Part shown: in pieces, positions 1 through 64,000 of the stretch
How the letters are laid out: every line of letters begins with the position of its first letter
Position numbering within the stretch: the stretch's first letter is position 1
From: Streptomyces sp. Je 1-79
Lineage (GTDB): Bacteria > Actinomycetota > Actinomycetes > Streptomycetales > Streptomycetaceae
Length of the DNA stretch: 64,000 nucleotides
Assembly: GCF_025195125.1 (NCBI RefSeq)
Contig: NZ_JAMGSL010000002.1
Location: 372,001-436,000 of the forward strand
Reading direction: 5' to 3'
Translations under genes and position numbers: made by a program
Notes under the pieces: generated by a model
What the model was told of the DNA's origin: nothing
The model's input: the letters and a program-made list of their open reading frames with translations, nothing else
The model's database searches: none

Positions 1-286
1 CCTGCGACCCGACGAGGGCATGGCAGATCACCGACTCGCGCCCGCCCTGGTCCCGCCACGGGGTGCGGCGGATCAGTACGACGCCCGCGCGCTGCTCCAC
101 CCGGAGCAGCGCGGGCCGCGTCTCCTCACCGTTCGCCCGCAGCAGCGTGCCGTAGATCTGGAAGAGCGCCTCCACCTCGTCGCGCGGCCCCGACCAGGCC
201 ACCGGGCCGAAGCCGGTGCTGCCGACGGCGTTCTCGCTGTCCCAGCGGAAGACGATCTGGTCCGCCTCGTACCTCGACCGCGCCAT
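1..286 (-). CDS. GTPase-associated protein 1 (GAP1)-like, N-terminal part only
   Basis: The first 95 codons are present and the rest lies beyond the left window edge. The N-terminus reads as a small alpha/beta domain with the stretches RWDSENAVGSTGFGPVAWS and CHALVGS. From memory these resemble the type 2 N-terminal domain of GTPase-associated protein 1, found beside double-GTPase genes in actinobacteria. The start ATG (284-286) overlaps the stop of the upstream GTPase gene as TGATG, so translation is probably coupled and the product probably works with that GTPase. The reaction is unknown. The family name is from recall and needs a profile search; that this is a coding gene is much more certain. 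Confidence 0.6.
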   Translation of the reverse strand, partial: MARSRYEADQIVFRWDSENAVGSTGFGPVAWSGPRDEVEALFQIYGTLLRANGEETRPALLRVEQRAGVVLIRRTPWRDQGGRESVICHALVGSQ

Positions 287-2457
287 CAGACTCCTCCCTC
301 GATCGGTTCCGCCTCGGGAAGCAGCCCGCACATGGCGAAGATGGACAGCAGCGGTGCGAGGACCCGTCGCGACCGGGCCCCGTGCGGGAAGCGGTCTCCC
401 CTGGCCTGCCCGCCCGTCGCCGCCACGAAGTGCAACGTGCAGCGGGCGCAGTCGTCGAAGGGCTTGAGCCAGGCGCGGCTCGCGTGGTGGGTCAGGAAGG
501 CGTAGGCGTCGCGGCTCTCGGCGCGCAGCGCCTCCCGGTCCAGCCGCGGGGGCAGCCCGCGGCCCAGCCAGCGGTCGACCGCCGGTTCGAAGCGGACCAG
601 GTCGGACTTGTTGACGGCGATCACCGCCGGCGCACCGACAAGTCCGTTGCTCTGACGCTCGATCCGATTGAGGACCGTGGTGAAAGCCTCGTCCCCCAGG
701 TCCCGGCGCGGCAGCCCGTCCTGTTCGCGGACCGGGTCGAGCGACGCCATCCGCAGCGCCCGCAGCGGGTCCAGGACGAAGACGAAGGCGTCGACACCGG
801 TCAGGAAGCGGGTCACCTCCCCGTCCTGCGCCAGGTCCTCACCCGCCAGGTCGAAGAAGACGACGGGCCGGGGCGTCGCACCCCGGGCCGAGACCAGCAG
901 ACCGTCGGCGAACCGGGCGAAGGTCTGCTGGACGGTGCGGCCCAACTGCCGTCCCTGCTGCAGACTCTGGACGCGTTCACGCAGGTACGTGCGGTGGGCG
1001 TCCGGGTTGAGCGGCAGGCACTTCAGACCGTACGGCTCCAGGCCGCCGAGCTCGACCTCGCCGAGTATGGCCGCGAGCAGATGGGTCTTGCCGACTGACG
1101 AGCTGCCGACAAAGGCGATCGACAGCGGATCGCCGTTGGTGAGATAGGGGACGGGCAGTTCGTGGGCCTCCTCCCCCGGCCCCGCGTGCGGGCACAGGTG
1201 GTAGGCCTTGCGCAGGATCTCCCGTCTGATCGCCGGCCGGTGTTCGCCGGCGAGGTCGAGCGGGATGCGGTTGCCCTTGGCGTCGATGGTGACGAGCAGA
1301 GTCTCGTCGTACTCGACGGGGCGCAGGCAGTGCGGACACATCCGCGCGCGGGACGGCGGCGGTACGAGGACGGGGGCCGGCGCCGGTGCGGGGGGCGCCG
1401 GGGTCCGGTCGGGCGCGTCGCCGCCGAAGCCGGCGCGGAGCCGGGCGCGCAGGGAGGGCCTCGGGGGCACCAGGTCGTAGGGGTTGCGCGGACCGTCCTG
1501 TACGGGAACCCACGCCGCTCCCGGTGCCTGACCCGGGGCCGCCGCCGAGGCCTGGCGCTTGCGCGCGAGATGGGCGTCGAACTCGGCGCGGCCCCGGCTG
1601 AGCGGGTCGGCGGTGCCGACGGCCGTGGCGAGCGGGTCGGGGACGTGCAGGAGCCGCAGCAGCTCGGCGGGGGCCGGCCGGGCGGCCGCGTCCGCGGCGA
1701 AGAGACCGCTGTGTTCGAGCGCGGCGAGGCGGCGGTAGTCGCCGAGGTCCTCGGGCGGGCCCTCGCCCCGGTCGGAGTGGCCGGAGAGGAGGTAGTAGCC
1801 GATCCTGCCCACCGACCACAGATCGTCGCGGGGGTCGGCGGTCCCGCGCCCCGCGCGCTGCTCGGGCGAGGCCCACGGAGCGGCGCCGAAGGCCTCGCGG
1901 GTCTCCCCGACGCGCAGCGCGGCGTACGGCTCGCACAGCCGCACATGGGTGCCGTCCCAGCGCACGGTGTCGGGGGCGATCGTCCGGTGCACCAGCTCCA
2001 GGTCGCTCAGGAGGCGGACGGCGAGGGCGAGTTGGGCGATGACGCGCTGCTGTTCGTCGCCGCTGAGGCGGCCCGCGCACTCGGTGAGCGGGGCGCCGGC
2101 GGGCGTCCGGTAGAGCACGAAGGGCTCCGCGCACGTCAGGTCGAAGCCGATCACCCGGGTGAAGACCTCGCCGAACTTCTCGGAGCCGTAACGCCGTTCG
2201 AGCGCGACGGCGGTGGACACCTCCCGTTCGAGCATGTCGTACGCGTGCGGGTCCGCCTGCGCGGAGAGGGGCAGCCGGAACTGGAGGACCGGCCAGCCGG
2301 CGCTGAGGGTGACCTCGCGGGCGAGGACACCGGGGCGGCCGGGCGGCCTGCGGTCCTCGCCGTAGCGGACGGCGAAGCGGATCGACTCCTCCAGATGGGT
2401 GGAGAACTCCAATTCCTCGTAGGGGCCGGGTGGTTGGGCGGCTTCCGGCTCGGTCAT
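286..2457 (-). CDS. Pseudokinase-zinc ribbon-GTPase fusion protein
   Basis: A 723-residue three-part protein. Residues about 20-290 resemble a Ser/Thr kinase fold (VHRTIAP in place of the HRD loop, an ASPEQ activation-segment end, DDLWSVGRIGYYLLSG), but the HRD aspartate is Thr, the DFG region reads CEP and no glycine-rich loop is seen, so it should be catalytically dead. A Pro/Ala linker and a CPHC knuckle near residue 373 follow. The C-terminal third is a GTPase with P-loop GSSSVGKT (Lys457), DLAGED as the G3 region and NKSD at 616-619. The start ATG overlaps the upstream stop as ATGA. The architecture fits GTPases of the double-GTPase type seen in multicomponent actinobacterial NTPase systems. 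The kinase-like part may be a regulatory or docking module; that is inference. Confidence 0.85.
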   Translation of the reverse strand: MTEPEAAQPPGPYEELEFSTHLEESIRFAVRYGEDRRPPGRPGVLAREVTLSAGWPVLQFRLPLSAQADPHAYDMLEREVSTAVALERRYGSEKFGEVFTRVIGFDLTCAEPFVLYRTPAGAPLTECAGRLSGDEQQRVIAQLALAVRLLSDLELVHRTIAPDTVRWDGTHVRLCEPYAALRVGETREAFGAAPWASPEQRAGRGTADPRDDLWSVGRIGYYLLSGHSDRGEGPPEDLGDYRRLAALEHSGLFAADAAARPAPAELLRLLHVPDPLATAVGTADPLSRGRAEFDAHLARKRQASAAAPGQAPGAAWVPVQDGPRNPYDLVPPRPSLRARLRAGFGGDAPDRTPAPPAPAPAPVLVPPPSRARMCPHCLRPVEYDETLLVTIDAKGNRIPLDLAGEHRPAIRREILRKAYHLCPHAGPGEEAHELPVPYLTNGDPLSIAFVGSSSVGKTHLLAAILGEVELGGLEPYGLKCLPLNPDAHRTYLRERVQSLQQGRQLGRTVQQTFARFADGLLVSARGATPRPVVFFDLAGEDLAQDGEVTRFLTGVDAFVFVLDPLRALRMASLDPVREQDGLPRRDLGDEAFTTVLNRIERQSNGLVGAPAVIAVNKSDLVRFEPAVDRWLGRGLPPRLDREALRAESRDAYAFLTHHASRAWLKPFDDCARCTLHFVAATGGQARGDRFPHGARSRRVLAPLLSIFAMCGLLPEAEPIEGGV

Positions 2458-4991
2458 GGCGCTCCCGCCTCCTCTGCCCTGACGATGCGCACCACGTCGG
2501 GGCGCAGCGGTACGAGCCGCAGCACGCCGGCGTGGCGTCCCGCGCCCGTCCACTCCACGTCCTCGGCCGTGCCCCGCCAGATGTCGTCGCCCGTGGCGCC
2601 GCGGCGCATCGTCTCGGGCACGAAGCGGACCTGGCGGACGGACGAGGGATCGTGGGAGAGCAGCCGCAGATGCTCGGGGCCGCACATCGGCACCGTGAGG
2701 TCGGGGTCGTCGTCGGCGATCAGCCGGGCGACGGCGTCCGGCGCGACGCCGGTGAGCCGGGCCGCGTCGGGACGGTCGCGCCGTTCGCCACCGCCGGGCG
2801 GCGGGGAGGCCGCGACGTCCCGCTCCAGGCGGACGCGGGTCTCGTCGAGCAGCTCCGTCAGCGGCTCGTCCAGCGGGAGCCGGCCGGCGTTCGCGGGATC
2901 GCGTTCGATCCCCGCCCAGCAGCCGTCGAGGATCCGGACGGTGCCCTCGACGAGGTCGGCGACGAGGGTGTCCACGAGGGCGGGCCCGCCGTCGCCGTGC
3001 CGGCGTTCCAGCCAGGCGGGCACGGAGTCCCCGCTCTTCCGGGGCGGGGGGACCGTGCCGAAGGAGGCGGGCCTCGGAGCCCGGGCCGCGGGATCGCCGG
3101 ACCGGCCCGACGCGTCCCACGCGTCGGATACGCCGGACACACCTGGTACGTCGGATGCATCCGGTACGTCGGACCAGAGGTCGTCGCCCGCGCTGTCCTC
3201 CCAGTCCCCCCAGCTCCAGGACGCGTCCCCGCTGGAGGCGGCCTCCGAGCGCCCGGGGCCGGCCGCGCCGGACGCGCTGCCCGTCGGCGGGCCGGAGTCG
3301 TACGCGTACGGGCGGCCGGAGCCGTACCCGTACCCGTCCCCGTCGTCGACGCGTCCGTACGTGTACGCGTCGGCCGTCGCGGCCAGGCCGCGCAGCAGCC
3401 GGGCGACTGCCCCGGCGCCGTCGGAGCAGTGGTGGCGCACGTCGGCGAAGAGCCAGTCGTGCACGGCGGTCGTGATCACGAGGTGGTGGATCTCCTTCAG
3501 TACGGGCCCGGCGCGTTCGGGGTCCACCCGGGCCCACCAGTCGTCCACGGCCCGCGTCCAGTCCCGGAGGGCGAGCGCCGTGACGGCGGCCACGGCGACC
3601 GTCACGGCCACGGCGCCCGCCCAGAGCGGGAGGCCGAGCGCCTGGCCCACGGCCGCGCCGGCCGCGCCGCCGACGAGTCCGCCGAGGAGCCGGGGCGCCA
3701 CCCCGGTGCTCGCGCCGCCGTCGAGCCGGCCGTCGGGTGAGCGGTTGGGCCTGCGCCGCAGCATGAGCCGGGCGAGGAGCGCGGCCAGCACCGCGACGGC
3801 GGGGCCGAGGGCCCAGCCGGCGACCGGCCAGAGCCCGGCGAGGAAGGCGAGGACGGCGGTCACCGCGGCGGCCGCGGCGCCCGAGCCGCCGGCCGCGAAG
3901 TACTGCTGGGCGGCCAGCCGGTTCACCTCGTCGTCGGAGCAGATCTCGTCGAGCCGGGCGAGCCTCGCGGCGCTGCCCGACGGAGCGGTACGCGCCGAGA
4001 GCGCGGCGAGCCGGGCGGCGACGGAGCGGAGCGGCAGCCCCCGGCCGATGAGCTCGTGGGTGTGGTCGCGCAGGGCCGGGACGATCCCCGCCCGCGAGAT
4101 CTCCCGTGGCATCTCGGGCAGTTCGACGCCCCGGTCGCGCAGCTGTCCGCGGTGCTCGGCGGTGAGCCGGGTACCGCCCGCGGCGGTGAACGCGTCGGCG
4201 ACGGCGGTTCGGAACCGTCGCAGGGAGTCGGCCAGCCGCTCGATGTCGCCCGGCAGGTCGGGCGCCCGGCCGGACGTGCTGAGCAGTCCGGCCGGGCCGC
4301 GCACCCACGCGTACCCCTCGGCGGCGTCCTCCAGCGCCTCCTCGCAGGTGAGCAGGAGGCCCCCGGCCCTGCCGTGGGCGGGGAGCCACTGGTGGTCGGC
4401 CAGGGACCGGGGGACGGACTCGTCGAGGAGCACGGCGAGTTCGGCGGGGACGGCCTCCGTGGCCGGCGCCTGGGCGGGGACGTCGGGACCGGCCAGGCCC
4501 TCCACCGCCTGCCGCCAGGAACGCGCGCGTGCCTCGTCGGTCAGGTCGTGCTCCAGAACGCGTGCGGAGGGGACGGCCACGCCGTGGACCACCTCCGCGA
4601 GCGCGCGGAGGACGGCCTTGAACACCTCGGGGCCGGACAGGACGTCGACGAGCGGGCGCAGCGCGGCGTCGTCCGGGTCGTCGAGCAGCCAGAGCACCCC
4701 GGCGTTGGGCGGGCGCAGGGTCAGGGAGCGGCGCAGGCTCCGCTGCCCCGGGGCGCCGACGGCCAGGCAGACGATCCGTGCCGGGCCGTGGGACGACAGG
4801 CGTTCGTGGAGGAGTTGGTGGGCGACGAGCCGGTCGGCGTCGTCGAGGACGACGAAGCGGCGGTCGCCCCTGGGCTGCGGGACGTCCAGCGCGGCACGCA
4901 CCACGGCGTCGGGGTCGTGCAGCGGGGCCCTGAGGTCGAGGCACACGGCGTGGCCGGGTACCGGATGCTCCGGGGTCGCGCGGGGGCTCAC
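2454..4991 (-). CDS. Multi-pass membrane protein of the conflict operon, function unknown
   Basis: An 845-residue protein starting with GTG that overlaps the stop of the tubulin-like gene as GTGA. The N-terminal half is soluble and contains FVVLDDADRL, which looks like a Walker B strand, but I find no P-loop. Residues about 370-480 hold two hydrophobic blocks, each long enough for two helices, so roughly four membrane spans. After them comes a Gly/Asp/Ser-rich linker with repeated SDV and SGV segments, then a soluble C-terminal domain. I do not recognise a named family. Its fixed place between the tubulin-like and GTPase genes suggests a membrane anchor or pore-like partner of those proteins. 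Confidence 0.8.
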   Translation of the reverse strand: MSPRATPEHPVPGHAVCLDLRAPLHDPDAVVRAALDVPQPRGDRRFVVLDDADRLVAHQLLHERLSSHGPARIVCLAVGAPGQRSLRRSLTLRPPNAGVLWLLDDPDDAALRPLVDVLSGPEVFKAVLRALAEVVHGVAVPSARVLEHDLTDEARARSWRQAVEGLAGPDVPAQAPATEAVPAELAVLLDESVPRSLADHQWLPAHGRAGGLLLTCEEALEDAAEGYAWVRGPAGLLSTSGRAPDLPGDIERLADSLRRFRTAVADAFTAAGGTRLTAEHRGQLRDRGVELPEMPREISRAGIVPALRDHTHELIGRGLPLRSVAARLAALSARTAPSGSAARLARLDEICSDDEVNRLAAQQYFAAGGSGAAAAAVTAVLAFLAGLWPVAGWALGPAVAVLAALLARLMLRRRPNRSPDGRLDGGASTGVAPRLLGGLVGGAAGAAVGQALGLPLWAGAVAVTVAVAAVTALALRDWTRAVDDWWARVDPERAGPVLKEIHHLVITTAVHDWLFADVRHHCSDGAGAVARLLRGLAATADAYTYGRVDDGDGYGYGSGRPYAYDSGPPTGSASGAAGPGRSEAASSGDASWSWGDWEDSAGDDLWSDVPDASDVPGVSGVSDAWDASGRSGDPAARAPRPASFGTVPPPRKSGDSVPAWLERRHGDGGPALVDTLVADLVEGTVRILDGCWAGIERDPANAGRLPLDEPLTELLDETRVRLERDVAASPPPGGGERRDRPDAARLTGVAPDAVARLIADDDPDLTVPMCGPEHLRLLSHDPSSVRQVRFVPETMRRGATGDDIWRGTAEDVEWTGAGRHAGVLRLVPLRPDVVRIVRAEEAGAP

Positions 4992-7900
4992 TCCTCCTCA
5001 CCGTCCAGGTCCCAGGGGTAACGGACGTCCTCGGGCGCGGGCTTGTACGCGGGGTCGGGCGCGGGTCGGTAGGACGGCTCGGGCTCCGGACGGCGCTGCG
5101 ACGCGATCTCGGGCCGGTACTGCGGATCCGGCTCCGGGCGGTACGCCGGCTCCGGCTCGGGCCGGTACTGCGGTTCCGGTTCCTGCCGGTACCGCGGTTC
5201 GGACTCCGGCTCGTACGGCACCCGGCGTACCGGCTCCGCGGGCGGTACCGGGGTCTGCTCGTGCGCCTGTGCCTGGGCCTGGATCCAGCGGTCGAAGAGG
5301 GCCTGGAGGCTGGGCCGCACGGGGTGACCGGCCCCGGAGAAGCGCCGCTTCATGGCCGCGGGGAAGGTCACCGTCCAGAAGTGCCGCAGCGGCGCGAGCC
5401 ACGCCGCGTCCCTCTCGTCGTACTCGGCGCTCAGCTGGTCGATCAGGGCCAGCTGACGCGGCACGACCTTCTCGATGAGGTGGACGAAGAGCGGCGACGG
5501 GTCGGCGGGGACGTGCGTGAGCCCCTTGGGCAGGGAGCGCATCAGCCGCTCGCAGAACACCTCCATGATCTCGCCCTCGTCGAGCAGCGCCGACTGCTCG
5601 TACCCGCGCAGCAGTCCGGCCCAGCTGGAGAGCGCTCCGTCGAAGCCCTCCAGGCGGAGCGACATGGACGCGGACTCGCCCTCCTGGAGCCGGATCCGGA
5701 CGAGCTCCGGGGAGTCCGCGGGACCCTTGATCCGGATGTTCCCGTTCCACATCGCGTTGAGGATCCGGTGCAGGATCCGCTGCCGGTCCTCCTCCGTGGA
5801 GACCAGCCAGTCGTCCTGGTAACCCAGCCGCTGACGCCAGTGCAGGAAGTCGTCCTCGCCCGCCGAGTCCCGTGCCTCCGACCAGAGTTTGAGGACGCTG
5901 CGCACCTCGGAGATGTCCGTGAGGTTCATGCCGCTGCGGAAGAGGACGACGGTGATGGAGTCGGTGTCCACGGCCCGGTACTCCTGCGTCGCCCCGGCGG
6001 GAAGGTTCAGCTCCTCGGCGAGGTAGTCGGCTGCGCGGCTGTCGGACTCGCTCGCCGGGTGGACGATGAGGATCTTCAGGGGCCCGCCGCCGTCCGGACT
6101 GAAGCCCACCGGGAGCAGTCCGGCGATCCCCGCGCGGAACTGTTCGAGCCAGCGGACGTCGATCTTCGACTCGGCGGCCTCGTCCCCGGACGCGGCGCGC
6201 AGCAGCAGCTCCATGGAGGGCAGCAGCGGCCGGGTGTAGCGGTCCTCGTTGGCCTCGCCGAAGAGCCGCTTGACGCGCTGTTCGACGACCTGCTTGATCT
6301 CCTTGACGGCGGCGCCGGGCGAGCGGCGGACGGCGTCCAGGGCGGAGCGCCAGTCCTCGGGCCTGACGAGCCGGCCGAGGAGCGTGGCGGCGTCGACGTT
6401 CTCGGGCAGCCGCTCGCTCTGGGCGAGCCGGTCGAGGACGTCGTCGTAGAAGGCCCGCAGGCTGTTCTGCGGGGGCAGGAGGTAGGTGATGCCCGTGCGG
6501 TCGTCGCGGTAGAGCTCGCGCCTGCGGTCGGCGAAGAGACGGCCCTCGTCCTGCTCGTGGGCGCGCAGCGCGCCGGTCAGCTCACCGAGGTCGTGGGCGA
6601 CCCGGTGCAGCGGATCCCGCCACTGCGTCTCGCCCTCCTGCCAGCCGCTGTGCCACAGCTTCCTGGCCCGCCACTGGTACCAGTCGTCCTGCTCGCCGAG
6701 CGCGTCCTCGACGTCGGGGTCGCTCCACCGGGCCGCCACGAGCCCGCCGGCGCCGCGCTTGATGTGCGGGATCGCCGGGGCGCTGTTCTGGACGTGCGCG
6801 GGCCGTTCGGGTTCGTCGCGCCGGTTGTCGAGCATGCCGGTGAACCCCTCGCGGGCGATCCGCTCGGGGTGGCCCGGCAGCCCGTTCAGGACGGCCTCCA
6901 GCTGGAAGGGGCCGATCCTGTCGAGCAGTTCGCGCACTCCGGTCCCCGGCTTGAACTCCTCCACGAGACGCGGGACTTCGCGCTCCAGGCTGTTCGAGAG
7001 CCGGTCCAGCGAGTCCTCCATGTCGCCGAGCCGGTCGAAGAGCGCCTTGGTGATCGCCCGGCCTCCCTTGGGGAGGTCCTCGGGCGCGGGTACGTCCGGG
7101 GCCTCCCGGGTCCACAGTCGTCCGACCCCGGACCGGTTGAAGAGCTCCCGTACGAGTTCGGGCGCCTCGGAGGCGGGTCGGCGGGCCCGCTCGGTCATGC
7201 CCCGGACGGCCTGGGCGAGCAGGCGCGCGGCGACGATCTCGGCGAGGTCGTCGACGGGCACGGTGAGCGACGCCGCGAGGCTGGTGGACATGCCGCGGTA
7301 GCCGATACCGGTACGGGCGGGGGTGGACCGTTCCACGCTCTTGTTGACGAAGCTGGCGGCGAAGGACTGGTAGTCGTCCTCGCCCCGGTTGGCCCCGCCG
7401 GTGTCCTCGCCGAGTTCGGTGCCGATGAGGGACATCACCATGGCGGTGATGGAACGACGCAGGTCCTCCGGGCGGATGACAGCGGGCTTGGAGAAGAGGA
7501 ACGCCGTCTGGACGGTCGAGGCCCGCAGCTCGACGGCGCCCTCGCCGGGGTAGTGGACGCTGATCCGGCCCCGCCGCTCGACGTCGCCGAGCTCGTCGAG
7601 GGCGTCCGGCACGTTCTGGTCGTCGACCAGCCGCGAGAGGTCCACCAGGGAGCGGGCCGCGTTCAGTTCGGCCTCGCGGCCGCCGCCCGCCTCGGGCGGG
7701 AACGCCGAGGGCATGACGACCAGCGGGTAGATCTTCACGCCGCGCACCTTGGCGTTGCGGAACTCGTGCCCGATGAGGTGCAGGAAGTCGTAGAAGATTC
7801 CGGCTCCGGTGCCCCCCGCCACCGAGAAGGCGACGAAGACGTCACAGCCCCGGATCCGGCCGCCGCCGACCCGCTGGAGGTCGCCCGCCGCGGTGCCGAT

Positions 7901-8401
7901 GGCGCTGATGGCCTCGCGCAGTTGACGCAGGACCGGTTCGAGGCCGTGGCGCATCGTCGCGAACAGCGCGGCGCGGCCCACGGTCGGCAGCTGGCCCGCG
8001 CCGTCGTGCAGCGGGGCGACCCGCGGCTGGCGCGCCTGGGGCGGCAGCCAGGAACGGGTCTCCTCGTGCAGGGCGATCCGCAGCATGCGCGTCACGTCGG
8101 GCGAGGAGTCGAACTCCGCGGGCAGCAGATCGCGGACCATCCTGGACGTACGGGCGAAGGCCTGGCCCTCGGCCCCCTTGGCGCGGAACTGCGGCTGCCG
8201 CAGCAGGTCGCCCTCGCTGAAGTCGGCGTAGACGAACTGGAGGCACTCGGGCAGCTGGAAGGGCAGCCGCTTGCCCCCGTCGACGAGGTCGGTGCCGTCC
8301 GGGCCGCACAGCTCTCTGCGCAGACTGCGTTCCAGTTCGCTGCCGATGCGCCCGCCGGTGCCGCCGAGGCCGACGAACAGCATGGGCTGGTAGATCTTCA
8401 T
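4988..8401 (-). CDS. Tubulin-like GTPase protein
   Basis: A 1137-residue protein. The start ATG is preceded by AAAGGGAG at good distance, which favours it over a much longer upstream reading of the same frame. The N-terminus has a glycine-rich nucleotide loop (GLGGTGGRIGSELE, near residues 10-23). Near residue 197 it has GGTGAG, the tubulin/FtsZ signature for the phosphate loop. The large remainder is helical. The last about 75 residues are a Tyr-Arg-Pro-Glu-Pro repeat tail ending in an acidic stretch. This matches the tubulin-like protein family found in Streptomyces operons with von Willebrand A and GTPase proteins. It may form filaments or a scaffold; polymerisation is not shown by sequence. 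Confidence 0.85.
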   Translation of the reverse strand: MKIYQPMLFVGLGGTGGRIGSELERSLRRELCGPDGTDLVDGGKRLPFQLPECLQFVYADFSEGDLLRQPQFRAKGAEGQAFARTSRMVRDLLPAEFDSSPDVTRMLRIALHEETRSWLPPQARQPRVAPLHDGAGQLPTVGRAALFATMRHGLEPVLRQLREAISAIGTAAGDLQRVGGGRIRGCDVFVAFSVAGGTGAGIFYDFLHLIGHEFRNAKVRGVKIYPLVVMPSAFPPEAGGGREAELNAARSLVDLSRLVDDQNVPDALDELGDVERRGRISVHYPGEGAVELRASTVQTAFLFSKPAVIRPEDLRRSITAMVMSLIGTELGEDTGGANRGEDDYQSFAASFVNKSVERSTPARTGIGYRGMSTSLAASLTVPVDDLAEIVAARLLAQAVRGMTERARRPASEAPELVRELFNRSGVGRLWTREAPDVPAPEDLPKGGRAITKALFDRLGDMEDSLDRLSNSLEREVPRLVEEFKPGTGVRELLDRIGPFQLEAVLNGLPGHPERIAREGFTGMLDNRRDEPERPAHVQNSAPAIPHIKRGAGGLVAARWSDPDVEDALGEQDDWYQWRARKLWHSGWQEGETQWRDPLHRVAHDLGELTGALRAHEQDEGRLFADRRRELYRDDRTGITYLLPPQNSLRAFYDDVLDRLAQSERLPENVDAATLLGRLVRPEDWRSALDAVRRSPGAAVKEIKQVVEQRVKRLFGEANEDRYTRPLLPSMELLLRAASGDEAAESKIDVRWLEQFRAGIAGLLPVGFSPDGGGPLKILIVHPASESDSRAADYLAEELNLPAGATQEYRAVDTDSITVVLFRSGMNLTDISEVRSVLKLWSEARDSAGEDDFLHWRQRLGYQDDWLVSTEEDRQRILHRILNAMWNGNIRIKGPADSPELVRIRLQEGESASMSLRLEGFDGALSSWAGLLRGYEQSALLDEGEIMEVFCERLMRSLPKGLTHVPADPSPLFVHLIEKVVPRQLALIDQLSAEYDERDAAWLAPLRHFWTVTFPAAMKRRFSGAGHPVRPSLQALFDRWIQAQAQAHEQTPVPPAEPVRRVPYEPESEPRYRQEPEPQYRPEPEPAYRPEPDPQYRPEIASQRRPEPEPSYRPAPDPAYKPAPEDVRYPWDLDGEEE

Positions 8402-8438
8402 GTCGTCTCCCTTTGAGACCCGTTGGTACGTGGGCCGA

Positions 8439-11024
8439 TCAGAAGTTCGGGTCCCATTGGCTGCTGGGTGCGGGCTGCTCGGCGCGGCCCTCGTCGGATC
8501 CGGCGGTACGGCTCCGATCGCGGGACCGGTCCCGGTCGCGGTCGCCTCCGGCGGTACGGCCGGGGTCACGGCCGGTGTCACGGTCACGGGAGCCGGGGTC
8601 ACGGTCACGGCCGGTGTCACGGTCACGGGAGCCGGTGTCACGGTCCCTGCCGCTCTCCCGGTTCCGGTCGCCGGGTGTGGCGGAGCGGCGGCCGAACCGG
8701 TCGCGCCATCCGCCGCCACCGCCCGTGCGGTTCGGGCCCGTGGGCCGGCCCGCGCCGTCGGGGCGCCCGGGACCGCCGCTGCGGCCCGTGCCGCCGGTAC
8801 GGCCGCCCGTACCGCCGCCCGTACCGCCGCCTCGGCCCGCGCGGCCGCCGACGACGAGCTCGAAGCCGCCGAGACCGGCCGGAACACCCGGGCGTACGCC
8901 GGACTCCCGTCCCCCGTGCGGACGCAGGAGCAGCTCGCCGCCGCCCGTCCGGCGCAGGCGGTGGGCCGTGGACCCGCCGCGTGAGCGGCGCAGCGTCGGG
9001 GCGGCCCCGCGCGGCTCGTCGACCGCGAAGAGGTACTCGCCGCCGCGGCTCTGGCCCTTGCGGATGGTGAGCGAGCTGAGAACCGTCCCGTCGCGGAGGA
9101 GTTCGAGCCGGACGCCTGTCAGGTCCTTGCGACGGATCTGCGCCCGGGCCCATGCGGCGGTGACGGCGGCGGCGATCAGGAGGACCGCCGCCGCGGCGGC
9201 CACCGCCCACCACCAGCGGTCCCACCAGGTGGGCGGCGCCTCGACCCGTACGTCCAGGAAGGCGGTGTCGAGGGCGCGGTCGCCGTCCCCGGTATCGAGG
9301 AGGACGACCTGGCCGCCCAGTTCGCCCACGGGCGTGCCCCGGCCGACCGCGAGCGTGAAGTCGAAGCGGGTGCTCCGGCCGGGCTCCGCGGTGACCGTCG
9401 CCGGGGACAGTTCGAGGTCGGCGCCGGCCGCCTGGTCCGTCAGACCGAGGCGCAGGCTGTGCGGGACGCTGTCGTTGTTGGTGACGTCCAGGGTCCCCCG
9501 CACGGTGGCGCCGGGGTGCACCGTCACACGGTCGACGGTGATCCCGGCCGTGACGGCCGGGGTGCCCTGGGCCGTACGGGCGTGCAGCGGGCGGCGGTCG
9601 GAGGTGACCCCGGGCGCCGCCATGTCCGTGACGAGCTCCAGGTCGCCGGTGGCGGTGGCCGGGACGGTGATCCGGCCCGTGAACCGCACGTCGCCCGCCC
9701 GCTGGTCGGGGGCGCGCCCGTCGTCCGCGAGACGGACGGTGACCGGGGCGAAGCCGGCGCCGCTGAGCACGGCCGAGACCTTGACGCCCTCCAGCTGCTT
9801 GGGGTCGGTGATGACGACGCCGCGCCGGGTCTGCATCCGCACCGCGACGACGACCTCCTCGCCGGCGCGCGGCGAGGCGGGGTCGAGGATGACCTCGGAG
9901 CGCAGCCGGCCCTGCCAGATCGCGCGGACGGCGACCTCGCGGTCCCGGTGACCCTCCGGGGCCTCGATGTGGACGCGCCAGCGGCCGGGCATCGGGTTCT
10001 TGACGCGCAGCGCCTCGACCGGGCCGTCCTGTCCGCTGACCTCGAAGGTGGAGCCGTCGAACTCGCCCTGGGTGGGGACCTTGCGGCCGCTCGGGTCGTA
10101 GTAGGTCACCCGTACCTTGGGGTCGTGCTTGCCGACCGTGAGCGAGCCGTCGGTGGCGATCGGCGGGATGGTGACGGACAGGTCGGCCGGCGGCTTGCCG
10201 ACCGTGCCGTGGGCGATGCGGGCACAGCGGGCCGCCGCGAACGTCTCCTGGAGCGCCTTGTCGATCCCGGCCGCGGTGTCGACCACCCGCATCCTCGGGA
10301 CGGCGCCGGGCACGTCGGCGCAGCTGCCGCGGTAGCCGCCCTCGGCCATCGCGGTGAGCGCGTCCTCGTCGATCTCGCCGCCGAAGCCCAGGGGCCAGAT
10401 CTGGACGGAGGCGGCCCGGGCGCGGGCGAGTTCCTCGGCGAGCCGCTTCTCGCCGTTGCTCTGCCGGCTCGCCTTGTCGGGGCCGTACTCGGGGCTGTCC
10501 CCGACATCGAGCCGGCCGTCGGTGAGCAGGAAGACGACCTTGGGCGTGGTCGGGCGGCCGTCCTCCGTGAGCCGGGAGACGGCCTGGCGGATCGCGGCGG
10601 GGAAGTCGGTGCCGGGGCCCATGCGCGCGGAGTCCCGGCGGGTCAGCTGCGGGACGCAGTCGCTGAGGCGCTGGCGGCCGGCCGCGTCGGCGACGGTCAG
10701 CGGGCACACCTCGCGCACCGGGGACTGGCCCGGTTTCTCGGAGCTGCCGAAGCCGATGACGGTGGCCCGGGAGCGCTCGGATATCTCACCCTGGCTGAGC
10801 AGGGCGGCCGCCTCGGTCTCCAGGGCCAGGTCCTTGTCGGCGAGGCTCTTGGACTGGTCGACGACGACGGCGAAGTCGATGGGGTCGGGGCCCTCGGCCG
10901 GGGCGGCCGCCGCCGAGGCGGTCCGCGGCGCCGCCGCGCCCGCCGTGCCGGGGCCGAGGGGGCCGGAGAGCGCGACCAGCGCTCCGGCGAGGAGCAGAAC
11001 GCCCCCGGTGCTTCTCCACTGCAT
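8439..11024 (-). CDS. Secreted or membrane-anchored von Willebrand A domain protein
   Basis: An 861-residue protein with an N-terminal signal peptide (about residues 1-31) and a vWA domain from about residue 48. The metal site is visible as DQSKS (DxSxS), a downstream GTD threonine, and LTDG. Beta-rich segments follow, then a strong membrane helix near residues 590-620. The last about 150 residues are Arg/Gly/Asp rich and end in an RDRDTG-type repeat encoded by tandem DNA repeats. Topology puts the vWA domain outside and the basic tail inside the cell. The gene begins 6 bases after the small Pycsar-like gene and ends 37 bases before the tubulin-like start. It probably presents a metal-dependent binding surface for other operon products. 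Confidence 0.85.
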   Translation of the reverse strand: MQWRSTGGVLLLAGALVALSGPLGPGTAGAAAPRTASAAAAPAEGPDPIDFAVVVDQSKSLADKDLALETEAAALLSQGEISERSRATVIGFGSSEKPGQSPVREVCPLTVADAAGRQRLSDCVPQLTRRDSARMGPGTDFPAAIRQAVSRLTEDGRPTTPKVVFLLTDGRLDVGDSPEYGPDKASRQSNGEKRLAEELARARAASVQIWPLGFGGEIDEDALTAMAEGGYRGSCADVPGAVPRMRVVDTAAGIDKALQETFAAARCARIAHGTVGKPPADLSVTIPPIATDGSLTVGKHDPKVRVTYYDPSGRKVPTQGEFDGSTFEVSGQDGPVEALRVKNPMPGRWRVHIEAPEGHRDREVAVRAIWQGRLRSEVILDPASPRAGEEVVVAVRMQTRRGVVITDPKQLEGVKVSAVLSGAGFAPVTVRLADDGRAPDQRAGDVRFTGRITVPATATGDLELVTDMAAPGVTSDRRPLHARTAQGTPAVTAGITVDRVTVHPGATVRGTLDVTNNDSVPHSLRLGLTDQAAGADLELSPATVTAEPGRSTRFDFTLAVGRGTPVGELGGQVVLLDTGDGDRALDTAFLDVRVEAPPTWWDRWWWAVAAAAAVLLIAAAVTAAWARAQIRRKDLTGVRLELLRDGTVLSSLTIRKGQSRGGEYLFAVDEPRGAAPTLRRSRGGSTAHRLRRTGGGELLLRPHGGRESGVRPGVPAGLGGFELVVGGRAGRGGGTGGGTGGRTGGTGRSGGPGRPDGAGRPTGPNRTGGGGGWRDRFGRRSATPGDRNRESGRDRDTGSRDRDTGRDRDPGSRDRDTGRDPGRTAGGDRDRDRSRDRSRTAGSDEGRAEQPAPSSQWDPNF
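8568..8645. repeat. Tandem repeats coding the RDRDTG tail of the vWA protein
   Basis: GGTCACGG and GGTGTCACGGTCACGG blocks recur here with a period of about 42 bases and a finer 6-12 base periodicity, giving the RDRD(T/P)G(S)RDRD tail. Such arrays vary in copy number by slippage, so tail length is likely to differ between strains. Confidence 0.75.
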
Positions 11025-11030
11025 TGTCTC

Positions 11031-11558
11031 TCACCACAGTCCGCTGAAGAGGGCCGGCAGGGCGCCGAGCGCGAGAGCGCAGACGCCGAGACGCAGCCAT
11101 CGGTATTTCGCGGCGAGCACGACACCGTGCACGCTCGCCTGTTCCAGGAGCCAGTCGGTGGCGTCCCCGCCGGACGCCGTGAGCCGGTCGCGCAGCGCGT
11201 CCGGGGTCGTCCCCGACGTCAGTTCGCGCAGCAGGGTCCGGTCGGCGCCGATACGGGTGCGCGGAAGGACCACGGAGACGAGCATCAGGACCCCGGCCGT
11301 CCACAGCGCCCCGGCCACGGCCGCCAGGACGAGGCCCGCGCCGGAGGACGGCAGCGGGCCGCGGTCCCGGGAGAAGACCACCGCCAGGAAGGCGAGGGCG
11401 CCGGAGAGCAGGATCGCCGCCTTGGTGTCGGCCCGGCCGATGTCCTCGCGGACGGTGGTCAGGAGCCGCTCTGCCATGAATCGGAGGTCGGCCGCGTCCG
11501 GGGCGGAGGCGGGCTCGGGGGTGGGGGTCGGGGCCGGGGCCGGGGTGGGTGCGGTCAT
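11031..11558 (-). CDS. Pycsar-effector-like transmembrane protein
   Basis: A 175-residue protein with a Pro/Thr/Ala-rich N-terminus. Next comes an amphipathic helix containing MAERLLTTVREDIGRADTKA, two adjacent membrane helices (about residues 45-64 and 74-98), a polar segment and a third membrane helix at the C-terminus after AAKYRWLRLG. The RADTKA motif before the first span and the KYRWLR motif before the last one match the Pycsar effector domain (DUF5706) as I remember it. In Pycsar systems such proteins disrupt the membrane on binding cUMP or cCMP. The start overlaps the upstream stop as ATGA. Its place in an operon headed by a nucleotide cyclase supports an effector role, but ligand and activity are inferred. 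Confidence 0.75.
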   Translation of the reverse strand: MTAPTPAPAPTPTPEPASAPDAADLRFMAERLLTTVREDIGRADTKAAILLSGALAFLAVVFSRDRGPLPSSGAGLVLAAVAGALWTAGVLMLVSVVLPRTRIGADRTLLRELTSGTTPDALRDRLTASGGDATDWLLEQASVHGVVLAAKYRWLRLGVCALALGALPALFSGLW

Positions 11559-13096
11559 TCGGTGTCCCAGTCGTCGAAGTCGGAGCTGGGGCGGGAGGAG
11601 GGGCCTCGGTCGCGGTCGTCACGGAACCGGTCGTCACGGAACCGGTCGTCGAACCGCCGGTCGTCGTAGTCCCGTTCCTCGAAGTCGGAGTAGCGGCGGC
11701 GGGCCCGGTCGTCGCGGTCGCGTTCCGAGGACGACTGGACGCGGGTCGGCTCGTAGACCGGCCGCTCCTCCTCGTGCTCCGCGTCCTCCCACGACGGTTC
11801 GCGTCCGGACTCCCGACCGCCGCCGTCCCGGGATTCCCGCGCATCGTCGCTCCGGGTGTCCCCGAATCCCCTGGGCTCGCCCGACCCCCTGGAATCCCTG
11901 GGCTCCCTGGAATCCCTGGTCTCCCTGGAACCGCTGGGCCCCCTCCGTGCCCGCGTGTCCTCGTCGCCGGAGTCCCGCCCTTCCCGCCCTTCCCGCCCGC
12001 CCCGGCCGTCCCGCGTGTCGTCGTGCCAGGGCGGCAGGACCGGTTCGGGGCGGGCGCCGCCCTCCAGGGCCGCCCTTCTGCGGCCGGGGCCGGGCGGGGT
12101 GAGGACGTGGCCCGCGACGCCCCCGAGGACGGTTCCGGTGCTCTCCCGCAGGAACTCCAGTACCTGGTACATCGGTTCGCCGATGTCGTGCCGTTCCAGG
12201 ACACCCGTGTCGAGGAGGCGGTTGAAGACCGCGAGGAAGTCGGCCTGGCCCTCGCGCTTCTCCTGCTGGAGCTCGCGCCTGATGTCCCACTGCTTGTCGG
12301 GGTTCATCGCCATGTGGTGCGCGATCTGCGCCAGGTCCCCGCGCCGGAACAGCTCTTCGAGATCGCGGGCCCGCTCGGCGACGAGCCGCCGCTCGCCCAG
12401 CTCCTTGACCCGCCGCTGCTCGATCTCCCGCTCGTCGACCTGCATGGAGACGCTGACCAGGTCCCGCTTGCCGATCTCCTCCTTGATGGTGTCGTCCAGG
12501 TCGATGAAGACGAGCACCCGGGCGCGCAGTCCGAGGTCCTCTCCGAGGCTGAAGCGCCCGGAGCTGAGCTCGTCGCGTACGGCCTCGTCGGCGCGCTGGG
12601 CGTCGGTGAGCCGGAACCGGCGGGAGACCGCCCGCAGCCCGTCCAGGAGGTCGTCGCGCAGCAACTCGGCGACGTTCCACACCTGTTGGCTCACGACGAG
12701 ATACGGATCGGCCACCTCCCACAGGACCCGGGCCGCCGCCTTGAAGAAGACGCCGTCGCCGGAGGCGGGCAGGGCGAGCTCGAACTCGGTGACATGACGG
12801 CCGGTCCGGACCTCGAAGACGGTGTACGGAGAGCCCAGCATGGGCTTGTTGGTGTCCTCGGTGCGGTCGGGCCACATGACCCGGTGGCCGCCGTTGCGGT
12901 AGAGCAGCACGGCCGCGACCGCGCCGCTGGTGCGCTTGTACGGGGGCGGGACCTCGCGGATCAGCGGACCCGCGCTCTTCTCCCGCCGCCCCTGCTCGCG
13001 CCCGTCCCGCCCGCCGCGCTGCCCCTGCCCGTGCTCCCGTCCGTCCCGCTGCCTCTGGCCGCCGAGGCCGCCGTTCTGGTTCTGGGGGTCGTTCAT
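11555..13096 (-). CDS. SPFH/band 7-like protein with disordered tail
   Basis: A 513-residue protein. The first about 45 residues are Gln/Arg/Gly rich. Residues about 60-330 resemble an SPFH/band 7 domain: a beta-rich part with VFEVRTGRHVTEFELALP and VFFKAAARVLWEVADP, then helical, charged segments rich in Glu and Arg. The last about 150 residues are low-complexity Arg/Asp/Ser/Glu with short repeats. No membrane helix is clear. SPFH proteins usually form membrane-associated oligomeric rings. The start ATG overlaps the NTPase stop (ATGA), and the long upstream in-frame extension is ignored for that reason. The SPFH assignment is by eye. Confidence 0.7.
   Translation of the reverse strand: MNDPQNQNGGLGGQRQRDGREHGQGQRGGRDGREQGRREKSAGPLIREVPPPYKRTSGAVAAVLLYRNGGHRVMWPDRTEDTNKPMLGSPYTVFEVRTGRHVTEFELALPASGDGVFFKAAARVLWEVADPYLVVSQQVWNVAELLRDDLLDGLRAVSRRFRLTDAQRADEAVRDELSSGRFSLGEDLGLRARVLVFIDLDDTIKEEIGKRDLVSVSMQVDEREIEQRRVKELGERRLVAERARDLEELFRRGDLAQIAHHMAMNPDKQWDIRRELQQEKREGQADFLAVFNRLLDTGVLERHDIGEPMYQVLEFLRESTGTVLGGVAGHVLTPPGPGRRRAALEGGARPEPVLPPWHDDTRDGRGGREGREGRDSGDEDTRARRGPSGSRETRDSREPRDSRGSGEPRGFGDTRSDDARESRDGGGRESGREPSWEDAEHEEERPVYEPTRVQSSSERDRDDRARRRYSDFEERDYDDRRFDDRFRDDRFRDDRDRGPSSRPSSDFDDWDTE
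11625..11945. repeat. Short tandem repeats in the SPFH-like gene tail
   Basis: Near 11628-11660 the unit GTCACGGAACCGGTC is repeated, and near 11880-11945 CCCTGGAATCCCTGG-type units recur. Both are in frame and code for the DDRFRDDRFRDD and SRETRDSREPRDSRG parts of the disordered tail. Confidence 0.7.
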
Positions 13097-15438
13097 CGCT
13101 CCGCTCCTTCCGCCACCGCGTCCCACATCCGGCCCGCGGCGCGCCTGTCCATCGGCCTGTCCCGGTCGCCGACCAGTTCCTTGAGCAGTCCGCGCAGCCG
13201 GTCGCGGTCCCTGCGGCTCACCCCGAGCAGCGGCAGCAGCCGGCACACGTGGTCGAGCGCCTCCTCGTCCTTCGCGGCCCGGCGCAGCAGGCTGGCCAGG
13301 CCGTCGAGGGCCGCCTCGCCCGAGCGCGCGGTGCTGAGCGTGTGGCGCAGCAGGGCGGCGAGGTGCGGGGCGAGGCCGGGGCGGGTGGCGAGCAGGGCGA
13401 CGAGCAGCGGCCGGGCGGCGTGCGGTTCCAGCTCGGGCACGTCCCGCAGCCCCCAGAGGTGGGTGGTGCGGAACGTCAGCGTGTTGAGCATGGAGACGAG
13501 GACCAGGTTGGCCAGCGTGAGCCGCCCGTCCTCGAGCCACTCGCCCATCCTTCGGGTGACCGTCTCGGGCTCCCCCGAGGCGAGCAGCCGGACGACGCTG
13601 AAGGAGGCCGTGCCGATGACGTCGACGTCGGTGGCCTCCCGGCCGCGTACCACGCGTGCGAGCGCGTCGAGCGAGTCCTTCACCGTCCCGGCCGCCAGCA
13701 CGTAGCCGTGGGTGAGCAGGACGGTCTCGCGCAGTTCGTCGTCGTCCTCGCCCGCCCAGTCCTTCAGTACGGCGACGACGGCGGGCTGCACCCGCGGGTT
13801 GCGGGCGGCCTCGGCGAGCGCGGTGGCGGCGGCCATCCGCGGTACGGCGGTGTCCATCGACGCCATCGGGGCGATCAGCTCGCCGAACCCGTAGATCCAG
13901 TCCCAGGAACAGAGCACGCCGGCGGCGATGGAGGCCCGGACCCAGACCTCGGGGCGGGGGTCGTGGCAGAGCGTGCGGAGCCAGCGGGCGACCGGGCCGC
14001 GCACGTTGTGGTAACCGTGCCAGATCTCGCCGAGGACGGCCGTGGCCAGGGCGTCGCCCTGGAAGCGGATCGCCCGGACGGGGACCTTGGCGGGCCCGAG
14101 GTCGATCTCGCCGTCCTCCAGTACGGAGCGGGCGAGGACCGGGCGGCTTTCGGCGTGGGTGCCGAACAGCCTTCGTCCCGGCGGCTGTTCAGGGTCGAGG
14201 GTGGAGCTGAGCTCCCAGGTGAGGAGTTCGGCGGCCTCGGCGGCGATGCTGTAGGCCGATCCGTTGAAGACGGCGACGGCGATCCGGAACGCGGTGGCGT
14301 TGAGGGCGGGCAGCGCCTCGGGCAGGGTGCCGGGACGGTCGGCGCCGGCGAACCAGGAGCGTGCCTGGGCGCGGACGAACGCCGAGCAGTCCTCCAGGAG
14401 TTCCGCGTCGGTGAGTTCCTGCTTCTGCCGCCGGGCCAGGTGGTCGGCGAGCCGGGCGGCCTCGCGGGGGCGCAGCGCGTCGAGGCCGAGGGCCTTGGTG
14501 ACGTCGGCGCGCCGGGCGAGCGCCCGCGCGTCGTCGAGGGCTCCTTCGGGCTCGCCCCGCAGCAGCGTCCGCAGATGCCGGTGGAGGACCTCGTCGGAGG
14601 GCGGCGGCGGGCAGTACATCCCGTACCGTCCGCGCAGCATCCGGTCGGCGAGGTCGCCGCTCTCGACGAGGACGACTCCGTACGCCTCCTTGCCGCGGAG
14701 CTGCTCGCTGAACCGGTCGAGGTGCAGTTCGGAGAGGCGTATGCGGGTGCGGCGGGTCCTGTCGCGGGGTTCGTCGCGGCCGCGGTGCGGCTCGTGCTCG
14801 GCCCGCCCGTCGTCGGAGGGCAGCTCCAGGAGGTGGCCGAATCCCGGCTCCAGCGCGTCGGTGTCGATCTCGTCGACGCGGTGGCGGGGGTCGAGGCGGT
14901 TGACCTTGTGGTCGGTGACCTCGGAGAGCAGGGCGAGGGCGGTGGCCTTGCGGCCGCTGCCGGGTTCGCCGCAGAGGACGAGGAGGCGGTTGCCGCGCAG
15001 GAGGTCCCTCATCCGGGCGTAGCCGGGCACTTCGCGGTACACGTCGTCGAGGTGCTGGAGGGTCTCCTGCGGTACGGCTCCCTGGACCAGTTCGGTCCGG
15101 GTGCCCGCCCAGAACTGGGTGATCCACTGGTTGCCCTCGTAGATCTGTCCGTCGCCGCCGATCTCGTAGGTGCGGCCGGCGGGCTGCTGGGCGAGGGTGC
15201 GCAGCGCGGCGCGGGCGGTGCCGGCTCCGCCGGTGCCGCCGTGGCCGTCGACGGGGCTGCGGCCCGCGCGGTCGAAGGGGTTGGCCTCGGGCGGCTGTTC
15301 GCCTGCCGTGTCGGTCCGGTCGGCGGGCCGGTCGGAACCGGGCCGGTCCGCGTCCGGCCTTCCCGTGTCCGGCCTGTCGCCGCCGGACGGTCCGTCTTCC
15401 CGCGGGCCGTCCTGCGCGGACGCGTCGTCGTCGCTCAT
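13093..15438 (-). CDS. P-loop NTPase with helical repeat C-terminus (STAND-like)
   Basis: A 781-residue protein. The first 85 residues are disordered and Asp/Gly/Arg rich. Residues 91-103 carry the motif YEIGGDGQIYEGN, closely similar to one at the C-terminus of the neighbouring cyclase. A P-loop variant GEPGSGRKA (Lys164) opens the NTPase region, with VVLVESGD as a likely Walker B region whose acidic residue is Glu. The rest is helical and repetitive, like HEAT or TPR arrays in STAND regulators. The start overlaps the cyclase stop as ATGA. I infer a sensor or switch NTPase working with the cyclase; the exact NTPase clade is uncertain. Confidence 0.8.
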   Translation of the reverse strand: MSDDDASAQDGPREDGPSGGDRPDTGRPDADRPGSDRPADRTDTAGEQPPEANPFDRAGRSPVDGHGGTGGAGTARAALRTLAQQPAGRTYEIGGDGQIYEGNQWITQFWAGTRTELVQGAVPQETLQHLDDVYREVPGYARMRDLLRGNRLLVLCGEPGSGRKATALALLSEVTDHKVNRLDPRHRVDEIDTDALEPGFGHLLELPSDDGRAEHEPHRGRDEPRDRTRRTRIRLSELHLDRFSEQLRGKEAYGVVLVESGDLADRMLRGRYGMYCPPPPSDEVLHRHLRTLLRGEPEGALDDARALARRADVTKALGLDALRPREAARLADHLARRQKQELTDAELLEDCSAFVRAQARSWFAGADRPGTLPEALPALNATAFRIAVAVFNGSAYSIAAEAAELLTWELSSTLDPEQPPGRRLFGTHAESRPVLARSVLEDGEIDLGPAKVPVRAIRFQGDALATAVLGEIWHGYHNVRGPVARWLRTLCHDPRPEVWVRASIAAGVLCSWDWIYGFGELIAPMASMDTAVPRMAAATALAEAARNPRVQPAVVAVLKDWAGEDDDELRETVLLTHGYVLAAGTVKDSLDALARVVRGREATDVDVIGTASFSVVRLLASGEPETVTRRMGEWLEDGRLTLANLVLVSMLNTLTFRTTHLWGLRDVPELEPHAARPLLVALLATRPGLAPHLAALLRHTLSTARSGEAALDGLASLLRRAAKDEEALDHVCRLLPLLGVSRRDRDRLRGLLKELVGDRDRPMDRRAAGRMWDAVAEGAER

Positions 15439-16223
15439 GCGTCCTCCTCCTCCCGCCGGGAGCCGGAGCGGTCCTTCCGGATGCCGGTGAATCCGCCGTG
15501 GATCGTGTTGCCCTCGAACACGTTGAGGTCACGGCCGGCGTTGTAGCGCCGGGTCTCGATGGGCGGTGGGCCGTCCCCCCGCGACGGCCCACCGCCGGTC
15601 TGAGGTCCCCCCGCCTCCGGGTCCGGCAGCGGCGGCGCCGGCCGGCGGGGGATGTGGAACCAGGCGGTCTCGTCGGTCTCCTTGGAGCGCACCCGGGCCT
15701 GCCGGTAGTGCCCCGGCTCGACGTACCGTCCGCCCTCGACGACCACGTTGGCGTAGAGCCAGTCCGAGACGACCACGAGCAGGTCGGCCTCGGGCGCGTC
15801 GGTCATGATCTGCTTGGCCGTGGGGCTGTCGCAGAGCCGGCAGGCGAGGTCGACCGCCCGCCCGACCAGTCCGTGACCGTCCTCCAGGACCAGTCCGGCG
15901 TTGATGCCGACCCGCATCCGCAGCCGGTCGCGGCGCCCGGCGTTGTGCTCCCGCAGGCTCTCGTACAGGGTGTCGATCCACCGTCCGACGACGAACGTCG
16001 GCGGTACGTCCGGGCGCAGGGCCCCGAGGATGCCGTCGCCGCGGTCCTCCTGGTGGACGGTGCCCGGTTCGACGCCGATGGCGGCGTACGCCTCGCCGAA
16101 CGCCCCGTACATGGCGGAGCGCATCTGCCGCTTCGCGTCCATGCCCAAGGTGCCGGATCCGACGGCGTCTCCGAAGACGACGAGCCGGTGGATCGCTCCG
16201 GCGCTCGCTCCCGCACTGCTCAC
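15435..16223 (-). CDS. Class III nucleotidyl cyclase with C-terminal amyloid-like motif
   Basis: A 262-residue, single-domain soluble cyclase, first gene of the large operon, with GTG start and AGGGAG five bases before it. Metal-binding aspartates are visible at Asp19 (FGDAVGSG) and Asp63 (RGDGILG), and the catalytic Arg129 in ACRL. By hand alignment the adenine-selecting Lys is Glu59, the adenine-selecting Asp is Gly118, and the transition-state Asn is Asp125. Adenylate cyclase activity therefore cannot be assumed, and a cGMP, cUMP or cCMP product is possible. Residues 227-239 (YNAGRDLNVFEGN) lie outside the catalytic domain and match a motif in the next protein. With the Pycsar-effector-like protein downstream this suggests a signal-and-effector pair. 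Confidence 0.85.
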   Translation of the reverse strand: MSSAGASAGAIHRLVVFGDAVGSGTLGMDAKRQMRSAMYGAFGEAYAAIGVEPGTVHQEDRGDGILGALRPDVPPTFVVGRWIDTLYESLREHNAGRRDRLRMRVGINAGLVLEDGHGLVGRAVDLACRLCDSPTAKQIMTDAPEADLLVVVSDWLYANVVVEGGRYVEPGHYRQARVRSKETDETAWFHIPRRPAPPLPDPEAGGPQTGGGPSRGDGPPPIETRRYNAGRDLNVFEGNTIHGGFTGIRKDRSGSRREEEDA

Positions 16224-16301
16224 TCGGACTCCCTGTGTGTGCCGTGGTGCCGTGGTGACGGGTCAAGCCTGGCCGCGTGCGGCGGCCGGCGATGTAGTCG
16301 T

Positions 16302-17033
16302 TTACACACCCGGAGGAGATTTCTCCGACGTCCTCGGGTGGGGCGCTCCGCCCTGGGCCAGCAGGAGCAGGACGGGCATGTCGATGACGACGACCCGGCG
16401 GTTCGCGGTACGGACGACGTCCTGTTCCCGCAGCAGCCGGAGCGCCTTGGCGACCGCCTCCCGGGTGGCTCCTATGGCCGCGGCCAGGTCGTGCTGCGGA
16501 AGCGGGAGTTCGAGTACGGTCCCGGCGCCGGCGCGTCGGCCCGCCCGTTCGGCCAGTTCGACCAGGCGGGCGGCGAGCCGCTGGAGCACCGTCTCGGAGG
16601 CGAGGGAGCGGCGCTCGACGTCGGAGCTGCGCAGGCGGGCCGAGAGCTGGCGCATGATCAGCGAGGTGGCGTGCGGGTGGGTGGCGAGGAAGTGGCGGAA
16701 CCTGTCGCCGGAGACGGCGACGGCCTCGACGTGGCCCAGCGCCGTGACGGTGGCGCTGCGGGGGCGCATGTCCACGGCGGCGAGATCGCCGACGACCTCG
16801 CCGGCGCCGCGCAGGGCCAGGATGAGGCGGGTGCCGCGCTCGGTCTCCACCGAGACGACGGACCAGCCGGAGGTCAGCGCGAGGACGTAGGCGGAGGTGT
16901 CCCGCTCCCGGATCATCACCTCGCCGGGTTCGTAGCCGCGTGGCGTCCCCTCGGCGAGCAGCTCACGGCGGTCCCGCTCGGGCAGGGCGTGGAGGAACGA
17001 GCGGTCCTGGCCGAAAAGGCCCACTGTCCTCAC
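16302..17033 (-). CDS. Crp/Fnr family transcription regulator
   Basis: A 243-residue protein. Residues about 10-125 form a cyclic-nucleotide-binding beta barrel with a phosphate-cassette-like stretch (GEVVGDLAAVDMRPRSATVTAL region). A dimer helix and a C-terminal winged helix (QHDLAAAIGATREAVAKALR as recognition region, near 175-195) follow. The start is GTG; an in-frame GTG three codons downstream is an alternative. The stop is 78 bases before the cyclase start, same strand. The arrangement suggests a regulator that reads the product of the cyclase or controls its operon. Binding of a nucleotide is inferred from family and neighbourhood only. Confidence 0.88.
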   Translation of the reverse strand: MRTVGLFGQDRSFLHALPERDRRELLAEGTPRGYEPGEVMIRERDTSAYVLALTSGWSVVSVETERGTRLILALRGAGEVVGDLAAVDMRPRSATVTALGHVEAVAVSGDRFRHFLATHPHATSLIMRQLSARLRSSDVERRSLASETVLQRLAARLVELAERAGRRAGAGTVLELPLPQHDLAAAIGATREAVAKALRLLREQDVVRTANRRVVVIDMPVLLLLAQGGAPHPRTSEKSPPGV

Positions 17034-17205
17034 CCCCCGCTCTTCACCGCGCGGCCGTGTCGGCCACGCGACGAACCGCGCACGCCTGCGCCCGTGTCCG
17101 TGTCTGGTCCCAACTCAAGTGGTGCACGCAGTCACAGTGCTGACTCTGCGTCACGTCGTGGGGTGAAGAACGCTAGGGGCTGGCGAAGAGGCCCGTCAAC
17201 GAGCA

Positions 17206-17251
17206 CGGGGGGCGCAGGGGAGCGCGGCTGTCCACTCCCCTGCGCCCCCCG
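17206..17251. terminator. Strong hairpin terminator after pnkp
   Basis: A perfect 17-base-pair stem (left arm 17206-17222, right arm 17235-17251) with a 12-base loop lies just after the pnkp stop, reading on the minus strand. No T-tract follows, as is common in Streptomyces. It separates pnkp transcription from the Crp-cyclase operon. Confidence 0.85.
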
Positions 17252-17262
17252 CGGAATCACGG

Positions 17263-19842
17263 TCAGAGGCGCGGATCCACCGGCTCGGACTCCAGTGCGA
17301 GCACCGCGAACACGGCCTCGTGCACCCGCCAGAGCGGCTCGCCCTCGGCCAGCCGGTCCAGCGCTTCCAGGCCGAGCGCGTACTCACGCAGAGCGAGCGA
17401 ACGCTTGTGCCCGAGGAAGCGGTTCCGCAGACGCTCCAGGTTCTCCGGGCGGGTGTACTCCGGGCCGTAGATGATCCGCAGGTACTCACGGCCGCGGACC
17501 TTCACGCCCGGCTGGACGAGCCGGCCGCCGGCGCCGCGGACCAGTGCGGCGAGCGGCTTGACGACCATGCCCTCGCCACCGGCCGCCGTCATCTCCAGCC
17601 ACCAGTCGACACCGGCCCGTACGGACTCCTCGTCACCCGTGTCGACCACGAGCCGTCGGGTGACCTGGAGCAGACCGGTCGGGTCGGAGTCGGTCATCCG
17701 GTCGAGCCACCCGAGCTGCTCGTCGTGCGGCACGGCCGCCAGCGAGCGGCCCCGCGCGGCGAGGACCTGGAACGGCGCGAAGCGCACGCCCTCCAGACCC
17801 TGCGTCGGCCAACAGTACCGGCGGTACGCCTCGGTGAACGCCTCGGCGTCCGAAGCCCGTTCGCGCTGCTTGGCGAGGAGCGCGTCCACCCCTTCCACGC
17901 CCCGCGCCACCGCCTGCTCCAGCGCGCCGAGCGCGCCGGGGAAGACGGCACGGGAGGCCGCGCCGACCGCCGCGTACTGCGAGCGCAGCAGCCCGGTGGA
18001 CTTCAGCGACCACGGCATCAGTTCGCCGTCGAGCAGCAGCCAGTCCCCCGCGCCGGAGGCGCTGTCCGATGCCGACAGCTCGTCCCACAGCCCGGCGGCG
18101 GTGACGGCCGCCCGCAGCCGCGCCAGGACCTGCTCGGTGACCTCGGGATCGTCGAAGAAGGGCCGGCCGGTACGGGTGTGCAGCGCGCCGGTCGCTCCGA
18201 CGACGCCGAACCGTTCCCGCGCCGTGTCCTCGTCCCGGCAGACCAGGGCGACGGCCCGGGAGCCCATGTGCTTCTCCTCGCACACGACCCGCTCGACACC
18301 CTCCGCCCGGTACTGGGCGAAGGCCTCGGCGGGGTGCTCCAGGTAGCCCTCCTCCTTCGAGGTCGCGGTCGGCGCCATCGTCGGCGGCAGGTAGGCGAGC
18401 AGCCGCGGGTCGACCGCGAAGCGGCTCATGACCTCCAGGGCCGCCGCCGCGTTCTCCTCCCGTACCGAGACGTTGCCCATCTGCCGGGTCTCCACGATCC
18501 GGCGTCCGTGCACGTCGGCGAGGTCGAGCGGGCGCCCCTCGTGGCCGCCCGGCGCCTCGGTCGCGAGCGGCCGCGCCGGCTCGTACCAGACCTTCTCCGC
18601 CGGTACGTCGACGAGTTCCCGCTCCGGCCAGCGCAGCGCGGTCATCTTCCCGCCGAAGACGGCGCCGGTGTCCAGGCAGATGGTGTTGTTCACCCACGAG
18701 GTGTTCGGGACAGGCGTGTGGCCATAGACGACGGTGGCCCGGCCGCGGTACTCCTCCGCCCACGGGTAGCGCACCGGCAGCCCGAACTCGTCGGTCTCCC
18801 CCGTCGTGTCCCCGTACAGGGCGTGCGAGCGCACCCGCCCGGAGGTCCGGCCGTGGTACTTCTCCGGCAGACCCGCGTGGCAGACGACGAGCTTCCCCTC
18901 GTCGAGGACGTAGTGGCTGACGAGCCCGTCGATGAACGCGCCGACCTCGGCCCGGAACTCCTCGCTCTCCCGGCCCAGCTGCTCGATCGTCTCGGCGAGG
19001 CCGTGGGTCTCCTGGACCTTGCGGCCCTTGAGCCAGCGGCCCAGCTTGTTCTCGTGGTTCCCGGGAACACAGAGGGCGTCGCCGGCCGCGACCATGGACA
19101 TGACGCGCCGCAGAACGCCCGGGCTGTCCGGACCGCGGTCGACGAGGTCGCCGACGAAGACGGCCGTACGCCCCTCGGGGTGGTGGCCGTCGACGTAACC
19201 GAGCCTTCCGAGCAGGGTCTCCAGCTCGGAGTGGCAGCCGTGGATGTCACCGACGATGTCGAACGGGCCGGTGAGGTGGCGCAGGTCGTTGAACCGCTTC
19301 TCCAGGACGACCTCGGCCGCCTCCACCTCCTCGACGCTGCGCAGCACGTGCACCTTGCGGAAGCCCTCACGCTCCAGTCCGCGCAGCGAGCGGCGCAGCT
19401 CGCGGCGGTGGCGCTGGATCACGTGGCGCGGCATGTCCGCCCGGTCGGGGCGGCCCGCGTTCCGTGCCTGGCAGACCTCCTCGGGGAGGTCGAGGACGAT
19501 CGCGATGGGCAGCACGTCGTACTGCCGGGCCAGCTGCACCAGCTGACGCCGGGCCTCCTGCTGGACGTTGGTGGCGTCCACGACGGTCAGCCGTCCCGCC
19601 TCAAGCCGCTTGCCGGCGATGTAGTGCAGGACGTCGAAGGCGTCCCGGCTGGCGCTCTGGTCGTTCTCGTCGTCGGCGACCAGGCCGCGGCAGAAGTCGG
19701 AGGAGATGACCTCGGTGGGCTTGAAGTGGCGGCGCGCGAAGGTGGACTTGCCGGAGCCGCTCGCACCGATGAGGACCACGAGGGACAGGTCGGTGACGGG
19801 CAGCTTGCGGGTGCCGGTGGCGGCGGTGGTCTCGGTGGTCAT
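17263..19842 (-). CDS. pnkp: Polynucleotide kinase-phosphatase-ligase (Pnkp)
   Basis: An 859-residue three-domain RNA repair enzyme, close to the usual length. The N-terminal kinase has P-loop GASGSGKST (residues 24-32). The metallophosphatase in the middle shows GDIHG (near 200), GDLVDRG and GNHE. The C-terminal nucleotidyltransferase/ligase has KHMGS with the adenylation lysine near 525. It heals and seals broken RNA, typically tRNA cut by ribotoxins, together with Hen1. The start has GGAGGAG upstream and overlaps the hen1 stop as ATGA, which shows the two are made together. A strong hairpin follows the stop. Confidence 0.96.
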   Translation of the reverse strand: MTTETTAATGTRKLPVTDLSLVVLIGASGSGKSTFARRHFKPTEVISSDFCRGLVADDENDQSASRDAFDVLHYIAGKRLEAGRLTVVDATNVQQEARRQLVQLARQYDVLPIAIVLDLPEEVCQARNAGRPDRADMPRHVIQRHRRELRRSLRGLEREGFRKVHVLRSVEEVEAAEVVLEKRFNDLRHLTGPFDIVGDIHGCHSELETLLGRLGYVDGHHPEGRTAVFVGDLVDRGPDSPGVLRRVMSMVAAGDALCVPGNHENKLGRWLKGRKVQETHGLAETIEQLGRESEEFRAEVGAFIDGLVSHYVLDEGKLVVCHAGLPEKYHGRTSGRVRSHALYGDTTGETDEFGLPVRYPWAEEYRGRATVVYGHTPVPNTSWVNNTICLDTGAVFGGKMTALRWPERELVDVPAEKVWYEPARPLATEAPGGHEGRPLDLADVHGRRIVETRQMGNVSVREENAAAALEVMSRFAVDPRLLAYLPPTMAPTATSKEEGYLEHPAEAFAQYRAEGVERVVCEEKHMGSRAVALVCRDEDTARERFGVVGATGALHTRTGRPFFDDPEVTEQVLARLRAAVTAAGLWDELSASDSASGAGDWLLLDGELMPWSLKSTGLLRSQYAAVGAASRAVFPGALGALEQAVARGVEGVDALLAKQRERASDAEAFTEAYRRYCWPTQGLEGVRFAPFQVLAARGRSLAAVPHDEQLGWLDRMTDSDPTGLLQVTRRLVVDTGDEESVRAGVDWWLEMTAAGGEGMVVKPLAALVRGAGGRLVQPGVKVRGREYLRIIYGPEYTRPENLERLRNRFLGHKRSLALREYALGLEALDRLAEGEPLWRVHEAVFAVLALESEPVDPRL

Positions 19843-21305
19843 GCCTGCTCCTCCTTCGGGGTCGCGGCGTGCTGGGTGAAGACGGCCATCTGGGTGGGCG
19901 GGCCGACCTCGGGGTCGTCCGGGCCGACGGGGGTGAACCCGACCCCGTATCCGTACTCTTCGGCGACGCGCCCCGCCCAGGCGCGGAACTCCTCGCGGGT
20001 CCACTCGAAGCGGTGGTCGCCGTGCCGGACGTGCCCGGCCGGGAGGGACTCCCAGCGGACGTTGTACTCGACGTTCGGGGTGGTCACGAGCACCGTCCGG
20101 GGTCGTGCTGAGCCGAACACGGCGTACTCCAGCGCCGGCAGCCGCGGCAGGTCGAGGTGCTCGATGACCTCGCTCAGGACGGCCGCGTCGTAGCCGGTCA
20201 GACGCTTGTCGGTGTACGCGAGCGAGCCCTGGATCAGCTTCACCCGGCCGGCCTGGCGCTCACCGAGACGCTCCAGACGCAGCCGGCGCCCGGCGATGGT
20301 CAGGGCCCGTACGGACACGTCGACGCCGACGATGTCGGTGAAGCGCACGTCCTTGAGCAGCGCCTGCACCAACTGGCCCTGTCCGCAGCCGAGGTCGAGC
20401 ACGCGCGTCGCGTCGGCGGCGCGCAGGGCGGCGAGGATCGCCTCACGGCGCTGCTCGGCGAGCGGGACCGGCTTCTCCTCGGTGTCGGTCGTCTCGTCGA
20501 CCGCGTTGTCGACGTCCTCGACGTCCAGCCCGTCCGTCTCGGCGAGCCGCACCAGCTCCAGGCGCTCCATGGCGTCCCGTGTCAGGCCCCAGCGGCGGGA
20601 GAGGTAGCGGCTGGTGATCAGCTTCTGCTCGGGGTGCTCGGCGAGCCAGCCGTCACCGGCGCGCAGCAGCTTGTCGACCTCGTCCGGCGCGACCCAGTAG
20701 TGCTTGGCGTCGTCGAGGACCGGAAGCAGGACGTACAGCTGGTTGAGCGCGTCGGCGAGCCGCAGCTCCCCTTCGAGGACGAGCCGTACGTAGCGCGAGT
20801 CGCCCCACTCCGGGAACGACGTGTCCAGCGCCACGGGCTCCGCCTCGACCGTGTCCCAGCCGAGGGGCGCGAACAGTTTGCGGACCAGTTCGGCACCACC
20901 GCGCGCCGGGAGCGCCGGGACCTCGACGCGCAGCGGCAGGGAGGCGGCGGCGCGCTCGGGCATCGCCTTGCAGGCGCCGCGCAGGGCGCTCTTGAAGACG
21001 GTGGAGAGCGCGACGGCGAGCAGCGAGGACGCGGCGTAGGGCCGGTCGTTCACGTACTGCGCGAGCGCGGAGTCGGGGGCGCCGCCCCGGCCCTTGCCCT
21101 TGCCCCGCCGCACCAGACCCACGGGGTCCACCTCGAGGAGGAGCGCGGCCGTGCACCGCTCGGCGGTCGCCTCGGGGTAGAGGACGTGCGCCGTGCCGTG
21201 CGAGGTCGAGAACGTCTGCGCGTTGTCGGGATGCTTGTGCAGCAGGAAGCCCAGATCGGTCGCGGGACGTTCGCGGGTGCCGGTCGTACTGATTGTCAGG
21301 AACAC
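19839..21305 (-). CDS. hen1: RNA 3'-terminal ribose 2'-O-methyltransferase Hen1
   Basis: A 488-residue protein. The N-terminal half is the bacterial Hen1 domain that associates with Pnkp. The C-terminal half (from about residue 275) is a Rossmann methyltransferase with VLDLGCGQGQ as the AdoMet loop, and SEVIEH plus HGDHRFEW giving the metal-binding ExxEH and His ligands of Hen1. It methylates the 2'-OH at the repaired break so that the same toxin cannot cut again. The GTG at 21303-21305 is chosen because similarity begins there; no good ribosome binding site is seen, so a leaderless message or another start is possible. Confidence 0.94.
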   Translation of the reverse strand: MFLTISTTGTRERPATDLGFLLHKHPDNAQTFSTSHGTAHVLYPEATAERCTAALLLEVDPVGLVRRGKGKGRGGAPDSALAQYVNDRPYAASSLLAVALSTVFKSALRGACKAMPERAAASLPLRVEVPALPARGGAELVRKLFAPLGWDTVEAEPVALDTSFPEWGDSRYVRLVLEGELRLADALNQLYVLLPVLDDAKHYWVAPDEVDKLLRAGDGWLAEHPEQKLITSRYLSRRWGLTRDAMERLELVRLAETDGLDVEDVDNAVDETTDTEEKPVPLAEQRREAILAALRAADATRVLDLGCGQGQLVQALLKDVRFTDIVGVDVSVRALTIAGRRLRLERLGERQAGRVKLIQGSLAYTDKRLTGYDAAVLSEVIEHLDLPRLPALEYAVFGSARPRTVLVTTPNVEYNVRWESLPAGHVRHGDHRFEWTREEFRAWAGRVAEEYGYGVGFTPVGPDDPEVGPPTQMAVFTQHAATPKEEQA

Positions 21306-21379
21306 CCGTCCGAGTATGGTCCGGAAACCCGGCTCCGACCAGGCATTTTCCGGGTGCCGCCGCCGGCCGGGGCCGGTTC

Positions 21380-21495
21380 GGCGGCCACCGGCGCGGCGTG
21401 GGCCGGACGGGTTCAGCGGGTGCCGCCGCCGGCGCGGCGCGGGCCGGGCGGGTTCAGCGGGTGTCGCCACGGGCGCGGGCCGGGCGGGTTCAGTT
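21380..21495. repeat. Three imperfect tandem repeats at the 3' end of the ECF41 gene
   Basis: A unit of about 40 bases containing GGGCCGGGCGGGTTCAG occurs about three times. The copy nearest the sigma gene supplies its stop (TGA at 21490-21492); the other two follow it in untranslated DNA upstream of hen1. Confidence 0.75.
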
Positions 21496-22413
21496 CGGCC
21501 GGCGGCGGACCTCCTGCACCTCGCGGGAGATCGCCCAGGCGTCCGCGACCTCGCCCATGTGCCCGAGCTTGTCGGGGTTGATCACCGTGCGGATGGTCTG
21601 GATCTGCCCGTCGAGCACGTCCAGCGTCAGGGCGTGGAGAACCCTGCCGTCCCGGTCGCGGAAGATCGCGCCCGGTTGGCCGTTGACCTCGTGCTGCTCG
21701 AACGTGACGTCCACGAGGGCCAGGAGCGGGATGTAGGTGCCGAGCAGCCGGGCCACGTTCTGCGCGCCCATGATGGCCCTGGCCAGCTGCGGGGCCTTGC
21801 CGCCGCCGTCTCCGACCAGCTGTGCGTCGGCGGCGAGCAGCTCCCGCAGCCCGTCCATGTCGCCCGCCCTCAGCGCGTCGAAGAACCGCGTCGCCAGCTC
21901 CTTGCGCTCCTGCCGGTCCGCCTCGAACCGCGGCCGCCCGGCCTTCATGTGCCGTCGCGCCCGCACCAGTAGCTGCCGGCACGCCGCCTCCGACCGCCCC
22001 ACGGCCGACGCGACCTCGTCGAACCCGAAACCGAACACCTCCCGCAGCACGAACACCGCCCGTTCCAGCGGGCTGAGCCGCTCGAGGAGCAGCAGCGCGG
22101 CCATGGAGACCGAATCGGCGAGTTCCGCCGCCCGCGCCGGATCCTCGTACGGATCGCTCAGCAGCGGCTCGGGGAACCAGGGGCCCACGTACTCCTCCCG
22201 CCGCATGCGCGCGGAGCGGAGCACGTCGACCGAGATCCGGGTGATCGTGGTCGACAGGAAGGCCTTGGCCGACGTGGGCCGGGTCGGCGAGCCGTCGAAG
22301 CGCAGCCATGTCTCCTGTACCGCGTCCTCGGCCTCGGCCACACTGCCCAGAATCCGGTAGGCGATCGAGAACAGCAGCGGTCGCAACTGCTCGAACTCCT
22401 CCACCTTGTTCAT
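21490..22413 (-). CDS. ECF41-type RNA polymerase sigma factor (SigJ-like)
   Basis: A 307-residue sigma factor. Region 2 (LLFSIAYRILGSVAEAEDAVQETWLR) and region 4 (LSPLERAVFVLREVFGFGFDEVA) are clear. A C-terminal SnoaL/NTF2-like domain of about 130 residues follows, the hallmark of group 41, where it tunes sigma activity in place of a separate anti-sigma factor. The ATG at 22411-22413 has GGGGGAGAGG upstream. The gene lies 61 bases after a carboxymuconolactone-decarboxylase-like gene, the usual ECF41 partner, and both sit behind a matching ECF41 promoter. Confidence 0.93.
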   Translation of the reverse strand: MNKVEEFEQLRPLLFSIAYRILGSVAEAEDAVQETWLRFDGSPTRPTSAKAFLSTTITRISVDVLRSARMRREEYVGPWFPEPLLSDPYEDPARAAELADSVSMAALLLLERLSPLERAVFVLREVFGFGFDEVASAVGRSEAACRQLLVRARRHMKAGRPRFEADRQERKELATRFFDALRAGDMDGLRELLAADAQLVGDGGGKAPQLARAIMGAQNVARLLGTYIPLLALVDVTFEQHEVNGQPGAIFRDRDGRVLHALTLDVLDGQIQTIRTVINPDKLGHMGEVADAWAISREVQEVRRRPN

Positions 22414-22474
22414 GCCGATCCTCTCCCCCTGGCACCGGGCCGCTCGCCGATGCGGATGCTTCAGCCGCTGCCGT

Positions 22475-22954
22475 TCAGTGCTGGAACTGCCCGGCCTGGT
22501 ACTCACCGTTCGCCGGCTGCTGCGTGATGATGTTCAGTCGGTTCGCCGTGTTCATGAAGGAGATCAGGATGACCAGGGCGGTGAGCTGCTCCTCGTCGTA
22601 GTGCTTGGCAGCCGCCTCCCATACCTCGTCGCTGACACCACCGGCCGCGTCCGCGGTCCGGGTCCCCTCCTCCGCCAGCTCCAGCGCGGCGCGCTCGGCC
22701 TCGGTGAAGACGGTGGCCTCGCGCCACGCCGCCACCAGGTTCAGCCGCACCGAGGTCTCGCCGGCCGCGGTGGCCTCCTTGGTGTGCATGTCGATACAGA
22801 CGGCGCAGCCGTTGATCTGGCTGACGCGCAGCGCCACCAACTCCTGTGTGGCGGCCGGCAGCGGCGAGTCCTTGAGCGCCTTGCCCGCCGACATGAAGTA
22901 CTTGAAGGCCTTGCCGGCGGTCGGGCTGGTGAAGAAGTTCAGTCGCGCGTCCAT
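22475..22954 (-). CDS. Carboxymuconolactone decarboxylase/AhpD-like protein
   Basis: A 159-residue all-helical protein with CAVCIDMHTKEA, the CxxC-xxxH site of AhpD-type peroxidase or disulfide reductases. It is probably a redox enzyme rather than a true decarboxylase. The start has GGAGGAG upstream. It is the first gene of a two-gene unit with the ECF41 sigma factor and is preceded by an ECF41 promoter, so the sigma factor very probably activates it and itself. Confidence 0.92.
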   Translation of the reverse strand: MDARLNFFTSPTAGKAFKYFMSAGKALKDSPLPAATQELVALRVSQINGCAVCIDMHTKEATAAGETSVRLNLVAAWREATVFTEAERAALELAEEGTRTADAAGGVSDEVWEAAAKHYDEEQLTALVILISFMNTANRLNIITQQPANGEYQAGQFQH

Positions 22955-22993
22955 GGGGTGCTCCTCCGTGGTGGTCGGTGGCTACACCCTTGA

Positions 22994-23020
22994 GACGAGA
23001 CAGCCCGTACCCCTGTGACA
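22994..23020 (-). promoter_or_regulatory. ECF41 promoter, TGTCACA-N16-CGTC
   Basis: On the minus strand the -35 element TGTCACA (23014-23020) and the -10 element CGTC (22994-22997) are separated by exactly 16 bases. This is the promoter form I recall for ECF41 sigma factors. It lies about 40 bases before the AhpD-like start and supports autoregulation of the pair. Confidence 0.85.
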
Positions 23021-23051
23021 CGACCCGATGTGACCTGCGTCTCCCTGGACA

Positions 23052-23113
23052 CCCGACCCCGTTCCCGCCCCGTACCCGACCCGTACCCGCTCCCGTACTC
23101 GGCCCCGTACCCG
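23052..23113. repeat. Cluster of CCCGTACCCG repeats
   Basis: Several copies of a CCCGTACCCG-like unit stand in a row between the ECF41 promoter and the homocysteine methyltransferase terminator. The last copy forms the left arm of that terminator hairpin. Confidence 0.7.
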
Positions 23114-23130
23114 ACGCCGGGTACGGGGCC
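23101..23130. terminator. Hairpin terminator after mmuM
   Basis: A perfect 13-base-pair stem (23101-23113 with 23118-23130) and a 4-base loop lie about 20 bases beyond the mmuM stop on the minus strand. It should end the mmuM message. Confidence 0.82.
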
Positions 23131-23148
23131 GGGTACGGGGCGGACGCG

Positions 23149-24054
23149 TCAGGGCGCCGCGGCCACGGCGGCGGCCAGCGCGGCGATCCGGTCGGGGCCC
23201 ACCCGGCAACAGCCGCCGATCAACCGGGCCCCGGCCGCCGGCCAGCCCCGCATCCGGCCCGGGTCGAAGGCGCCGCCGCCCCGCCAGGCCCGGGCGCCGG
23301 CGTCCCACTCCTCCCCGCTGTTCGGGTAGACCACGACCGGCTTGCCCGTACCGGCGGCGAGCTCCACCGCCCGCGCCGCGTCGCCCGGGTCGCAGCAGTT
23401 GACCCCGACCGCCAGCACCTGGTCGTTCCCCGCCACGAGCCCGAACGCCTCCGTCAGCTCCTGCCCGGCGCGCGTCCGCTCCCCCGCGATCGTGTACGAG
23501 AGCCAGACCGGCACCCCGCACCCCTCGACGGCCCGCAGCAACGCCTCGGCCTCGACCGTGTCCGGCACCGTCTCCAGCGCCAGCACGTCCGGGCCCGCCG
23601 CCACGAGCGCCTCGATCCGGGGCCGGTGGAACCGCTCCAACTCGCGTACGTCCAGCCCGTACCGGCCCCGGTACTCGCTGCCGTCGGCGAGCATCGCCCC
23701 GTACGGCCCCACCGACGCGGCCACCCACACCGGCTCCGCGGCCCCCTCCCCCGCCGCCCGGGCCAGCTCCACGCTCCGCGCGAGCAGCCGCGCCGCCTCG
23801 GCCCTCCCGACGCCGCGCCGGGCGAAGCCCTCGAACGTGGCCTGGTAGCTGGCCGTGATCAGCACCCGGGCACCCGCCCGTACGTACGCGGTGTGCGCCG
23901 CCTCGATCTGCTCGGGCCCGTCGGCCAGCAGTCGCGCCGACCACAGCTCGTCGCGCAGGTCGCACCCCTGCGCCTCCAACTGGTTGGAGAGGCCCCCGTC
24001 GAGGACGAGCACCTCGCGGGAGAGCGCCTCGCCGAGGGTGTGGACGGGCTTCAT
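23149..24054 (-). CDS. mmuM: Homocysteine S-methyltransferase
   Basis: A 301-residue TIM-barrel enzyme. The zinc-binding cysteines are in GVNCC and the C-terminal GGCC, and VLDGGLSNQLE is the usual N-terminal strand. It transfers a methyl group from S-methylmethionine (or AdoMet) to homocysteine, making methionine. GGAGG stands before the ATG. It follows an F420-type oxidoreductase gene by 14 bases, so they may be cotranscribed. Confidence 0.92.
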   Translation of the reverse strand: MKPVHTLGEALSREVLVLDGGLSNQLEAQGCDLRDELWSARLLADGPEQIEAAHTAYVRAGARVLITASYQATFEGFARRGVGRAEAARLLARSVELARAAGEGAAEPVWVAASVGPYGAMLADGSEYRGRYGLDVRELERFHRPRIEALVAAGPDVLALETVPDTVEAEALLRAVEGCGVPVWLSYTIAGERTRAGQELTEAFGLVAGNDQVLAVGVNCCDPGDAARAVELAAGTGKPVVVYPNSGEEWDAGARAWRGGGAFDPGRMRGWPAAGARLIGGCCRVGPDRIAALAAAVAAAP

Positions 24055-24068
24055 CGACGCGCCTCCGT

Positions 24069-24992
24069 TCAGCCGAGCTGGGACTGGACCTGGGAGGAGA
24101 TCAGCTCCAGGTGGTCCAGGTCGTCCAGGTCGAGAACCTGCAGGTAGATCCTGGACGCCCCGATCGCGCCGTACCGGCCGATCTTGTCCACGACCTCGGC
24201 GGGTGAGCCCGCCAGACCGTTCGCCTTCAGCTCCTCCACCTCGCGACCGATGGCCGCCGCCCGGCGGGCCACCTCGGCGTCGTCCCGGCCGACACAGACC
24301 ACCAGGGCGTTGGAGTACACGAGCTCGTCGGCCCCGCGCCCAGCGGCCTCGGCGGCGGCCCGGACGCGCCCGAACTGCCGCTCGCTGTCCTCCAGCGAGG
24401 CGAACGGGATGTTGAACTCGTCGGCGTACCGCGCGGCCAGACGCGGCGTACGGCTCGCGCCGTGTCCCCCGATGAGCACCGGGACCCTGTCCTGGGCCGG
24501 CTTCGGCAGCGCAGGCGAGTCGGTGAGCTGGTAGTACTCACCGTCGAAGGAGAACGTCTTGCCGAGCTCGGTGCCCCACAGCCCGGTGACGATCGCCAGC
24601 TGCTCCTCGAGACGGCCGAACTTCTCCTTGGGGAACGGGATCCCGTAAGCCCGGTGCTCCTCCTCGAACCAGCCCGCTCCCAGGCCCAGTTCGACCCGAC
24701 CGCCGGACATCTGGTCGACCTGGGCGACCTGGATGGCCAGGACTCCGGGAAGGCGGAAGGTGCCGGCGGTCATCAGCGTGCCGAGCCGGATCCGCCGGGT
24801 CTCCCGGGCCAAGCCGGCCAGCGTGATCCAGGCGTCCGTCGGCCCGGGCAGCCCGTCGGCGGAGCCCATGCTGACGTAGTGGTCCGATCGGAAGAAGGCG
24901 TCGAAACCGAGGTCCTCGGTGGCCTTGGCGACGGTGAGCAGGGTGTCGTAGCTCGCACCCTGCTGGGGCTCGGTGAAGATTCGAAGATCCAT
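24069..24992 (-). CDS. LLM-class F420-dependent oxidoreductase
   Basis: A 307-residue luciferase-like monooxygenase fold protein with DLGFDAFFRSDHY, TSxRIRLGT-type and GGRVELGLGAGWFEEEH segments, as in F420-dependent oxidoreductases. The substrate is unknown. Two starts are possible: ATG at 24992, whose GGAGG is only one base away, or an in-frame GTG at 25007, which has no ribosome binding site. I keep the ATG because the conserved first strand begins there. Confidence 0.85.
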   Translation of the reverse strand: MDLRIFTEPQQGASYDTLLTVAKATEDLGFDAFFRSDHYVSMGSADGLPGPTDAWITLAGLARETRRIRLGTLMTAGTFRLPGVLAIQVAQVDQMSGGRVELGLGAGWFEEEHRAYGIPFPKEKFGRLEEQLAIVTGLWGTELGKTFSFDGEYYQLTDSPALPKPAQDRVPVLIGGHGASRTPRLAARYADEFNIPFASLEDSERQFGRVRAAAEAAGRGADELVYSNALVVCVGRDDAEVARRAAAIGREVEELKANGLAGSPAEVVDKIGRYGAIGASRIYLQVLDLDDLDHLELISSQVQSQLG

Positions 24993-25088
24993 ACCTCCAT
25001 CCTGCACCTATGTGCGGCCGTCAACCTCTCCGTCAGCGCCAGGACCGCCGCGGCTCGGTCGGGTGAATATCCGAGCCCCTGGCGGGCG

Positions 25089-25289
25089 ATGCCCGAGCAG
25101 CCGGTACAGCCGCCCGTACAGCAGTCCGTGCCCGAGCAGAGGGGCTCCGGCGCCCCCACGGGCCTGCTGCAGCAGATGGAAGAGCTGATGGCCGCGCTCA
25201 ACGCCGACTTGTCGCAGCTCGACTCCGACCTCCAGTCCTCGACGGACCGCACCCGGTTCCCCGCGGGGGACGAGCCCCGGACGGGCTGA
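25089..25289 (+). CDS. Small acidic protein, function unknown
   Basis: A 66-residue reading frame on the strand opposite to its neighbours. It begins with a Gln/Pro-rich stretch and has an amphipathic helix (LLQQMEELMAALNADLSQLD) and a polar tail. The helix and sensible codon use suggest a real small protein; the ribosome binding site is weak. No family recognised. Confidence 0.5.
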   Translation: MPEQPVQPPVQQSVPEQRGSGAPTGLLQQMEELMAALNADLSQLDSDLQSSTDRTRFPAGDEPRTG

Positions 25290-25345
25290 CGGCATCCTGG
25301 GCGCGCACCGGTGCTCTCGCCGACGGCCGTGCCCGCCGTCGCCGT

Positions 25346-25840
25346 TCACCGCGCTCCCGCCGGGCCCGCCCTGCCCCGAGCCGCATCGGGCGGCCGGTCA
25401 CGCTCCCTGACCGCGAGGCGGCGCAGCATCCCGCGCACCCGGTCGTTCGACTCGTCGGCGGCGTCGATGGCCTCGATGCACTGCCAGTACAACCCCTCCT
25501 CGTCGGTCGCGCACGCCACACCGACCAAGGCGATCCCCACTTCTCCCAGGAGCGCGCCGAGCGCGGTCAACGCCAGGCGCGCGTCCCCCACTTCGGTCAG
25601 CTGTGCGGCCCTCGGTCCGCCCGTCCGCAGCACCGGATGGTCGGCCACCCCGCGTCCGCCGCCGATCTCACTGAGCCCCCGCGCCTCACTCCGCAGCTCC
25701 TGCGGTCCGCAGAGCGCGAGATGACTCCCTATCGCCTGCGCGAGGGCCTGGGCCTGCCAGGCCTCCGCCACGATGTCCAGCGCCGTCCCGCTCTCCGCCA
25801 GCGCGTGCCGGCCCGTCGCGATCAGTCGCTCCGCTTCCAT
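25346..25840 (-). CDS. Conserved actinobacterial protein (DUF6099-like), function unknown
   Basis: A 164-residue mainly helical protein beginning MEAERLIATGRHALAESG. I recall similar short proteins in Streptomyces under DUF6099, but the number is uncertain. There is no signal peptide or membrane helix. It stands alone with gaps on both sides. Confidence 0.7.
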   Translation of the reverse strand: MEAERLIATGRHALAESGTALDIVAEAWQAQALAQAIGSHLALCGPQELRSEARGLSEIGGGRGVADHPVLRTGGPRAAQLTEVGDARLALTALGALLGEVGIALVGVACATDEEGLYWQCIEAIDAADESNDRVRGMLRRLAVRERDRPPDAARGRAGPAGAR

Positions 25841-25994
25841 GTACGCCGCCCCCGTTCGTACGACTTACTGCCCACTGAATCCATTACCCAGAGTGAAGGC
25901 GCCTGAGCCCAAACGCCAGAGGAATTCGGAAATCTGTGGACAGGAAGCTCGATGGGGAGAAGTCGATCACTCCGAAGAGTGACGATCACCGTTT

Positions 25995-26384
25995 TCAGTG
26001 GCGTTGAGCGCCCCCTCCCGCGCCCCCTCCCTCAGTGCCGGCCCCTTCTTCTCCCGTGCGCCGCCCCGCGGGGAAGCGGAGTTCGTTCCTGTCGATCTTC
26101 GCCGACAGCGCGGCAAGCACGTCGACGCCCAGCACCTCGCAGAACTGGAGGAGATACGCCAGCACGTCGGCGACCTCGTCCTCCACCCGGTGCGCCGTGT
26201 CCGGATCCTCCATCACCCGGTCCGCCTGCTGCGGTGTCAACCACTGGAAGATCTCCAGCAGTTCGGCGGCCTCGACGCTCAGCGCCGCCGCAAGGTTCTT
26301 CGGCGTGTGGTACGGCTGCCAGTCGCGCGCGGCCGCGAACTCGGTCAGCCTGCGCTGCAGTCCCGCTACATCCAGTTCACTCAC
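25995..26384 (-). CDS. MazG-like nucleotide pyrophosphohydrolase
   Basis: A 129-residue all-alpha NTP pyrophosphatase of the dCTPase/iMazG type. The metal-binding acidic helices are visible as VEAAELLEIFQW and DEVADVLAYLLQF. It hydrolyses non-canonical or excess nucleotides to monophosphates. The GTG start overlaps the end of the upstream ATPase gene by 8 bases, so they are probably coupled. The Gly/Glu-rich C-terminal tail is not part of the fold. Confidence 0.88.
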   Translation of the reverse strand: MSELDVAGLQRRLTEFAAARDWQPYHTPKNLAAALSVEAAELLEIFQWLTPQQADRVMEDPDTAHRVEDEVADVLAYLLQFCEVLGVDVLAALSAKIDRNELRFPAGRRTGEEGAGTEGGGAGGGAQRH

Positions 26385-27612
26385 GTGCCAGGTCTACCAC
26401 TGACACCCCGGGCGTCTCGCGTGCGTATCCCGCGGCAGCCTCCCCGACCGTGCCCACGAGCCGGATGTGCCCCTCGGAGCCGATGCCGGCGGCGAGGCCG
26501 AGCAGTGCGCGCAGCTGGGGCCCGTCCAGGGATCCGTCGAGTCCGTCGGCGAGGACGGTCAGGGTCCGCATGGCGGCGGGCACTTCGGCGAGCTGGTCCA
26601 TGGCGAGCACGCCGGGTCCGGTGAGCAGGACGAGGGCGAGGGCGAGATAGCGCAGTTCGCCGTCGCCGAGCCGGCCGAACGGGGTCCCGCCCGGCCGGCC
26701 GTCGCCGACCCGCCCGGGTGTCGCCCCGCCAAGCCTGTCGTCGTCGAGCCGCCCGGGTGTCGTCCCGCCCGGCCGGCCGCCGGCCCTCGGCTCGCGTTCC
26801 AGCAACGCCCGTACCGTCGCGTCCGGCAGCTCTTCCACCCGCAGCCCGGTGACCACACCCGCGCAGCCGGCGTCCGCCACCGCGGCGAGGCGTGCGTGGC
26901 GGCGCGCGCACTCGGTGGCGGTGCGGTGGAGCACCTCCGCGAGGTTGTCGCAGCCGCGCCGCAGCCGCCCCTCGCCCATCGGCACGGGCGCCCGCATCCG
27001 CCGCGGCTGCGGGTCGCAGGGGAAGACCGACCGCAGCGCGACCACCAGCTGTTCGGCGGCTGCCAGGACCTCCAGTTGCCCCTTCGTCTTTCCCGCCACG
27101 CGCAGGGGGAGCAGGGCGGTGCCGAGCAGGTCGTCGGGGAACGGCGCCCGGGTGACGGGGGTGGTGCCCGCGGTGTGCCACTCGGCCTGGACGGTGCTGC
27201 GGCCGGGGTCGCGGAGGGCGGTGGTGAGGAGCGTACGGCCGCGGCAGGTGAGCCGTTCGCCGACGATACGGAGTGCGGGTTCGACCTGGACCGCGAGGTC
27301 GAGTCGGACGGGCCCGGCCGGTCCGTCGACGGTGCAGCCGATCCGGAAGCCCCGCCTCCCCTGGGCGTCGGGCCGGGCCCGCTCGGGCACGCAGGCGGCG
27401 GCGTCGGGGAAGGCGGCGGCCAGGTCCTCGCCCGCGCCCAGCCGGGCCAGGGCCTCGTACGCCCGCAGGGCGGTGGACTTGCCGCTGCCGCTGGCCCCGG
27501 TGAAGAGCGTCACGGGGCCGAGCGGGTGGACGGCGGAGCGGTGGGAGGCGAAGGCGGAGAGGCGGAGTTCGGTGATGACGGGGCGGGCGGGTCGGCGCAC
27601 GGAGGGATCCAT
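26377..27612 (-). CDS. AAA/SMC-like ATP-binding protein
   Basis: An ATPase of the RecF/SMC-like type. ITELRLSAFASHRSAV is a typical first strand, GASGSGKSTALRAYEAL is the P-loop, and GELRYLALALVLLTGPGVLAMDQ near the C-terminus resembles a degenerate signature plus Walker B, with Asp-Gln where Asp-Glu is usual. It lacks the long coiled coil, like small AAA_21-type ATPases. I start it at the ATG before DPSVRRPARP (27612); the frame stays open to 28002 with a low-complexity extension. It overlaps the MazG-like gene. Confidence 0.75.
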   Translation of the reverse strand: MDPSVRRPARPVITELRLSAFASHRSAVHPLGPVTLFTGASGSGKSTALRAYEALARLGAGEDLAAAFPDAAACVPERARPDAQGRRGFRIGCTVDGPAGPVRLDLAVQVEPALRIVGERLTCRGRTLLTTALRDPGRSTVQAEWHTAGTTPVTRAPFPDDLLGTALLPLRVAGKTKGQLEVLAAAEQLVVALRSVFPCDPQPRRMRAPVPMGEGRLRRGCDNLAEVLHRTATECARRHARLAAVADAGCAGVVTGLRVEELPDATVRALLEREPRAGGRPGGTTPGRLDDDRLGGATPGRVGDGRPGGTPFGRLGDGELRYLALALVLLTGPGVLAMDQLAEVPAAMRTLTVLADGLDGSLDGPQLRALLGLAAGIGSEGHIRLVGTVGEAAAGYARETPGVSVVDLARE

Positions 27613-28057
27613 GTGCTGAGCCGGCACCTGGCGCCGCGCGCCGCCCCCGACCGCGGCACGACCGCCCGCCTCGCCACCGACCGCATCCCCACCGGACGCG
27701 GCACCGCCGGCCGGACCGCCCTCCGCCAGGTCACCGCACCCCACCGGGTCGCCACCAGACGGGTCACCGCCAGCCGGACCACCGCCTGACGGGCGGACGG
27801 CCGCCCGCCTTCCCTCCGCCGGTTCACCGGTCGTCGCCCGGCCTCCCTCCGCCGGTTCACCGGCCGCGCGGTCCCCTGCCGGACCGCGTAACGGGGCCCG
27901 GACCGGGCTCCGTACCGGAGTCGTACAGGCATGGGAGACAGCGGATGAGGAGGAGACGGAGTCATGCGTGCGGTCGGGCGCGAGGCCGCCGGTGGAGTCC
28001 ATGATCGGACCGTACGCAGGCCCGAGGATGACGAACCGTTACGCCCTGGGCATCTTC
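27613..28057. other. Region upstream of the ATPase gene with direct repeats
   Basis: This stretch holds an in-frame Gly/Ala/Glu/Pro-rich extension of the ATPase gene on the minus strand, possible start at 28002, whose protein would be low complexity. A perfect 20-base direct repeat occurs at 27811-27830 and 27844-27863. I cannot tell whether the extension is translated. Confidence 0.5.
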
Positions 28058-28483
28058 CTACGATCGGGGGACGGCGACGCCGGCCGCGTCCTCCTCGGCC
28101 CCCGCGTCCGGCGCGCCCTCGACCTCGGTGCCGGCCGGTGCGAGCAGGAAGACGTTGCGGTCGACCCGGTGCATGACGCTGCCGAGTCCGAAGACGACGC
28201 CGCTGCTGAAGTCCAGGATCCGCTTGGCGACATCGGTGTCGGCGCTGGTCAGGTCGAGGAGCACGGGAATCTGCGCGATCAGGTACTCGGCGACCTCGCG
28301 GGCGTCCGCGAAGACCTGCACCCGCAGGACGATCATGCGGCGCTGCTCGGCGTCCTCGTACGGATCGGACATCGTGCGGTGGTCGACCCTGGACGGCCAT
28401 TCGTCACGACCCCGCAGGGGCAGGACCTGGGCGAGGCCCTCCCACTGCTCGTCGGTGACGTCGTACCTCTCGTACCTACTCAT
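28058..28483 (-). CDS. SepF-like cell division protein
   Basis: A 141-residue SepF family protein. The core RRMIVLRVQVFADAREVAEYL and the later KRILDFSSGVVFGLGSVMHRV are typical of the FtsZ-binding beta domain. The N-terminal membrane helix and long linker of main SepF proteins are short or missing, so this is likely one of the extra SepF-like proteins of Streptomyces that influence FtsZ placement in sporulation. GGGAGGA stands before the ATG. Confidence 0.88.
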   Translation of the reverse strand: MSRYERYDVTDEQWEGLAQVLPLRGRDEWPSRVDHRTMSDPYEDAEQRRMIVLRVQVFADAREVAEYLIAQIPVLLDLTSADTDVAKRILDFSSGVVFGLGSVMHRVDRNVFLLAPAGTEVEGAPDAGAEEDAAGVAVPRS

Positions 28484-28558
28484 GCACCCATCCTCCCGTT
28501 ACTCACCCGTTCGGCCCAACAGCGACACGAGCCGATCGGGTGTGCGATCCGCGAACGG

Positions 28559-29014
28559 TCAGCGTTCGACCGGCAGTCCGCGTGGTTCCTTGATCCGTTT
28601 CATGATGATCTGCGAGTTGACCTCGGTGACTCCGGTCAGCGAGGTCAGCCGCTCGATCCAGAGCCGTTCGTACGCGGCGAGGTCGGCGACGGCGATCCGC
28701 AGCAGGCAGCCGGGGCTGCCGAAGAGGCGGTGCGCCTCGATGACGTCGGGGATGTCCCGCAGCGCCTCCTCGAAGGCCTCGACGGTCTCCCGGTCGCGCC
28801 GGACCTCGATCGAGACGAGTACCTCGAAGCCGCGCCCGACCGCCGCCGGGTCGATGACCGCGCGGTAGCCCTGGATCACGCCGTCCTCCTCCAGCTGCCG
28901 CACCCTCCGCAGGCAGGCCGAGGCGCTGAGGCCGATGCGCTGGGCGAGCTCCAGGTTGGTCAGCCGACCGTCTTCCTGGAGTTCGCGCAAGATACTGCGA
29001 TCGATCCTGTCCAT
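28559..29014 (-). CDS. Lrp/AsnC family regulator
   Basis: A 151-residue regulator: N-terminal winged helix (IDRSILRELQEDGRLTNLELA, recognition helix in SASACLRRVRQLEE) and a C-terminal RAM/ligand domain. It is divergent from the asparaginase-aspartase genes and probably senses asparagine or aspartate and controls them. No ribosome binding site precedes the ATG; instead a CATAAT -10 element ends six bases upstream, so the mRNA is probably leaderless. Confidence 0.92.
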   Translation of the reverse strand: MDRIDRSILRELQEDGRLTNLELAQRIGLSASACLRRVRQLEEDGVIQGYRAVIDPAAVGRGFEVLVSIEVRRDRETVEAFEEALRDIPDVIEAHRLFGSPGCLLRIAVADLAAYERLWIERLTSLTGVTEVNSQIIMKRIKEPRGLPVER

Positions 29015-29020
29015 GACGCA

Positions 29021-29051
29021 ATTATGCACTCCGGAATTCACGATTCCGGAG
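29021..29051. promoter_or_regulatory. Operator palindrome and leaderless promoter of the Lrp/AsnC gene
   Basis: A perfect inverted repeat, CTCCGGAAT-N5-ATTCCGGAG, lies at 29029-29051, directly behind a minus-strand CATAAT box (29021-29026) that is six bases from the regulator ATG. It lies between the divergent regulator and asparaginase genes, where the regulator would be expected to bind. Confidence 0.75.
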
Positions 29052-29130
29052 CCGGATTCGCAATCACATTCGACACAAGCTGGCCTATCGTTGCGAAGGC
29101 GACGACCTTCGATCCCCGGGACAGACAGAC

Positions 29131-30192
29131 ATGCAGTGGACACGCGACGACCGGCCCCGCCGGATCACCCTCATCAGCACGGGCGGCACGATAGCCAGTC
29201 GCTGGCAGGGCACCGGGTACGCCGCCGACGCCTCCGGTGACGACGTCCTGGCCACGTCGGCGCTGCCCGAGGGCGTGACGGTCGAGGTCGTCGACCTCTT
29301 CAACGTCAACAGCTCCCGGATGACCTCCGCCCGCCAGCTCACCCTGCTGCGCGCGGTCCACGCGGCGCTCGCCGACCCCGGCGTGGACGGCGTGGTGGTC
29401 ACCCACGGCACGGACACCCTGGAGGAGTCCGCGTTCTTCCTCGACCTCCACCACTCCGACGCGCGCCCGGTCGTCTTCACCGGCGCCCAGCGTCCGCTCG
29501 GCACGGGGGACGGCGACGGCCCCGGCAATGTGTACGACGCCCTTCAGGTCGCCGCGTCCGTACGCGACCTGGGCGTGCTGGTGGTCTTCGACGGCCGGGT
29601 GCACGCGGCGCGCGGCACCGTGAAGACGCAGACCCTGGCGGCGGACGCGTTCGCGGACCCCTCGGACGCCGTCCTCGGGAAGGTCGGGTTCGGCAGTGTC
29701 GACATCCGCCGCAGCCCGGACCGGCCCACGCCGCTGCCCCTGCCCACGGCGGCCGTCGAGGACCTTCCCCGGGTCGACGTGGTGATGCACCACAGCGACG
29801 GGGACCCCCTCTTCCTGAACACCGCCGTCTCGGCCGGCGCGCGGGGGGTCGTCCTCGTCGGCACCGGCGCGGGCAACGCCACCCCGGAGATCGCCGAGGC
29901 CGTCGGGGCGGCGGTCGCGCAGGGCACCCTGGTGGCGCTGAGCACGCGGGTGCCCTCCGGCCCGATCGCCGAGCTCTACACAGGCGGCGGAGCCGTCGAC
30001 CTCGTGGCCGCCGGAGCCGTACCGGCCGGGACGCTGCGTGCGGGGCAGGCCCGGATGGCCGTGCTCGCGACCCTGCTGTCCGACGTCGGCCCGGAGCGCC
30101 GCCCGGCGCTGCTGCACGCCCTGTTGAACGGCCCGGCCCGCCCGGAGCCCGCCCTGACTGCGTCCGGCTCCCGCTTCAACGGCTCCTCCTGA
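29131..30192 (+). CDS. L-asparaginase
   Basis: A 353-residue asparaginase. The first catalytic Thr is in ISTGGTIAS and the second Thr-Asp pair in THGTDTLEESAFFLD. No signal peptide is visible, so it is cytoplasmic. It hydrolyses asparagine to aspartate and ammonia. Aspartase follows 64 bases later, so the two form a pathway from asparagine to fumarate, under the divergent Lrp/AsnC regulator. The ribosome binding site is weak. Confidence 0.93.
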   Translation: MQWTRDDRPRRITLISTGGTIASRWQGTGYAADASGDDVLATSALPEGVTVEVVDLFNVNSSRMTSARQLTLLRAVHAALADPGVDGVVVTHGTDTLEESAFFLDLHHSDARPVVFTGAQRPLGTGDGDGPGNVYDALQVAASVRDLGVLVVFDGRVHAARGTVKTQTLAADAFADPSDAVLGKVGFGSVDIRRSPDRPTPLPLPTAAVEDLPRVDVVMHHSDGDPLFLNTAVSAGARGVVLVGTGAGNATPEIAEAVGAAVAQGTLVALSTRVPSGPIAELYTGGGAVDLVAAGAVPAGTLRAGQARMAVLATLLSDVGPERRPALLHALLNGPARPEPALTASGSRFNGSS

Positions 30193-30256
30193 CGTCATCC
30201 CCGACGCCCCCGACGCTCTCCCCTCTCCTCACCGCCCCTCCCCCGAAGGCACCTCC

Positions 30257-31669
30257 ATGACGACTGTCTCCCGCCGTGAGCACGACCTCCTCGGAGAGCG
30301 GGAGGTGCCCGTCGACGCCTACTGGGGCATCCACTCCCTGCGCGCGATGGAGAACTTCCCGATCACGGGAACGCCGATCTCCGTCTACCCTCAGCTGATC
30401 AACGCGCTGGCGGCCGTCAAGGAGGCCGCCGCGCTGACCAACGAGGAACTCGGCCTGCTCGCCCCGGAGAAGGCGGCCGCCATCGTCACCGCCTGCCGGG
30501 AGATCCGCGCCGGCAAGCTGCACGAGCAGTTCGTCGTCGACGTCGTCCAGGGCGGCGCCGGGACCTCGACGAACATGAACGCCAACGAGGTCGTCGCCAA
30601 CCGCGCCCTCGAACTCCTCGGCCACGCCAAGGGCGAGTACCGGCACCTGCACCCCAACGAGGACGTCAACCTCAGCCAGTCCACCAACGACGTCTACCCG
30701 ACCGCCGTACGGATCGCGGCGATCACGGCCGTCCACGGTCTCCTCCAGGCCACGGCGGTGCTCCAGGACGCGTTCGCGGAGAAGGCCTTCGAGTTCCGCG
30801 ACGTCCTGAAGATGGGCCGCACCCAGCTCCAGGACGCGGTGCCGATGACGCTGGGCCAGGAGTTCTCCACGTACGCGGTGATGCTGGACGAGGACCGCAA
30901 CCGGCTCGCCGAGGCCGTGGAGCTCATCCACGAGATCAACCTGGGCGCCACCGCGATCGGTACGGGTCTCAACGCCCCCGCCGCCTACGCCGAGACGGCC
31001 CGCCGCCACCTCGCCGCGATCACCGGCATGCCGCTGGTGACCTCCGCCAACCTGGTGGAGGCGACCCAGGACTGCGGCGCGTTCGTCCAGCTCTCGGGCG
31101 TCCTCAAGCGGCTGGCGGTCAAGCTCTCCAAGACCTGCAACGACCTGCGCCTGCTCTCCTCGGGGCCGCGGGCCGGCCTGAACGAGATCAACCTCCCGGC
31201 GGTCCAGGCCGGTTCGAGCATCATGCCGGGCAAGGTCAACCCGGTGATCCCGGAGGTCGTCAACCAGGTCGCCTTCGAGGTGATCGGCAACGACATGACG
31301 ATCACGATGGCGGCGGAGGGCGGCCAGCTCCAGCTGAACGCCTTCGAGCCGATCATCCTGCACTCCCTGGCGAAGAGCATCACCTCGCTGCGCGCGGCCT
31401 GCCTCACCCTCGCGGAGCGCTGCGTGGTGGGCATCACGGCCAACGTGGACGAGCTGCGGGCGGCGGTCGAGAACTCCATCGGCCTGGCCACGGCCCTCAA
31501 CCCGTACATCGGCTACACGGCCGCGACCGCGATCGCCAAGGAGGCCCTCCTGACGGGTCGGGGCGTCGCCGAACTCACCCTGGAGAAGGGCCTCCTGCCG
31601 GCGGAACGCATCGCGGAACTGCTGACCCCGGAACGCCTGACGGGCGCCGAGGTCCGCCCGGTCGCCTGA
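30257..31669 (+). CDS. aspA: Aspartate ammonia-lyase
   Basis: A 470-residue member of the fumarase/aspartase superfamily with the signature GSSIMPGKVNPV and the substrate-site segments AGTSTNMNANEV and NLSQSTNDVYPTA. It splits aspartate into fumarate and ammonia. It follows the asparaginase gene on the same strand and is likely cotranscribed. Confidence 0.95.
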   Translation: MTTVSRREHDLLGEREVPVDAYWGIHSLRAMENFPITGTPISVYPQLINALAAVKEAAALTNEELGLLAPEKAAAIVTACREIRAGKLHEQFVVDVVQGGAGTSTNMNANEVVANRALELLGHAKGEYRHLHPNEDVNLSQSTNDVYPTAVRIAAITAVHGLLQATAVLQDAFAEKAFEFRDVLKMGRTQLQDAVPMTLGQEFSTYAVMLDEDRNRLAEAVELIHEINLGATAIGTGLNAPAAYAETARRHLAAITGMPLVTSANLVEATQDCGAFVQLSGVLKRLAVKLSKTCNDLRLLSSGPRAGLNEINLPAVQAGSSIMPGKVNPVIPEVVNQVAFEVIGNDMTITMAAEGGQLQLNAFEPIILHSLAKSITSLRAACLTLAERCVVGITANVDELRAAVENSIGLATALNPYIGYTAATAIAKEALLTGRGVAELTLEKGLLPAERIAELLTPERLTGAEVRPVA

Positions 31670-31675
31670 TCATCT

Positions 31676-31696
31676 CAGCGGACCGCCGGTCGGCTG
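31676..31696 (+). terminator. Probable hairpin terminator after aspA
   Basis: CAGCGGACC and GGTCGGCTG form a 9-base stem with one mismatch and a 3-base loop, starting 7 bases after the aspA stop. Confidence 0.45.
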
Positions 31697-31734
31697 ATCT
31701 GTCCAGACCAGCGGCGTCGTCCGCGCCCCCGCCA

Positions 31735-31838
31735 CGCCGGCCGACCGCTCACGCCGGCCGTCGCTCACGTACGCCGATAGCTCACGCCGGCCGATCGCTC
31801 GCCTCGGCCGACCACCGCGCACCTCGGCCGAGCGCTCA
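31735..31838. repeat. Degenerate GCTCACGCCGGCCGATC repeats
   Basis: About six diverged copies of a 17-20 base unit (GCTCACGCCGGCCGATC and variants such as CTCGCCTCGGCCGACC) lie between the convergent aspA and TIR genes and run up to the TIR stop codon. There are no spacers, so it is not CRISPR. Confidence 0.7.
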
Positions 31839-33299
31839 CGTCGGCTCCTTGAGCTCCTCGGGCCGTGCGGCGGGTGCGGACGGCTTCGCACGGGCCTGGG
31901 AGCCCAGAGCCGCCAGTCGGTTCGCGAGCAGCTCTCTGCGCTCCGCCGCCTCGGCCAGCACCGTACGGCGCTGCCAGAGCTGTCGGCGGTATCCGAGTTC
32001 CACGGTGCCCAGGGCCAGGACAAGACTGACCAGCGCCACGACCACGGTCAGAACGCCGTCGCGCCACGCCCCGGGACCGGACAGCGCGGCGGGGAGCGTG
32101 TGCGCTGCGGTCACCGTGATGTTCAGCGCCACCCATAGGATGTAGGTGCGAAGGAGCCAGGGCTGGTCCTGCGCCAGCCAGGTCAGACGGGGGCGCCGGG
32201 TCTCGTCCGCCAGCGCTGCGAGAGCCCGGCCGATGTCGTCGAGCACCCAGGATGCCTTCTCCCGCTGCTCCCGCGTCAGCGGCGACGACCAGAGGCGAGT
32301 CCGCGCGTCCAGCCGGGCGATCGCCCGCCGCAGGACCCTTCGGGACACAGGTACCGGCAGCGCCTGTGGCCACCGTGTCCACTGGTCCTCGTCCCGCTTC
32401 GTGGCCTGGATGGAAGCCGCGGCCGTGCGCACCACAGCCAGCACCACGACGAGCCCCACGACCAAGGACGGCAGGACTCCCAGCTCACCCATCCGGAACA
32501 CACCGAACAGCGCGAAGAGCACTATCGTGACCGCGGCCGGGTAGGTCCGGCGGACGTAGGTCTCGTGCCTGACCGAGTGGAGCTCGCGCTCCCAGGCGTC
32601 GAAGGTGGAGCGGAAGAGGGCATGGACGACGAAGCCCGTCACTAGAAGGGTGCACATCAGCGACACCGACCACCCGACGACCAGATAAGCGACGGGAATC
32701 CTCCCAGGGCGCGCCTGCGCGCCCTCGTGAGTGAAAGCGAACCCCACGGAGACGAGCGCCGGCACGGCGATGGCGGTGCCCAGCCATCGATCCTGCATGA
32801 CCTGACTGCGCCGTCCCGCCGGGATCGGGTGCCAAGTCCGCGCCACCCGGTGCTCCAGGAGGGCGATCAACTGCAGTAGGTCGGTGGTCCAGCTACGGCA
32901 CAGCAACGAGTGGGCCTGCCGGTTCGCGAGGTCGCCTAGCTGGGCCGGCAATTGCTCGGCCCTCGGGGCCACCGCACCGTCCAGCAGTATCGGTATGACG
33001 GTCGTGCCCATGCGCATCGCGAGGTCGATCTCGCGGCAGACCCAGTCCTCCTCGAGGAACAGCCGCCTGGCCCCCGCCTCGTTCCGTTCGTCGGCCCAGC
33101 CCTCATGGATGCCCACGAGGAGCACCTCGCAGTCCGTCAGGCGCTGCCGTAACGCGTCCGGATAGCGGTCGCCCGGCATGATCGACGCGGTGTCGAGGAA
33201 CACCTGCTCGTCCCCGAAGTGCTCAGCGAGCCGCTCCCGCAGGTCTCGCACCGCCTCAATGTGATTCCCCTGCCGGTAGTTGACGAAGATGCCGCCCAC
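31836..33299 (-). CDS. TIR domain-transmembrane protein
   Basis: A 487-residue protein. Residues 1-120 are a TIR domain: IFVNYRQGN as the first strand, VFLDTASIMPGDRY, CEVLLVGIHEGW, and DWVCREIDLAM, whose Glu sits at the usual NADase position. The rest contains about six hydrophobic helices in pairs with a charged cytosolic loop. TIR-membrane proteins can act as NAD-depleting immune effectors; activity here is inferred. A GTG at 33299 with GGGAAGGGAAGC upstream is preferred over a GTG eight codons earlier. It stands alone between repeats and a decayed region. Confidence 0.85.
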   Translation of the reverse strand: MGGIFVNYRQGNHIEAVRDLRERLAEHFGDEQVFLDTASIMPGDRYPDALRQRLTDCEVLLVGIHEGWADERNEAGARRLFLEEDWVCREIDLAMRMGTTVIPILLDGAVAPRAEQLPAQLGDLANRQAHSLLCRSWTTDLLQLIALLEHRVARTWHPIPAGRRSQVMQDRWLGTAIAVPALVSVGFAFTHEGAQARPGRIPVAYLVVGWSVSLMCTLLVTGFVVHALFRSTFDAWERELHSVRHETYVRRTYPAAVTIVLFALFGVFRMGELGVLPSLVVGLVVVLAVVRTAAASIQATKRDEDQWTRWPQALPVPVSRRVLRRAIARLDARTRLWSSPLTREQREKASWVLDDIGRALAALADETRRPRLTWLAQDQPWLLRTYILWVALNITVTAAHTLPAALSGPGAWRDGVLTVVVALVSLVLALGTVELGYRRQLWQRRTVLAEAAERRELLANRLAALGSQARAKPSAPAARPEELKEPT

Positions 33300-33431
33300 G
33301 CTTCCCTTCCCCCTCCCACCCACGCCGCCCCGAACCGGGGGGCGATGCAGGTAGGTGCAACGTCTGCGCCATCGTCTCCGATCCGATGGACGAAGCTCTC
33401 CGCGAGAGCTGCCTGGGAGGGTACGAGAAGG

Positions 33432-33647
33432 TCACCCTCGTGACGGCAGCGGAGGGAAGGCAAGGGCGTTGACGGCGCGGTGGTCGACGTGCGGTCGACC
33501 GGCGAGCTCCGAGTCGAGCATCCGCAGCCGATCGAGGCAGTGGCGTTGAGCGCCATAGACCTGCCTGGTCTGCGCCCAGACGGAGTCGCCGTCGGCGAGC
33601 GCGGAGGAGATCCTGATCGATCCGGACCTGATCGTCAGGGACTCCAC
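33432..33647 (-). CDS. Possible small protein, function unknown
   Basis: A 71-residue frame with GTG start and GC-rich third positions typical of real genes here. The middle (WAQTRQVYGAQRHCLDRLRMLDSEL) looks helical. No clear ribosome binding site and no recognised family. It lies in a decayed region, so it may be a relic. Confidence 0.35.
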   Translation of the reverse strand: MESLTIRSGSIRISSALADGDSVWAQTRQVYGAQRHCLDRLRMLDSELAGRPHVDHRAVNALAFPPLPSRG

Positions 33648-33769
33648 CGCCCCGCCCCCGTGCGGTTCGCGCCTGGGGCCCGGTCACCGCGCGGGGGCAG
33701 GCGTGAGCCTGCCCTCCCCCGACGGAAGAGGTCAGGCAGGGCCGGGACGGGACCGATCGTCCCGAGCCG

Positions 33770-34340
33770 TCAGACGCGCAGCCACACCGCCAGTCCCCAG
33801 GCAGACGGCCCTCGGTTTCGAGTGGGCCGCTGGAGAGGATGACGTGTTCGTGCGGTGGGAGGGTCGTGGGCGTCCGTGAGAGGTTGACGACGCAGACGAG
33901 GCCCTCCCGGCGGGGCGAGGGCGAGTACGTCCTCGCCGGCGGGCAGCCAGCCCATCGGGCCGTCACTGAAGCCCGGTTCGGTCCGGCGGAGCGCCAGGGC
34001 CGTCCGGTACAGCGCGAGCATCGAATCCGGGTCCGTGTCCTGGCGGTCGACCGCGTAGCGGGCCCACTCCGCAGGCTGCGGCAGCCACGGCTCGGCGTAC
34101 GGGCCGAAGCCCTACCAGGGTGCTTCGGCGGTCCACAGCACAGGCACCCGGCAGCCGTCGCGTCCGGGGTCGACGCCGTCGGTGCGGGCACGCATCGGAT
34201 CCTGGATGCGGTCGAGCGGGGTGTCGGTCTCGGCACTCAGTTCCTCGCCCTGGTACGCGTAGACGGAACCGGGGAGCGCAAGGGTCAGCAGGGCGGCGGC
34301 GCGTGCGCGCCGGGCACCGAGGCCGAGGTAGAACTCTGAC
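33770..34340 (-). pseudogene. Alpha-glucosidase (GH13) pseudogene, C-terminal remnant
   Basis: Read on the minus strand this matches the C-terminal part of a GH13 alpha-glucosidase: LALPGSVYAYQGEEL, then RDGCRVPVLWTAEAPW, then GFGPYAEPWLPQPAEWA and MLALYRTALALRR. Between PW and GFGP the expected Tyr codon is TAG (34112-34114), an amber mutation. The frame shifts near 33905-33916 (LALAP to REGLVCVVNL) and again near the end (LPGD to AVWLRV). The N-terminal two thirds, including the catalytic Asp and Glu, are missing. It lies next to a maltose/alpha-glucoside-type LacI regulator. Confidence 0.85.
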
Positions 34341-34584
34341 AGTGAATGATGGCGAGATGCTGGCTTATTGAGCGTTCTCGTTAATCCTTTGCGCCACGGG
34401 GGAACCGGAAGTTGGGGCGTCACATCCGCGCAGGTCAACGACGTGCGACTCCGGCGTCGGGGAACGATGAGGGGCGGGGCGGGGGCGCGGACGGCGCTTC
34501 GGGCGCGGAGTTGGGTGCCGGCCGGGAAGGGGGCGGCGCCGGGCTCGGCCGAGCGGGGTCGGCCGAGCGGGGGTGGCAGTCGGG
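34341..34584. other. Intergenic junction with a lower-GC patch
   Basis: The first about 60 bases have lower GC than the surroundings and mark the point where the alpha-glucosidase remnant is cut off. No gene or clear signal seen; the rest is G-rich spacer after the LacI-type gene. Confidence 0.4.
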
Positions 34585-35595
34585 TCAGCCCACCGGGGGC
34601 GGTGCCGTCGAGCCTCGGACGACGAGTTCGGGCTCGAAGAGAAGCTCGCCGGGGTCGGTCTGCGTGCCCTGGATCTGGGCGCAGAGCAGCTCGACCGCCG
34701 CGCGCCCCATCGCCTCGATGGGCTGGCGGACCGTGGAGAGCGGCGGCTCGGTGCAGTTCATGAAGGCGGAGTCGTCGAAGCCGACGACGGACACCTGCGA
34801 CGGAACCGAGAGCCCCCGCCTGCGCGCGGCCCTGATCGCGCCCAGGGCGAGCGGGTCGCTGGCGCACACGATGCCGGTGACCCCCCGCTCAAGGAGGCGG
34901 TTGGCGGCCGCCTGGCCTCCTTCGAGCGAGAAGATCGAGCGTACGACGTACTCGTCGGGCAGCTTCGCGCCCGCGGCCTCGGCCACCGCGCGGGCCGCCT
35001 CCAGCTTGCGCCGCGAAGGGACGTGGTCGTTAGGGCCGAGGACGAGTCCGATCCGCTCGTGCCCGAGGGACGCGAGGTGGCGCCAGGCCTGCTCGACGGC
35101 GACGGCGTCGTCGCAGGAGACGCAGGGGAAGTTGAGCCCGGCGATGGACGCGTTGATGAGGACCACCGGGATGTTGCGCTCCGCCAGCTGGTGGTAGTGG
35201 TCGTGCGGCGCGTCCGCCTGCGCGAACAGCCCTCCGGCGAAGACCACGCCGGACACCTGCTGCTGGAGGAGGAGATCCACGTAGTCGGCCTCGGAGACAC
35301 CGCCCTTGGTCTGCGTGCACAGCACGGGCGTCAGCCCCTGCTGGGCGAGCGCGCCGCCGATGACCTCCGCGAACGCGGGGAAGATGGGGTTCTGCAACTC
35401 CGGCAGGACCAGCCCGACGAGGCGCGCTCGCTCGCCGCGCAGCTGCGTGGGCCGCTCGTAGCCGAGCACGTCCAGCGCCGTGAGGACGGACTGCCGCGTC
35501 GCCTCGGAGACACCGGGCTTGCCGTTGAGCACACGGCTGACCGTCGCCTCGCTGACCCCCACCTTCTTGGCTACTTGAGCAAGTCGTCGCGTCAT
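34585..35595 (-). CDS. LacI family regulator (MalR/AglR-like)
   Basis: A 336-residue LacI-type repressor: N-terminal HTH and hinge (AQVAKKVGVSEATVSRVLNGKPGVSEATRQSV) and a periplasmic-binding-protein-like sensor domain (VGLVLPELQNPIFPAFAEVI, VSVVGFDDSAF). It resembles the maltose or alpha-glucoside regulators of Streptomyces. Its likely target, the alpha-glucosidase next to it, is a pseudogene, so the regulator may be an orphan. CGCAAG repeats upstream suggest it represses itself. Confidence 0.92.
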   Translation of the reverse strand: MTRRLAQVAKKVGVSEATVSRVLNGKPGVSEATRQSVLTALDVLGYERPTQLRGERARLVGLVLPELQNPIFPAFAEVIGGALAQQGLTPVLCTQTKGGVSEADYVDLLLQQQVSGVVFAGGLFAQADAPHDHYHQLAERNIPVVLINASIAGLNFPCVSCDDAVAVEQAWRHLASLGHERIGLVLGPNDHVPSRRKLEAARAVAEAAGAKLPDEYVVRSIFSLEGGQAAANRLLERGVTGIVCASDPLALGAIRAARRRGLSVPSQVSVVGFDDSAFMNCTEPPLSTVRQPIEAMGRAAVELLCAQIQGTQTDPGELLFEPELVVRGSTAPPPVG

Positions 35596-35598
35596 GAA

Positions 35599-35633
35599 CG
35601 CAAGACTATCGCAAGACCCGCAAGATTGTTGCG
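35599..35633. promoter_or_regulatory. CGCAAG operator repeats of the LacI-type regulator
   Basis: Three CGCAAG copies (35599, 35610, 35619) and one inverted TTGCG make the palindrome CGCAA-N5-TTGCG at 35619-35633. On the coding strand they read CTTGCG, close to the CTTGCAG units I recall for MalR operators. Confidence 0.7.
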
Positions 35634-35904
35634 TCGCTTCCTGCCTCGTATGCTCCGCCCGCCACAGGCCGGAGCGCGGGGCCGTCCACCTGCGGAATCG
35701 GCGGCTTGGCCCGCACAAACGGCGGCTCGGCCCGCGGAGCCGGCGGCTCGGCGGCTGTCCTCGGCCCGCCTCCTGCCGCCGGTGGGACGGAAGCGGCGCG
35801 CAAATGCTTGCGGAAGAACGCAACCCGCGTCGGCCCGCTCGCGAGCGCCCGTCCGACGCCGTCCCGGCGCCCCCGCCGACGGATGGCCACACGGTCTGGC
35901 CGAG
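35634..35904. repeat. Spacer with GGCGGCTCGGCCCG repeats
   Basis: At about 35700-35760 the unit GGCGGCTCGGCCCG recurs three to four times. No gene is supported here; the rest is spacer between the regulator and a histidine kinase relic. Confidence 0.5.
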
Positions 35905-36885
35905 TCATGAGCCCGTCGGCTCGGGGAGAGGGAGCGCGATGCGGAACGTGCAGCCCTGGCCCGGGGCGGTATCGAGGGTGATGCGGCCGCCGTGCGCGGT
36001 GACGAGGGCCTGGGCGATGGCGAGGCCGAGCCCGGAGCCGCCGGTGGCGCGGGTGCGGGAGTCGTCGGCACGGTAGAAGCGGTCGAAGACCCGGTCGCGT
36101 TCGGCCTCGGTCAGACCGGGGCCCCGGTCGGCGACTTCGAGGACGGCGTACGGGCCCGCGGTGCCGACGCCGATCCGGACGGGGGTGCCGGGAGGGGTGT
36201 GGGTGACGGCGTTGCCGATCAGGTTGGAGACGACCTGGCGGAGCCGGGCCTCGTCCGCGACGGCCGGGGCCGTGGACGGTTTCCCGCCACCGGGACCGGT
36301 CAGGGTCACCGCGCGGGTCGTGTCGAGGGCTCGTACGTCGTGAAGGGCGTCCGCCACCAGCGTACGGAGGTCCATGGGCGCGAGGTCGAGGGCGAACGCC
36401 GCCGACGCCGACGGGTCGTGGCCGTCCTCGTCGAGTCGGGCGAGGAGCAGCATTTCCTCCACGAGTCGGGTGAGGCGTTCGGACTCCGCGGCGATCCGGG
36501 AATTGGCTGAGCATCTGGTTGAGGCAGGCGGTGAGGCGTCCCACCTCGGTGTGAGGAGCGGCCAGTTCCGGGACGCGGTGGGAGTAGTCGCCTGCGGTGA
36601 TGGCCGTCGCGGTCTCCTCGATGCGGGTCAGGGGGCGCAGCCCGGAGCGGACGGCGAACCAGCCGGCGACGGCCAGGACCGCGAACAGGGCGGTCCCCAC
36701 CGTCAGCGACAGGTTCCTGGCCTCGGCGATGGTGCGGTCGACCTCTTCGAGGGAGGTGGCCACGAGAACGCTCCCCCGAACGTCGGACCGTCCGGGCGGG
36801 AAGACCTCGGCGGGCTGGTCGAGTGCGACGACCCGCCAGCTGTGGCCGTCTCCGTCGTGCGCGGGAACCGTGAACGGGCGGCCCT
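35905..36885 (-). pseudogene. Sensor histidine kinase pseudogene, phosphoacceptor region deleted
   Basis: The N-terminal part contains an extracellular stretch, a membrane helix (LTVGTALFAVLAVAGWFAV) and a HAMP domain up to NQMLSQ. Near 36497 the frame jumps directly to IAAESERLTRLVEEMLLLARLDE, which is the second dimer helix, followed by an intact ATPase domain with the N box (NLIGNAVTH), DRGPGL and GGSGLGLAIAQ. The segment with the phosphoacceptor His is missing and the frame is broken. The true N-terminus is also lost at the junction with a TerD fragment, and no response regulator is nearby. Confidence 0.8.
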
Positions 36886-37054
36886 CCTGGGCGATTACCT
36901 CCGCGCGGACGGCGCCTGCCCGTACACGTACGCCTCGCTCCTCGCCGAGATCTACCGCCGGGGCCACGTCTGGCGCTTCCGCGCCGTCGGGCAGGGCTAT
37001 GACCACGGACTCGCCGGCCTCGCACGCGACTACGGAGTCGACATCGCCGGTTGA
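36885..37054 (+). pseudogene. TerD family C-terminal fragment
   Basis: On the plus strand the last about 55 codons of a TerD/tellurium-resistance-type protein remain: LLGDYL, then LLAEIYRRGHVWRFRAVGQGYDHGLAGLA and RDYGVDI before the stop. The rest of the gene is replaced by the opposing kinase relic, so this is a deletion or recombination scar. Confidence 0.7.
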
Positions 37055-37087
37055 ACGAGGCGGGCGACGTCCGGAAGGCCGACGCCC

Positions 37088-38116
37088 CTACCGGACCGTG
37101 GCCGCCGGGGCGGCCTCCGGGCGGGTGCGGTTCCAGGGCATCCGGGACCATGGGAGCGCCAGTTCGCTCTGGTCGGAGACGTCCCGGGGGGCGAGGTTCT
37201 TGAGCGGGGTGGCCTCGTCGTGGCGGGCGAAGACCGTGTCGACGTAGCGGTGGCCGGTGTCGGCGGCGATGAAGAGGACCGTCCGCCCGGCGTCGCGCTC
37301 GCGTTCGTGGTGCGCGGCGAGGTAGCCGGCGCCGGTCGACAGGCCCGCGAAGACCGCGTGTCTGCGCAGCAGGTCGACGCTGCCGGACAGCGCCGCGTCG
37401 AAGGAGATCCAGTGCAGGGTGTCGTACAGCTCGTGCGAGACGTTGCCGAAGGGGATGGAGCTGCCGATCCCGGCGATGATGATCTCCGGGTCGGCGACGT
37501 GCTCGGCGCCGAAGGTCACGCTGCCGTACGGCTGCACGCCCACGAGCCGGACGTCGGCCGGGCCGCCCGGGGCTGTGCGCAGCCGGCGGGCGAGGGCGCC
37601 GGTCGAGGCGCCCGAGCCGACCCCGCCGACGAGGGTGAGCCCCTCCCCGCCGGTGGCCTCGCGGATCCGGTCGGCGATCGCACGGTAGCCGAGGTAGTGG
37701 ATGTCGTCGTGGTACTGCCGCATCCAGTGGTACTCGGGGTGCGCGGCGAGGATCTCGTGGATGCGCTCCACCCGCCGCTTCTGGTCGAGTTTGAGGTCGT
37801 CGCACGGATCCATCTGTTCCAGCGTGGCGCCGAGGACGGCCAGTTGGGTCCGCAGCGTCCGGTCCACCGTCGTCGAGCCGACGATGTGGCAGCGCATGCC
37901 GTGCCGGTGACAGGCCAGGGCGAGCGCGTACGCGTAGATGCCGCTGGAGCTGTCCAGGAGCGTGTCCCCGGGCCGTACGGTTCCGGTGTCGAGCAGGTGG
38001 CGCACCGCGGCGAGGGCCGAGACCACCTTCATCGTCTCAAAGCGCAGGCAGACGAGCCGGTCGTCGAGGCGTATCAGGTCCGGCCGGCCGATCGCCTCCG
38101 CGATGTGCTGGTCCAT
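37088..38116 (-). CDS. PLP-dependent beta-substituting enzyme (cysteine synthase/SbnA-like)
   Basis: A 342-residue fold-type II PLP enzyme. The probable Schiff-base Lys is Lys30 in FETMKVVSA, the substrate loop is SSSGIYAYALA, and the phosphate loop is GGVGSGASTGALA. The usual NPTGSxKDR context is altered, so the substrate differs from ordinary cysteine synthase. With a GHMP kinase just upstream, a route of phosphorylating Ser or Thr and then replacing the phosphate by an amine to make a diamino-acid metallophore part is plausible but inferred. AAGGAG precedes the ATG, and the gene begins within the end of the kinase gene. Confidence 0.75.
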   Translation of the reverse strand: MDQHIAEAIGRPDLIRLDDRLVCLRFETMKVVSALAAVRHLLDTGTVRPGDTLLDSSSGIYAYALALACHRHGMRCHIVGSTTVDRTLRTQLAVLGATLEQMDPCDDLKLDQKRRVERIHEILAAHPEYHWMRQYHDDIHYLGYRAIADRIREATGGEGLTLVGGVGSGASTGALARRLRTAPGGPADVRLVGVQPYGSVTFGAEHVADPEIIIAGIGSSIPFGNVSHELYDTLHWISFDAALSGSVDLLRRHAVFAGLSTGAGYLAAHHERERDAGRTVLFIAADTGHRYVDTVFARHDEATPLKNLAPRDVSDQSELALPWSRMPWNRTRPEAAPAATVR

Positions 38117-39230
38117 TCAGGAACTCCTTGGTGGTGGGGAAGGTCGTGAAGGTCCGGGTGGCGGGGATGCCGTGGGAGTCCAGGGCGCGCAGGCAGTGGC
38201 GCACACGGTGCCGCAGCCCCGGCGCGGCCGGGTCGAGGAGCACGCCCGCCACCGCGCCGCTGTGCGCGATCTGTACGCCCGCCGCACCGACCTGCCGCGC
38301 GACGGCCGTCAAGGTGTCGAACTCCGGGTGGCCAAGGACCTGTTGGCCGCGCCGGGCGCTTGCGGTGGCGACCTCGCCCAGGAGCCCGGCGTCTCCGGTG
38401 GCCACCGCACGGCGCAGCAGTGCGCGCAGCCGCTCGTACTCCCGGATGTCGACGTCGGCGGCCTCCCGTGCGGGCAGGGCGAGCGTGTCCACGGGCGCGC
38501 CCCCGCCGAGCGTGCAGCCCACGACGACCAGGGGCGGGAGGGCCGGGCCGAGGATCTCCAGGACCCGGCCCTCCCGCTGGGCGAAGAGCACCGGACGGCC
38601 GTCCAGCATCAGCGGATCGCAGGCCAGTTCCGCCCGGACGGCCAGCCGGGCGACCGTCTCGGGGGCGAGCCGCAGCCCGTACGAGTCGGCGACGGCGCGG
38701 ACGGTGGCGATCACGTCGCTGGTCGAGCTGCCCATGCCCAGCCCCACCGGGATGTCCCCCACGAGCCTCAACTCCCCGCCCGAGGGCGGGAGTCCCGCTC
38801 GCCGCGCGCACTCCACGACCGTCAGCGCCGCGGCGTCCGCGGCCTTCGTGCGGTCGGCGGGTACGACGGTGAGCGCTTCGGGTGCGGTACCGGGGCGGCG
38901 GGCGAACCGGGCGCGGCTGCCGGGGCCGGCCATGGGGAGGGTGACCAGGCCGGCGCACGTGCGCCCTTCGCCGTCGAGGAACGCCCCCTGGAGGATCTCG
39001 CCGTGGTGGCACGGCGCGTACCCGGTGCCGGTGGGGAGGGCACCGGCATCGGGTACGGCCGGACTGTGGGCCGCCCTGCCCGGCAGGGCCGGGTGGCGGG
39101 CCGTGTCCGCCCCGGCCGGGTGGTGGGCGGCCGGACTCTGGGGAGCCGGACGGTGGGCGGCCGTGCCCGCCACGGCCGGGCGGTGGGCCATCGTGCCCGC
39201 CACGGCCAGGGGGTGGGTGGTCGGGGTCAC
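38037..39230 (-). CDS. GHMP family kinase (threonine/serine kinase-like)
   Basis: A 397-residue protein. The first about 58 residues are Ala/His/Pro-rich imperfect repeats of the AVAGTxAHRP type, probably disordered. The kinase domain has GTGYAPCHHGEILQG, and VGLGMGSSTSDV as the ATP loop, similar to PduX-type L-threonine kinases. The GTG start overlaps the upstream stop as GTGA. The end overlaps the next gene by 80 bases, which is long for this strand. The likely role is to activate a hydroxy amino acid for the PLP enzyme. Confidence 0.8.
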   Translation of the reverse strand: MTPTTHPLAVAGTMAHRPAVAGTAAHRPAPQSPAAHHPAGADTARHPALPGRAAHSPAVPDAGALPTGTGYAPCHHGEILQGAFLDGEGRTCAGLVTLPMAGPGSRARFARRPGTAPEALTVVPADRTKAADAAALTVVECARRAGLPPSGGELRLVGDIPVGLGMGSSTSDVIATVRAVADSYGLRLAPETVARLAVRAELACDPLMLDGRPVLFAQREGRVLEILGPALPPLVVVGCTLGGGAPVDTLALPAREAADVDIREYERLRALLRRAVATGDAGLLGEVATASARRGQQVLGHPEFDTLTAVARQVGAAGVQIAHSGAVAGVLLDPAAPGLRHRVRHCLRALDSHGIPATRTFTTFPTTKEFLNGPAHRGGDRPAGPDTPRRPARLPAL

Positions 39231-40090
39231 GCGCCGCCCACCGTCCGGTAGCGGTACAGGGCCGTCTCCTCGGCGCTGAACTGGGAGAAGGGGAACGGCT
39301 CCGCCGACAGGGCGGTCACACCCGAGCCGAGAAAGGCGCGGGCGACGGCGCTGCCGGTCTGCGCGTAGACGATCAGCGGGATGCCCCGGGACCGACAGCG
39401 CTCCAGGACGGTGTCGAACGAGCCGTTGCTCAGGGTCATCCCGGTGGCCACGACGGCTTCGGCGCGGTCGAGCACCTCGTGCATGTCGGCCGTGACGGGG
39501 TCGCCCCACTGGGTGGCCTTGAGGTTGAAGTCGCAGGGCAGCGGCTCGCCGCCGCGCTCACGGATCGCCGCGACCAGCGGGTTGACGACGCCGATGAGAC
39601 CGACCGTGGCGCCCTGCTCGATGTCGAGCAGCCCGGCGATGGCCGCGTCGCGGGCCTTCGCACGGACCTCCGGGGCGCCGGAGGGCAGGGTCACGGGCTC
39701 GGCCTCGCCCGACTCCCCGGCGACGCGGTGCGGGCGGACCTCGGAGAGGTAGGCGTCGAGGGCGGCGATCCGCAGGGGGCGCGGGGCCTCGCGCAGCAGG
39801 ACGTCGAGCGGGGTGCCGGAGGAGTCGCGGCAGACCGACGGGTCGATCTCGCCGGCCTCGAAGGCGCAGCCGCCGAAGGAGCCGCCGAGGCGGACCAGGA
39901 CGTACTGATTGAGGTAGGTCGTGTCACCGCCCGCCAGGCGGGTGCCGTGGTGGATCCAGAACACGCTGGTCGCGACGAGTTCCGAGGGAAGCGGGCCGTG
40001 CTCGCCGGCCAGAACCGCCTCGACGAGCGCCTCGACGGAAAGGACTGGGTTAGGGGTGGAAAGTACAGGGGTGGAGGGGGCCAGAGCCAT
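39227..40090 (-). CDS. Rossmann-like DUF364/DUF4213 protein
   Basis: A 287-residue protein. The N-terminal half contains WIHHGTRLAGGDTTYLNQYV and ends near PLDVLLREAP, resembling DUF4213. The C-terminal half has GLIGVVNPLV and ATGMTLSNGSFDTVL, resembling DUF364, a family often beside FecCD-type metal-chelate importers. The role may be chelate handling; no catalysis is shown. The ATG has GAGAAGGAAA upstream. Confidence 0.78.
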   Translation of the reverse strand: MALAPSTPVLSTPNPVLSVEALVEAVLAGEHGPLPSELVATSVFWIHHGTRLAGGDTTYLNQYVLVRLGGSFGGCAFEAGEIDPSVCRDSSGTPLDVLLREAPRPLRIAALDAYLSEVRPHRVAGESGEAEPVTLPSGAPEVRAKARDAAIAGLLDIEQGATVGLIGVVNPLVAAIRERGGEPLPCDFNLKATQWGDPVTADMHEVLDRAEAVVATGMTLSNGSFDTVLERCRSRGIPLIVYAQTGSAVARAFLGSGVTALSAEPFPFSQFSAEETALYRYRTVGGA

Positions 40091-40101
40091 GGGTTTCCTT
40101 C

Positions 40102-40911
40102 TCACAGGGCGGGTTGGGGTGCCGGGACGGCGGTCCGGCGTCGCGTGCCCAGCGGGCCGCGGTAGGTGACGGCCGGGTGCCCCAGCGCGTCGGTGGTGAG
40201 CGCGGCGTCCACCTCGAAGACCTCGGCGAGCCGCTCGGCCGTCAGTACGGCGGCAGGGGTGCCGGAGGCGACGAGGCGGCCGTGGTGCAGGAGCAGCAGC
40301 CGGTCGCAGTAGCGGGCGGCGAGCGACAGGTCGTGCAGCGCGACCAGGACCGTCTGGTCGGTGCCGGCCAGCAGCTCCATCAGCTCCAACTGGTGCTTGA
40401 CGTCGAGGTGGTTGGTCGGCTCGTCCAGCAGGAGCGCGTACGGCTGCTGGGCCAGCGCGCGGGCGATGTGGGCGCGCTGCCGCTCGCCGCCGGACAGCGC
40501 CTTCCAGGAGCGGCCGGCGAGTGCGGTGAGTCCGACACGTTCCAGCGCGGCGGCGACCACGGCCCGGTCGGTGGCGTCCGGTCCGCGCCAGCGGTCCCGG
40601 AAGGGAGTACGGCCCAGGCCGACGACGTCCGCGACCCGCAGATCGCTGTCGGCACCCGAGCCCTGTTCGACGAACGCGACGTGACGGGCGATCCGGCGCG
40701 CACTCCAGTCCCGTACGGATTCGCCGTCGTAGCGGACCGTGCCGGTGTCGGGGGCCCGCAGGCCGGCCAGGCAGCGCAGCAGCGAGGACTTGCCCGAGCC
40801 GTTGGGGCCGAGCAGCCCGACGGTCTCGCCGGGGGCGATGTCCGCGTCGACCTCCCGTACGACCGGGGTGCCGGCCACCGACCAGCTGAGCGTCTCGGCG
40901 GTGATCCTCAC
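40102..40911 (-). CDS. ABC importer ATPase, FecE/BtuD type
   Basis: A 269-residue ATPase with Walker A GPNGSGKSS, signature LSGGERQR, Walker B ALLLDEPTNHLD and a switch His in ALHDLSLAARY. It powers the FecCD-type permease encoded upstream; its GTG start overlaps that permease stop as GTGA. The complex should import a metal chelate or similar compound. Confidence 0.93.
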   Translation of the reverse strand: MRITAETLSWSVAGTPVVREVDADIAPGETVGLLGPNGSGKSSLLRCLAGLRAPDTGTVRYDGESVRDWSARRIARHVAFVEQGSGADSDLRVADVVGLGRTPFRDRWRGPDATDRAVVAAALERVGLTALAGRSWKALSGGERQRAHIARALAQQPYALLLDEPTNHLDVKHQLELMELLAGTDQTVLVALHDLSLAARYCDRLLLLHHGRLVASGTPAAVLTAERLAEVFEVDAALTTDALGHPAVTYRGPLGTRRRTAVPAPQPAL

Positions 40912-42092
40912 AGCTCACCCCGCTTGCGCAGGACGAGGAGGAAGAGCGGTACGCCGAGCAGGGCGGTGATCACGCCGACCGGGACCTCGCGCGGCGCGAA
41001 GGCGATCCGGGCGAGCGCGTCCGTCCACACCAGGAACACCGCGCCCGCGAGCGCCGCGTACGGCAGCAGCACCCGGTGCGACGGCCCCACGAGGAACCGC
41101 ACCCCGTGGGGGACGATCAGCCCGACGAAGCCGATGGCGCCGACGGTGGCCACCGCGACCGCCGTCAGGGCGGCGGTGACCACGAGCAGGAGCATCCGGG
41201 TGCGCCGTACGCCGATGCCGAGGGAGGCGGCGGTGTCGGTGCCGAACGCGAGCCCGTCGAGGGCGTTCGAGCGGAGCCACGCGACCGCGAGACCGAGCGG
41301 GGTGACGATCGCGCAGACCACGACCGTGTCCCAGCGGGCCGGCGCCATCGAGCCGAGGAGCCAGTGGGTGACCGCCCGCGTGGTGTCGGCGTCCGCCGAG
41401 GCCATCAGGACGAGCGAGGTCAGCGCGGTGAAGAGCTGGCCGATGACGACTCCGGTGAGGACGATCCGTACGGAGTCGAGGCCGGTGCGCCGCAGCAGAA
41501 GGAGCAGGAGCGCGAAGGAGAGCAGCGCGCCGGCGAGCGCACCGCCGGTGACCCCGAGCGTGCTCGCGCCGACCCCGAGGACGACGACGGCCACGGCTCC
41601 CGCCGACGCGCCGGAGGAGACGCCGAGGAGGTAGGGGTCGGCGAGCGCGTTACGGGTGACCGCCTGGAGCACCGCGCCGCACACGGCGAGCGAGGCCCCG
41701 ACGAGGGCGGCCATCAGCACGCGCGGCAGCCGCAGGTCCCAGACGAGGGAGTCCAGCAACGGGGGCAGGGGCTCCACGTCCAGTCCGAGACGGGCGCCGA
41801 GGACACGGGCGAGGTCCGCCCAGCCCACGTCGGCGGTACCGACGCGCACGGCCGCGGCGATCGAGCCCGCCAGAGCGGCCACGGCGAGGAGCAGGAGGAG
41901 AGCCCGGGCACCCCGGGACGTGCCATTTCCGTACGGCCGAAGGGCGACGCCCCCGCCGGACGGCGCGGCGGCGCCTCCCCCGCCCGACACGGCCCGCGTG
42001 ACGACGGACTCCCCCGGCCCCGCCTCCCGCCCCCGGGCCGCCGGGCGCAGCAGGTCGACCGGACCTCCCCCGGCGTCCGGTTCAGCGGACAT
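40908..42092 (-). CDS. FecCD-type ABC importer permease
   Basis: A 394-residue permease. After a 60-residue Gly/Ala-rich cytosolic extension come about ten membrane helices with typical FecCD segments (WDLRLPRVLMAALVGASLAVCGAVLQAVTRNALADP, VSSGASAGA, GFVGLIVPHGVRFLVGP, all as separate blocks). It forms a homodimer channel for siderophore or metal-chelate import. It overlaps the binding-protein gene stop by 11 bases. Confidence 0.92.
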   Translation of the reverse strand: MSAEPDAGGGPVDLLRPAARGREAGPGESVVTRAVSGGGGAAAPSGGGVALRPYGNGTSRGARALLLLLAVAALAGSIAAAVRVGTADVGWADLARVLGARLGLDVEPLPPLLDSLVWDLRLPRVLMAALVGASLAVCGAVLQAVTRNALADPYLLGVSSGASAGAVAVVVLGVGASTLGVTGGALAGALLSFALLLLLLRRTGLDSVRIVLTGVVIGQLFTALTSLVLMASADADTTRAVTHWLLGSMAPARWDTVVVCAIVTPLGLAVAWLRSNALDGLAFGTDTAASLGIGVRRTRMLLLVVTAALTAVAVATVGAIGFVGLIVPHGVRFLVGPSHRVLLPYAALAGAVFLVWTDALARIAFAPREVPVGVITALLGVPLFLLVLRKRGEL

Positions 42093-43131
42093 GGCCGAGG
42101 CCCTTCATCCCCTGGGCCAGCAGCCCGAGCGCGTGTACGGAGCGGACCGACGGGTCCAGCTCGATGCCCGGCACCGTGAGGATCCGGCCTTCGCGGACCG
42201 CGGACAGCTTCGAGACCACGGGGTGGCGGGTCATCGTGGCGCGCTTCTCGGCGGCGCTGTCGCCGGGCCGTCCGCGCTCGGACAGGTCGCCGATCACGAT
42301 GAAGTCCGGGTCGCGCTCGGCGACTTCCTCCCAGGTGACCTCCGGCCAGTCCTCGTCCACGTCGTCGAAGGCGTTCTTCGCGCCGACGATCCGGCTCATC
42401 TCGCTGGGCAGACCGGTCCCGCCCGCCACGTACGGCATGCCGTTGAAGACGGAGTAGAGGTAGACGACCGTCGGCCGGTCCGCGCCCCGGGGGGCCCTGG
42501 AGGCGTTCTCCCCCGCCTTGGCGACCGCGGCGCGCTGCTCGGTCGCCAGCCGGTCGGCCCGCTCCTGCGCGCCGAAGACCTTGCCGAGGTTCTCGTAGTC
42601 GGAGAAGAGCAGCTCGAAGGGGGTCGCGCCGGCCGGGCTCTGCCGCGGGCAGTCGACGGCGCTGACGAAGGTGGGGACCTTGAGGGCGTCCAGCTCCTCA
42701 CGGGTGCCGGCCCGGTCCTTGGTGAAGAGGTCCGCGGAGCCACCGACGACGAAGTCGGGTGTGGCGGCCCTCAGTTGTTCACCGGTGGCGATCTTCGGGG
42801 CGATGACCGGGATCCCGGCGTACGCGGCCTCGTAGCGCGCGGGGATCTTCGTCTTGAGGTTGGCGGTGCCCGCCATCCTTTCCTGGAGTCCGAGTTCGAG
42901 CAGGGTCTCGGTCGAGGTCTGGTCCAGGGCGACGGTCCGCCGCGGCGGTTCGGCGAAGGACACCCGGCGGCCGCAACTGGTGACGGAGGCCGACGCGGCG
43001 GAAGCCGACGCGGCGGTGGACCTGGCGGCGGGCTCGGAGTCCGCTCCGGCACCGCCGCCGCCGGCCGCGGAGCAGCCCGCGGTGGCGAGGGCGAGGGTGA
43101 GGGCGATGCCGAGACGGGCGGGGTGGCGCAT
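42082..43131 (-). CDS. Metal-chelate ABC transporter binding lipoprotein
   Basis: A 349-residue lipoprotein with signal peptide and lipobox ending TAGC. The mature part matches the FepB/BtuF class III binding fold (RTVALDQTSTETLLELGL, VVGGSADLF, YVAGGTGLPSEM, DPDFIVIGD). It captures the chelate outside the cell for the FecCD permease. It is the first gene of the import and synthesis operon, with a Zur-like box upstream shared with the divergent MFS gene. Confidence 0.92.
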   Translation of the reverse strand: MRHPARLGIALTLALATAGCSAAGGGGAGADSEPAARSTAASASAASASVTSCGRRVSFAEPPRRTVALDQTSTETLLELGLQERMAGTANLKTKIPARYEAAYAGIPVIAPKIATGEQLRAATPDFVVGGSADLFTKDRAGTREELDALKVPTFVSAVDCPRQSPAGATPFELLFSDYENLGKVFGAQERADRLATEQRAAVAKAGENASRAPRGADRPTVVYLYSVFNGMPYVAGGTGLPSEMSRIVGAKNAFDDVDEDWPEVTWEEVAERDPDFIVIGDLSERGRPGDSAAEKRATMTRHPVVSKLSAVREGRILTVPGIELDPSVRSVHALGLLAQGMKGLGHVR

Positions 43132-43195
43132 GGGCGATCTCCGGTCTGAGGAAGCGGGGGGCACCGGGCAGGAGTGCCGCGTTCGAAGGGTACTG

Positions 43196-43216
43196 TAACG
43201 ACAATCGTTTTCATTA
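43196..43216. promoter_or_regulatory. Zur-like operator between the divergent chelate operon and MFS gene
   Basis: The 21 bases fit the actinobacterial Zur form TnnTGAnAATnATTnTCAnnA at all but two fixed positions (core CGACAATCGTTTTCA). It stands where it could cover both divergent promoters. Zinc control of the cluster is inferred. Confidence 0.7.
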
Positions 43217-43273
43217 ACCACTTCGGGGTGTGGTTCACCGCCCCGCCCCCGCCCTCCGAGGAGCACCCACACC

Positions 43274-44557
43274 GTGTCCACCACACCCGCGCCCACCACG
43301 GCCAATTCCACTGCCCCGCCGCCGCGTTCGGTCCTGCGCGACCCCGCCTTCCTGCGCCTGTGGACGGGCACCACCGCCTCCGGCCTCGCGACCTGGGCCC
43401 TGCCCTTCGTCCTCGGGCTCGCCGTACTCCACCGCGACCTCGGTGGAGCGGGACTCGGCCTGGTGCTCGCCGCCCGCACCGTCGGCTTCCTCGTCGCCGT
43501 CGCCGTCGGCGGCGTGCTGGCCGACCGGCACTCCCGCCGCGCGGTCGTCCTCTGGTCCGCCCTCGCGGCCGCGGTCGCCGCGCCGCTCCTCGCCGCCGGG
43601 CTCGGCCGTTCGGTCGTGCTGATGGCGGCCGCCGCCGCCCTCGCGGGCGCCGGACAGGGCGCCTGCCGCCCGGCGTTCCAGGCACTCACCGCCGAGACCG
43701 TCGCCCCCGAGCGCCGTCAGCAGGCCAACGCCGCCATGACGATGGCGGTACGGAGCTCCACGCTGGCCGGCCCCGCCCTGACCGCGCTGCTCGCGGCCCT
43801 CCTCGACGTCGGGACGCTGCTGCTCGGCATCGGTCTCCTCTGGCTGGTCGCGGCGCTGGTCCCCGGCAAGGGCACGATCGGCCCGCCCAAGGGCGCCGCA
43901 TCCGGCTCGGCCCAAAGCACCGGCTTCCGTACGGAGTTCCTGGAAGGCATACGGGAGGCGCGCCGCCATCCCTGGTTCCTGGCCGGACTCGGCGCCCTGG
44001 TCGCCGTCATCGCCCTCGGCTACTCCGCCACCAGCGTCGCCCTGCCCCTGATCAGCCGGGACCGCTACGACACCGAGTGGGTGCTGGCCGCCGCCATGAC
44101 CGCGTACACCGTGGGCGCGCTGGGTGGCGCCCTGGTGATCGCCCGCCTGCGGCCGCGCTCCCAGGGCTGGGCGGCCTTCGCCGGGCTCGCGGCCTACGGC
44201 TTCGCACCGCTGAGCCTCGTGCTGCCCGTGCACCCGGTCGTGGTCGTCGCCGCGTACGCCGTGGCCGGGGTCGGCATCGAACTGTTCAACGTGCCCTGGT
44301 TCACGGCCACCCAGCGCGAGGTCGCCCCGGACAAGCTGGCCCGCGTCTCCTCGCTGGACTTCCTGGTCTCCTACGGTCTCGCGCCGGTCGGCCTCGCGCT
44401 GATCGCCCCGGCCATCGACCTGTTCGGGGTCACCGCCGTCCTCACGGTCTGCGCCGCGGCCTGCTTCCTCGTACCGGCGGCGGCGGCCCTGACACCCACG
44501 GCCCGCCACTTCGGGCGCACGGACCCGGCCGCCACTGACGGACGGCCGCCGCTGTGA
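43274..44557 (+). CDS. MFS transporter, possible metallophore exporter
   Basis: A 427-residue major facilitator protein with about twelve membrane helices and the loop GGVLADRHSRR between helices 2 and 3. It resembles drug or siderophore exporters (EntS-like). Starting with GTG behind GAGGAG, it is divergent from the chelate importer operon across a Zur-like box, so it may export a product of the kinase and PLP enzyme. A strong hairpin follows. Confidence 0.88.
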   Translation: MSTTPAPTTANSTAPPPRSVLRDPAFLRLWTGTTASGLATWALPFVLGLAVLHRDLGGAGLGLVLAARTVGFLVAVAVGGVLADRHSRRAVVLWSALAAAVAAPLLAAGLGRSVVLMAAAAALAGAGQGACRPAFQALTAETVAPERRQQANAAMTMAVRSSTLAGPALTALLAALLDVGTLLLGIGLLWLVAALVPGKGTIGPPKGAASGSAQSTGFRTEFLEGIREARRHPWFLAGLGALVAVIALGYSATSVALPLISRDRYDTEWVLAAAMTAYTVGALGGALVIARLRPRSQGWAAFAGLAAYGFAPLSLVLPVHPVVVVAAYAVAGVGIELFNVPWFTATQREVAPDKLARVSSLDFLVSYGLAPVGLALIAPAIDLFGVTAVLTVCAAACFLVPAAAALTPTARHFGRTDPAATDGRPPL

Positions 44558-44572
44558 AGGCGCGGAAGTGAC

Positions 44573-44612
44573 GGAAACGTGGCCCTCACAGGAGAGCGAG
44601 GGCCACGTTTCC
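44573..44612. terminator. Bidirectional hairpin terminator
   Basis: A perfect 15-base-pair stem (44573-44587 with 44598-44612) and 10-base loop stand between the convergent MFS and binding-lipoprotein genes and should serve both. Confidence 0.9.
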
Positions 44613-44623
44613 ACGCGTTCGGT

Positions 44624-46171
44624 TCAGAGCCGTCTCAGCTCCCACAGCCGCCAGATCGCGTTGCCCTCCGCCAGGTGGTGGCCGCCGATGACCGTGGAGC
44701 GGGTGACCACATGGTTCTTCTTCTGCCACAGGGGAACCAGGGGGACATCCCGCGCCACGGCATCCTGAATCGACCAGAACTGCGGGACGCTCTGCCCGCG
44801 ATCGCTGTGCCGCTGGGTGTTCCGGATCGCCGTGTCGACCTCGGTCGAGGTGTATCCGTTGTGAAGAACGTTGCCTGTACCGACCAACGGCTGGACGAAG
44901 GTCTCAGGGTCGGCGAAGTCGGGGATCCAGGCACTGACGAAGGCGTCGAACTCGCCGCGCTGGTAACGGTTCTGATAGGCGTCCCAGTCACGCTCCTCGA
45001 CGAGCTCGACTTCGAAGAGGCCGTCCGTCTCCAGTTGCCGCTTCAGTTCCCCCGCCTCCAGAGCGGCGGTGCCGGTCTGATGGCCGAGCGTGATGGGCAC
45101 CGGCGTGGTGATGCCGGCGGAACGGAGGCGCTGTGCCGCGTACCGGGGATCCGCCTCGGGGTATGCGTCCAGGAACGCGGTGTTGTGACCGACCACCCCC
45201 TGGGGGACGAGGGAGTACAGCGGAGTCACCGTGTACCTGAACACCTCGCCGGCCAGGCGCCCGCGGTCGACGAGGGCGGCGACGGCCCGGCGGGCGGCGA
45301 CGTCCTTCAGGGGATTGCGTGCGGAGCGCAGGTTCATCACCAGGTAGCGGGCGTGTGCGCTCTCCCCGACGGAGAGGCTCACGTCCGGGTCGCGGGGGTC
45401 GAGCCGCTCGAGGGCCGCGGACGGCAGCCCGCTGTAGGCGACCTCGATGGTTCCCGCTTTCCAGGCCTTCTCGACGTCCTGCGCCGTCGGGTAGTAGCGG
45501 ATGTTCACCGGCACTCTCTTCCTCGTCACGGCCCCCTTGTACGCGGGGTTCGACGCGAGGTCGATCGCCTCTCCCTTCCGATACGAGGTGACCACGTACG
45601 GGCCGGAGCCGACGGCGCTCGCGTTGCCCCGGAGACGGTCGAGGGGAAACTCCGCCGGATCGACGATCGAACCCGCCCCCGTGGCGATCTTGTGCGGCCA
45701 GGTGGCATCCGCCGTGCGGAGGTGAAAGGTCACGAAGGATCCGCGGGCCTCCACCGAGCGCAGGTTCGCGAACAGCGGCCCCGGCCCCAGCGGATGGCGT
45801 ATGCGCAGGATCCGGTCGAACGAATGCTTCACCGCCGCGGCGGAGACCGGGTTCCCGTTGGAGAACACCACGCCGTCACGGAGTTCGCACCGGTACGTCC
45901 TGAGCGCGGAGTCGGTGAATCCGCACGTCTCGGCCACGTCGGGCCTGGGGCTGGGCGACCCCGCCTCGAAGGTCAGCAGGCTCTGGTAGACGTTGCTGAA
46001 CACCGCCCAGGACCCGTTGTCGTACGCCCCGGCAGGATCGAAACTCGTCAGGGCGTTGGCCGTCCCGATGACGATCGGACGTTGCTCCTCCTGGCCCGGC
46101 AGCAGTTGGCAACCCCCGATCACCAGTAAGGCGAACGAGCCGGCCGCGATGGCAAGGCGGTTCCGTTTCAT
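44624..46171 (-). CDS. Peptide/nickel-type ABC binding lipoprotein
   Basis: A 515-residue lipoprotein with lipobox VIGGC. The mature part is a class II (SBP_bac_5) binding protein: LTSFDPAGAYDNGSW, RDGVVFSNGNPVSAAAVKHSFDRI, FDAFVSAWIPDFADPETF. It probably binds oligopeptides. No permease or ATPase genes are next to it, so it is an orphan binding protein or serves a distant transporter. GAGGAG precedes the ATG. Confidence 0.9.
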   Translation of the reverse strand: MKRNRLAIAAGSFALLVIGGCQLLPGQEEQRPIVIGTANALTSFDPAGAYDNGSWAVFSNVYQSLLTFEAGSPSPRPDVAETCGFTDSALRTYRCELRDGVVFSNGNPVSAAAVKHSFDRILRIRHPLGPGPLFANLRSVEARGSFVTFHLRTADATWPHKIATGAGSIVDPAEFPLDRLRGNASAVGSGPYVVTSYRKGEAIDLASNPAYKGAVTRKRVPVNIRYYPTAQDVEKAWKAGTIEVAYSGLPSAALERLDPRDPDVSLSVGESAHARYLVMNLRSARNPLKDVAARRAVAALVDRGRLAGEVFRYTVTPLYSLVPQGVVGHNTAFLDAYPEADPRYAAQRLRSAGITTPVPITLGHQTGTAALEAGELKRQLETDGLFEVELVEERDWDAYQNRYQRGEFDAFVSAWIPDFADPETFVQPLVGTGNVLHNGYTSTEVDTAIRNTQRHSDRGQSVPQFWSIQDAVARDVPLVPLWQKKNHVVTRSTVIGGHHLAEGNAIWRLWELRRL

Positions 46172-46246
46172 GTTTGGGTCTCCTCGCGACAGGGACACGG
46201 CGACGAGCGGTCGCTCCGGGGATCACGCGGGGACGGCGGCATGGGC

Positions 46247-46312
46247 GCCGTCAGCCGACGGGGGGTGGCACCGCCGTCCGCCGTCAGCCGACGGGGGAGG
46301 TGGCACCGCCGT
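46247..46312. repeat. Tandem duplication at the 3' end of the M14 peptidase gene
   Basis: Two nearly identical copies of a 31-33 base unit (46247-46277 and 46280-46312) contain GTCAGCCGACGGGGG. The second copy holds the M14 peptidase stop codon, and the first follows it in untranslated DNA. Confidence 0.8.
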
Positions 46313-47705
46313 ACGGACTGCCCGCCTTGCCGGCCGCGTACGTCAGCATGGGCCTGACCTTGTTCCAGAAGCCGTTCTGGCAGGAGTACGCCGGGTGGAA
46401 GCCCCCGCAGCCGCCGCTGCTCGGCCCGATCTCCCAGGTGAAGGCGGGAACCCCGAGCTGGTCGTAGATCCAGTCGTCGTGGCCGCCGCTGGCGTCGTAG
46501 AGGATCTCGCCCGGCCGGCCGTACTCCCATCCCCCGGCCAGCCGGGCCATCTCCTTGCCCATGGCCCGGAGCGCGGCGTCGTTGCCGCTTGCCGTGTCGC
46601 CGTCGAAGCCCCAGGGGAAGAGGACCATGTCGGAGTAGCTGTGCAGGGTGACGAACATGCCCCTGGTGCCGGACGCGGCGGCCGCCGTGTCACCCGTGGC
46701 GCGGGTGTCGGGGAACAGCTTGCGGTAGAGGCCCTGGAGCGCCTTGTTCTCGGACTCGGAATCCGCCGACCTGCCCTTGTAGACCGGGTCGCACGGGTGG
46801 GAGCTGGTGCCCGCGCCACCCCAGTGGCTGTTGTTGTTGCGGTTGAGGTCGATGCCGCTGCCGGTGCCGGGGCCTTCCGCGCAGGTGGCGGCGGCATGGG
46901 TGTGGTTGGCGTTCTTGCGGTGCCACTGCTGACCCGTCGGACCGCCCGTGAACCCCTGTTGGACCATGTCCACGCCGTCGGGGTTGCCGACCGGGACGAC
47001 CCAGACCTCGCGGGTGTCCAGGATCTTCGTGGCCGTGGCGTCGGATCCGTAACCGTCGGTGAGGTAGTCGATCCAGCGGTAGGCCATCTCGCCCGTGGTC
47101 AGTTCGCGGGCGTGCACCTGCGCCTGGACGAGGAACCGCGGCCTGGTGGAGTCGGGCGTCAGCCGGCAGCTTCCGCTCTGCTTCTTGGTGAGGCAGATCG
47201 CCTTGAGGTCGTAACCGCCGGGCCTGCCGGTGGACTTGCGCCACGAGTCGCCGATGTCGACGACGGTGGCGAGCGACGCGTGGTCGGAGGCGACCTGATC
47301 GAGGTGGGCGTACTGGGCGTTCACGGTGCGGTAGCCGCCGTAGTACGTCTCCTCGGCCACTGCGGCGGTGAGCGCGGGCGCCTGGCCGCTGCGCCGAGGC
47401 GGCTCCCAGGCGGCCGGGGCCAGCCTCTGCTCCACCTTCGGCCGCAGGCCGGCGGAGTTCAGATGCAGGGCGGTCGCCGCGTCGCCGAGGACGAACAGAT
47501 CGTCCCCGTCGCGGTCCTCGAGCAGGTCGAGACCGGCGAGCCTCCCGGGCGGCAGGTGCGCGCCGCCGGGGATGCGGTAGACGTAGGCGCGGTCGTCGCC
47601 GACCGCGCTCGGGCCGGCCGGTGCGGCCATGCCGTAGCCGGTGCCGGCCAGGACGGCCGCGGCGGTCGCGGCCACGGCCGCCCAGTGGATCGACTTCGCT
47701 TTCAC
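46284..47705 (-). CDS. Secreted M14 zinc carboxypeptidase
   Basis: A 473-residue exported protein with signal peptide. The zinc site is visible as VHARELTTGE (HxxE) and TLHSYSD, and the catalytic Glu is in FTWEIG. GIDLNRNN carries the substrate-binding Asn-Arg. It removes C-terminal residues from peptides outside the cell. GTG start with GAGG upstream. It follows an S8 peptidase gene on the same strand, separated by a hairpin; with the adjacent peptide-binding protein this is a small protein-use locus. Confidence 0.92.
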   Translation of the reverse strand: MKAKSIHWAAVAATAAAVLAGTGYGMAAPAGPSAVGDDRAYVYRIPGGAHLPPGRLAGLDLLEDRDGDDLFVLGDAATALHLNSAGLRPKVEQRLAPAAWEPPRRSGQAPALTAAVAEETYYGGYRTVNAQYAHLDQVASDHASLATVVDIGDSWRKSTGRPGGYDLKAICLTKKQSGSCRLTPDSTRPRFLVQAQVHARELTTGEMAYRWIDYLTDGYGSDATATKILDTREVWVVPVGNPDGVDMVQQGFTGGPTGQQWHRKNANHTHAAATCAEGPGTGSGIDLNRNNNSHWGGAGTSSHPCDPVYKGRSADSESENKALQGLYRKLFPDTRATGDTAAAASGTRGMFVTLHSYSDMVLFPWGFDGDTASGNDAALRAMGKEMARLAGGWEYGRPGEILYDASGGHDDWIYDQLGVPAFTWEIGPSSGGCGGFHPAYSCQNGFWNKVRPMLTYAAGKAGSPYGGATSPVG

Positions 47706-47752
47706 AGGGACCTCGTTCGGCGTGGGGGGAGGTGGTGACGGTGGGGACCCAT

Positions 47753-47808
47753 GGCCTGTCCGGCCGGTGCCGGAGCCGGGTCGACACGGGCACCGGGCCG
47801 GACAGGCC
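47753..47808. terminator. Hairpin terminator after the S8 peptidase
   Basis: A stem of about 19 base pairs with a single-base bulge (47753-47771 with 47789-47808) lies 20 bases beyond the S8 peptidase stop on the minus strand. Confidence 0.85.
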
Positions 47809-47829
47809 GTCTCAGGGGTCAGGGCGTCA

Positions 47830-49026
47830 CTACCGGCCGATGAAGCCGGTGTTGAGCAGGTTGTTGGGCGAACCGGCCCCGATGCCGGTCAGCTTGCCCT
47901 TGGTGGCGTTGTCCTTGAGGGCGGCGTGCACCTGCGCGGGTGTGGCCGTCCGGTCGACCGACAGATAGAGCGCGGCGGCGCCCACCACGTGCGGGGTGGC
48001 CATCGAGGTGCCGGACATCGTCGCGGAGGCGGTGTTCGTCGTGATGCCGGCCGAGACGATGTCGGAGCCGGGGGCGAAGATGTCGATGCAGGAACCGATG
48101 TTGGAGAGGCTCCACCTGCTGTCGGTGCGGGTGCTCGCCCCGACGGTGATCGCCTCGGGCACGTTGGCCGGGATGATGTTGCAGGCGTTGTAACCGGAGT
48201 CGTTGCCCGCCGCGGCGACGTTGACGATGCCGGAGGCGACGGAGTTCCTCACAGCCGTGGCGACACCCGGACTGGAGCTCTTGAAGCTCATGTTGGCGAC
48301 GGCGGGCTTCACGGCGTTGCGGGTGACCCAGTCGACGCCCGCCGCGATGGCCGTGGCGGTCGTGCCCCCGGCGCAGTCGAAGACCTTGACGCCCACCAGC
48401 CTGACGCCCCTGGCGACACCGTAGGAGGTGCCGCCGACGGTACCGGCCACATGGGTGCCATGCCCATGACAGTCCGTGTTGTTGCTGTCGACGGTGTTCG
48501 TGCCCCAGGTGGCGCGCCCGCCGAAGTCGGTGTGCGAGGTGCGGATACCGGTGTCGATGACGTACGCGGTGACGCCCGCGCCCGTGTTGGGCGCCGAGTA
48601 GGTCCCGTTCAACGGCAGGCTCTGCTGGTCGACACGGTCGAGCCCCCAGGAGGAGACCGCCTCCAGGGAGGCCACGGTGTCCTGCTCGACCGAGGCGACG
48701 GCCGGGTCGGCGGCGAGCCGCTTGGCCTGCTTCTCGGTCATCCTGATCGAGAAGCCCTTGAGCGCGGAGCTGTAGGTGTGCTTCACCTTGCCGCCGTACC
48801 GCTTCGACAGGGAGGCCGTCCGGTCCTGGACACCCTTCGCCGTGGTGTCGTCCTCGAGGAGGACGAGGTAGCTGTCCTTGACGGTGTCGCGTGCGCCGGC
48901 TCCCAGGATGCCGCCCTCGGCGGCGGTCGCCGTGCTCGGCACTGCGGCGAGCGCGGCGGCGGTCAGAACGGCGGCGAGCGCCGTCCCGATTATCCTGCGC
49001 GCGGGCAGTGCGGATCTCTTGTGCAT
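47830..49026 (-). CDS. Secreted S8 subtilisin-like serine peptidase
   Basis: A 398-residue exported peptidase: signal peptide (about 1-33), inhibitor I9 propeptide (YLVLLEDDT to VASVEQD), and an S8 catalytic domain with Asp in VIDTGI, His in HGHGTHVAG, oxyanion Asn in AAAGNDS and Ser in GTSMATPHV. It resembles the extracellular proteinase K-like enzymes of Streptomyces. AAGGAG precedes the ATG. Confidence 0.95.
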   Translation of the reverse strand: MHKRSALPARRIIGTALAAVLTAAALAAVPSTATAAEGGILGAGARDTVKDSYLVLLEDDTTAKGVQDRTASLSKRYGGKVKHTYSSALKGFSIRMTEKQAKRLAADPAVASVEQDTVASLEAVSSWGLDRVDQQSLPLNGTYSAPNTGAGVTAYVIDTGIRTSHTDFGGRATWGTNTVDSNNTDCHGHGTHVAGTVGGTSYGVARGVRLVGVKVFDCAGGTTATAIAAGVDWVTRNAVKPAVANMSFKSSSPGVATAVRNSVASGIVNVAAAGNDSGYNACNIIPANVPEAITVGASTRTDSRWSLSNIGSCIDIFAPGSDIVSAGITTNTASATMSGTSMATPHVVGAAALYLSVDRTATPAQVHAALKDNATKGKLTGIGAGSPNNLLNTGFIGR

Positions 49027-49364
49027 CAGTGCTCCTTGATGGCGGTGCCGCCCCGGTGGCCCGGTGGCCTGTGCCCGTGGGGGTGGACGGCAGGAGGGGT
49101 CCGCCGCGCGTCGGTGGGGGACGAACGGCCGCGGCGGAACCACGACAAGGATTGGGCCGCGTCCAACGGCCTGTAAATCACTGTGCGTTTCTGGTTCCGG
49201 ACAATGTCCTGTTCTGCCGGGACGGGTGCGGGCGCAGCAGGACAGACGGTGCACAGAGGGCGAAATGACCCCGCTCCGCCGGGTGTTCGCGGGATCTTGA
49301 CGGCCGCAGGAGCGCCACTTACAGTCCCCACGTCGGCGCCCCACCGCCGGTGTGGGAGGTACGC
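49027..49364. promoter_or_regulatory. Divergent promoter region with TTGACG-N17-TACAGT
   Basis: Between the divergent S8 peptidase and LuxR-type genes. On the plus strand a TTGACG box (49297-49302) and a TACAGT box (49320-49325) are 17 bases apart, an excellent housekeeping-type promoter 40 bases before the LuxR-type start. The minus-strand promoter is not clear. Confidence 0.75.
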
Positions 49365-50324
49365 ATGTTCCTGCTGGAGCCCATCGGTCTCGGCCGGCTC
49401 GAGAACGACGCCTACCTCGCCCTGCTCGATCTGAAGCGGGCCACGGCGGAAGAGCTCGCCGACAGCGTCGCCTGCTCCTCGGCCGAACTGCGCCCCGCCG
49501 TCCGTCGTCTCCTCGACCACGGGCTCGTCCAGCAGCTCGGCTTCACTCCCCCGCTGTACGCCCTGGTCGCGCCCGACGAGGCTCTGCCCGCGCTGATCAG
49601 CCGACGGCGCGGCGATCTCGCCCAGATGCACAAGCGCGTCGAGGAGCTGGCAGACCGGATGCGGGCCCGTCCCGCGGGCAAGGGGAAGCCGGTCGTCGAA
49701 CTGCTGGAGGGCGAGGACGCCGTCCTGGCCGCGGTGTCCCGGCTCCAGCTCGAGGCCCGCGAGGAGATCGTCGCGGTCGACGCCCCGCCGTACATCGGCG
49801 GCCAGAGCAACCCGAACGACCTCGAACTGCGTCGGCTCGCGGACGGTGTCGCCTACCGGTTCGTCTACTCCCGCGAGGCGCTGGCGTCGCCCGAGCACAT
49901 GGCGGCCATGCGTCGCTGCACCGATGCGGGGGAACAGGCCCGGGTTCTGCCGGACGTCACGCTGAAGATGGTCGTCGTCGACCGGACCACCGCGCTGCTG
50001 CCCGTCTCCTACGCCGACCCGGACCCGGGCGTCCGGCTGCTGGTGCACGAGTCGGCACTCGTCGACGTCCTCGTCTGCTGCTTCGAGAGCCTCTGGGCGC
50101 GCGCCACGCCCATGACGGAGACCGAGGCGCCGTGCGGCCCGTCCGCCAAGGACCGCGAGCTGCTGTCGCTGATGGCGTCCGGCATGAAGGACCGCACGAT
50201 CGCCCGGTCCCTCGGCGTGACCGAGCGGACGGTGGGGCGCAGGCTCACCGAGCTGATGACCGAACTGGGCGTGGAGACACGCTTCCAGGCCGGTGTCCAG
50301 GCGGTCCGCAGGGGCTGGCTCTGA
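49365..50324 (+). CDS. LuxR-type regulator with TrmB-like N-terminus
   Basis: A 319-residue regulator. The N-terminus is a TrmB-like winged helix (LENDAYLALLDLKRATAEELADSVACSSAELRPAV region), the middle is a ligand or dimer domain, and the C-terminus is a LuxR HTH (LLSLMASGMKDRTIARSLGVTERTVGRRL). Such proteins are common single-gene regulators in Streptomyces. GGGAGGT precedes the ATG. It is divergent from the S8 peptidase gene and may control it. Confidence 0.9.
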   Translation: MFLLEPIGLGRLENDAYLALLDLKRATAEELADSVACSSAELRPAVRRLLDHGLVQQLGFTPPLYALVAPDEALPALISRRRGDLAQMHKRVEELADRMRARPAGKGKPVVELLEGEDAVLAAVSRLQLEAREEIVAVDAPPYIGGQSNPNDLELRRLADGVAYRFVYSREALASPEHMAAMRRCTDAGEQARVLPDVTLKMVVVDRTTALLPVSYADPDPGVRLLVHESALVDVLVCCFESLWARATPMTETEAPCGPSAKDRELLSLMASGMKDRTIARSLGVTERTVGRRLTELMTELGVETRFQAGVQAVRRGWL

Positions 50325-50727
50325 CACGTCCGACAGGCGGGAGGGCCGACCGAAGCTGCCGTGGGCGCAAGCCGCCCACGGCAGAGAACGGCCAAGTCTC
50401 CACAAGGGGACCCGGGAAGGTGCGGACACCGCCGGCCACGACGTGGAAAATCGAGGCCCCCGACCGGGCCCGACGGACCGCCCAGCGGCTGCCCGCGCGC
50501 CACATCCCGAAGCCGGCATCCCGGAGAATGCCCCACCCGGTCCGGCATCCAGATCCTGATCCCCTAGATACGTTACTAGTAGGTACGTTATTGTCCGTCC
50601 AAGCCAGTAGTCGTCAAACCGCCGTAGTCCCCCGTGACGCCGGTGCGGCACTGGCCTCTGACCCGAGCGATCACGGCGCGGCCTTGACCTGCCACCTTTC
50701 GACCGCTCCACTCCGAAGGAGCCGACT
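50325..50727. other. Leader region of the enoyl-CoA hydratase gene
   Basis: No gene is supported. The segment 50560-50640 is lower in GC and holds the CGTTA direct-repeat element; AAGGAG lies just before the hydratase start. Confidence 0.6.
50569..50590. promoter_or_regulatory. CGTTA-N10-CGTTA element upstream of enoyl-CoA hydratase
   Basis: TACGTTA occurs twice with a 15-base period (50569-50575 and 50584-50590). The same spacing and core recur upstream of the TauD-type dioxygenase gene, suggesting a common regulator, most simply the nearby TetR-type protein. Confidence 0.65.
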
Positions 50728-51399
50728 ATGCCCACCCTTGACCGCCAGGACAACGTCTTCGTTCTCGACCTCGGAGACGGCGAGAACCGTTTCCACCCCG
50801 ACTGGATCGCCTCTGTCCATGCCGCACTGGACGAGGTGGAGAAGGCCGACGGCCCCCGGGCGCTGGTAACCGCCGCCACGGGGAAGTTCTACTCGAACGG
50901 GCTGGACCTGGAGTGGCTGTTCGCGCATGCCGACCAGCACCAGAACTACGTCATCTCCGTCCACGAGCTCCTCGCGCGGATGCTGTCCCTGCCGGTCATC
51001 ACCGTGGCAGCTCTTCAGGGGCACACCTTCGCGGCCGGCGCGATGTTCTCCCTTGCCCACGACTTCCGTGTGATGCGCGCCGACCGCGGCTACTGGTGCC
51101 TGCCCGAGGCGGACATCAACATCCCCTTCACCCCGGGCATGTCCGCCCTCATTCAGTCCCGGCTGACACCGCAGTCCGCCCACACTGCGATGCTCACCGC
51201 CCACCGCTACGCAGGCGGCGACGCCCAGACCGCCGGCATCGTGGACCGCGCAGTCGACGAGGACGCGGTCCGCGCCACTGCCATCGAGATCGCCCAGGCG
51301 CAGGCCGGCAAGGCCGGCGACACCCTCGGCACCATCAAGGCCCGCATGTACGCCCCGGCCCTGGCCACCCTTCGGGACTCCGCCAACCCCCTCGGCTAG
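50728..51399 (+). CDS. Enoyl-CoA hydratase/isomerase family protein
   Basis: A 223-residue crotonase-fold protein, shorter than the usual 255-260. It has TAATGKFYSNGLDLEW (first oxyanion segment) and LQGHTFAAGAMFSLAHDFRVM (second oxyanion segment), plus the ADINIPFTPGM loop, similar to delta3-delta2 enoyl-CoA isomerases of the PECI type. It probably isomerises or hydrates an unsaturated acyl-CoA. It shares an upstream element with the dioxygenase operon to the right. Confidence 0.88.
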   Translation: MPTLDRQDNVFVLDLGDGENRFHPDWIASVHAALDEVEKADGPRALVTAATGKFYSNGLDLEWLFAHADQHQNYVISVHELLARMLSLPVITVAALQGHTFAAGAMFSLAHDFRVMRADRGYWCLPEADINIPFTPGMSALIQSRLTPQSAHTAMLTAHRYAGGDAQTAGIVDRAVDEDAVRATAIEIAQAQAGKAGDTLGTIKARMYAPALATLRDSANPLG

Positions 51400-51507
51400 A
51401 CACGAATGGTGCGCAGGCGGCGGCGGGCAGGAGGACAACAGCCCCCGCCGCCTCGAGCGCATCGCGCTTCCCCTTCGTCCGAGTGGATTCGAAGCCCGGG
51501 TCGGCCT

Positions 51508-52110
51508 GCGTCTCCTGGATACCGAGCTGCGGTTGGTCCGGTACAACTCCGCACGCGCGCGTGCCCACCTGAGTTCCTCGGACGCAGGTTCATCGACGTG
51601 CTCCGGGTCTCGACGTCGTGGAGGCGGACGCGTTGAGAACGTGGTCCGCGGGGTGTGGGACACCGGCAGGCCGGTTGGCGATGCGCTGGTGACGGTACGT
51701 TCCAGGCATGAGCCGTTTACCCGGGTCACAGCATCGGTGCCGGGGTTCCGGCTGGAGGTCCCGCAAGGGCGTCGCCGCGGAGTGGCGGGTGCGATCGTCG
51801 ATGCCACAGACCGTCACCGGGCCCAGGCTCGACTCGCCAGACCCTCACCTCCCCCTGCGACAGGCCGCCAGTCGTCCGCTCGATGACGCCGAGCCGAGTG
51901 CACCCCCGGCGGGGAAAGCGAATGTGTTCCCCGAGGACGCGCCGTACCGCCGCAGCATGGCCGACCTTCAGCCCCGGCTGGTGATTCGGCGGGACCCGGA
52001 CACCGAGGGCTCGCCCGGGACGCTGTCCGGGCCCGCGCGCTGCGTGAGGCCGGGGTGCACTCGATGATGGTCGTTGCCCTGTCAGCGCGGGGCCCGGGGC
52101 ACCAACCGGG
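51508..52110 (+). pseudogene. PAS/GAF regulatory phosphatase remnant
   Basis: Several plus-strand frames together recall the sensor part of a Streptomyces SpoIIE-type phosphatase. LLDTELRLVRYNSA (PAS start) continues after a frameshift as EFLGRRFIDVL, then VVRGVWDTGRPVGD, AGAIVDATDRHRAQARLA (PAS end), and finally RPRLVIRRDPDTEG and LREAGVHSMMVVALSARG (GAF-like). No single frame is open, and the kinase or phosphatase part is missing. It is a decayed relic between two catabolic genes. Confidence 0.6.
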
Positions 52111-52139
52111 GGTGAACCGCGGGGACGCATGCCGGGTGC

Positions 52140-53717
52140 TTATCGAGCCACGTCGATCGCGTGTTCCTCCGGCTCCCTCAGCTCGCGCTTGAGGATCTTG
52201 CCCGTGGCATTCATGGGCAGGACGTCGCGGAACTCCACGAGGCGGGGGTACTTGTAACCGGCCATCTCGTCCCTGCACCAGTCGATCAGCTCCTCCTCGG
52301 TGAGCGTCGCCCCCGGAGCGCGGACCACGCACGCCTTGATCTCCTCGCCGTGGCGGTCGTGCGGCACCCCGATGACGGCCGCCATGCTCACGGCGGGGTG
52401 GGTGAGCAGCACCTCCTCGATCTCCCGCGGGTACACGTTGAAACCACCGCGGATGATCATGTCCTTGGCGCGGTCGACGATGTAGAACCATCCGTCGGCG
52501 TCCCGGCGGGCCAGGTCACCGGTGCGGAACCAGCCGTTGCGCATCACCTCGGCGGTCGCCTCGGGCCGGTTGTAGTAACCCTTCATGACGTTGTGGCCGC
52601 GGACGACGATCTCGCCGATCGCGTCGGCGCCCTGGACCGGTGCCCAGTCCCTGTCGACCAGATCCACCTCGACACCCCAGACGGGGCGCCCGATGGAGCC
52701 CGGACGCACCTCCTCACCCGGCGGTACGAAGGTGGCCACCGGGCTCGTCTCCGAGAGGCCGTACCCCTCCATGATGGTGACCCCGAAACGCTCACGGAAG
52801 CGGCGGTGGATCTCGACCGGCAGTGCCGAGGCTCCCGACCCGGCCATCCGCAGGTTCTTGGCGATCAGCGACAGGTCGGCATCGGGCGCCTCCTCTTCGA
52901 GCAGGGCCCAGTACATCGTGGGAACTCCGGCGAAGAACGTGACGGCATGACGCTGCATCAGAGCGAGGGCGGCGCGGGCGTCGAAACGTGGCAGCAGCAC
53001 AAGCGTCGCCCGGGAGGCGATGCCGGCGTTCATCTGAGCGACCTGGCCGAAGGAGTGGAAGAGCGGCAGGGTGATCAGGTGGACGTCGTGCTCGATCTCG
53101 CCGAACAGCTTGTGGCAGGTGAGGACGTTGAGCATCAGGTTGGAGTGGGTGAGCTCGGCGCCCTTGGGGCGGCCGGTGGTGCCGGAGGTGTACAGGATGA
53201 GCGCGGTGTCACCGGACTCGGTGGCCGCTGTCTCGAAGTCCGCGCTCTGGGAGGCCAGCGCCGCGGTCAAGGTCTCGGCGCCCGCGATCGGAGAGATCTC
53301 GGTGGGGGCCGCGGTCATCAGGAAGAAGTCCTCGCACCCGGGGGTCTCACCGAAGCCGGACCAGCCCTCCTGCCCCATCGGGAGGTCCACGGTGCCCTCG
53401 AAACAGAAGTACGCCTTCGCTCCGGAGTCGGCCAGGTGGTACGCGATCTCGCGTCCCTTGAGCAGCACGTTGAGCGGGACGACGACCGCCCCGGCCTTGA
53501 GGATGCCGTAGTAGACGATCGGGAACCAGGGCAGGTTCGGGCACGACAAGGCCACCTTGTCACCGGGCTGGATGCCGCGCGAGCGCAGCAGGTTGGCCAC
53601 CCGGCGGGCGGCCGTGTCCAGCTCGGCGTAGGTGAGCCGCTGGGTGCCCAGCACGACCGCCGTGCGGTCGGGCACGGTGCGGGCGCTGTTCTCCAGCAGG
53701 ACGGCGAGATTGAGCAT
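52140..53717 (-). CDS. Long-chain acyl-CoA ligase family protein
   Basis: A 525-residue adenylate-forming enzyme with ILYTSGTTGRPKGAE (P-loop-like), GYGLSETSP, and WFRTGDLARRDADGWFYIVDR, plus the catalytic Lys region near the C-terminus (NATGKILKREL). It activates a carboxylic acid to its CoA ester. It is the last gene of a four-gene row with a dioxygenase, an MFS transporter and an aldehyde dehydrogenase, with gaps of about 50-80 bases between genes. GGAG precedes the ATG. Confidence 0.93.
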   Translation of the reverse strand: MLNLAVLLENSARTVPDRTAVVLGTQRLTYAELDTAARRVANLLRSRGIQPGDKVALSCPNLPWFPIVYYGILKAGAVVVPLNVLLKGREIAYHLADSGAKAYFCFEGTVDLPMGQEGWSGFGETPGCEDFFLMTAAPTEISPIAGAETLTAALASQSADFETAATESGDTALILYTSGTTGRPKGAELTHSNLMLNVLTCHKLFGEIEHDVHLITLPLFHSFGQVAQMNAGIASRATLVLLPRFDARAALALMQRHAVTFFAGVPTMYWALLEEEAPDADLSLIAKNLRMAGSGASALPVEIHRRFRERFGVTIMEGYGLSETSPVATFVPPGEEVRPGSIGRPVWGVEVDLVDRDWAPVQGADAIGEIVVRGHNVMKGYYNRPEATAEVMRNGWFRTGDLARRDADGWFYIVDRAKDMIIRGGFNVYPREIEEVLLTHPAVSMAAVIGVPHDRHGEEIKACVVRAPGATLTEEELIDWCRDEMAGYKYPRLVEFRDVLPMNATGKILKRELREPEEHAIDVAR

Positions 53718-53797
53718 GAGGTCTCCGTTGGGGATGCTTCGGCGGGCGCCGAAGGCGTGGCGGATACGAGGCCGGCAGGACCGCGGGCGGCCGCAGG

Positions 53798-55507
53798 TCA
53801 GCCCCGCAGCGCGGAGGCGAAGAGTGCGGGCAGTTTCGTCAGGCTCGGCGCCGCTGTGAAGCGGGTGAGGCGTTGCACCGTGGTCAGCGAGGTGCGGTTG
53901 GTGACGAAGTACGGGGGGCGGGGTGACAGCGACGGGTCACCCGTGACCAGGCCCCGGGGGGCAGGTGTGAACGGGGCGCGCAGCACGGTCTTCTCGATGT
54001 CCTCAAGCATGAACGCGTTGTGCACGAAGCCGATGCCGCTGCCGATGTCCTGGCGGGTGTGGCCGGGGAACGCGCCCCAGGGGGTGAAGCCGAGGAGGAA
54101 GCCGACGCCGGACCAGCAGTTGACGCCCAGGGTGCCGTACCGCAGCTCCGCGATGGCGGTGCGCACCGTCTCCCGGTGGGCCTTCTCGGTCTTCGGGTGG
54201 ACGATCAGGGTGGCGCCGAGGGTGCCGGGCAGGGTGTCGTTGGCGAAGTCGACGGCGTGGCGCAGGAATTCGGCCGGGGTCGCGCCGGGCAGGCGTACGA
54301 CGCCCAGGGCGCTGCCGAAGACCTCGTCGGTGATGAGGACGTCGTCGTGGTGGTCGGTGATGTCGGGGACGAGCAGCCGGCAGTCGTCGCCGTGCGTCTC
54401 CGCCTGCGGGTGGGCCTCGCGTACCGCGGCGAGGCGGCCTGCGGCGCCGGGGTAGTAGTCGGCGCGCGGGGGCAGATCGCGCAGTACCCGCCGGATCTCG
54501 TCGAGCAGCCGCTCGGTGCCGTCCCAGTCGCGCGGCAGGACCAGGATCTGGCTGGCGATGCAGTTGTGGCCGGAGTTGTTCATCTTGCTGGTGACGACGT
54601 GCTCGGCCTGGAAGCGGAAGTCGGCGTCGCTCCATGGTCCGGGTGCCACGATGCAGGGGCTGACGCCGCCCAGTTCGCTGCTGAAGGGCTTGGCGATCAG
54701 CGGGAGGTCGTCACGGCGGCGTTGTTCCGCCTTCTCGTCGGTGCCCCAGACGATGGCGTCGTGGGTGCGGTCGCTGCCGGTGACATGTATGGCGTCGACG
54801 CCTTCGTGGCGGGTGAGATAGGCACCCTCGGCCGCGCCGCCGTCGACGAAGCGCACCCAGCCCCGCTCGACGAACTCGGCGAAGACGTACTCGAAATGGG
54901 GGCGCAGGTAGGCGTTGACCGGGTTCATCTTGGCGATGACGACCTGGCCCTCGGCGTAGAGCTTGTGCAGGATGTCCAGCGCGGTGATGGCGGCGACGTT
55001 GCCGGCGCCGAGTACCAAAGCCAGGGCCGGGTCTCCCTGCCTGCCCCGGTACTCGCCCGCGGCGCCCGCCCGCGTCTGCTCCGCCGTGACGCCGGGGCGC
55101 AGCCATACCTGGGCCCGGAACCCGTTGAGCAGCAGGGTGTCCCAGCCGGTGGCGGGGAAGACGTCCACGCGGGTGCGGCCGTTCTCCTCGTGGACAGCCT
55201 TGGCATCCAGCGGATCCCTGCCCGCTGCGATCCGTCGCAGGACGTGCAGAAGCGCCGCGGCGTTCTGGACCAGGGCCCAGGGGCCGCCCATCCAGTCCTC
55301 CGCCGCCCAGAGCGAATCCGGTTCGTACCCCTTCGCCCGGGAGCCCGCGCCGGCCATCTCGGCCGCACGTGCGACGACGCGCGGCTGCAACCGCTCCAGG
55401 AGGGCTATGCGTTCGGTGAGCGGGGTGCTGGACCAGGACTCGGCGTTGCCGCGTACGTCGGCCACGGTGCGGTCGAGGAAGGAGGTGTCGAGGGCGCTGC
55501 TGTTCAA
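53798..55507 (-). CDS. Aldehyde dehydrogenase superfamily protein
   Basis: A 569-residue ALDH-like protein, longer than the standard 480-500. The catalytic Cys is expected in NSGHNCIASQ and the cofactor region in LVLGAGNVAAI and HVTGSDRTHD. The long N-terminal part has its own helical region. I start it at TTG (55507), with AAAGGA five bases before, since no ATG or GTG gives a sensible start there. It may oxidise an aldehyde formed by the TauD-type dioxygenase, feeding the CoA ligase. Confidence 0.85.
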   Translation of the reverse strand: MNSSALDTSFLDRTVADVRGNAESWSSTPLTERIALLERLQPRVVARAAEMAGAGSRAKGYEPDSLWAAEDWMGGPWALVQNAAALLHVLRRIAAGRDPLDAKAVHEENGRTRVDVFPATGWDTLLLNGFRAQVWLRPGVTAEQTRAGAAGEYRGRQGDPALALVLGAGNVAAITALDILHKLYAEGQVVIAKMNPVNAYLRPHFEYVFAEFVERGWVRFVDGGAAEGAYLTRHEGVDAIHVTGSDRTHDAIVWGTDEKAEQRRRDDLPLIAKPFSSELGGVSPCIVAPGPWSDADFRFQAEHVVTSKMNNSGHNCIASQILVLPRDWDGTERLLDEIRRVLRDLPPRADYYPGAAGRLAAVREAHPQAETHGDDCRLLVPDITDHHDDVLITDEVFGSALGVVRLPGATPAEFLRHAVDFANDTLPGTLGATLIVHPKTEKAHRETVRTAIAELRYGTLGVNCWSGVGFLLGFTPWGAFPGHTRQDIGSGIGFVHNAFMLEDIEKTVLRAPFTPAPRGLVTGDPSLSPRPPYFVTNRTSLTTVQRLTRFTAAPSLTKLPALFASALRG

Positions 55508-55589
55508 CGTCGTCCTTTGCGGAAGGTCGGGAGCGTGAAGGGCGGGGCCTGCCCCGTGCGTTGCGCAAGGAGCGGGCCCGTACGTGTCG

Positions 55590-56945
55590 TCACACGGAGA
55601 GCAGGCGGGCGTCGCGGTCGGGGTTGACCAGCGTGACGGCGGCGGTTCCGCCCACCAGGAGCAAGGCACCGGTGATCAGGACCGCGTACTCGTAGCCCCC
55701 CGTTCCATGGGTGTCCACGAGGCTGCCGATCAGCGTCGGAGCGATCAGACCGGCGGTGGTCACGACGGCGTTCATGATGCCCAGGGCGCCGCCGCGACGA
55801 TTGGCAGGAGCCAGCTCCATGATGGTGGTAGCCGCGATGCCGCCCATCGCTCCGGAGAGGCCGAATGAGCCGACCAGCAGCACGACGGTCGCGGCACCGG
55901 CCGGGACCACGGGCAGGGCCAGACAGGACACACCGGAGATGAGCAGAAGGACGCCGCCGACCCAACCGCGGGCCCACCGGCTCGCGATGCCCCGGCGCAG
56001 CATCCATCCGGTCAGGCCCGCCTGCCCGAGCACCAGGATTCCGCTCAGACCCCAGAACAGCATCAGCAGCTGTGTGGACACGGCCGAGGAGTAGCCCAGC
56101 CCGTCACGGAGATAGGAGGGGAGCCACACCAGGGCGAAGGCGATCACCCAGTAGGTGCTGAAGTAGCCGATCGTGACACCGATCCACGTGCGGGTCGCAA
56201 GGATCCGGCGGTACGGCATCTTGGGCTGTGCCCGGCCCGCGGTCCCGGCCCGGGTCCCCTCGTCCGTCCCCGGCCCGTCGTCGGAAGACGCCTCGGCCGG
56301 GGAGCCGTTGTCCGACATGGTCGCGTACGGTCCCTCTCCACCGAACGGGATCCACAGCAGCGTCCACACCACGCCGACCAGCGCCACCGCGGCGACGGCC
56401 GAGCGCCAGCCGTGACGGTTGATCAACCACGTCAGCACGGGAGCGGCGACCAGGACCCCCAGCGTGATCCCCAGGACGATCAACGATCCGGGCAGGTTGC
56501 GCCGGTGGTTGGGGAACCAGGACAGGGTCGTCTGCTGGGCGACCGGGTAGGCGGGCCCCTCGGCGGCGCCGAGGAGAACACGAGAGGCGATGAGCACCGC
56601 GAGCCCTCCTCCGACCGCCAGTGGCGCCTGGGATACGGACCACAGAACGGCCATGATCAGCAGCAGCCACTTCGGCCGTACGCGGTCGGCAAGCAGGCCG
56701 ACGGCCACACCGGAGATCGAGAACAGCAGGAAGAAGGCGCTGCTGGCGAGTCCGAAGGCCGATGCGGACAGGCCGAGGTCCTCTCGGATCTCCTCCGCGG
56801 CCAGACCGAGCACGGACTTGTCGGCGAAATTGATCATCATGAAGACGACGAGCAGCACGGTGACGATCCACGCGCGGCGTCTCGTTCTGCTCGGCGCCTT
56901 CACAGGGCCGGCGGGCACAGCGGGTGCGACGTCGATGTCGGTCAC
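55590..56945 (-). CDS. MFS transporter, ACS (anion:cation symporter)-like
   Basis: A 451-residue MFS protein with about twelve helices, an ACS-like first helix (VVFMMINFADKSVLGLAAEEI) and the loop GLLADRVRPKW. ACS members usually import organic acids, so it may take up the acid used by the cluster. GTG start with GGAG upstream. Confidence 0.88.
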   Translation of the reverse strand: MTDIDVAPAVPAGPVKAPSRTRRRAWIVTVLLVVFMMINFADKSVLGLAAEEIREDLGLSASAFGLASSAFFLLFSISGVAVGLLADRVRPKWLLLIMAVLWSVSQAPLAVGGGLAVLIASRVLLGAAEGPAYPVAQQTTLSWFPNHRRNLPGSLIVLGITLGVLVAAPVLTWLINRHGWRSAVAAVALVGVVWTLLWIPFGGEGPYATMSDNGSPAEASSDDGPGTDEGTRAGTAGRAQPKMPYRRILATRTWIGVTIGYFSTYWVIAFALVWLPSYLRDGLGYSSAVSTQLLMLFWGLSGILVLGQAGLTGWMLRRGIASRWARGWVGGVLLLISGVSCLALPVVPAGAATVVLLVGSFGLSGAMGGIAATTIMELAPANRRGGALGIMNAVVTTAGLIAPTLIGSLVDTHGTGGYEYAVLITGALLLVGGTAAVTLVNPDRDARLLSV

Positions 56946-56996
56946 AAGGGCTCCGCGGAGACTGGATGGGGAGGGAGGGAGGGGCCGGGAGCTCGG

Positions 56997-57920
56997 TCAG
57001 GAGAGCGGGACGCCCGCGATGGCGATGCGCTCCATGACACGGCGCTGCGGGAAGTAGTCGCTGATCGCGTAGTGCTGGGTGGCGATGTTGTCCCACACCG
57101 CGACGGAACCCGCCTGCCAGCGGAAGCGCACCTGGTACTCGGGGATACGGGCCTGGAGCACGAGCTCGTCGAGCAGTTCGCGGCTCTCCGCGTCCGACAG
57201 ACCGACGATCCGGGTCGTGAAGGGCTCGTTGACGTAGAGCACCTTGCGGCCGGTCCGCGGGTGGCGGACGACCACGGGATGCTCGACGGGCGGCAGGTTC
57301 TCGCGATGTGCCGCGACCTGGCGCGCGGTCATCAGCGCGCCGTGGCTCACCACCCAGTCGTGCACGGCGGTGAGGCCCTCGATCCGGGCCTTCATGGACT
57401 CGGTGAGGTTGTCGTACGCGGCCGCCATGTCCGCCCACATGGTGTCGCCGCCGGCGGTCGGGACCTCGACGGCGCGCAGCACGGAGCCGAGCGCCGGCGC
57501 GGCCATGAACGAGTGGTCGCTGTGCCAGATGTTCTCCGTGCCCATGAGCATGGCGTCCTTGGCCAGGCGGGTGACCACAGCGGTGTCGCCCTTGGGGAAG
57601 AAGGGGTTCTCCTCCGGCTCGCCCCACAGGGCGGAGAACGCGAGCTGGGACTGCGGGTCGAAGGCGTGCTGGTCGCGGAAGAAGAGCACCTTCCACTCCA
57701 GCAGTGCCTGCCGGATCTCCTCCGCGACGTCCTCACCGATCGGCAACGAGAGGTCGACTCCCCCGATCTCGGCGCCGATGTGCGGAGTGAGCGGGCAGAC
57801 GTCCAGGAGTCGGTAGTCGGGCTGGGTAGCGCCCGGCGCCATGCGGTCGAGGGTGCGCTTCCCGTAGTGCATCAGCGGCTTGTCGAGCGCGGGGGCGGGG
57901 GTGGTGACGGCGCTGTCCAT
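56997..57920 (-). CDS. TauD/TfdA family Fe(II)/2-oxoglutarate dioxygenase
   Basis: A 307-residue dioxygenase. The iron site is HSD in WHSDHSF and the distal His in ATQHYAISDY; the 2-oxoglutarate-binding Arg is in the RRVMERIAI region. It hydroxylates a substrate such as a sulfonate, aryloxyacid or alkyl compound, often causing C-S or C-O cleavage to an aldehyde. It is the first gene of the catabolic operon behind a CGTTA repeat element and next to a TetR-type gene. GGAGG precedes the ATG. Confidence 0.92.
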   Translation of the reverse strand: MDSAVTTPAPALDKPLMHYGKRTLDRMAPGATQPDYRLLDVCPLTPHIGAEIGGVDLSLPIGEDVAEEIRQALLEWKVLFFRDQHAFDPQSQLAFSALWGEPEENPFFPKGDTAVVTRLAKDAMLMGTENIWHSDHSFMAAPALGSVLRAVEVPTAGGDTMWADMAAAYDNLTESMKARIEGLTAVHDWVVSHGALMTARQVAAHRENLPPVEHPVVVRHPRTGRKVLYVNEPFTTRIVGLSDAESRELLDELVLQARIPEYQVRFRWQAGSVAVWDNIATQHYAISDYFPQRRVMERIAIAGVPLS

Positions 57921-57943
57921 GAGTCCTCCGTAACGGCCGGAAA

Positions 57944-57965
57944 ATCGTTACCGGAAGTATCGTTA
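57944..57965. promoter_or_regulatory. CGTTA-N10-CGTTA element upstream of the TauD-type gene
   Basis: ATCGTTA occurs twice with a 15-base period (57944-57950 and 57959-57965), as upstream of the enoyl-CoA hydratase. CCGTAACGG lies just beside it in inverse orientation. Confidence 0.65.
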
Positions 57966-58035
57966 TCAGGGTGCGGTGAGGCAAGGGCTTGGCGACACGA
58001 AAAATGGGGCGCGGGTTGGCCGCGAATGCCAGGCG

Positions 58036-58638
58036 TCAGCCGGTCGGGCCCACAGCGCGGGCCACGAGCTCGACCAGCGTCTCCACGAAGCGGGCGTCGG
58101 GCAGCTCCTGCTCACCGACCAGCCGGAAAAGCAGCGGGGCGGCCACCAGCGTGGCCGCGGCCCGGACGTCGGTGTCGGGCGCCACGTCGCCGCGGTCGAT
58201 CCCGCGCTCGAGGATGCGCCTCGTCTCGCCCGTGATCCGCTCGGTGTACTCCGCGTACTGACCCCGTGCCGCGCCTGTCTCGGCCGCCGCTCCGATCAGG
58301 CCCGCGATCAGCCGGTCCGAACCCGGCAGCCGATACGCCTCCAGGCGAGCGGCAAGGACAAAGCGGAGCTCGGCGCGGAAGTCGCCCAGATCAGGCACCG
58401 ACAGGACGCCGAGACGGGTCTCGGCAGCGGCGATGATCAGATCCTGCTTGGTGGCCCACCGCCGATACATGGCCGGCTTGCTCACCCCGGCGCGGGACGC
58501 GACGGCGTCCATCGTGACCGCGCCGATCCCCTGCTCGGTGATCAGGTCCACGACCGCCGTCAGGACGGCTCCGGTGACCCGCTCCTCGCGCGGGCGCCCC
58601 GGCCCTCGTACGGCCCCGTCCGGCTTCGTATCCACCAT
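58036..58638 (-). CDS. TetR family repressor
   Basis: A 200-residue TetR-type protein: N-terminal HTH (IGAVTMDAVASRAGVSKPAMYRRWATKQDLI) and a helical ligand domain (TetR_C_11-like). It lies 115 bases upstream of the TauD-type gene, same strand, and is the likely regulator of that operon. Confidence 0.92.
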   Translation of the reverse strand: MVDTKPDGAVRGPGRPREERVTGAVLTAVVDLITEQGIGAVTMDAVASRAGVSKPAMYRRWATKQDLIIAAAETRLGVLSVPDLGDFRAELRFVLAARLEAYRLPGSDRLIAGLIGAAAETGAARGQYAEYTERITGETRRILERGIDRGDVAPDTDVRAAATLVAAPLLFRLVGEQELPDARFVETLVELVARAVGPTG

Positions 58639-58864
58639 GCTCAGAGCCTACGGTCTCCGCCGGACCTGCCGGAACGAGGTGAGTTCGTCGACCGGAGCCC
58701 CCTGCGAGGGGTACTGCCCGCCGAGCCCTGGTGGCGGGAGGTGATCGACTGATCGGCGTCTCGCCTGGGCTCCGAGCGCTGTCCTGCCCACCCGCCCACG
58801 CGTGCGGGCAGCCGTGTGTCAGACGGCCGCCCAGCCGCCAGCCGTGGACTTGCAGGCCCCGGGC

Positions 58865-60103
58865 CTACGCTTCCGGGCGGTCGCCCGAGGCTTGGTGGGT
58901 GTCCGCGCCGGAGCTGACGTGCCGCTGGGTCTCCTGCGGACCGTGCCAGTCCAGGCACATCACGGTGGCATCGTCCTCGAGTCGGTCGCCGGCTGCGCCC
59001 CGTACCGCCGAAGTCATCGCCAGAGCGGTCTCGCGGGGATGCAGGTTCCGGGTGCGCTCCAGAAGGCCGGGGAGATCGACTTTCTCTCCATGGCGCTCGA
59101 GCATGCCGTCGGTGAACATGAGCAGTCGGTCGCCGGGGCGCAGGTCGACGTCCTGAGCGCGGTACGGGTGGGGCACGGGCACGGACAGTCCGAAGGGATG
59201 GTCCACCTCGCAGGTGATCGCCTTCGCGACCCCTTGGCGCAGTCGCAGTGGCCAGGGGTGGCCGGCGTTGACGAGCTGGGCCCGCCCGGTGTGGAGGTTG
59301 ATGCGCAACAGCTGTCCCGTGGCGTGGCCATGGCCGTGGTCGGCCAGGGCCTGGTCCGCCAGATGAGCCTGCTCCACCAGGCCGGCCCCTGCGCGACGGG
59401 CGCCCCGCAAGGCGCCGACCAGCACGGTGGCGGCCAGGGCCGCGTCGATGTCGTGCCCCATGGGGTCGGTCACCGACACGTGCAGGGTGTCGCGGTCCAG
59501 GATGTAGTCGAAGGTGTCGCCGCTGAGGTCTTCGGAGGGCTCGAGGCTCCCGCACAGGGTGAACTGGGCCGCCTCGCACGACAGGGACGGGGGAAGCAGC
59601 TGGTATTGGATCTCCGCGGCCAGGGTGGGCGGCCTGGAACGCTTGCCCCAGGTGTAGAGGTCGGTGAAGCGACCGTTGGCGATCACCACGTAGGCCAGGA
59701 CGTGCGCGGCCTCCCCGACCGCGGTGAGGGTGTCCTCGCCGGGTCCGGCCGGCAGAAGGAGTTCCAGGAGCCCGATCGCGTCCCCCCGGTTGGTGACCGG
59801 CGCGATCACGCGGTGTCCGCGATGGGTCACCTCCTGGTACGGCCGCTGGGTACGGATCACATGCTCGTACACGCTGCCGAGCAGAGGAATCCGTTCCGCT
59901 TCCTGACCGTTCTCCCCCACAGCGGTGGTGGACAGCCGGGCCACCGCCCTCCCCGTAAGGTCCACGATGAGGAAGGAGACCTCGACGGCCTCGAACCGCC
60001 GTCGCAGATCCCGCGCGACGACGTCGACAGCATCCACCGGCGCGGCCATCTCCGCTGCCGTCAACAGCCGGGGAAGCTCACTCTGCCCATCGCTCACGGC
60101 CAC
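58865..60103 (-). CDS. SpoIIE-type PP2C serine phosphatase with GAF-like sensor
   Basis: A 412-residue protein. The N-terminal about 170 residues resemble a GAF domain. The C-terminal PP2C/SpoIIE domain has [36 protein letters not shown] and DDATVMCL, covering the metal aspartates. Such proteins dephosphorylate anti-sigma antagonists in stress signalling. GTG start with GAAGGGACC upstream; no partner genes nearby. Confidence 0.9.
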
Positions 60104-60538
60104 GGTCCCTTCGGTGAGCCCCTCCTGCGCCGACCCGGCACTCCGCCAGGGTGAGCGCCACCGGCCAGGCTCTTCACCTACACATCATCCACCCGGAGGG
60201 AGCCGGCCACAGGTCTGCCGCATCGCGCCGCCGCGCGGCGCGGCAGGATACCGGCGTGTAGGGCAGCGGTGAACATCGAAGCAGCTCGGCGACGGGCGCG
60301 CACTCGCCCCGACCAGCGCCTTCTGCGTCAGGTCACCTCGGCCAGGCCACCTCGGCATCGCCGGACCCGCCCGTCCGCTCTTTCCACGGTGTCGACAGCA
60401 CCGTGAGTGGTCCGCGATCTGGCACCACTCCAGGGCCGACCGGCCCGTCACACGCTCCCTGGTCGCTGACAACCCCTGACGATCACATCGTGACGACTCG
60501 TGCGGGCGGGCGAGGTCGAGGCGTCTCGTCGGCCCCGA
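60104..60538. other. Intergenic region with a small hairpin
   Basis: No gene is supported. An 8-base-pair perfect hairpin with 3-base loop (60224-60242) could be a terminator of the iron-transport operon on the minus strand, but it is about 300 bases beyond the stop. No promoter of note. Confidence 0.45.
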
Positions 60539-61585
60539 TCAAGCGTTCCCCGGGTGCAAGGTGGCCTCGCCGGTGAGACACACGCCGACCCTCACACCCG
60601 GTTCGACCCGCAGGGGGCCCGAAGTGCGAATGTCGATCGGCCGGTCCAGGCCGTCGACGGCGACCGTGACCAGGGCGTCGTGACCGAAGAAGCGAACGTC
60701 GGTCACGACGCCCGCGGCGTCGGCGGAGTCCGCCTCCGAGAGCCGGAGTTGCTCAGGGCGGAGGAGGACCAGACCGTCGCGTAGTCCCTCCGGGGCGGCT
60801 GCGAGCGGGATGCGTCCCAGCGCGGTCGCGGCGACGTCCTTGTCGGCGGTTCCGGGAACGAGGACGGCGTCGCCGACGAACGAGGCCAGCCAGGGGTCCA
60901 CCGGCCGGTGGTACAGCTCCTCGGGCGTGCCGCACTGGGCGACGCGCCCCTCGCGCAGGACGGCGACCAGGTCGGCGGTGGAGAGGGCCTCCTGCTGGTC
61001 GTGGGTGACGAGCAGGGCGGTGGCGCCGCTCTCCCGGAGCACGGCACGGACCTCGGCCCGTACGGCCCCGCGCAGTCCGCTGTCGAGTGCGCTGAACGGC
61101 TCGTCGAGGAGCACGAGATGGGGCCGGGGAGCGAGCGCGCGGGCGAGGGCGACGCGCTGCTGCTGCCCTCCTGACAGCTCGTGCGGCATGCGCTCGCCGT
61201 AGCCCGGCAGTCCCACCAGGTCCAGCATCTCCCCCACGCGGGCTCGTCGGCCCGGACGGTCGAGGTCCGTGAGCCCGAAGGCGATGTTCCGGGCCACACT
61301 CAGGTGCGGGAAGAGCGCGCCCTCCTGGGGCACGATCCCGATCCGGCGCCGCTCGGGCGGCAGGTGGACACCGGGCCCGCCGAGGAGCCGGCCCGCGACG
61401 GTCACGGTGCCGGCGTCGGCCTTCAGGAACCCGGCGATCACCCGCAGCAGGGTGGTCTTGCCGCACCCGGAGGGGCCGAGGACGGCGGTGAGGGAGCCGC
61501 CGGGGACGGTGAGGTCGAGCCCGTCCAGGACCGGTGTCCCGGGCCCGTACGCCTTGACGGCCTGGCGGACGTCGAGCTCGTTCAT
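60539..61585 (-). CDS. Ferric iron ABC transporter ATPase (FbpC-like)
   Basis: A 348-residue ATPase with Walker [10 protein letters not shown], signature LSGGQQQR, Walker [13 protein letters not shown] and His switch VTHDQQEAL, then a C-terminal TOBE-type domain. It drives the FbpB-like permease encoded just upstream; starts overlap as ATGA. Confidence 0.93.
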
Positions 61586-63171
61586 GAGCGGTGCCTTCCG
61601 AGGAGGTACGAGGGGACGGCGGCGAGCAGGATCAGCGCGGCGGCGTAAGGGGCCGCCGCCGCGAACGAGCCGGTGCCGGTCTCCGTCCACAGCCGGGTGG
61701 CGAGGGTGTCCATGCCCGTGGGGCGCAGGAGCAGGGTGGCGGGGAGTTCCTTCATGCAGACCACGAAGGTGAGGGCCGCCCCGGCCGCGACGCCGGGGGC
61801 CGCGAGCGGCAGGGTGACCTCCCTCAGGACGCCGAACGGGGTGCGGCCCAGGGAGCGGGCCACGTCGTCCAGGACCGGCGGCGACTGCAGGACGGCGGCG
61901 CGCGTGGCGGCGACCGCGACCGGCAGGAAGAGCACCGCGTACGCGCAGATCAGGAGCGGCGTCTCCTGGTACAGCGGCCGGGCGTAGCGCACGGCGAAGA
62001 AGACCAGGGCGAGCGCGACGGTGATGCCGGGGACGGCGTGGCCCGCGTACGCGGCTTGTTCGAGCAGGTGGGCGAGGCGGCCCCGGTGGCGGGCGGCGAT
62101 GACGCCGACCGGCAGGGCGAGCAGGGTGGTGAGGGCGGCGCCCGCGGCGGCGACGCCGAGGGTGGTGAGCGCGGTACCGGTGAGCGTGGCCGGGTCCCAG
62201 GTCGCGGAGGAGCCGACTGCGAGCCAGTAGCCGAGCGTGGCGAGCGGGAAGCCGACGGCCGCGGCGACGACGGCTCCGCACCAGGAGAGGGCGACCGGCC
62301 TGAGCCGGCCCAGGGCGGCAGGAAGGGCCCGCCGAGCGGTGCCCGTGCCGGTACGGGCGTAGTCGGCGCGGCCTCGGGTGCGGGTCTCGGCGGTGACGAG
62401 CAGCACGGTCATGAGGACCAGGACCGCGCTGAGCGCGGCGGCGGGCGTGCGGTCGAAGCTGGCCCGGTAGGAGGTGTAGATGCCCCGGGTGAAGGTGTCG
62501 TACCGCATGAGGGACACGGCGCCGAAGTCGGAGAGCACGTACAGCGCGACGAGGAGTCCGCCGCCGGCCGCGGCGGGTCGCAACTGCGGCAGGGTGACGC
62601 GGAGGAAGGTGCGGAAGGGGCCGTGGCCGAGGGAGCGGGCGACCTCCTCGTGTCCGGGGTCGGTGCCCCGCAGGGCGGCGGCGACCGGCAGGTACACGTA
62701 CGGGAAGCTCACGAGGGTGAGCGCCAGTGCCGATCCGGTGAAGCCGGCGAGTGAGGGAGCGGCGGAGAGCCAGGCGAAGGCGGCGACGTAACTCGGCACG
62801 GCGAGCGGCAGGGTGACGAGAACGGACCAGGCGCGGGCGCCCGGCAGGGCCGTGCGGACGGTGAGCCAGGCGAGGGACACGCCGATCACCGTGCTGGCCG
62901 CGACGACCGCGGCGGTGAGACCGAGGCTGTGCAGCAGGAGTTCGCCGGTGCGCTCGTCGGCGATGACGTCCCAGGCGTAGGCGGGGCCGTGTTCCAGGGC
63001 GCGGACGGCGAGATAGCCGAGGGGCAGCACGGCCAGGGCGGCGGCGAGCACGGCGGGCACGATCAGCACCCAGGAGGGCCGGGAACCGGCGCGCCGCCGC
63101 CCGGCGGGTGCGGGAGCACCCGCCGGGCGGCGGTCGCGACGGGCCGGGGCGGAGAGCTCCGGTGAGGTCAC
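61582..63171 (-). CDS. Ferric iron ABC transporter permease (FbpB-like)
   Basis: A 529-residue permease made of two fused permease units, about twelve membrane helices in all, with the EAA-type loops [18 protein letters not shown] and [18 protein letters not shown] one per half. It is typical of FbpB/SfuB ferric importers. GTG start lies one base after the binding-protein stop. Confidence 0.93.
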
Positions 63172-63172
63172 G

Positions 63173-64000
63173 TCAGACCAGTCCGGCTTCCTGGAGCATG
63201 GCCAGGGTTTCCTTCAGGGAGTCGAGCTTGCCGAGGTCGATCTTCGGCGGCTGGAGGGTCTCCAGTGGAGGTACGCCCTCGGCGGTCTTCACGCCGGCGG
63301 CCAGCGGGTACTCCTTGGTCTCTTCGGCGAAGTACGTCTGGGACTCGACGGAGAGCAGGTAGTCGACGGCCTTCTGCGCGTACGCGGCCTGCTTCTCGTC
63401 GGCGCCCTTGAGTATGCCGACGCCGGAGACGTTGACGAGGCCGCCCGGGTCGCCCTTGGGCAGGTAGTGGATCTTGGCCTTCATCTTGTCGGCGCCCTTC
63501 TCCGCCGCCTGCTCGTACCAGTAGTAGTGGTTGAGCAGGCCGAGGGAGACCTCGCCCTTGTCGACGGCTTCGAGGACCTTGAGGTTGCCCTCGTACACCT
63601 TGGGCTCGTTGGCCTTGAGGCCCTTGAGCCAGGTGCGGGTGGCCTCGTCGCCCTCCAGGACGCGCATGCCGGTGACGAACGCCTGGAAGGAGGCGTTGGT
63701 CGGCACGAAGCCGATCTTGCCCTTCCACTCGGGCTTGACCAGCTCGTGGACGCTGCTCGGCGGCGTGGGGACCTGATCGGGGTTGTACCCGAGGACGCGC
63801 ACGCGACCGCTGACACCGGTCCAGTCACCGCCCGACCCGCGGTAGGCGGTGTCGACCTTGTCGAGGGTGGCCTTCGGGAGCGGCGCGAGGCGCTGCTCCT
63901 TGGAGAGCGCGCCGAGGGCTCCGGCGTCCTGGGAGAGGAAGAGGCCGGCCTCGGTCTTGTCCCCCTCCTCCAGGAGCTGGGCGGAGAGCTCGGCGCTGTC
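63173..64000 (-). CDS. Ferric iron-binding protein (FbpA-like), N-terminus beyond window
   Basis: The C-terminal about 275 residues of a periplasmic-type ferric-binding protein: YRGSGGDWTGVSGRVRVLGYN, a linker strand, and LLNHYYWYEQ with the adjacent tyrosines that bind iron. The signal peptide and N-terminal lobe lie beyond the right edge. It is the first visible gene of the Fbp-type iron operon with the permease and ATPase downstream. Confidence 0.92.
   Translation of the reverse strand, partial: DSAELSAQLLEEGDKTEAGLFLSQDAGALGALSKEQRLAPLPKATLDKVDTAYRGSGGDWTGVSGRVRVLGYNPDQVPTPPSSVHELVKPEWKGKIGFVPTNASFQAFVTGMRVLEGDEATRTWLKGLKANEPKVYEGNLKVLEAVDKGEVSLGLLNHYYWYEQAAEKGADKMKAKIHYLPKGDPGGLVNVSGVGILKGADEKQAAYAQKAVDYLLSVESQTYFAEETKEYPLAAGVKTAEGVPPLETLQPPKIDLGKLDSLKETLAMLQEAGLV

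What the first reader, a model, noticed from the sequence alone, without database searches (positions are those of the whole stretch)
37088..44557. Possible Zur-controlled mini-pathway for a metallophore
GHMP kinase plus PLP beta-substituting enzyme could make a diamino-acid chelator, DUF364 and FecCD importer genes fit chelate uptake, and a divergent MFS fits export, all around a 21-base box matching the Zur form at all but two fixed positions. I do not know a described product for this set.
Basis: partly seen in the sequence, partly recalled or inferred. Interest (0 to 1): 0.68.

Follow-up and report, generated by a model that had tools for sequence, protein, structure and literature searches.

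The report
Zinc-controlled chelator gene cluster
A Streptomyces operon that looks built to make, export and take back a small amino-acid zinc chelator sits behind the same kind of zinc-repressor site as the cell's main zinc importer, and versions of it occur in many actinobacteria with no product described in the papers I could search.

Summary
At 37088-44557 a six-gene minus-strand operon (FecB-type binding protein, FecCD permease, ATPase, DUF364, GHMP kinase, SbnA-like PLP enzyme) faces a divergent MFS gene. A matrix trained only on 30 Streptomyces znuA promoters scores the box at 43196-43216 at 30.0; znuA sites score 20.7-34.2, the next best place in the window 5.5. The unit recurs across Actinomycetes, also on plasmids. 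A Zur-type box lies just upstream of a cluster gene in 115 of 137 DUF364-bearing loci, and in 0 of 27 loci with a related PLP enzyme but no DUF364. Most likely this is a Zur-repressed, NRPS-independent metallophore system: the kinase makes an O-phospho-amino acid, the PLP enzyme replaces the phosphate with an amino acid, and, with no lyase, SbnB or decarboxylase in the unit, the adduct itself is the chelator. Regulation and transport are well supported; the chemistry is inferred, DUF364's step is unknown, and there are no expression data. The EDDS-type operon that I found in a genome I take for A. japonicum has different genes. New variant of a known kind.

The parts
37088..38116 (-). PLP enzyme, SbnA-like beta-substituting family (PALP); catalytic lysine inferred at residue 29
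   Evidence: Pfam PALP; below the SbnA equivalog cut-off, 127.9 of 349.95 bits; family profile closest to SbnA among solved structures, its MK motif aligned to SbnA's SMKDR; model on SbnA 5d87 TMq 0.78
38037..39230 (-). GHMP-family small-molecule kinase (GTG start chosen at the overlap with the DUF364 stop; start not proven)
   Evidence: Pfam GHMP_kinases_N and _C; only weak matches to named kinases; overlaps the PLP gene by 80 bases, as in L082
39227..40090 (-). DUF364 protein (PF04016), signature gene of the Zur-type clusters
   Evidence: Pfam; model matches 3l5o Z 18.0 and 3npg Z 17.7; 64-78% identical across the nearer relatives aligned
40102..40911 (-). ABC importer ATPase, FecE-type
   Evidence: Pfam ABC_tran; nearest NCBIfam models F420-0 and EitC transporters, below cut-off
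40908..42092 (-). ABC importer permease, FecCD
   Evidence: Pfam FecCD E 8e-88
42082..43131 (-). FecB-type substrate-binding protein with a lipoprotein-like N-terminus (by eye)
   Evidence: Pfam Peripla_BP_2; sequence
43196..43216 (.). Zur-type operator between the divergent units
   Evidence: znuA-trained matrix 30.0 bits, next best in window 5.5; re-trained matrices 29.1 and 26.5; conserved at the same place in orthologues
43274..44557 (+). MFS transporter, exporter candidate
   Evidence: Pfam MFS_1 and MFS_3; divergent from the operon

Best explanation
This is a Zur-repressed, NRPS-independent metallophore system, most likely for zinc. When zinc is short, Zur leaves 43196-43216 and both divergent units are expressed. 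The GHMP kinase phosphorylates the hydroxyl of serine or threonine; the SbnA-like PLP enzyme eliminates the phosphate and adds the amino group of a second amino acid (aspartate most likely), giving an N-(2-amino-2-carboxyethyl)-amino acid or its methyl homologue, which binds metal through amines and carboxylates. The MFS protein exports it and the FecB/FecCD/ATPase importer brings the metal complex back. DUF364 either matures the ligand or helps release the metal inside. Shown by computation: gene order, domains, the Zur-type box and its conservation, co-conservation of the genes. Inferred: that Zur binds, kinase substrate, nucleophile, product, metal, transport directions, DUF364's role.
For: Box as good as the genome's own znuA sites (33.7 and 28.8 against 30.0). 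Box within 600 bases upstream of a cluster gene in 115 of 137 DUF364 loci, 0 of 27 DUF364-less loci; five column-shuffled matrices 0-2 of 137. Importers that moved elsewhere often have a box of their own, e.g. L055, L159, L233. Of 127 close DUF364 loci 124 hold the PLP gene, 121 an MFS gene, 104 FecCD, 101 a GHMP kinase, in several gene orders, with plasmid copies. PLP family profile closest to SbnA and also matching CmnB. DUF364's structure paper proposes a role in metal chelation (passages of PMC2954201). No convincing iron box (best 11 of 19).
Against: No expression, binding or metabolite data. 26 of 127 close loci show no GHMP kinase and 23 no FecCD within reach (some loci are cut), so neither is strictly required. 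22 of 137 loci show no box in reach; L060, L061, L167, L251 and L266 show none at all though not obviously cut. The PLP family lacks the SGN asparagine loop of canonical members (SSGIYA), so the reaction may differ. The serine/threonine and aspartate choices rest on analogy. Box conservation shows that a regulator site is kept, not which metal is carried.
Confidence: 0.7

Rival explanations
1. Same metallophore system, but the adduct is split, by a lyase or oxidase encoded elsewhere or by DUF364 itself, to a free 2,3-diamino acid that is the ligand or a building block of a larger one.
For: Distant kinase+PLP pairs stand beside argininosuccinate-lyase-type genes (L041-L049). The SbnA family makes diaminopropionate in known pathways.
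Against: 0 of 127 close DUF364 loci hold such a lyase, while the distant pairs keep it next door; no SbnB-type domain in the window unit.
Confidence: 0.13
2. A Zur-type metal uptake system whose enzymes modify or recycle a ligand taken from outside rather than make one.
For: Importer and DUF364 are nearly always present; DUF364 is found near metal transporters elsewhere (passages of PMC2954201).
Against: A kinase plus a beta-substituting PLP enzyme and a divergent exporter candidate point to synthesis; 121 of 127 close loci hold an MFS gene.
Confidence: 0.09
3. Zinc-sparing back-up of ordinary amino acid or cofactor metabolism (for example an amino-acid kinase for cobalamin side chains, or a cysteine-synthase stand-in) that happens to be under Zur.
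For: Zur regulons include ribosomal protein genes (rpmF, rpmG/B in passages of PMC5472717); the kinase motif GEILQG resembles the threonine kinase PduX (recalled, not tested).
Against: The transport genes stay with the enzymes across families and in new gene orders; the PLP enzyme is far below the cysteine synthase cut-offs.
Confidence: 0.05

Closest known systems
[S,S]-EDDS (aes) zincophore pathway of Amycolatopsis japonicum
   Same: Zur-controlled, non-NRPS, small zinc chelator (passages of PMC4993170, PMC9252823, PMC13379591); the operon that I take for it has an SbnA-like enzyme behind a 31.6-bit Zur-type box.
   Different: That operon holds an SbnB-like gene, a decarboxylase-like gene and, by eye, a MATE-type exporter; the window unit has instead a GHMP kinase, DUF364, FecBCD and MFS. 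The two PLP enzymes are 29% identical over 267 columns.
SbnA/SbnB diaminopropionate pathway (staphyloferrin B) and CmnB (capreomycin)
   Same: PLP enzyme of the same family and fold.
   Different: Below the SbnA equivalog cut-off, no SbnB, no asparagine loop, dedicated kinase.
Kinase + PLP + argininosuccinate-lyase sets (L089, Azospirillum oryzae L190, Mesorhizobium pMLa L088)
   Same: Related GHMP kinase and PLP enzyme side by side.
   Different: They carry a lyase and an ATP-grasp part, no DUF364, and no Zur-type box in L088 and L089 (L190 was not scanned).
DUF364 proteins of known structure (3l5o, 3npg)
   Same: Same fold, Z 18.0 and 17.7; proposed role in metal chelation (PMC2954201).
   Different: Here tied to a kinase/PLP pair and a Zur-type box, which gives a testable pathway.

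Membership tests
Zur regulon of actinobacteria | Operator matching the Zur motif in the promoter region | tested here: met
   30.0 bits with a znuA-trained matrix; conserved in orthologues
Zur regulon of actinobacteria | Zinc- and Zur-dependent expression and binding | not testable with these tools
   needs experiment
EDDS (aes) pathway | SbnB-like and decarboxylase-like genes beside the SbnA-like gene (as seen in the operon that I take for aes) | tested here: not met
Aminopolycarboxylic acid metallophore class | Product is an aminopolycarboxylate that binds metal | not testable with these tools
   product unknown; class named in antiSMASH 7 (passage of PMC10320115); its rule was not available
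SbnA equivalog (TIGR03945) | Score above the curated cut-off | tested here: not met
   127.9 bits against 349.95
SbnA-like / fold-type II beta-substituting PLP enzymes | PALP domain, fold and catalytic lysine | tested here: met
DUF364 (PF04016) | Pfam gathering score and fold of 3l5o/3npg | tested here: met
   44.1 bits against 23; Z 18.0 and 17.7
F420-0 ABC transporter (TIGR03868/03869/03873) | Scores above the curated cut-offs | tested here: not met
   163.4/392.4, 306.1/437.35, 295.2/372.4 bits
L-threonine kinase PduX-like | Phosphorylates L-threonine | not tested
   motif resemblance recalled only

The most novel reading that the evidence does not exclude
DUF364, the SbnA-like PLP enzyme and (in most lineages) an amino-acid kinase define an uncharacterised class of NRPS-independent zincophore pathway, spread over many and perhaps hundreds of actinobacterial species and partly on plasmids. 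Its ligand is an uncleaved amino-acid adduct, methylated or hydroxylated in some lineages, and DUF364 is the signature enzyme, which would get its first function here.
Probability: 0.45. Interest if true: 0.78.

Novelty: new variant of a known kind. Interest (0 to 1): 0.64.

Why it matters
Few zincophores are known, and many lack the usual NRPS or NIS marker enzymes. A compact cassette marked by a Zur-type box, found in many actinobacterial genomes and on plasmids, would add a route to small zinc chelators, give at least some DUF364 proteins a function, and offer a simple rule (DUF364 beside an SbnA-like enzyme plus a Zur box) for finding more.

Tried and rejected
Iron control: a scan for the DmdR/IdeR-type box (consensus recalled) gave at best 11 of 19 in the window cluster. 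EDDS membership: rejected on gene content. F420-0 transporter: below cut-offs. M. smegmatis Zur paper PMC7174638: of the words DUF364, GHMP, cysteine synthase, siderophore, metallophore and MFS only 'siderophore' occurs, in a reference. Literature on this gene set: I recognised none in the listings (open-access library only, listings only); the EDDS and EDHA papers were not among them and were not read. My first orientation of the znuA loci by stop counts failed and was replaced by the strands printed. DUF364's C-terminal part resembles fold-type I PLP enzymes (Z 9.4-10.7), but no lysine is invariant in the family alignment, so I do not read it as a PLP enzyme. A nicotianamine-synthase-like role for DUF364 was considered; no such entry is among the 50 rows shown, which is no disproof. 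A GC3 gene caller missed genes; the counts rest on tblastn instead. Loci were gathered by homology, and some genomes were fetched twice, so 137 loci are not 137 species. Against that text I toned down the spread (496 relatives were not all checked for the rest of the unit), restricted the NRPS statement to the annotated case, and set the odds anew for the full list of rivals.
Full report
What is there. I take it for Streptomyces: a genome of the same genus (G018) has a contig of 389,246 bases, the length of one named S. cinnamoneus. From 43131 to 37088 on the minus strand six genes overlap or nearly abut: a FecB-type binding protein, a FecCD permease, an ATPase, a DUF364 protein, a GHMP kinase and a PLP enzyme; an MFS gene starts at 43274 on the plus strand. 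NCBI's annotation of the same seven genes on a Streptomyces melanogenes plasmid agrees in order, with the same 80-base kinase/PLP overlap.

The Zur-type box. The published S. coelicolor Zur motif is tGaNNatSatNNtCa, and a 21-base motif from actinobacterial znuA genes is taaTGaNAANNNTTNtCANta (passages of PMC5472717). To avoid circularity I trained a matrix only on 60 sites from 30 Streptomyces znuA promoters, the window's genome included, with both orientations counted. The training sites score 20.7-34.2, the box at 43196-43216 scores 30.0, and the next place in 64 kb scores 5.5. Training on distinct sites only, from all 30 or from the last 13 loci, gives 29.1 and 26.5 against 11.8 and 12.3 for the runner-up. 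The genome's own znuA has sites of 33.7 and 28.8, and a Fur-family gene lies about 2 kb downstream of it. Among orthologues the two arms change together: AACGA...TCGTT in the window and L056, AATGG...TCATT in L050 and L051.

The unit is conserved, and the box goes with DUF364. Homologues of the PLP enzyme at 46% identity or more, fragments included, occur in 56 of 150 Streptomyces genomes (my count from the table, own genome included); these include types without DUF364. DUF364 matches at E 1e-30 or better in 30 of 394 genomes of the class, 8 of 137 genera. Of 127 loci with DUF364 at 55% identity or more, 124 hold the PLP gene (all 124 on the same strand), 121 an MFS gene, 104 FecCD, 101 a GHMP kinase, 58 a HemK-like methyltransferase gene, 10 a PhyH-type oxygenase gene, and none the lyase or the ATP-grasp gene that I searched with (the three without PLP are L205, L229 and L232). 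The importer sits in different places, and then often has a box of its own. A Zur-type box of 12 bits or more lies within 600 bases upstream of a cluster gene in 115 of 137 DUF364 loci and in 0 of 27 loci with a related PLP enzyme and no DUF364; five column-shuffled matrices gave 0-2 of 137 and 0-1 of 27. The 22 misses are listed: some are cut by contig ends (for example L202, L205, L207, L263), some have the box further upstream (for example L173, L188, L242, L268), and L060, L061, L167, L251 and L266 show none. In 12 further loci of the family Pseudonocardiaceae (as I take it), of 4 with DUF364 three have a box at the cluster and one further away; of 8 without DUF364 none has one at its promoter, though L283 and L285 hold weak 13-bit sites elsewhere. 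Loci were gathered by homology, not at random, and some genomes appear twice.

What the enzymes do. Among solved structures the PLP family's profile is closest to SbnA (E 4.6e-47) and also matches CmnB; its MK motif falls on SbnA's SMKDR. The model (pLDDT 86) superposes on SbnA with TMq 0.78, about as well as on cysteine synthases. It is no SbnA equivalog, and in place of the asparagine loop it has SSGIYA. The kinase is of the GHMP family, substrate unknown; the 'hypothetical protein' in the Tsukamurella plasmid unit is a GHMP kinase too. DUF364 folds like 3l5o (Z 18.0) and 3npg (Z 17.7); the structure paper suggests condensation or hydrolysis in making a chelator (passages of PMC2954201). Distant kinase+PLP pairs stand beside argininosuccinate-lyase-type genes (L041-L049), in one annotated case with an adenylation-domain gene, and on Azospirillum and Mesorhizobium plasmids, though the Mesorhizobium pMLb pair has no lyase annotated beside it. 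From the chemistry of that lyase family I infer aspartate as nitrogen donor there. Without a lyase here, the aspartate adduct would stay whole; toxin A, of this kind, is a precursor of aspergillomarasmine A (start of the abstract of PMC10792612), which sequesters zinc (title of PMC8319579).

Comparison with EDDS. EDDS is the known precedent: a Zur-regulated zincophore made by neither NRPS nor NIS enzymes, whose genes were found through Zur sites (passages of PMC4993170 and PMC13379591; zinc repression in PMC9252823). In a genome whose large contig has 8,961,318 bases, the length that I recall for A. japonicum, a 31.6-bit box stands at an SbnB-like gene, followed by a decarboxylase-like gene, an SbnA-like gene (29% identical to ours over 267 columns) and, by eye, a MATE-type exporter, with an amidase gene on the other side. 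I take it for the aes operon; the paper itself was not available. That genome's closer PLP homologue (59%) stands with ATP-grasp and FecBCD genes, and no box of 10 bits or more lies upstream of it. antiSMASH 7 has a class for aminopolycarboxylic acid metallophores (passage of PMC10320115); whether its rule catches this unit I could not test.

Verdict. Operator and co-conservation are strong; the metallophore reading follows from them together with the transporters; chemistry, metal and DUF364's step are inference. I recognised no paper on this gene set in the listings, which cover open-access papers only.

Noticed in passing
L163, L164, L166, L168, L169, L175-L177: A second, distant cluster type (ATP-grasp-like, DUF364 about 40%, PLP about 30%, MFS-like, methyltransferase-like, ABC genes) with a Zur-type box 60-100 bases from the ATP-grasp match; L165 and L167 of the same type show no box there.
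   Followed up: partly
L063, L067, L084, L189: Kinase + PLP + ATP-grasp + MFS + methyltransferase clusters with a ferric-reductase-like gene nearby, no DUF364 and no Zur-type box; what controls them is open.
   Followed up: partly
L082, L083, L086: The whole unit lies on plasmids of two Streptomyces strains and, in another gene order, of Tsukamurella tyrosinosolvens.
   Followed up: yes
L184, L237: Two different FecBCD importer sets flank the same enzyme genes, as if importers are exchanged while the enzymes stay.
   Followed up: no
L088:5894-10734: On Mesorhizobium japonicum pMLa a GHMP kinase and PLP gene precede a 905-residue protein that matches ATP-grasp and lyase queries, apparently a fusion.
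   Followed up: no
L322:6271-12410: Probable EDDS operon behind a 31.6-bit Zur-type box: SbnB-like, decarboxylase-like, SbnA-like and exporter-like genes, with a divergent amidase gene.
   Followed up: partly
window 38037-38116: Kinase and PLP genes overlap by 80 bases in different frames; the overlap is the same in L082.
   Followed up: no
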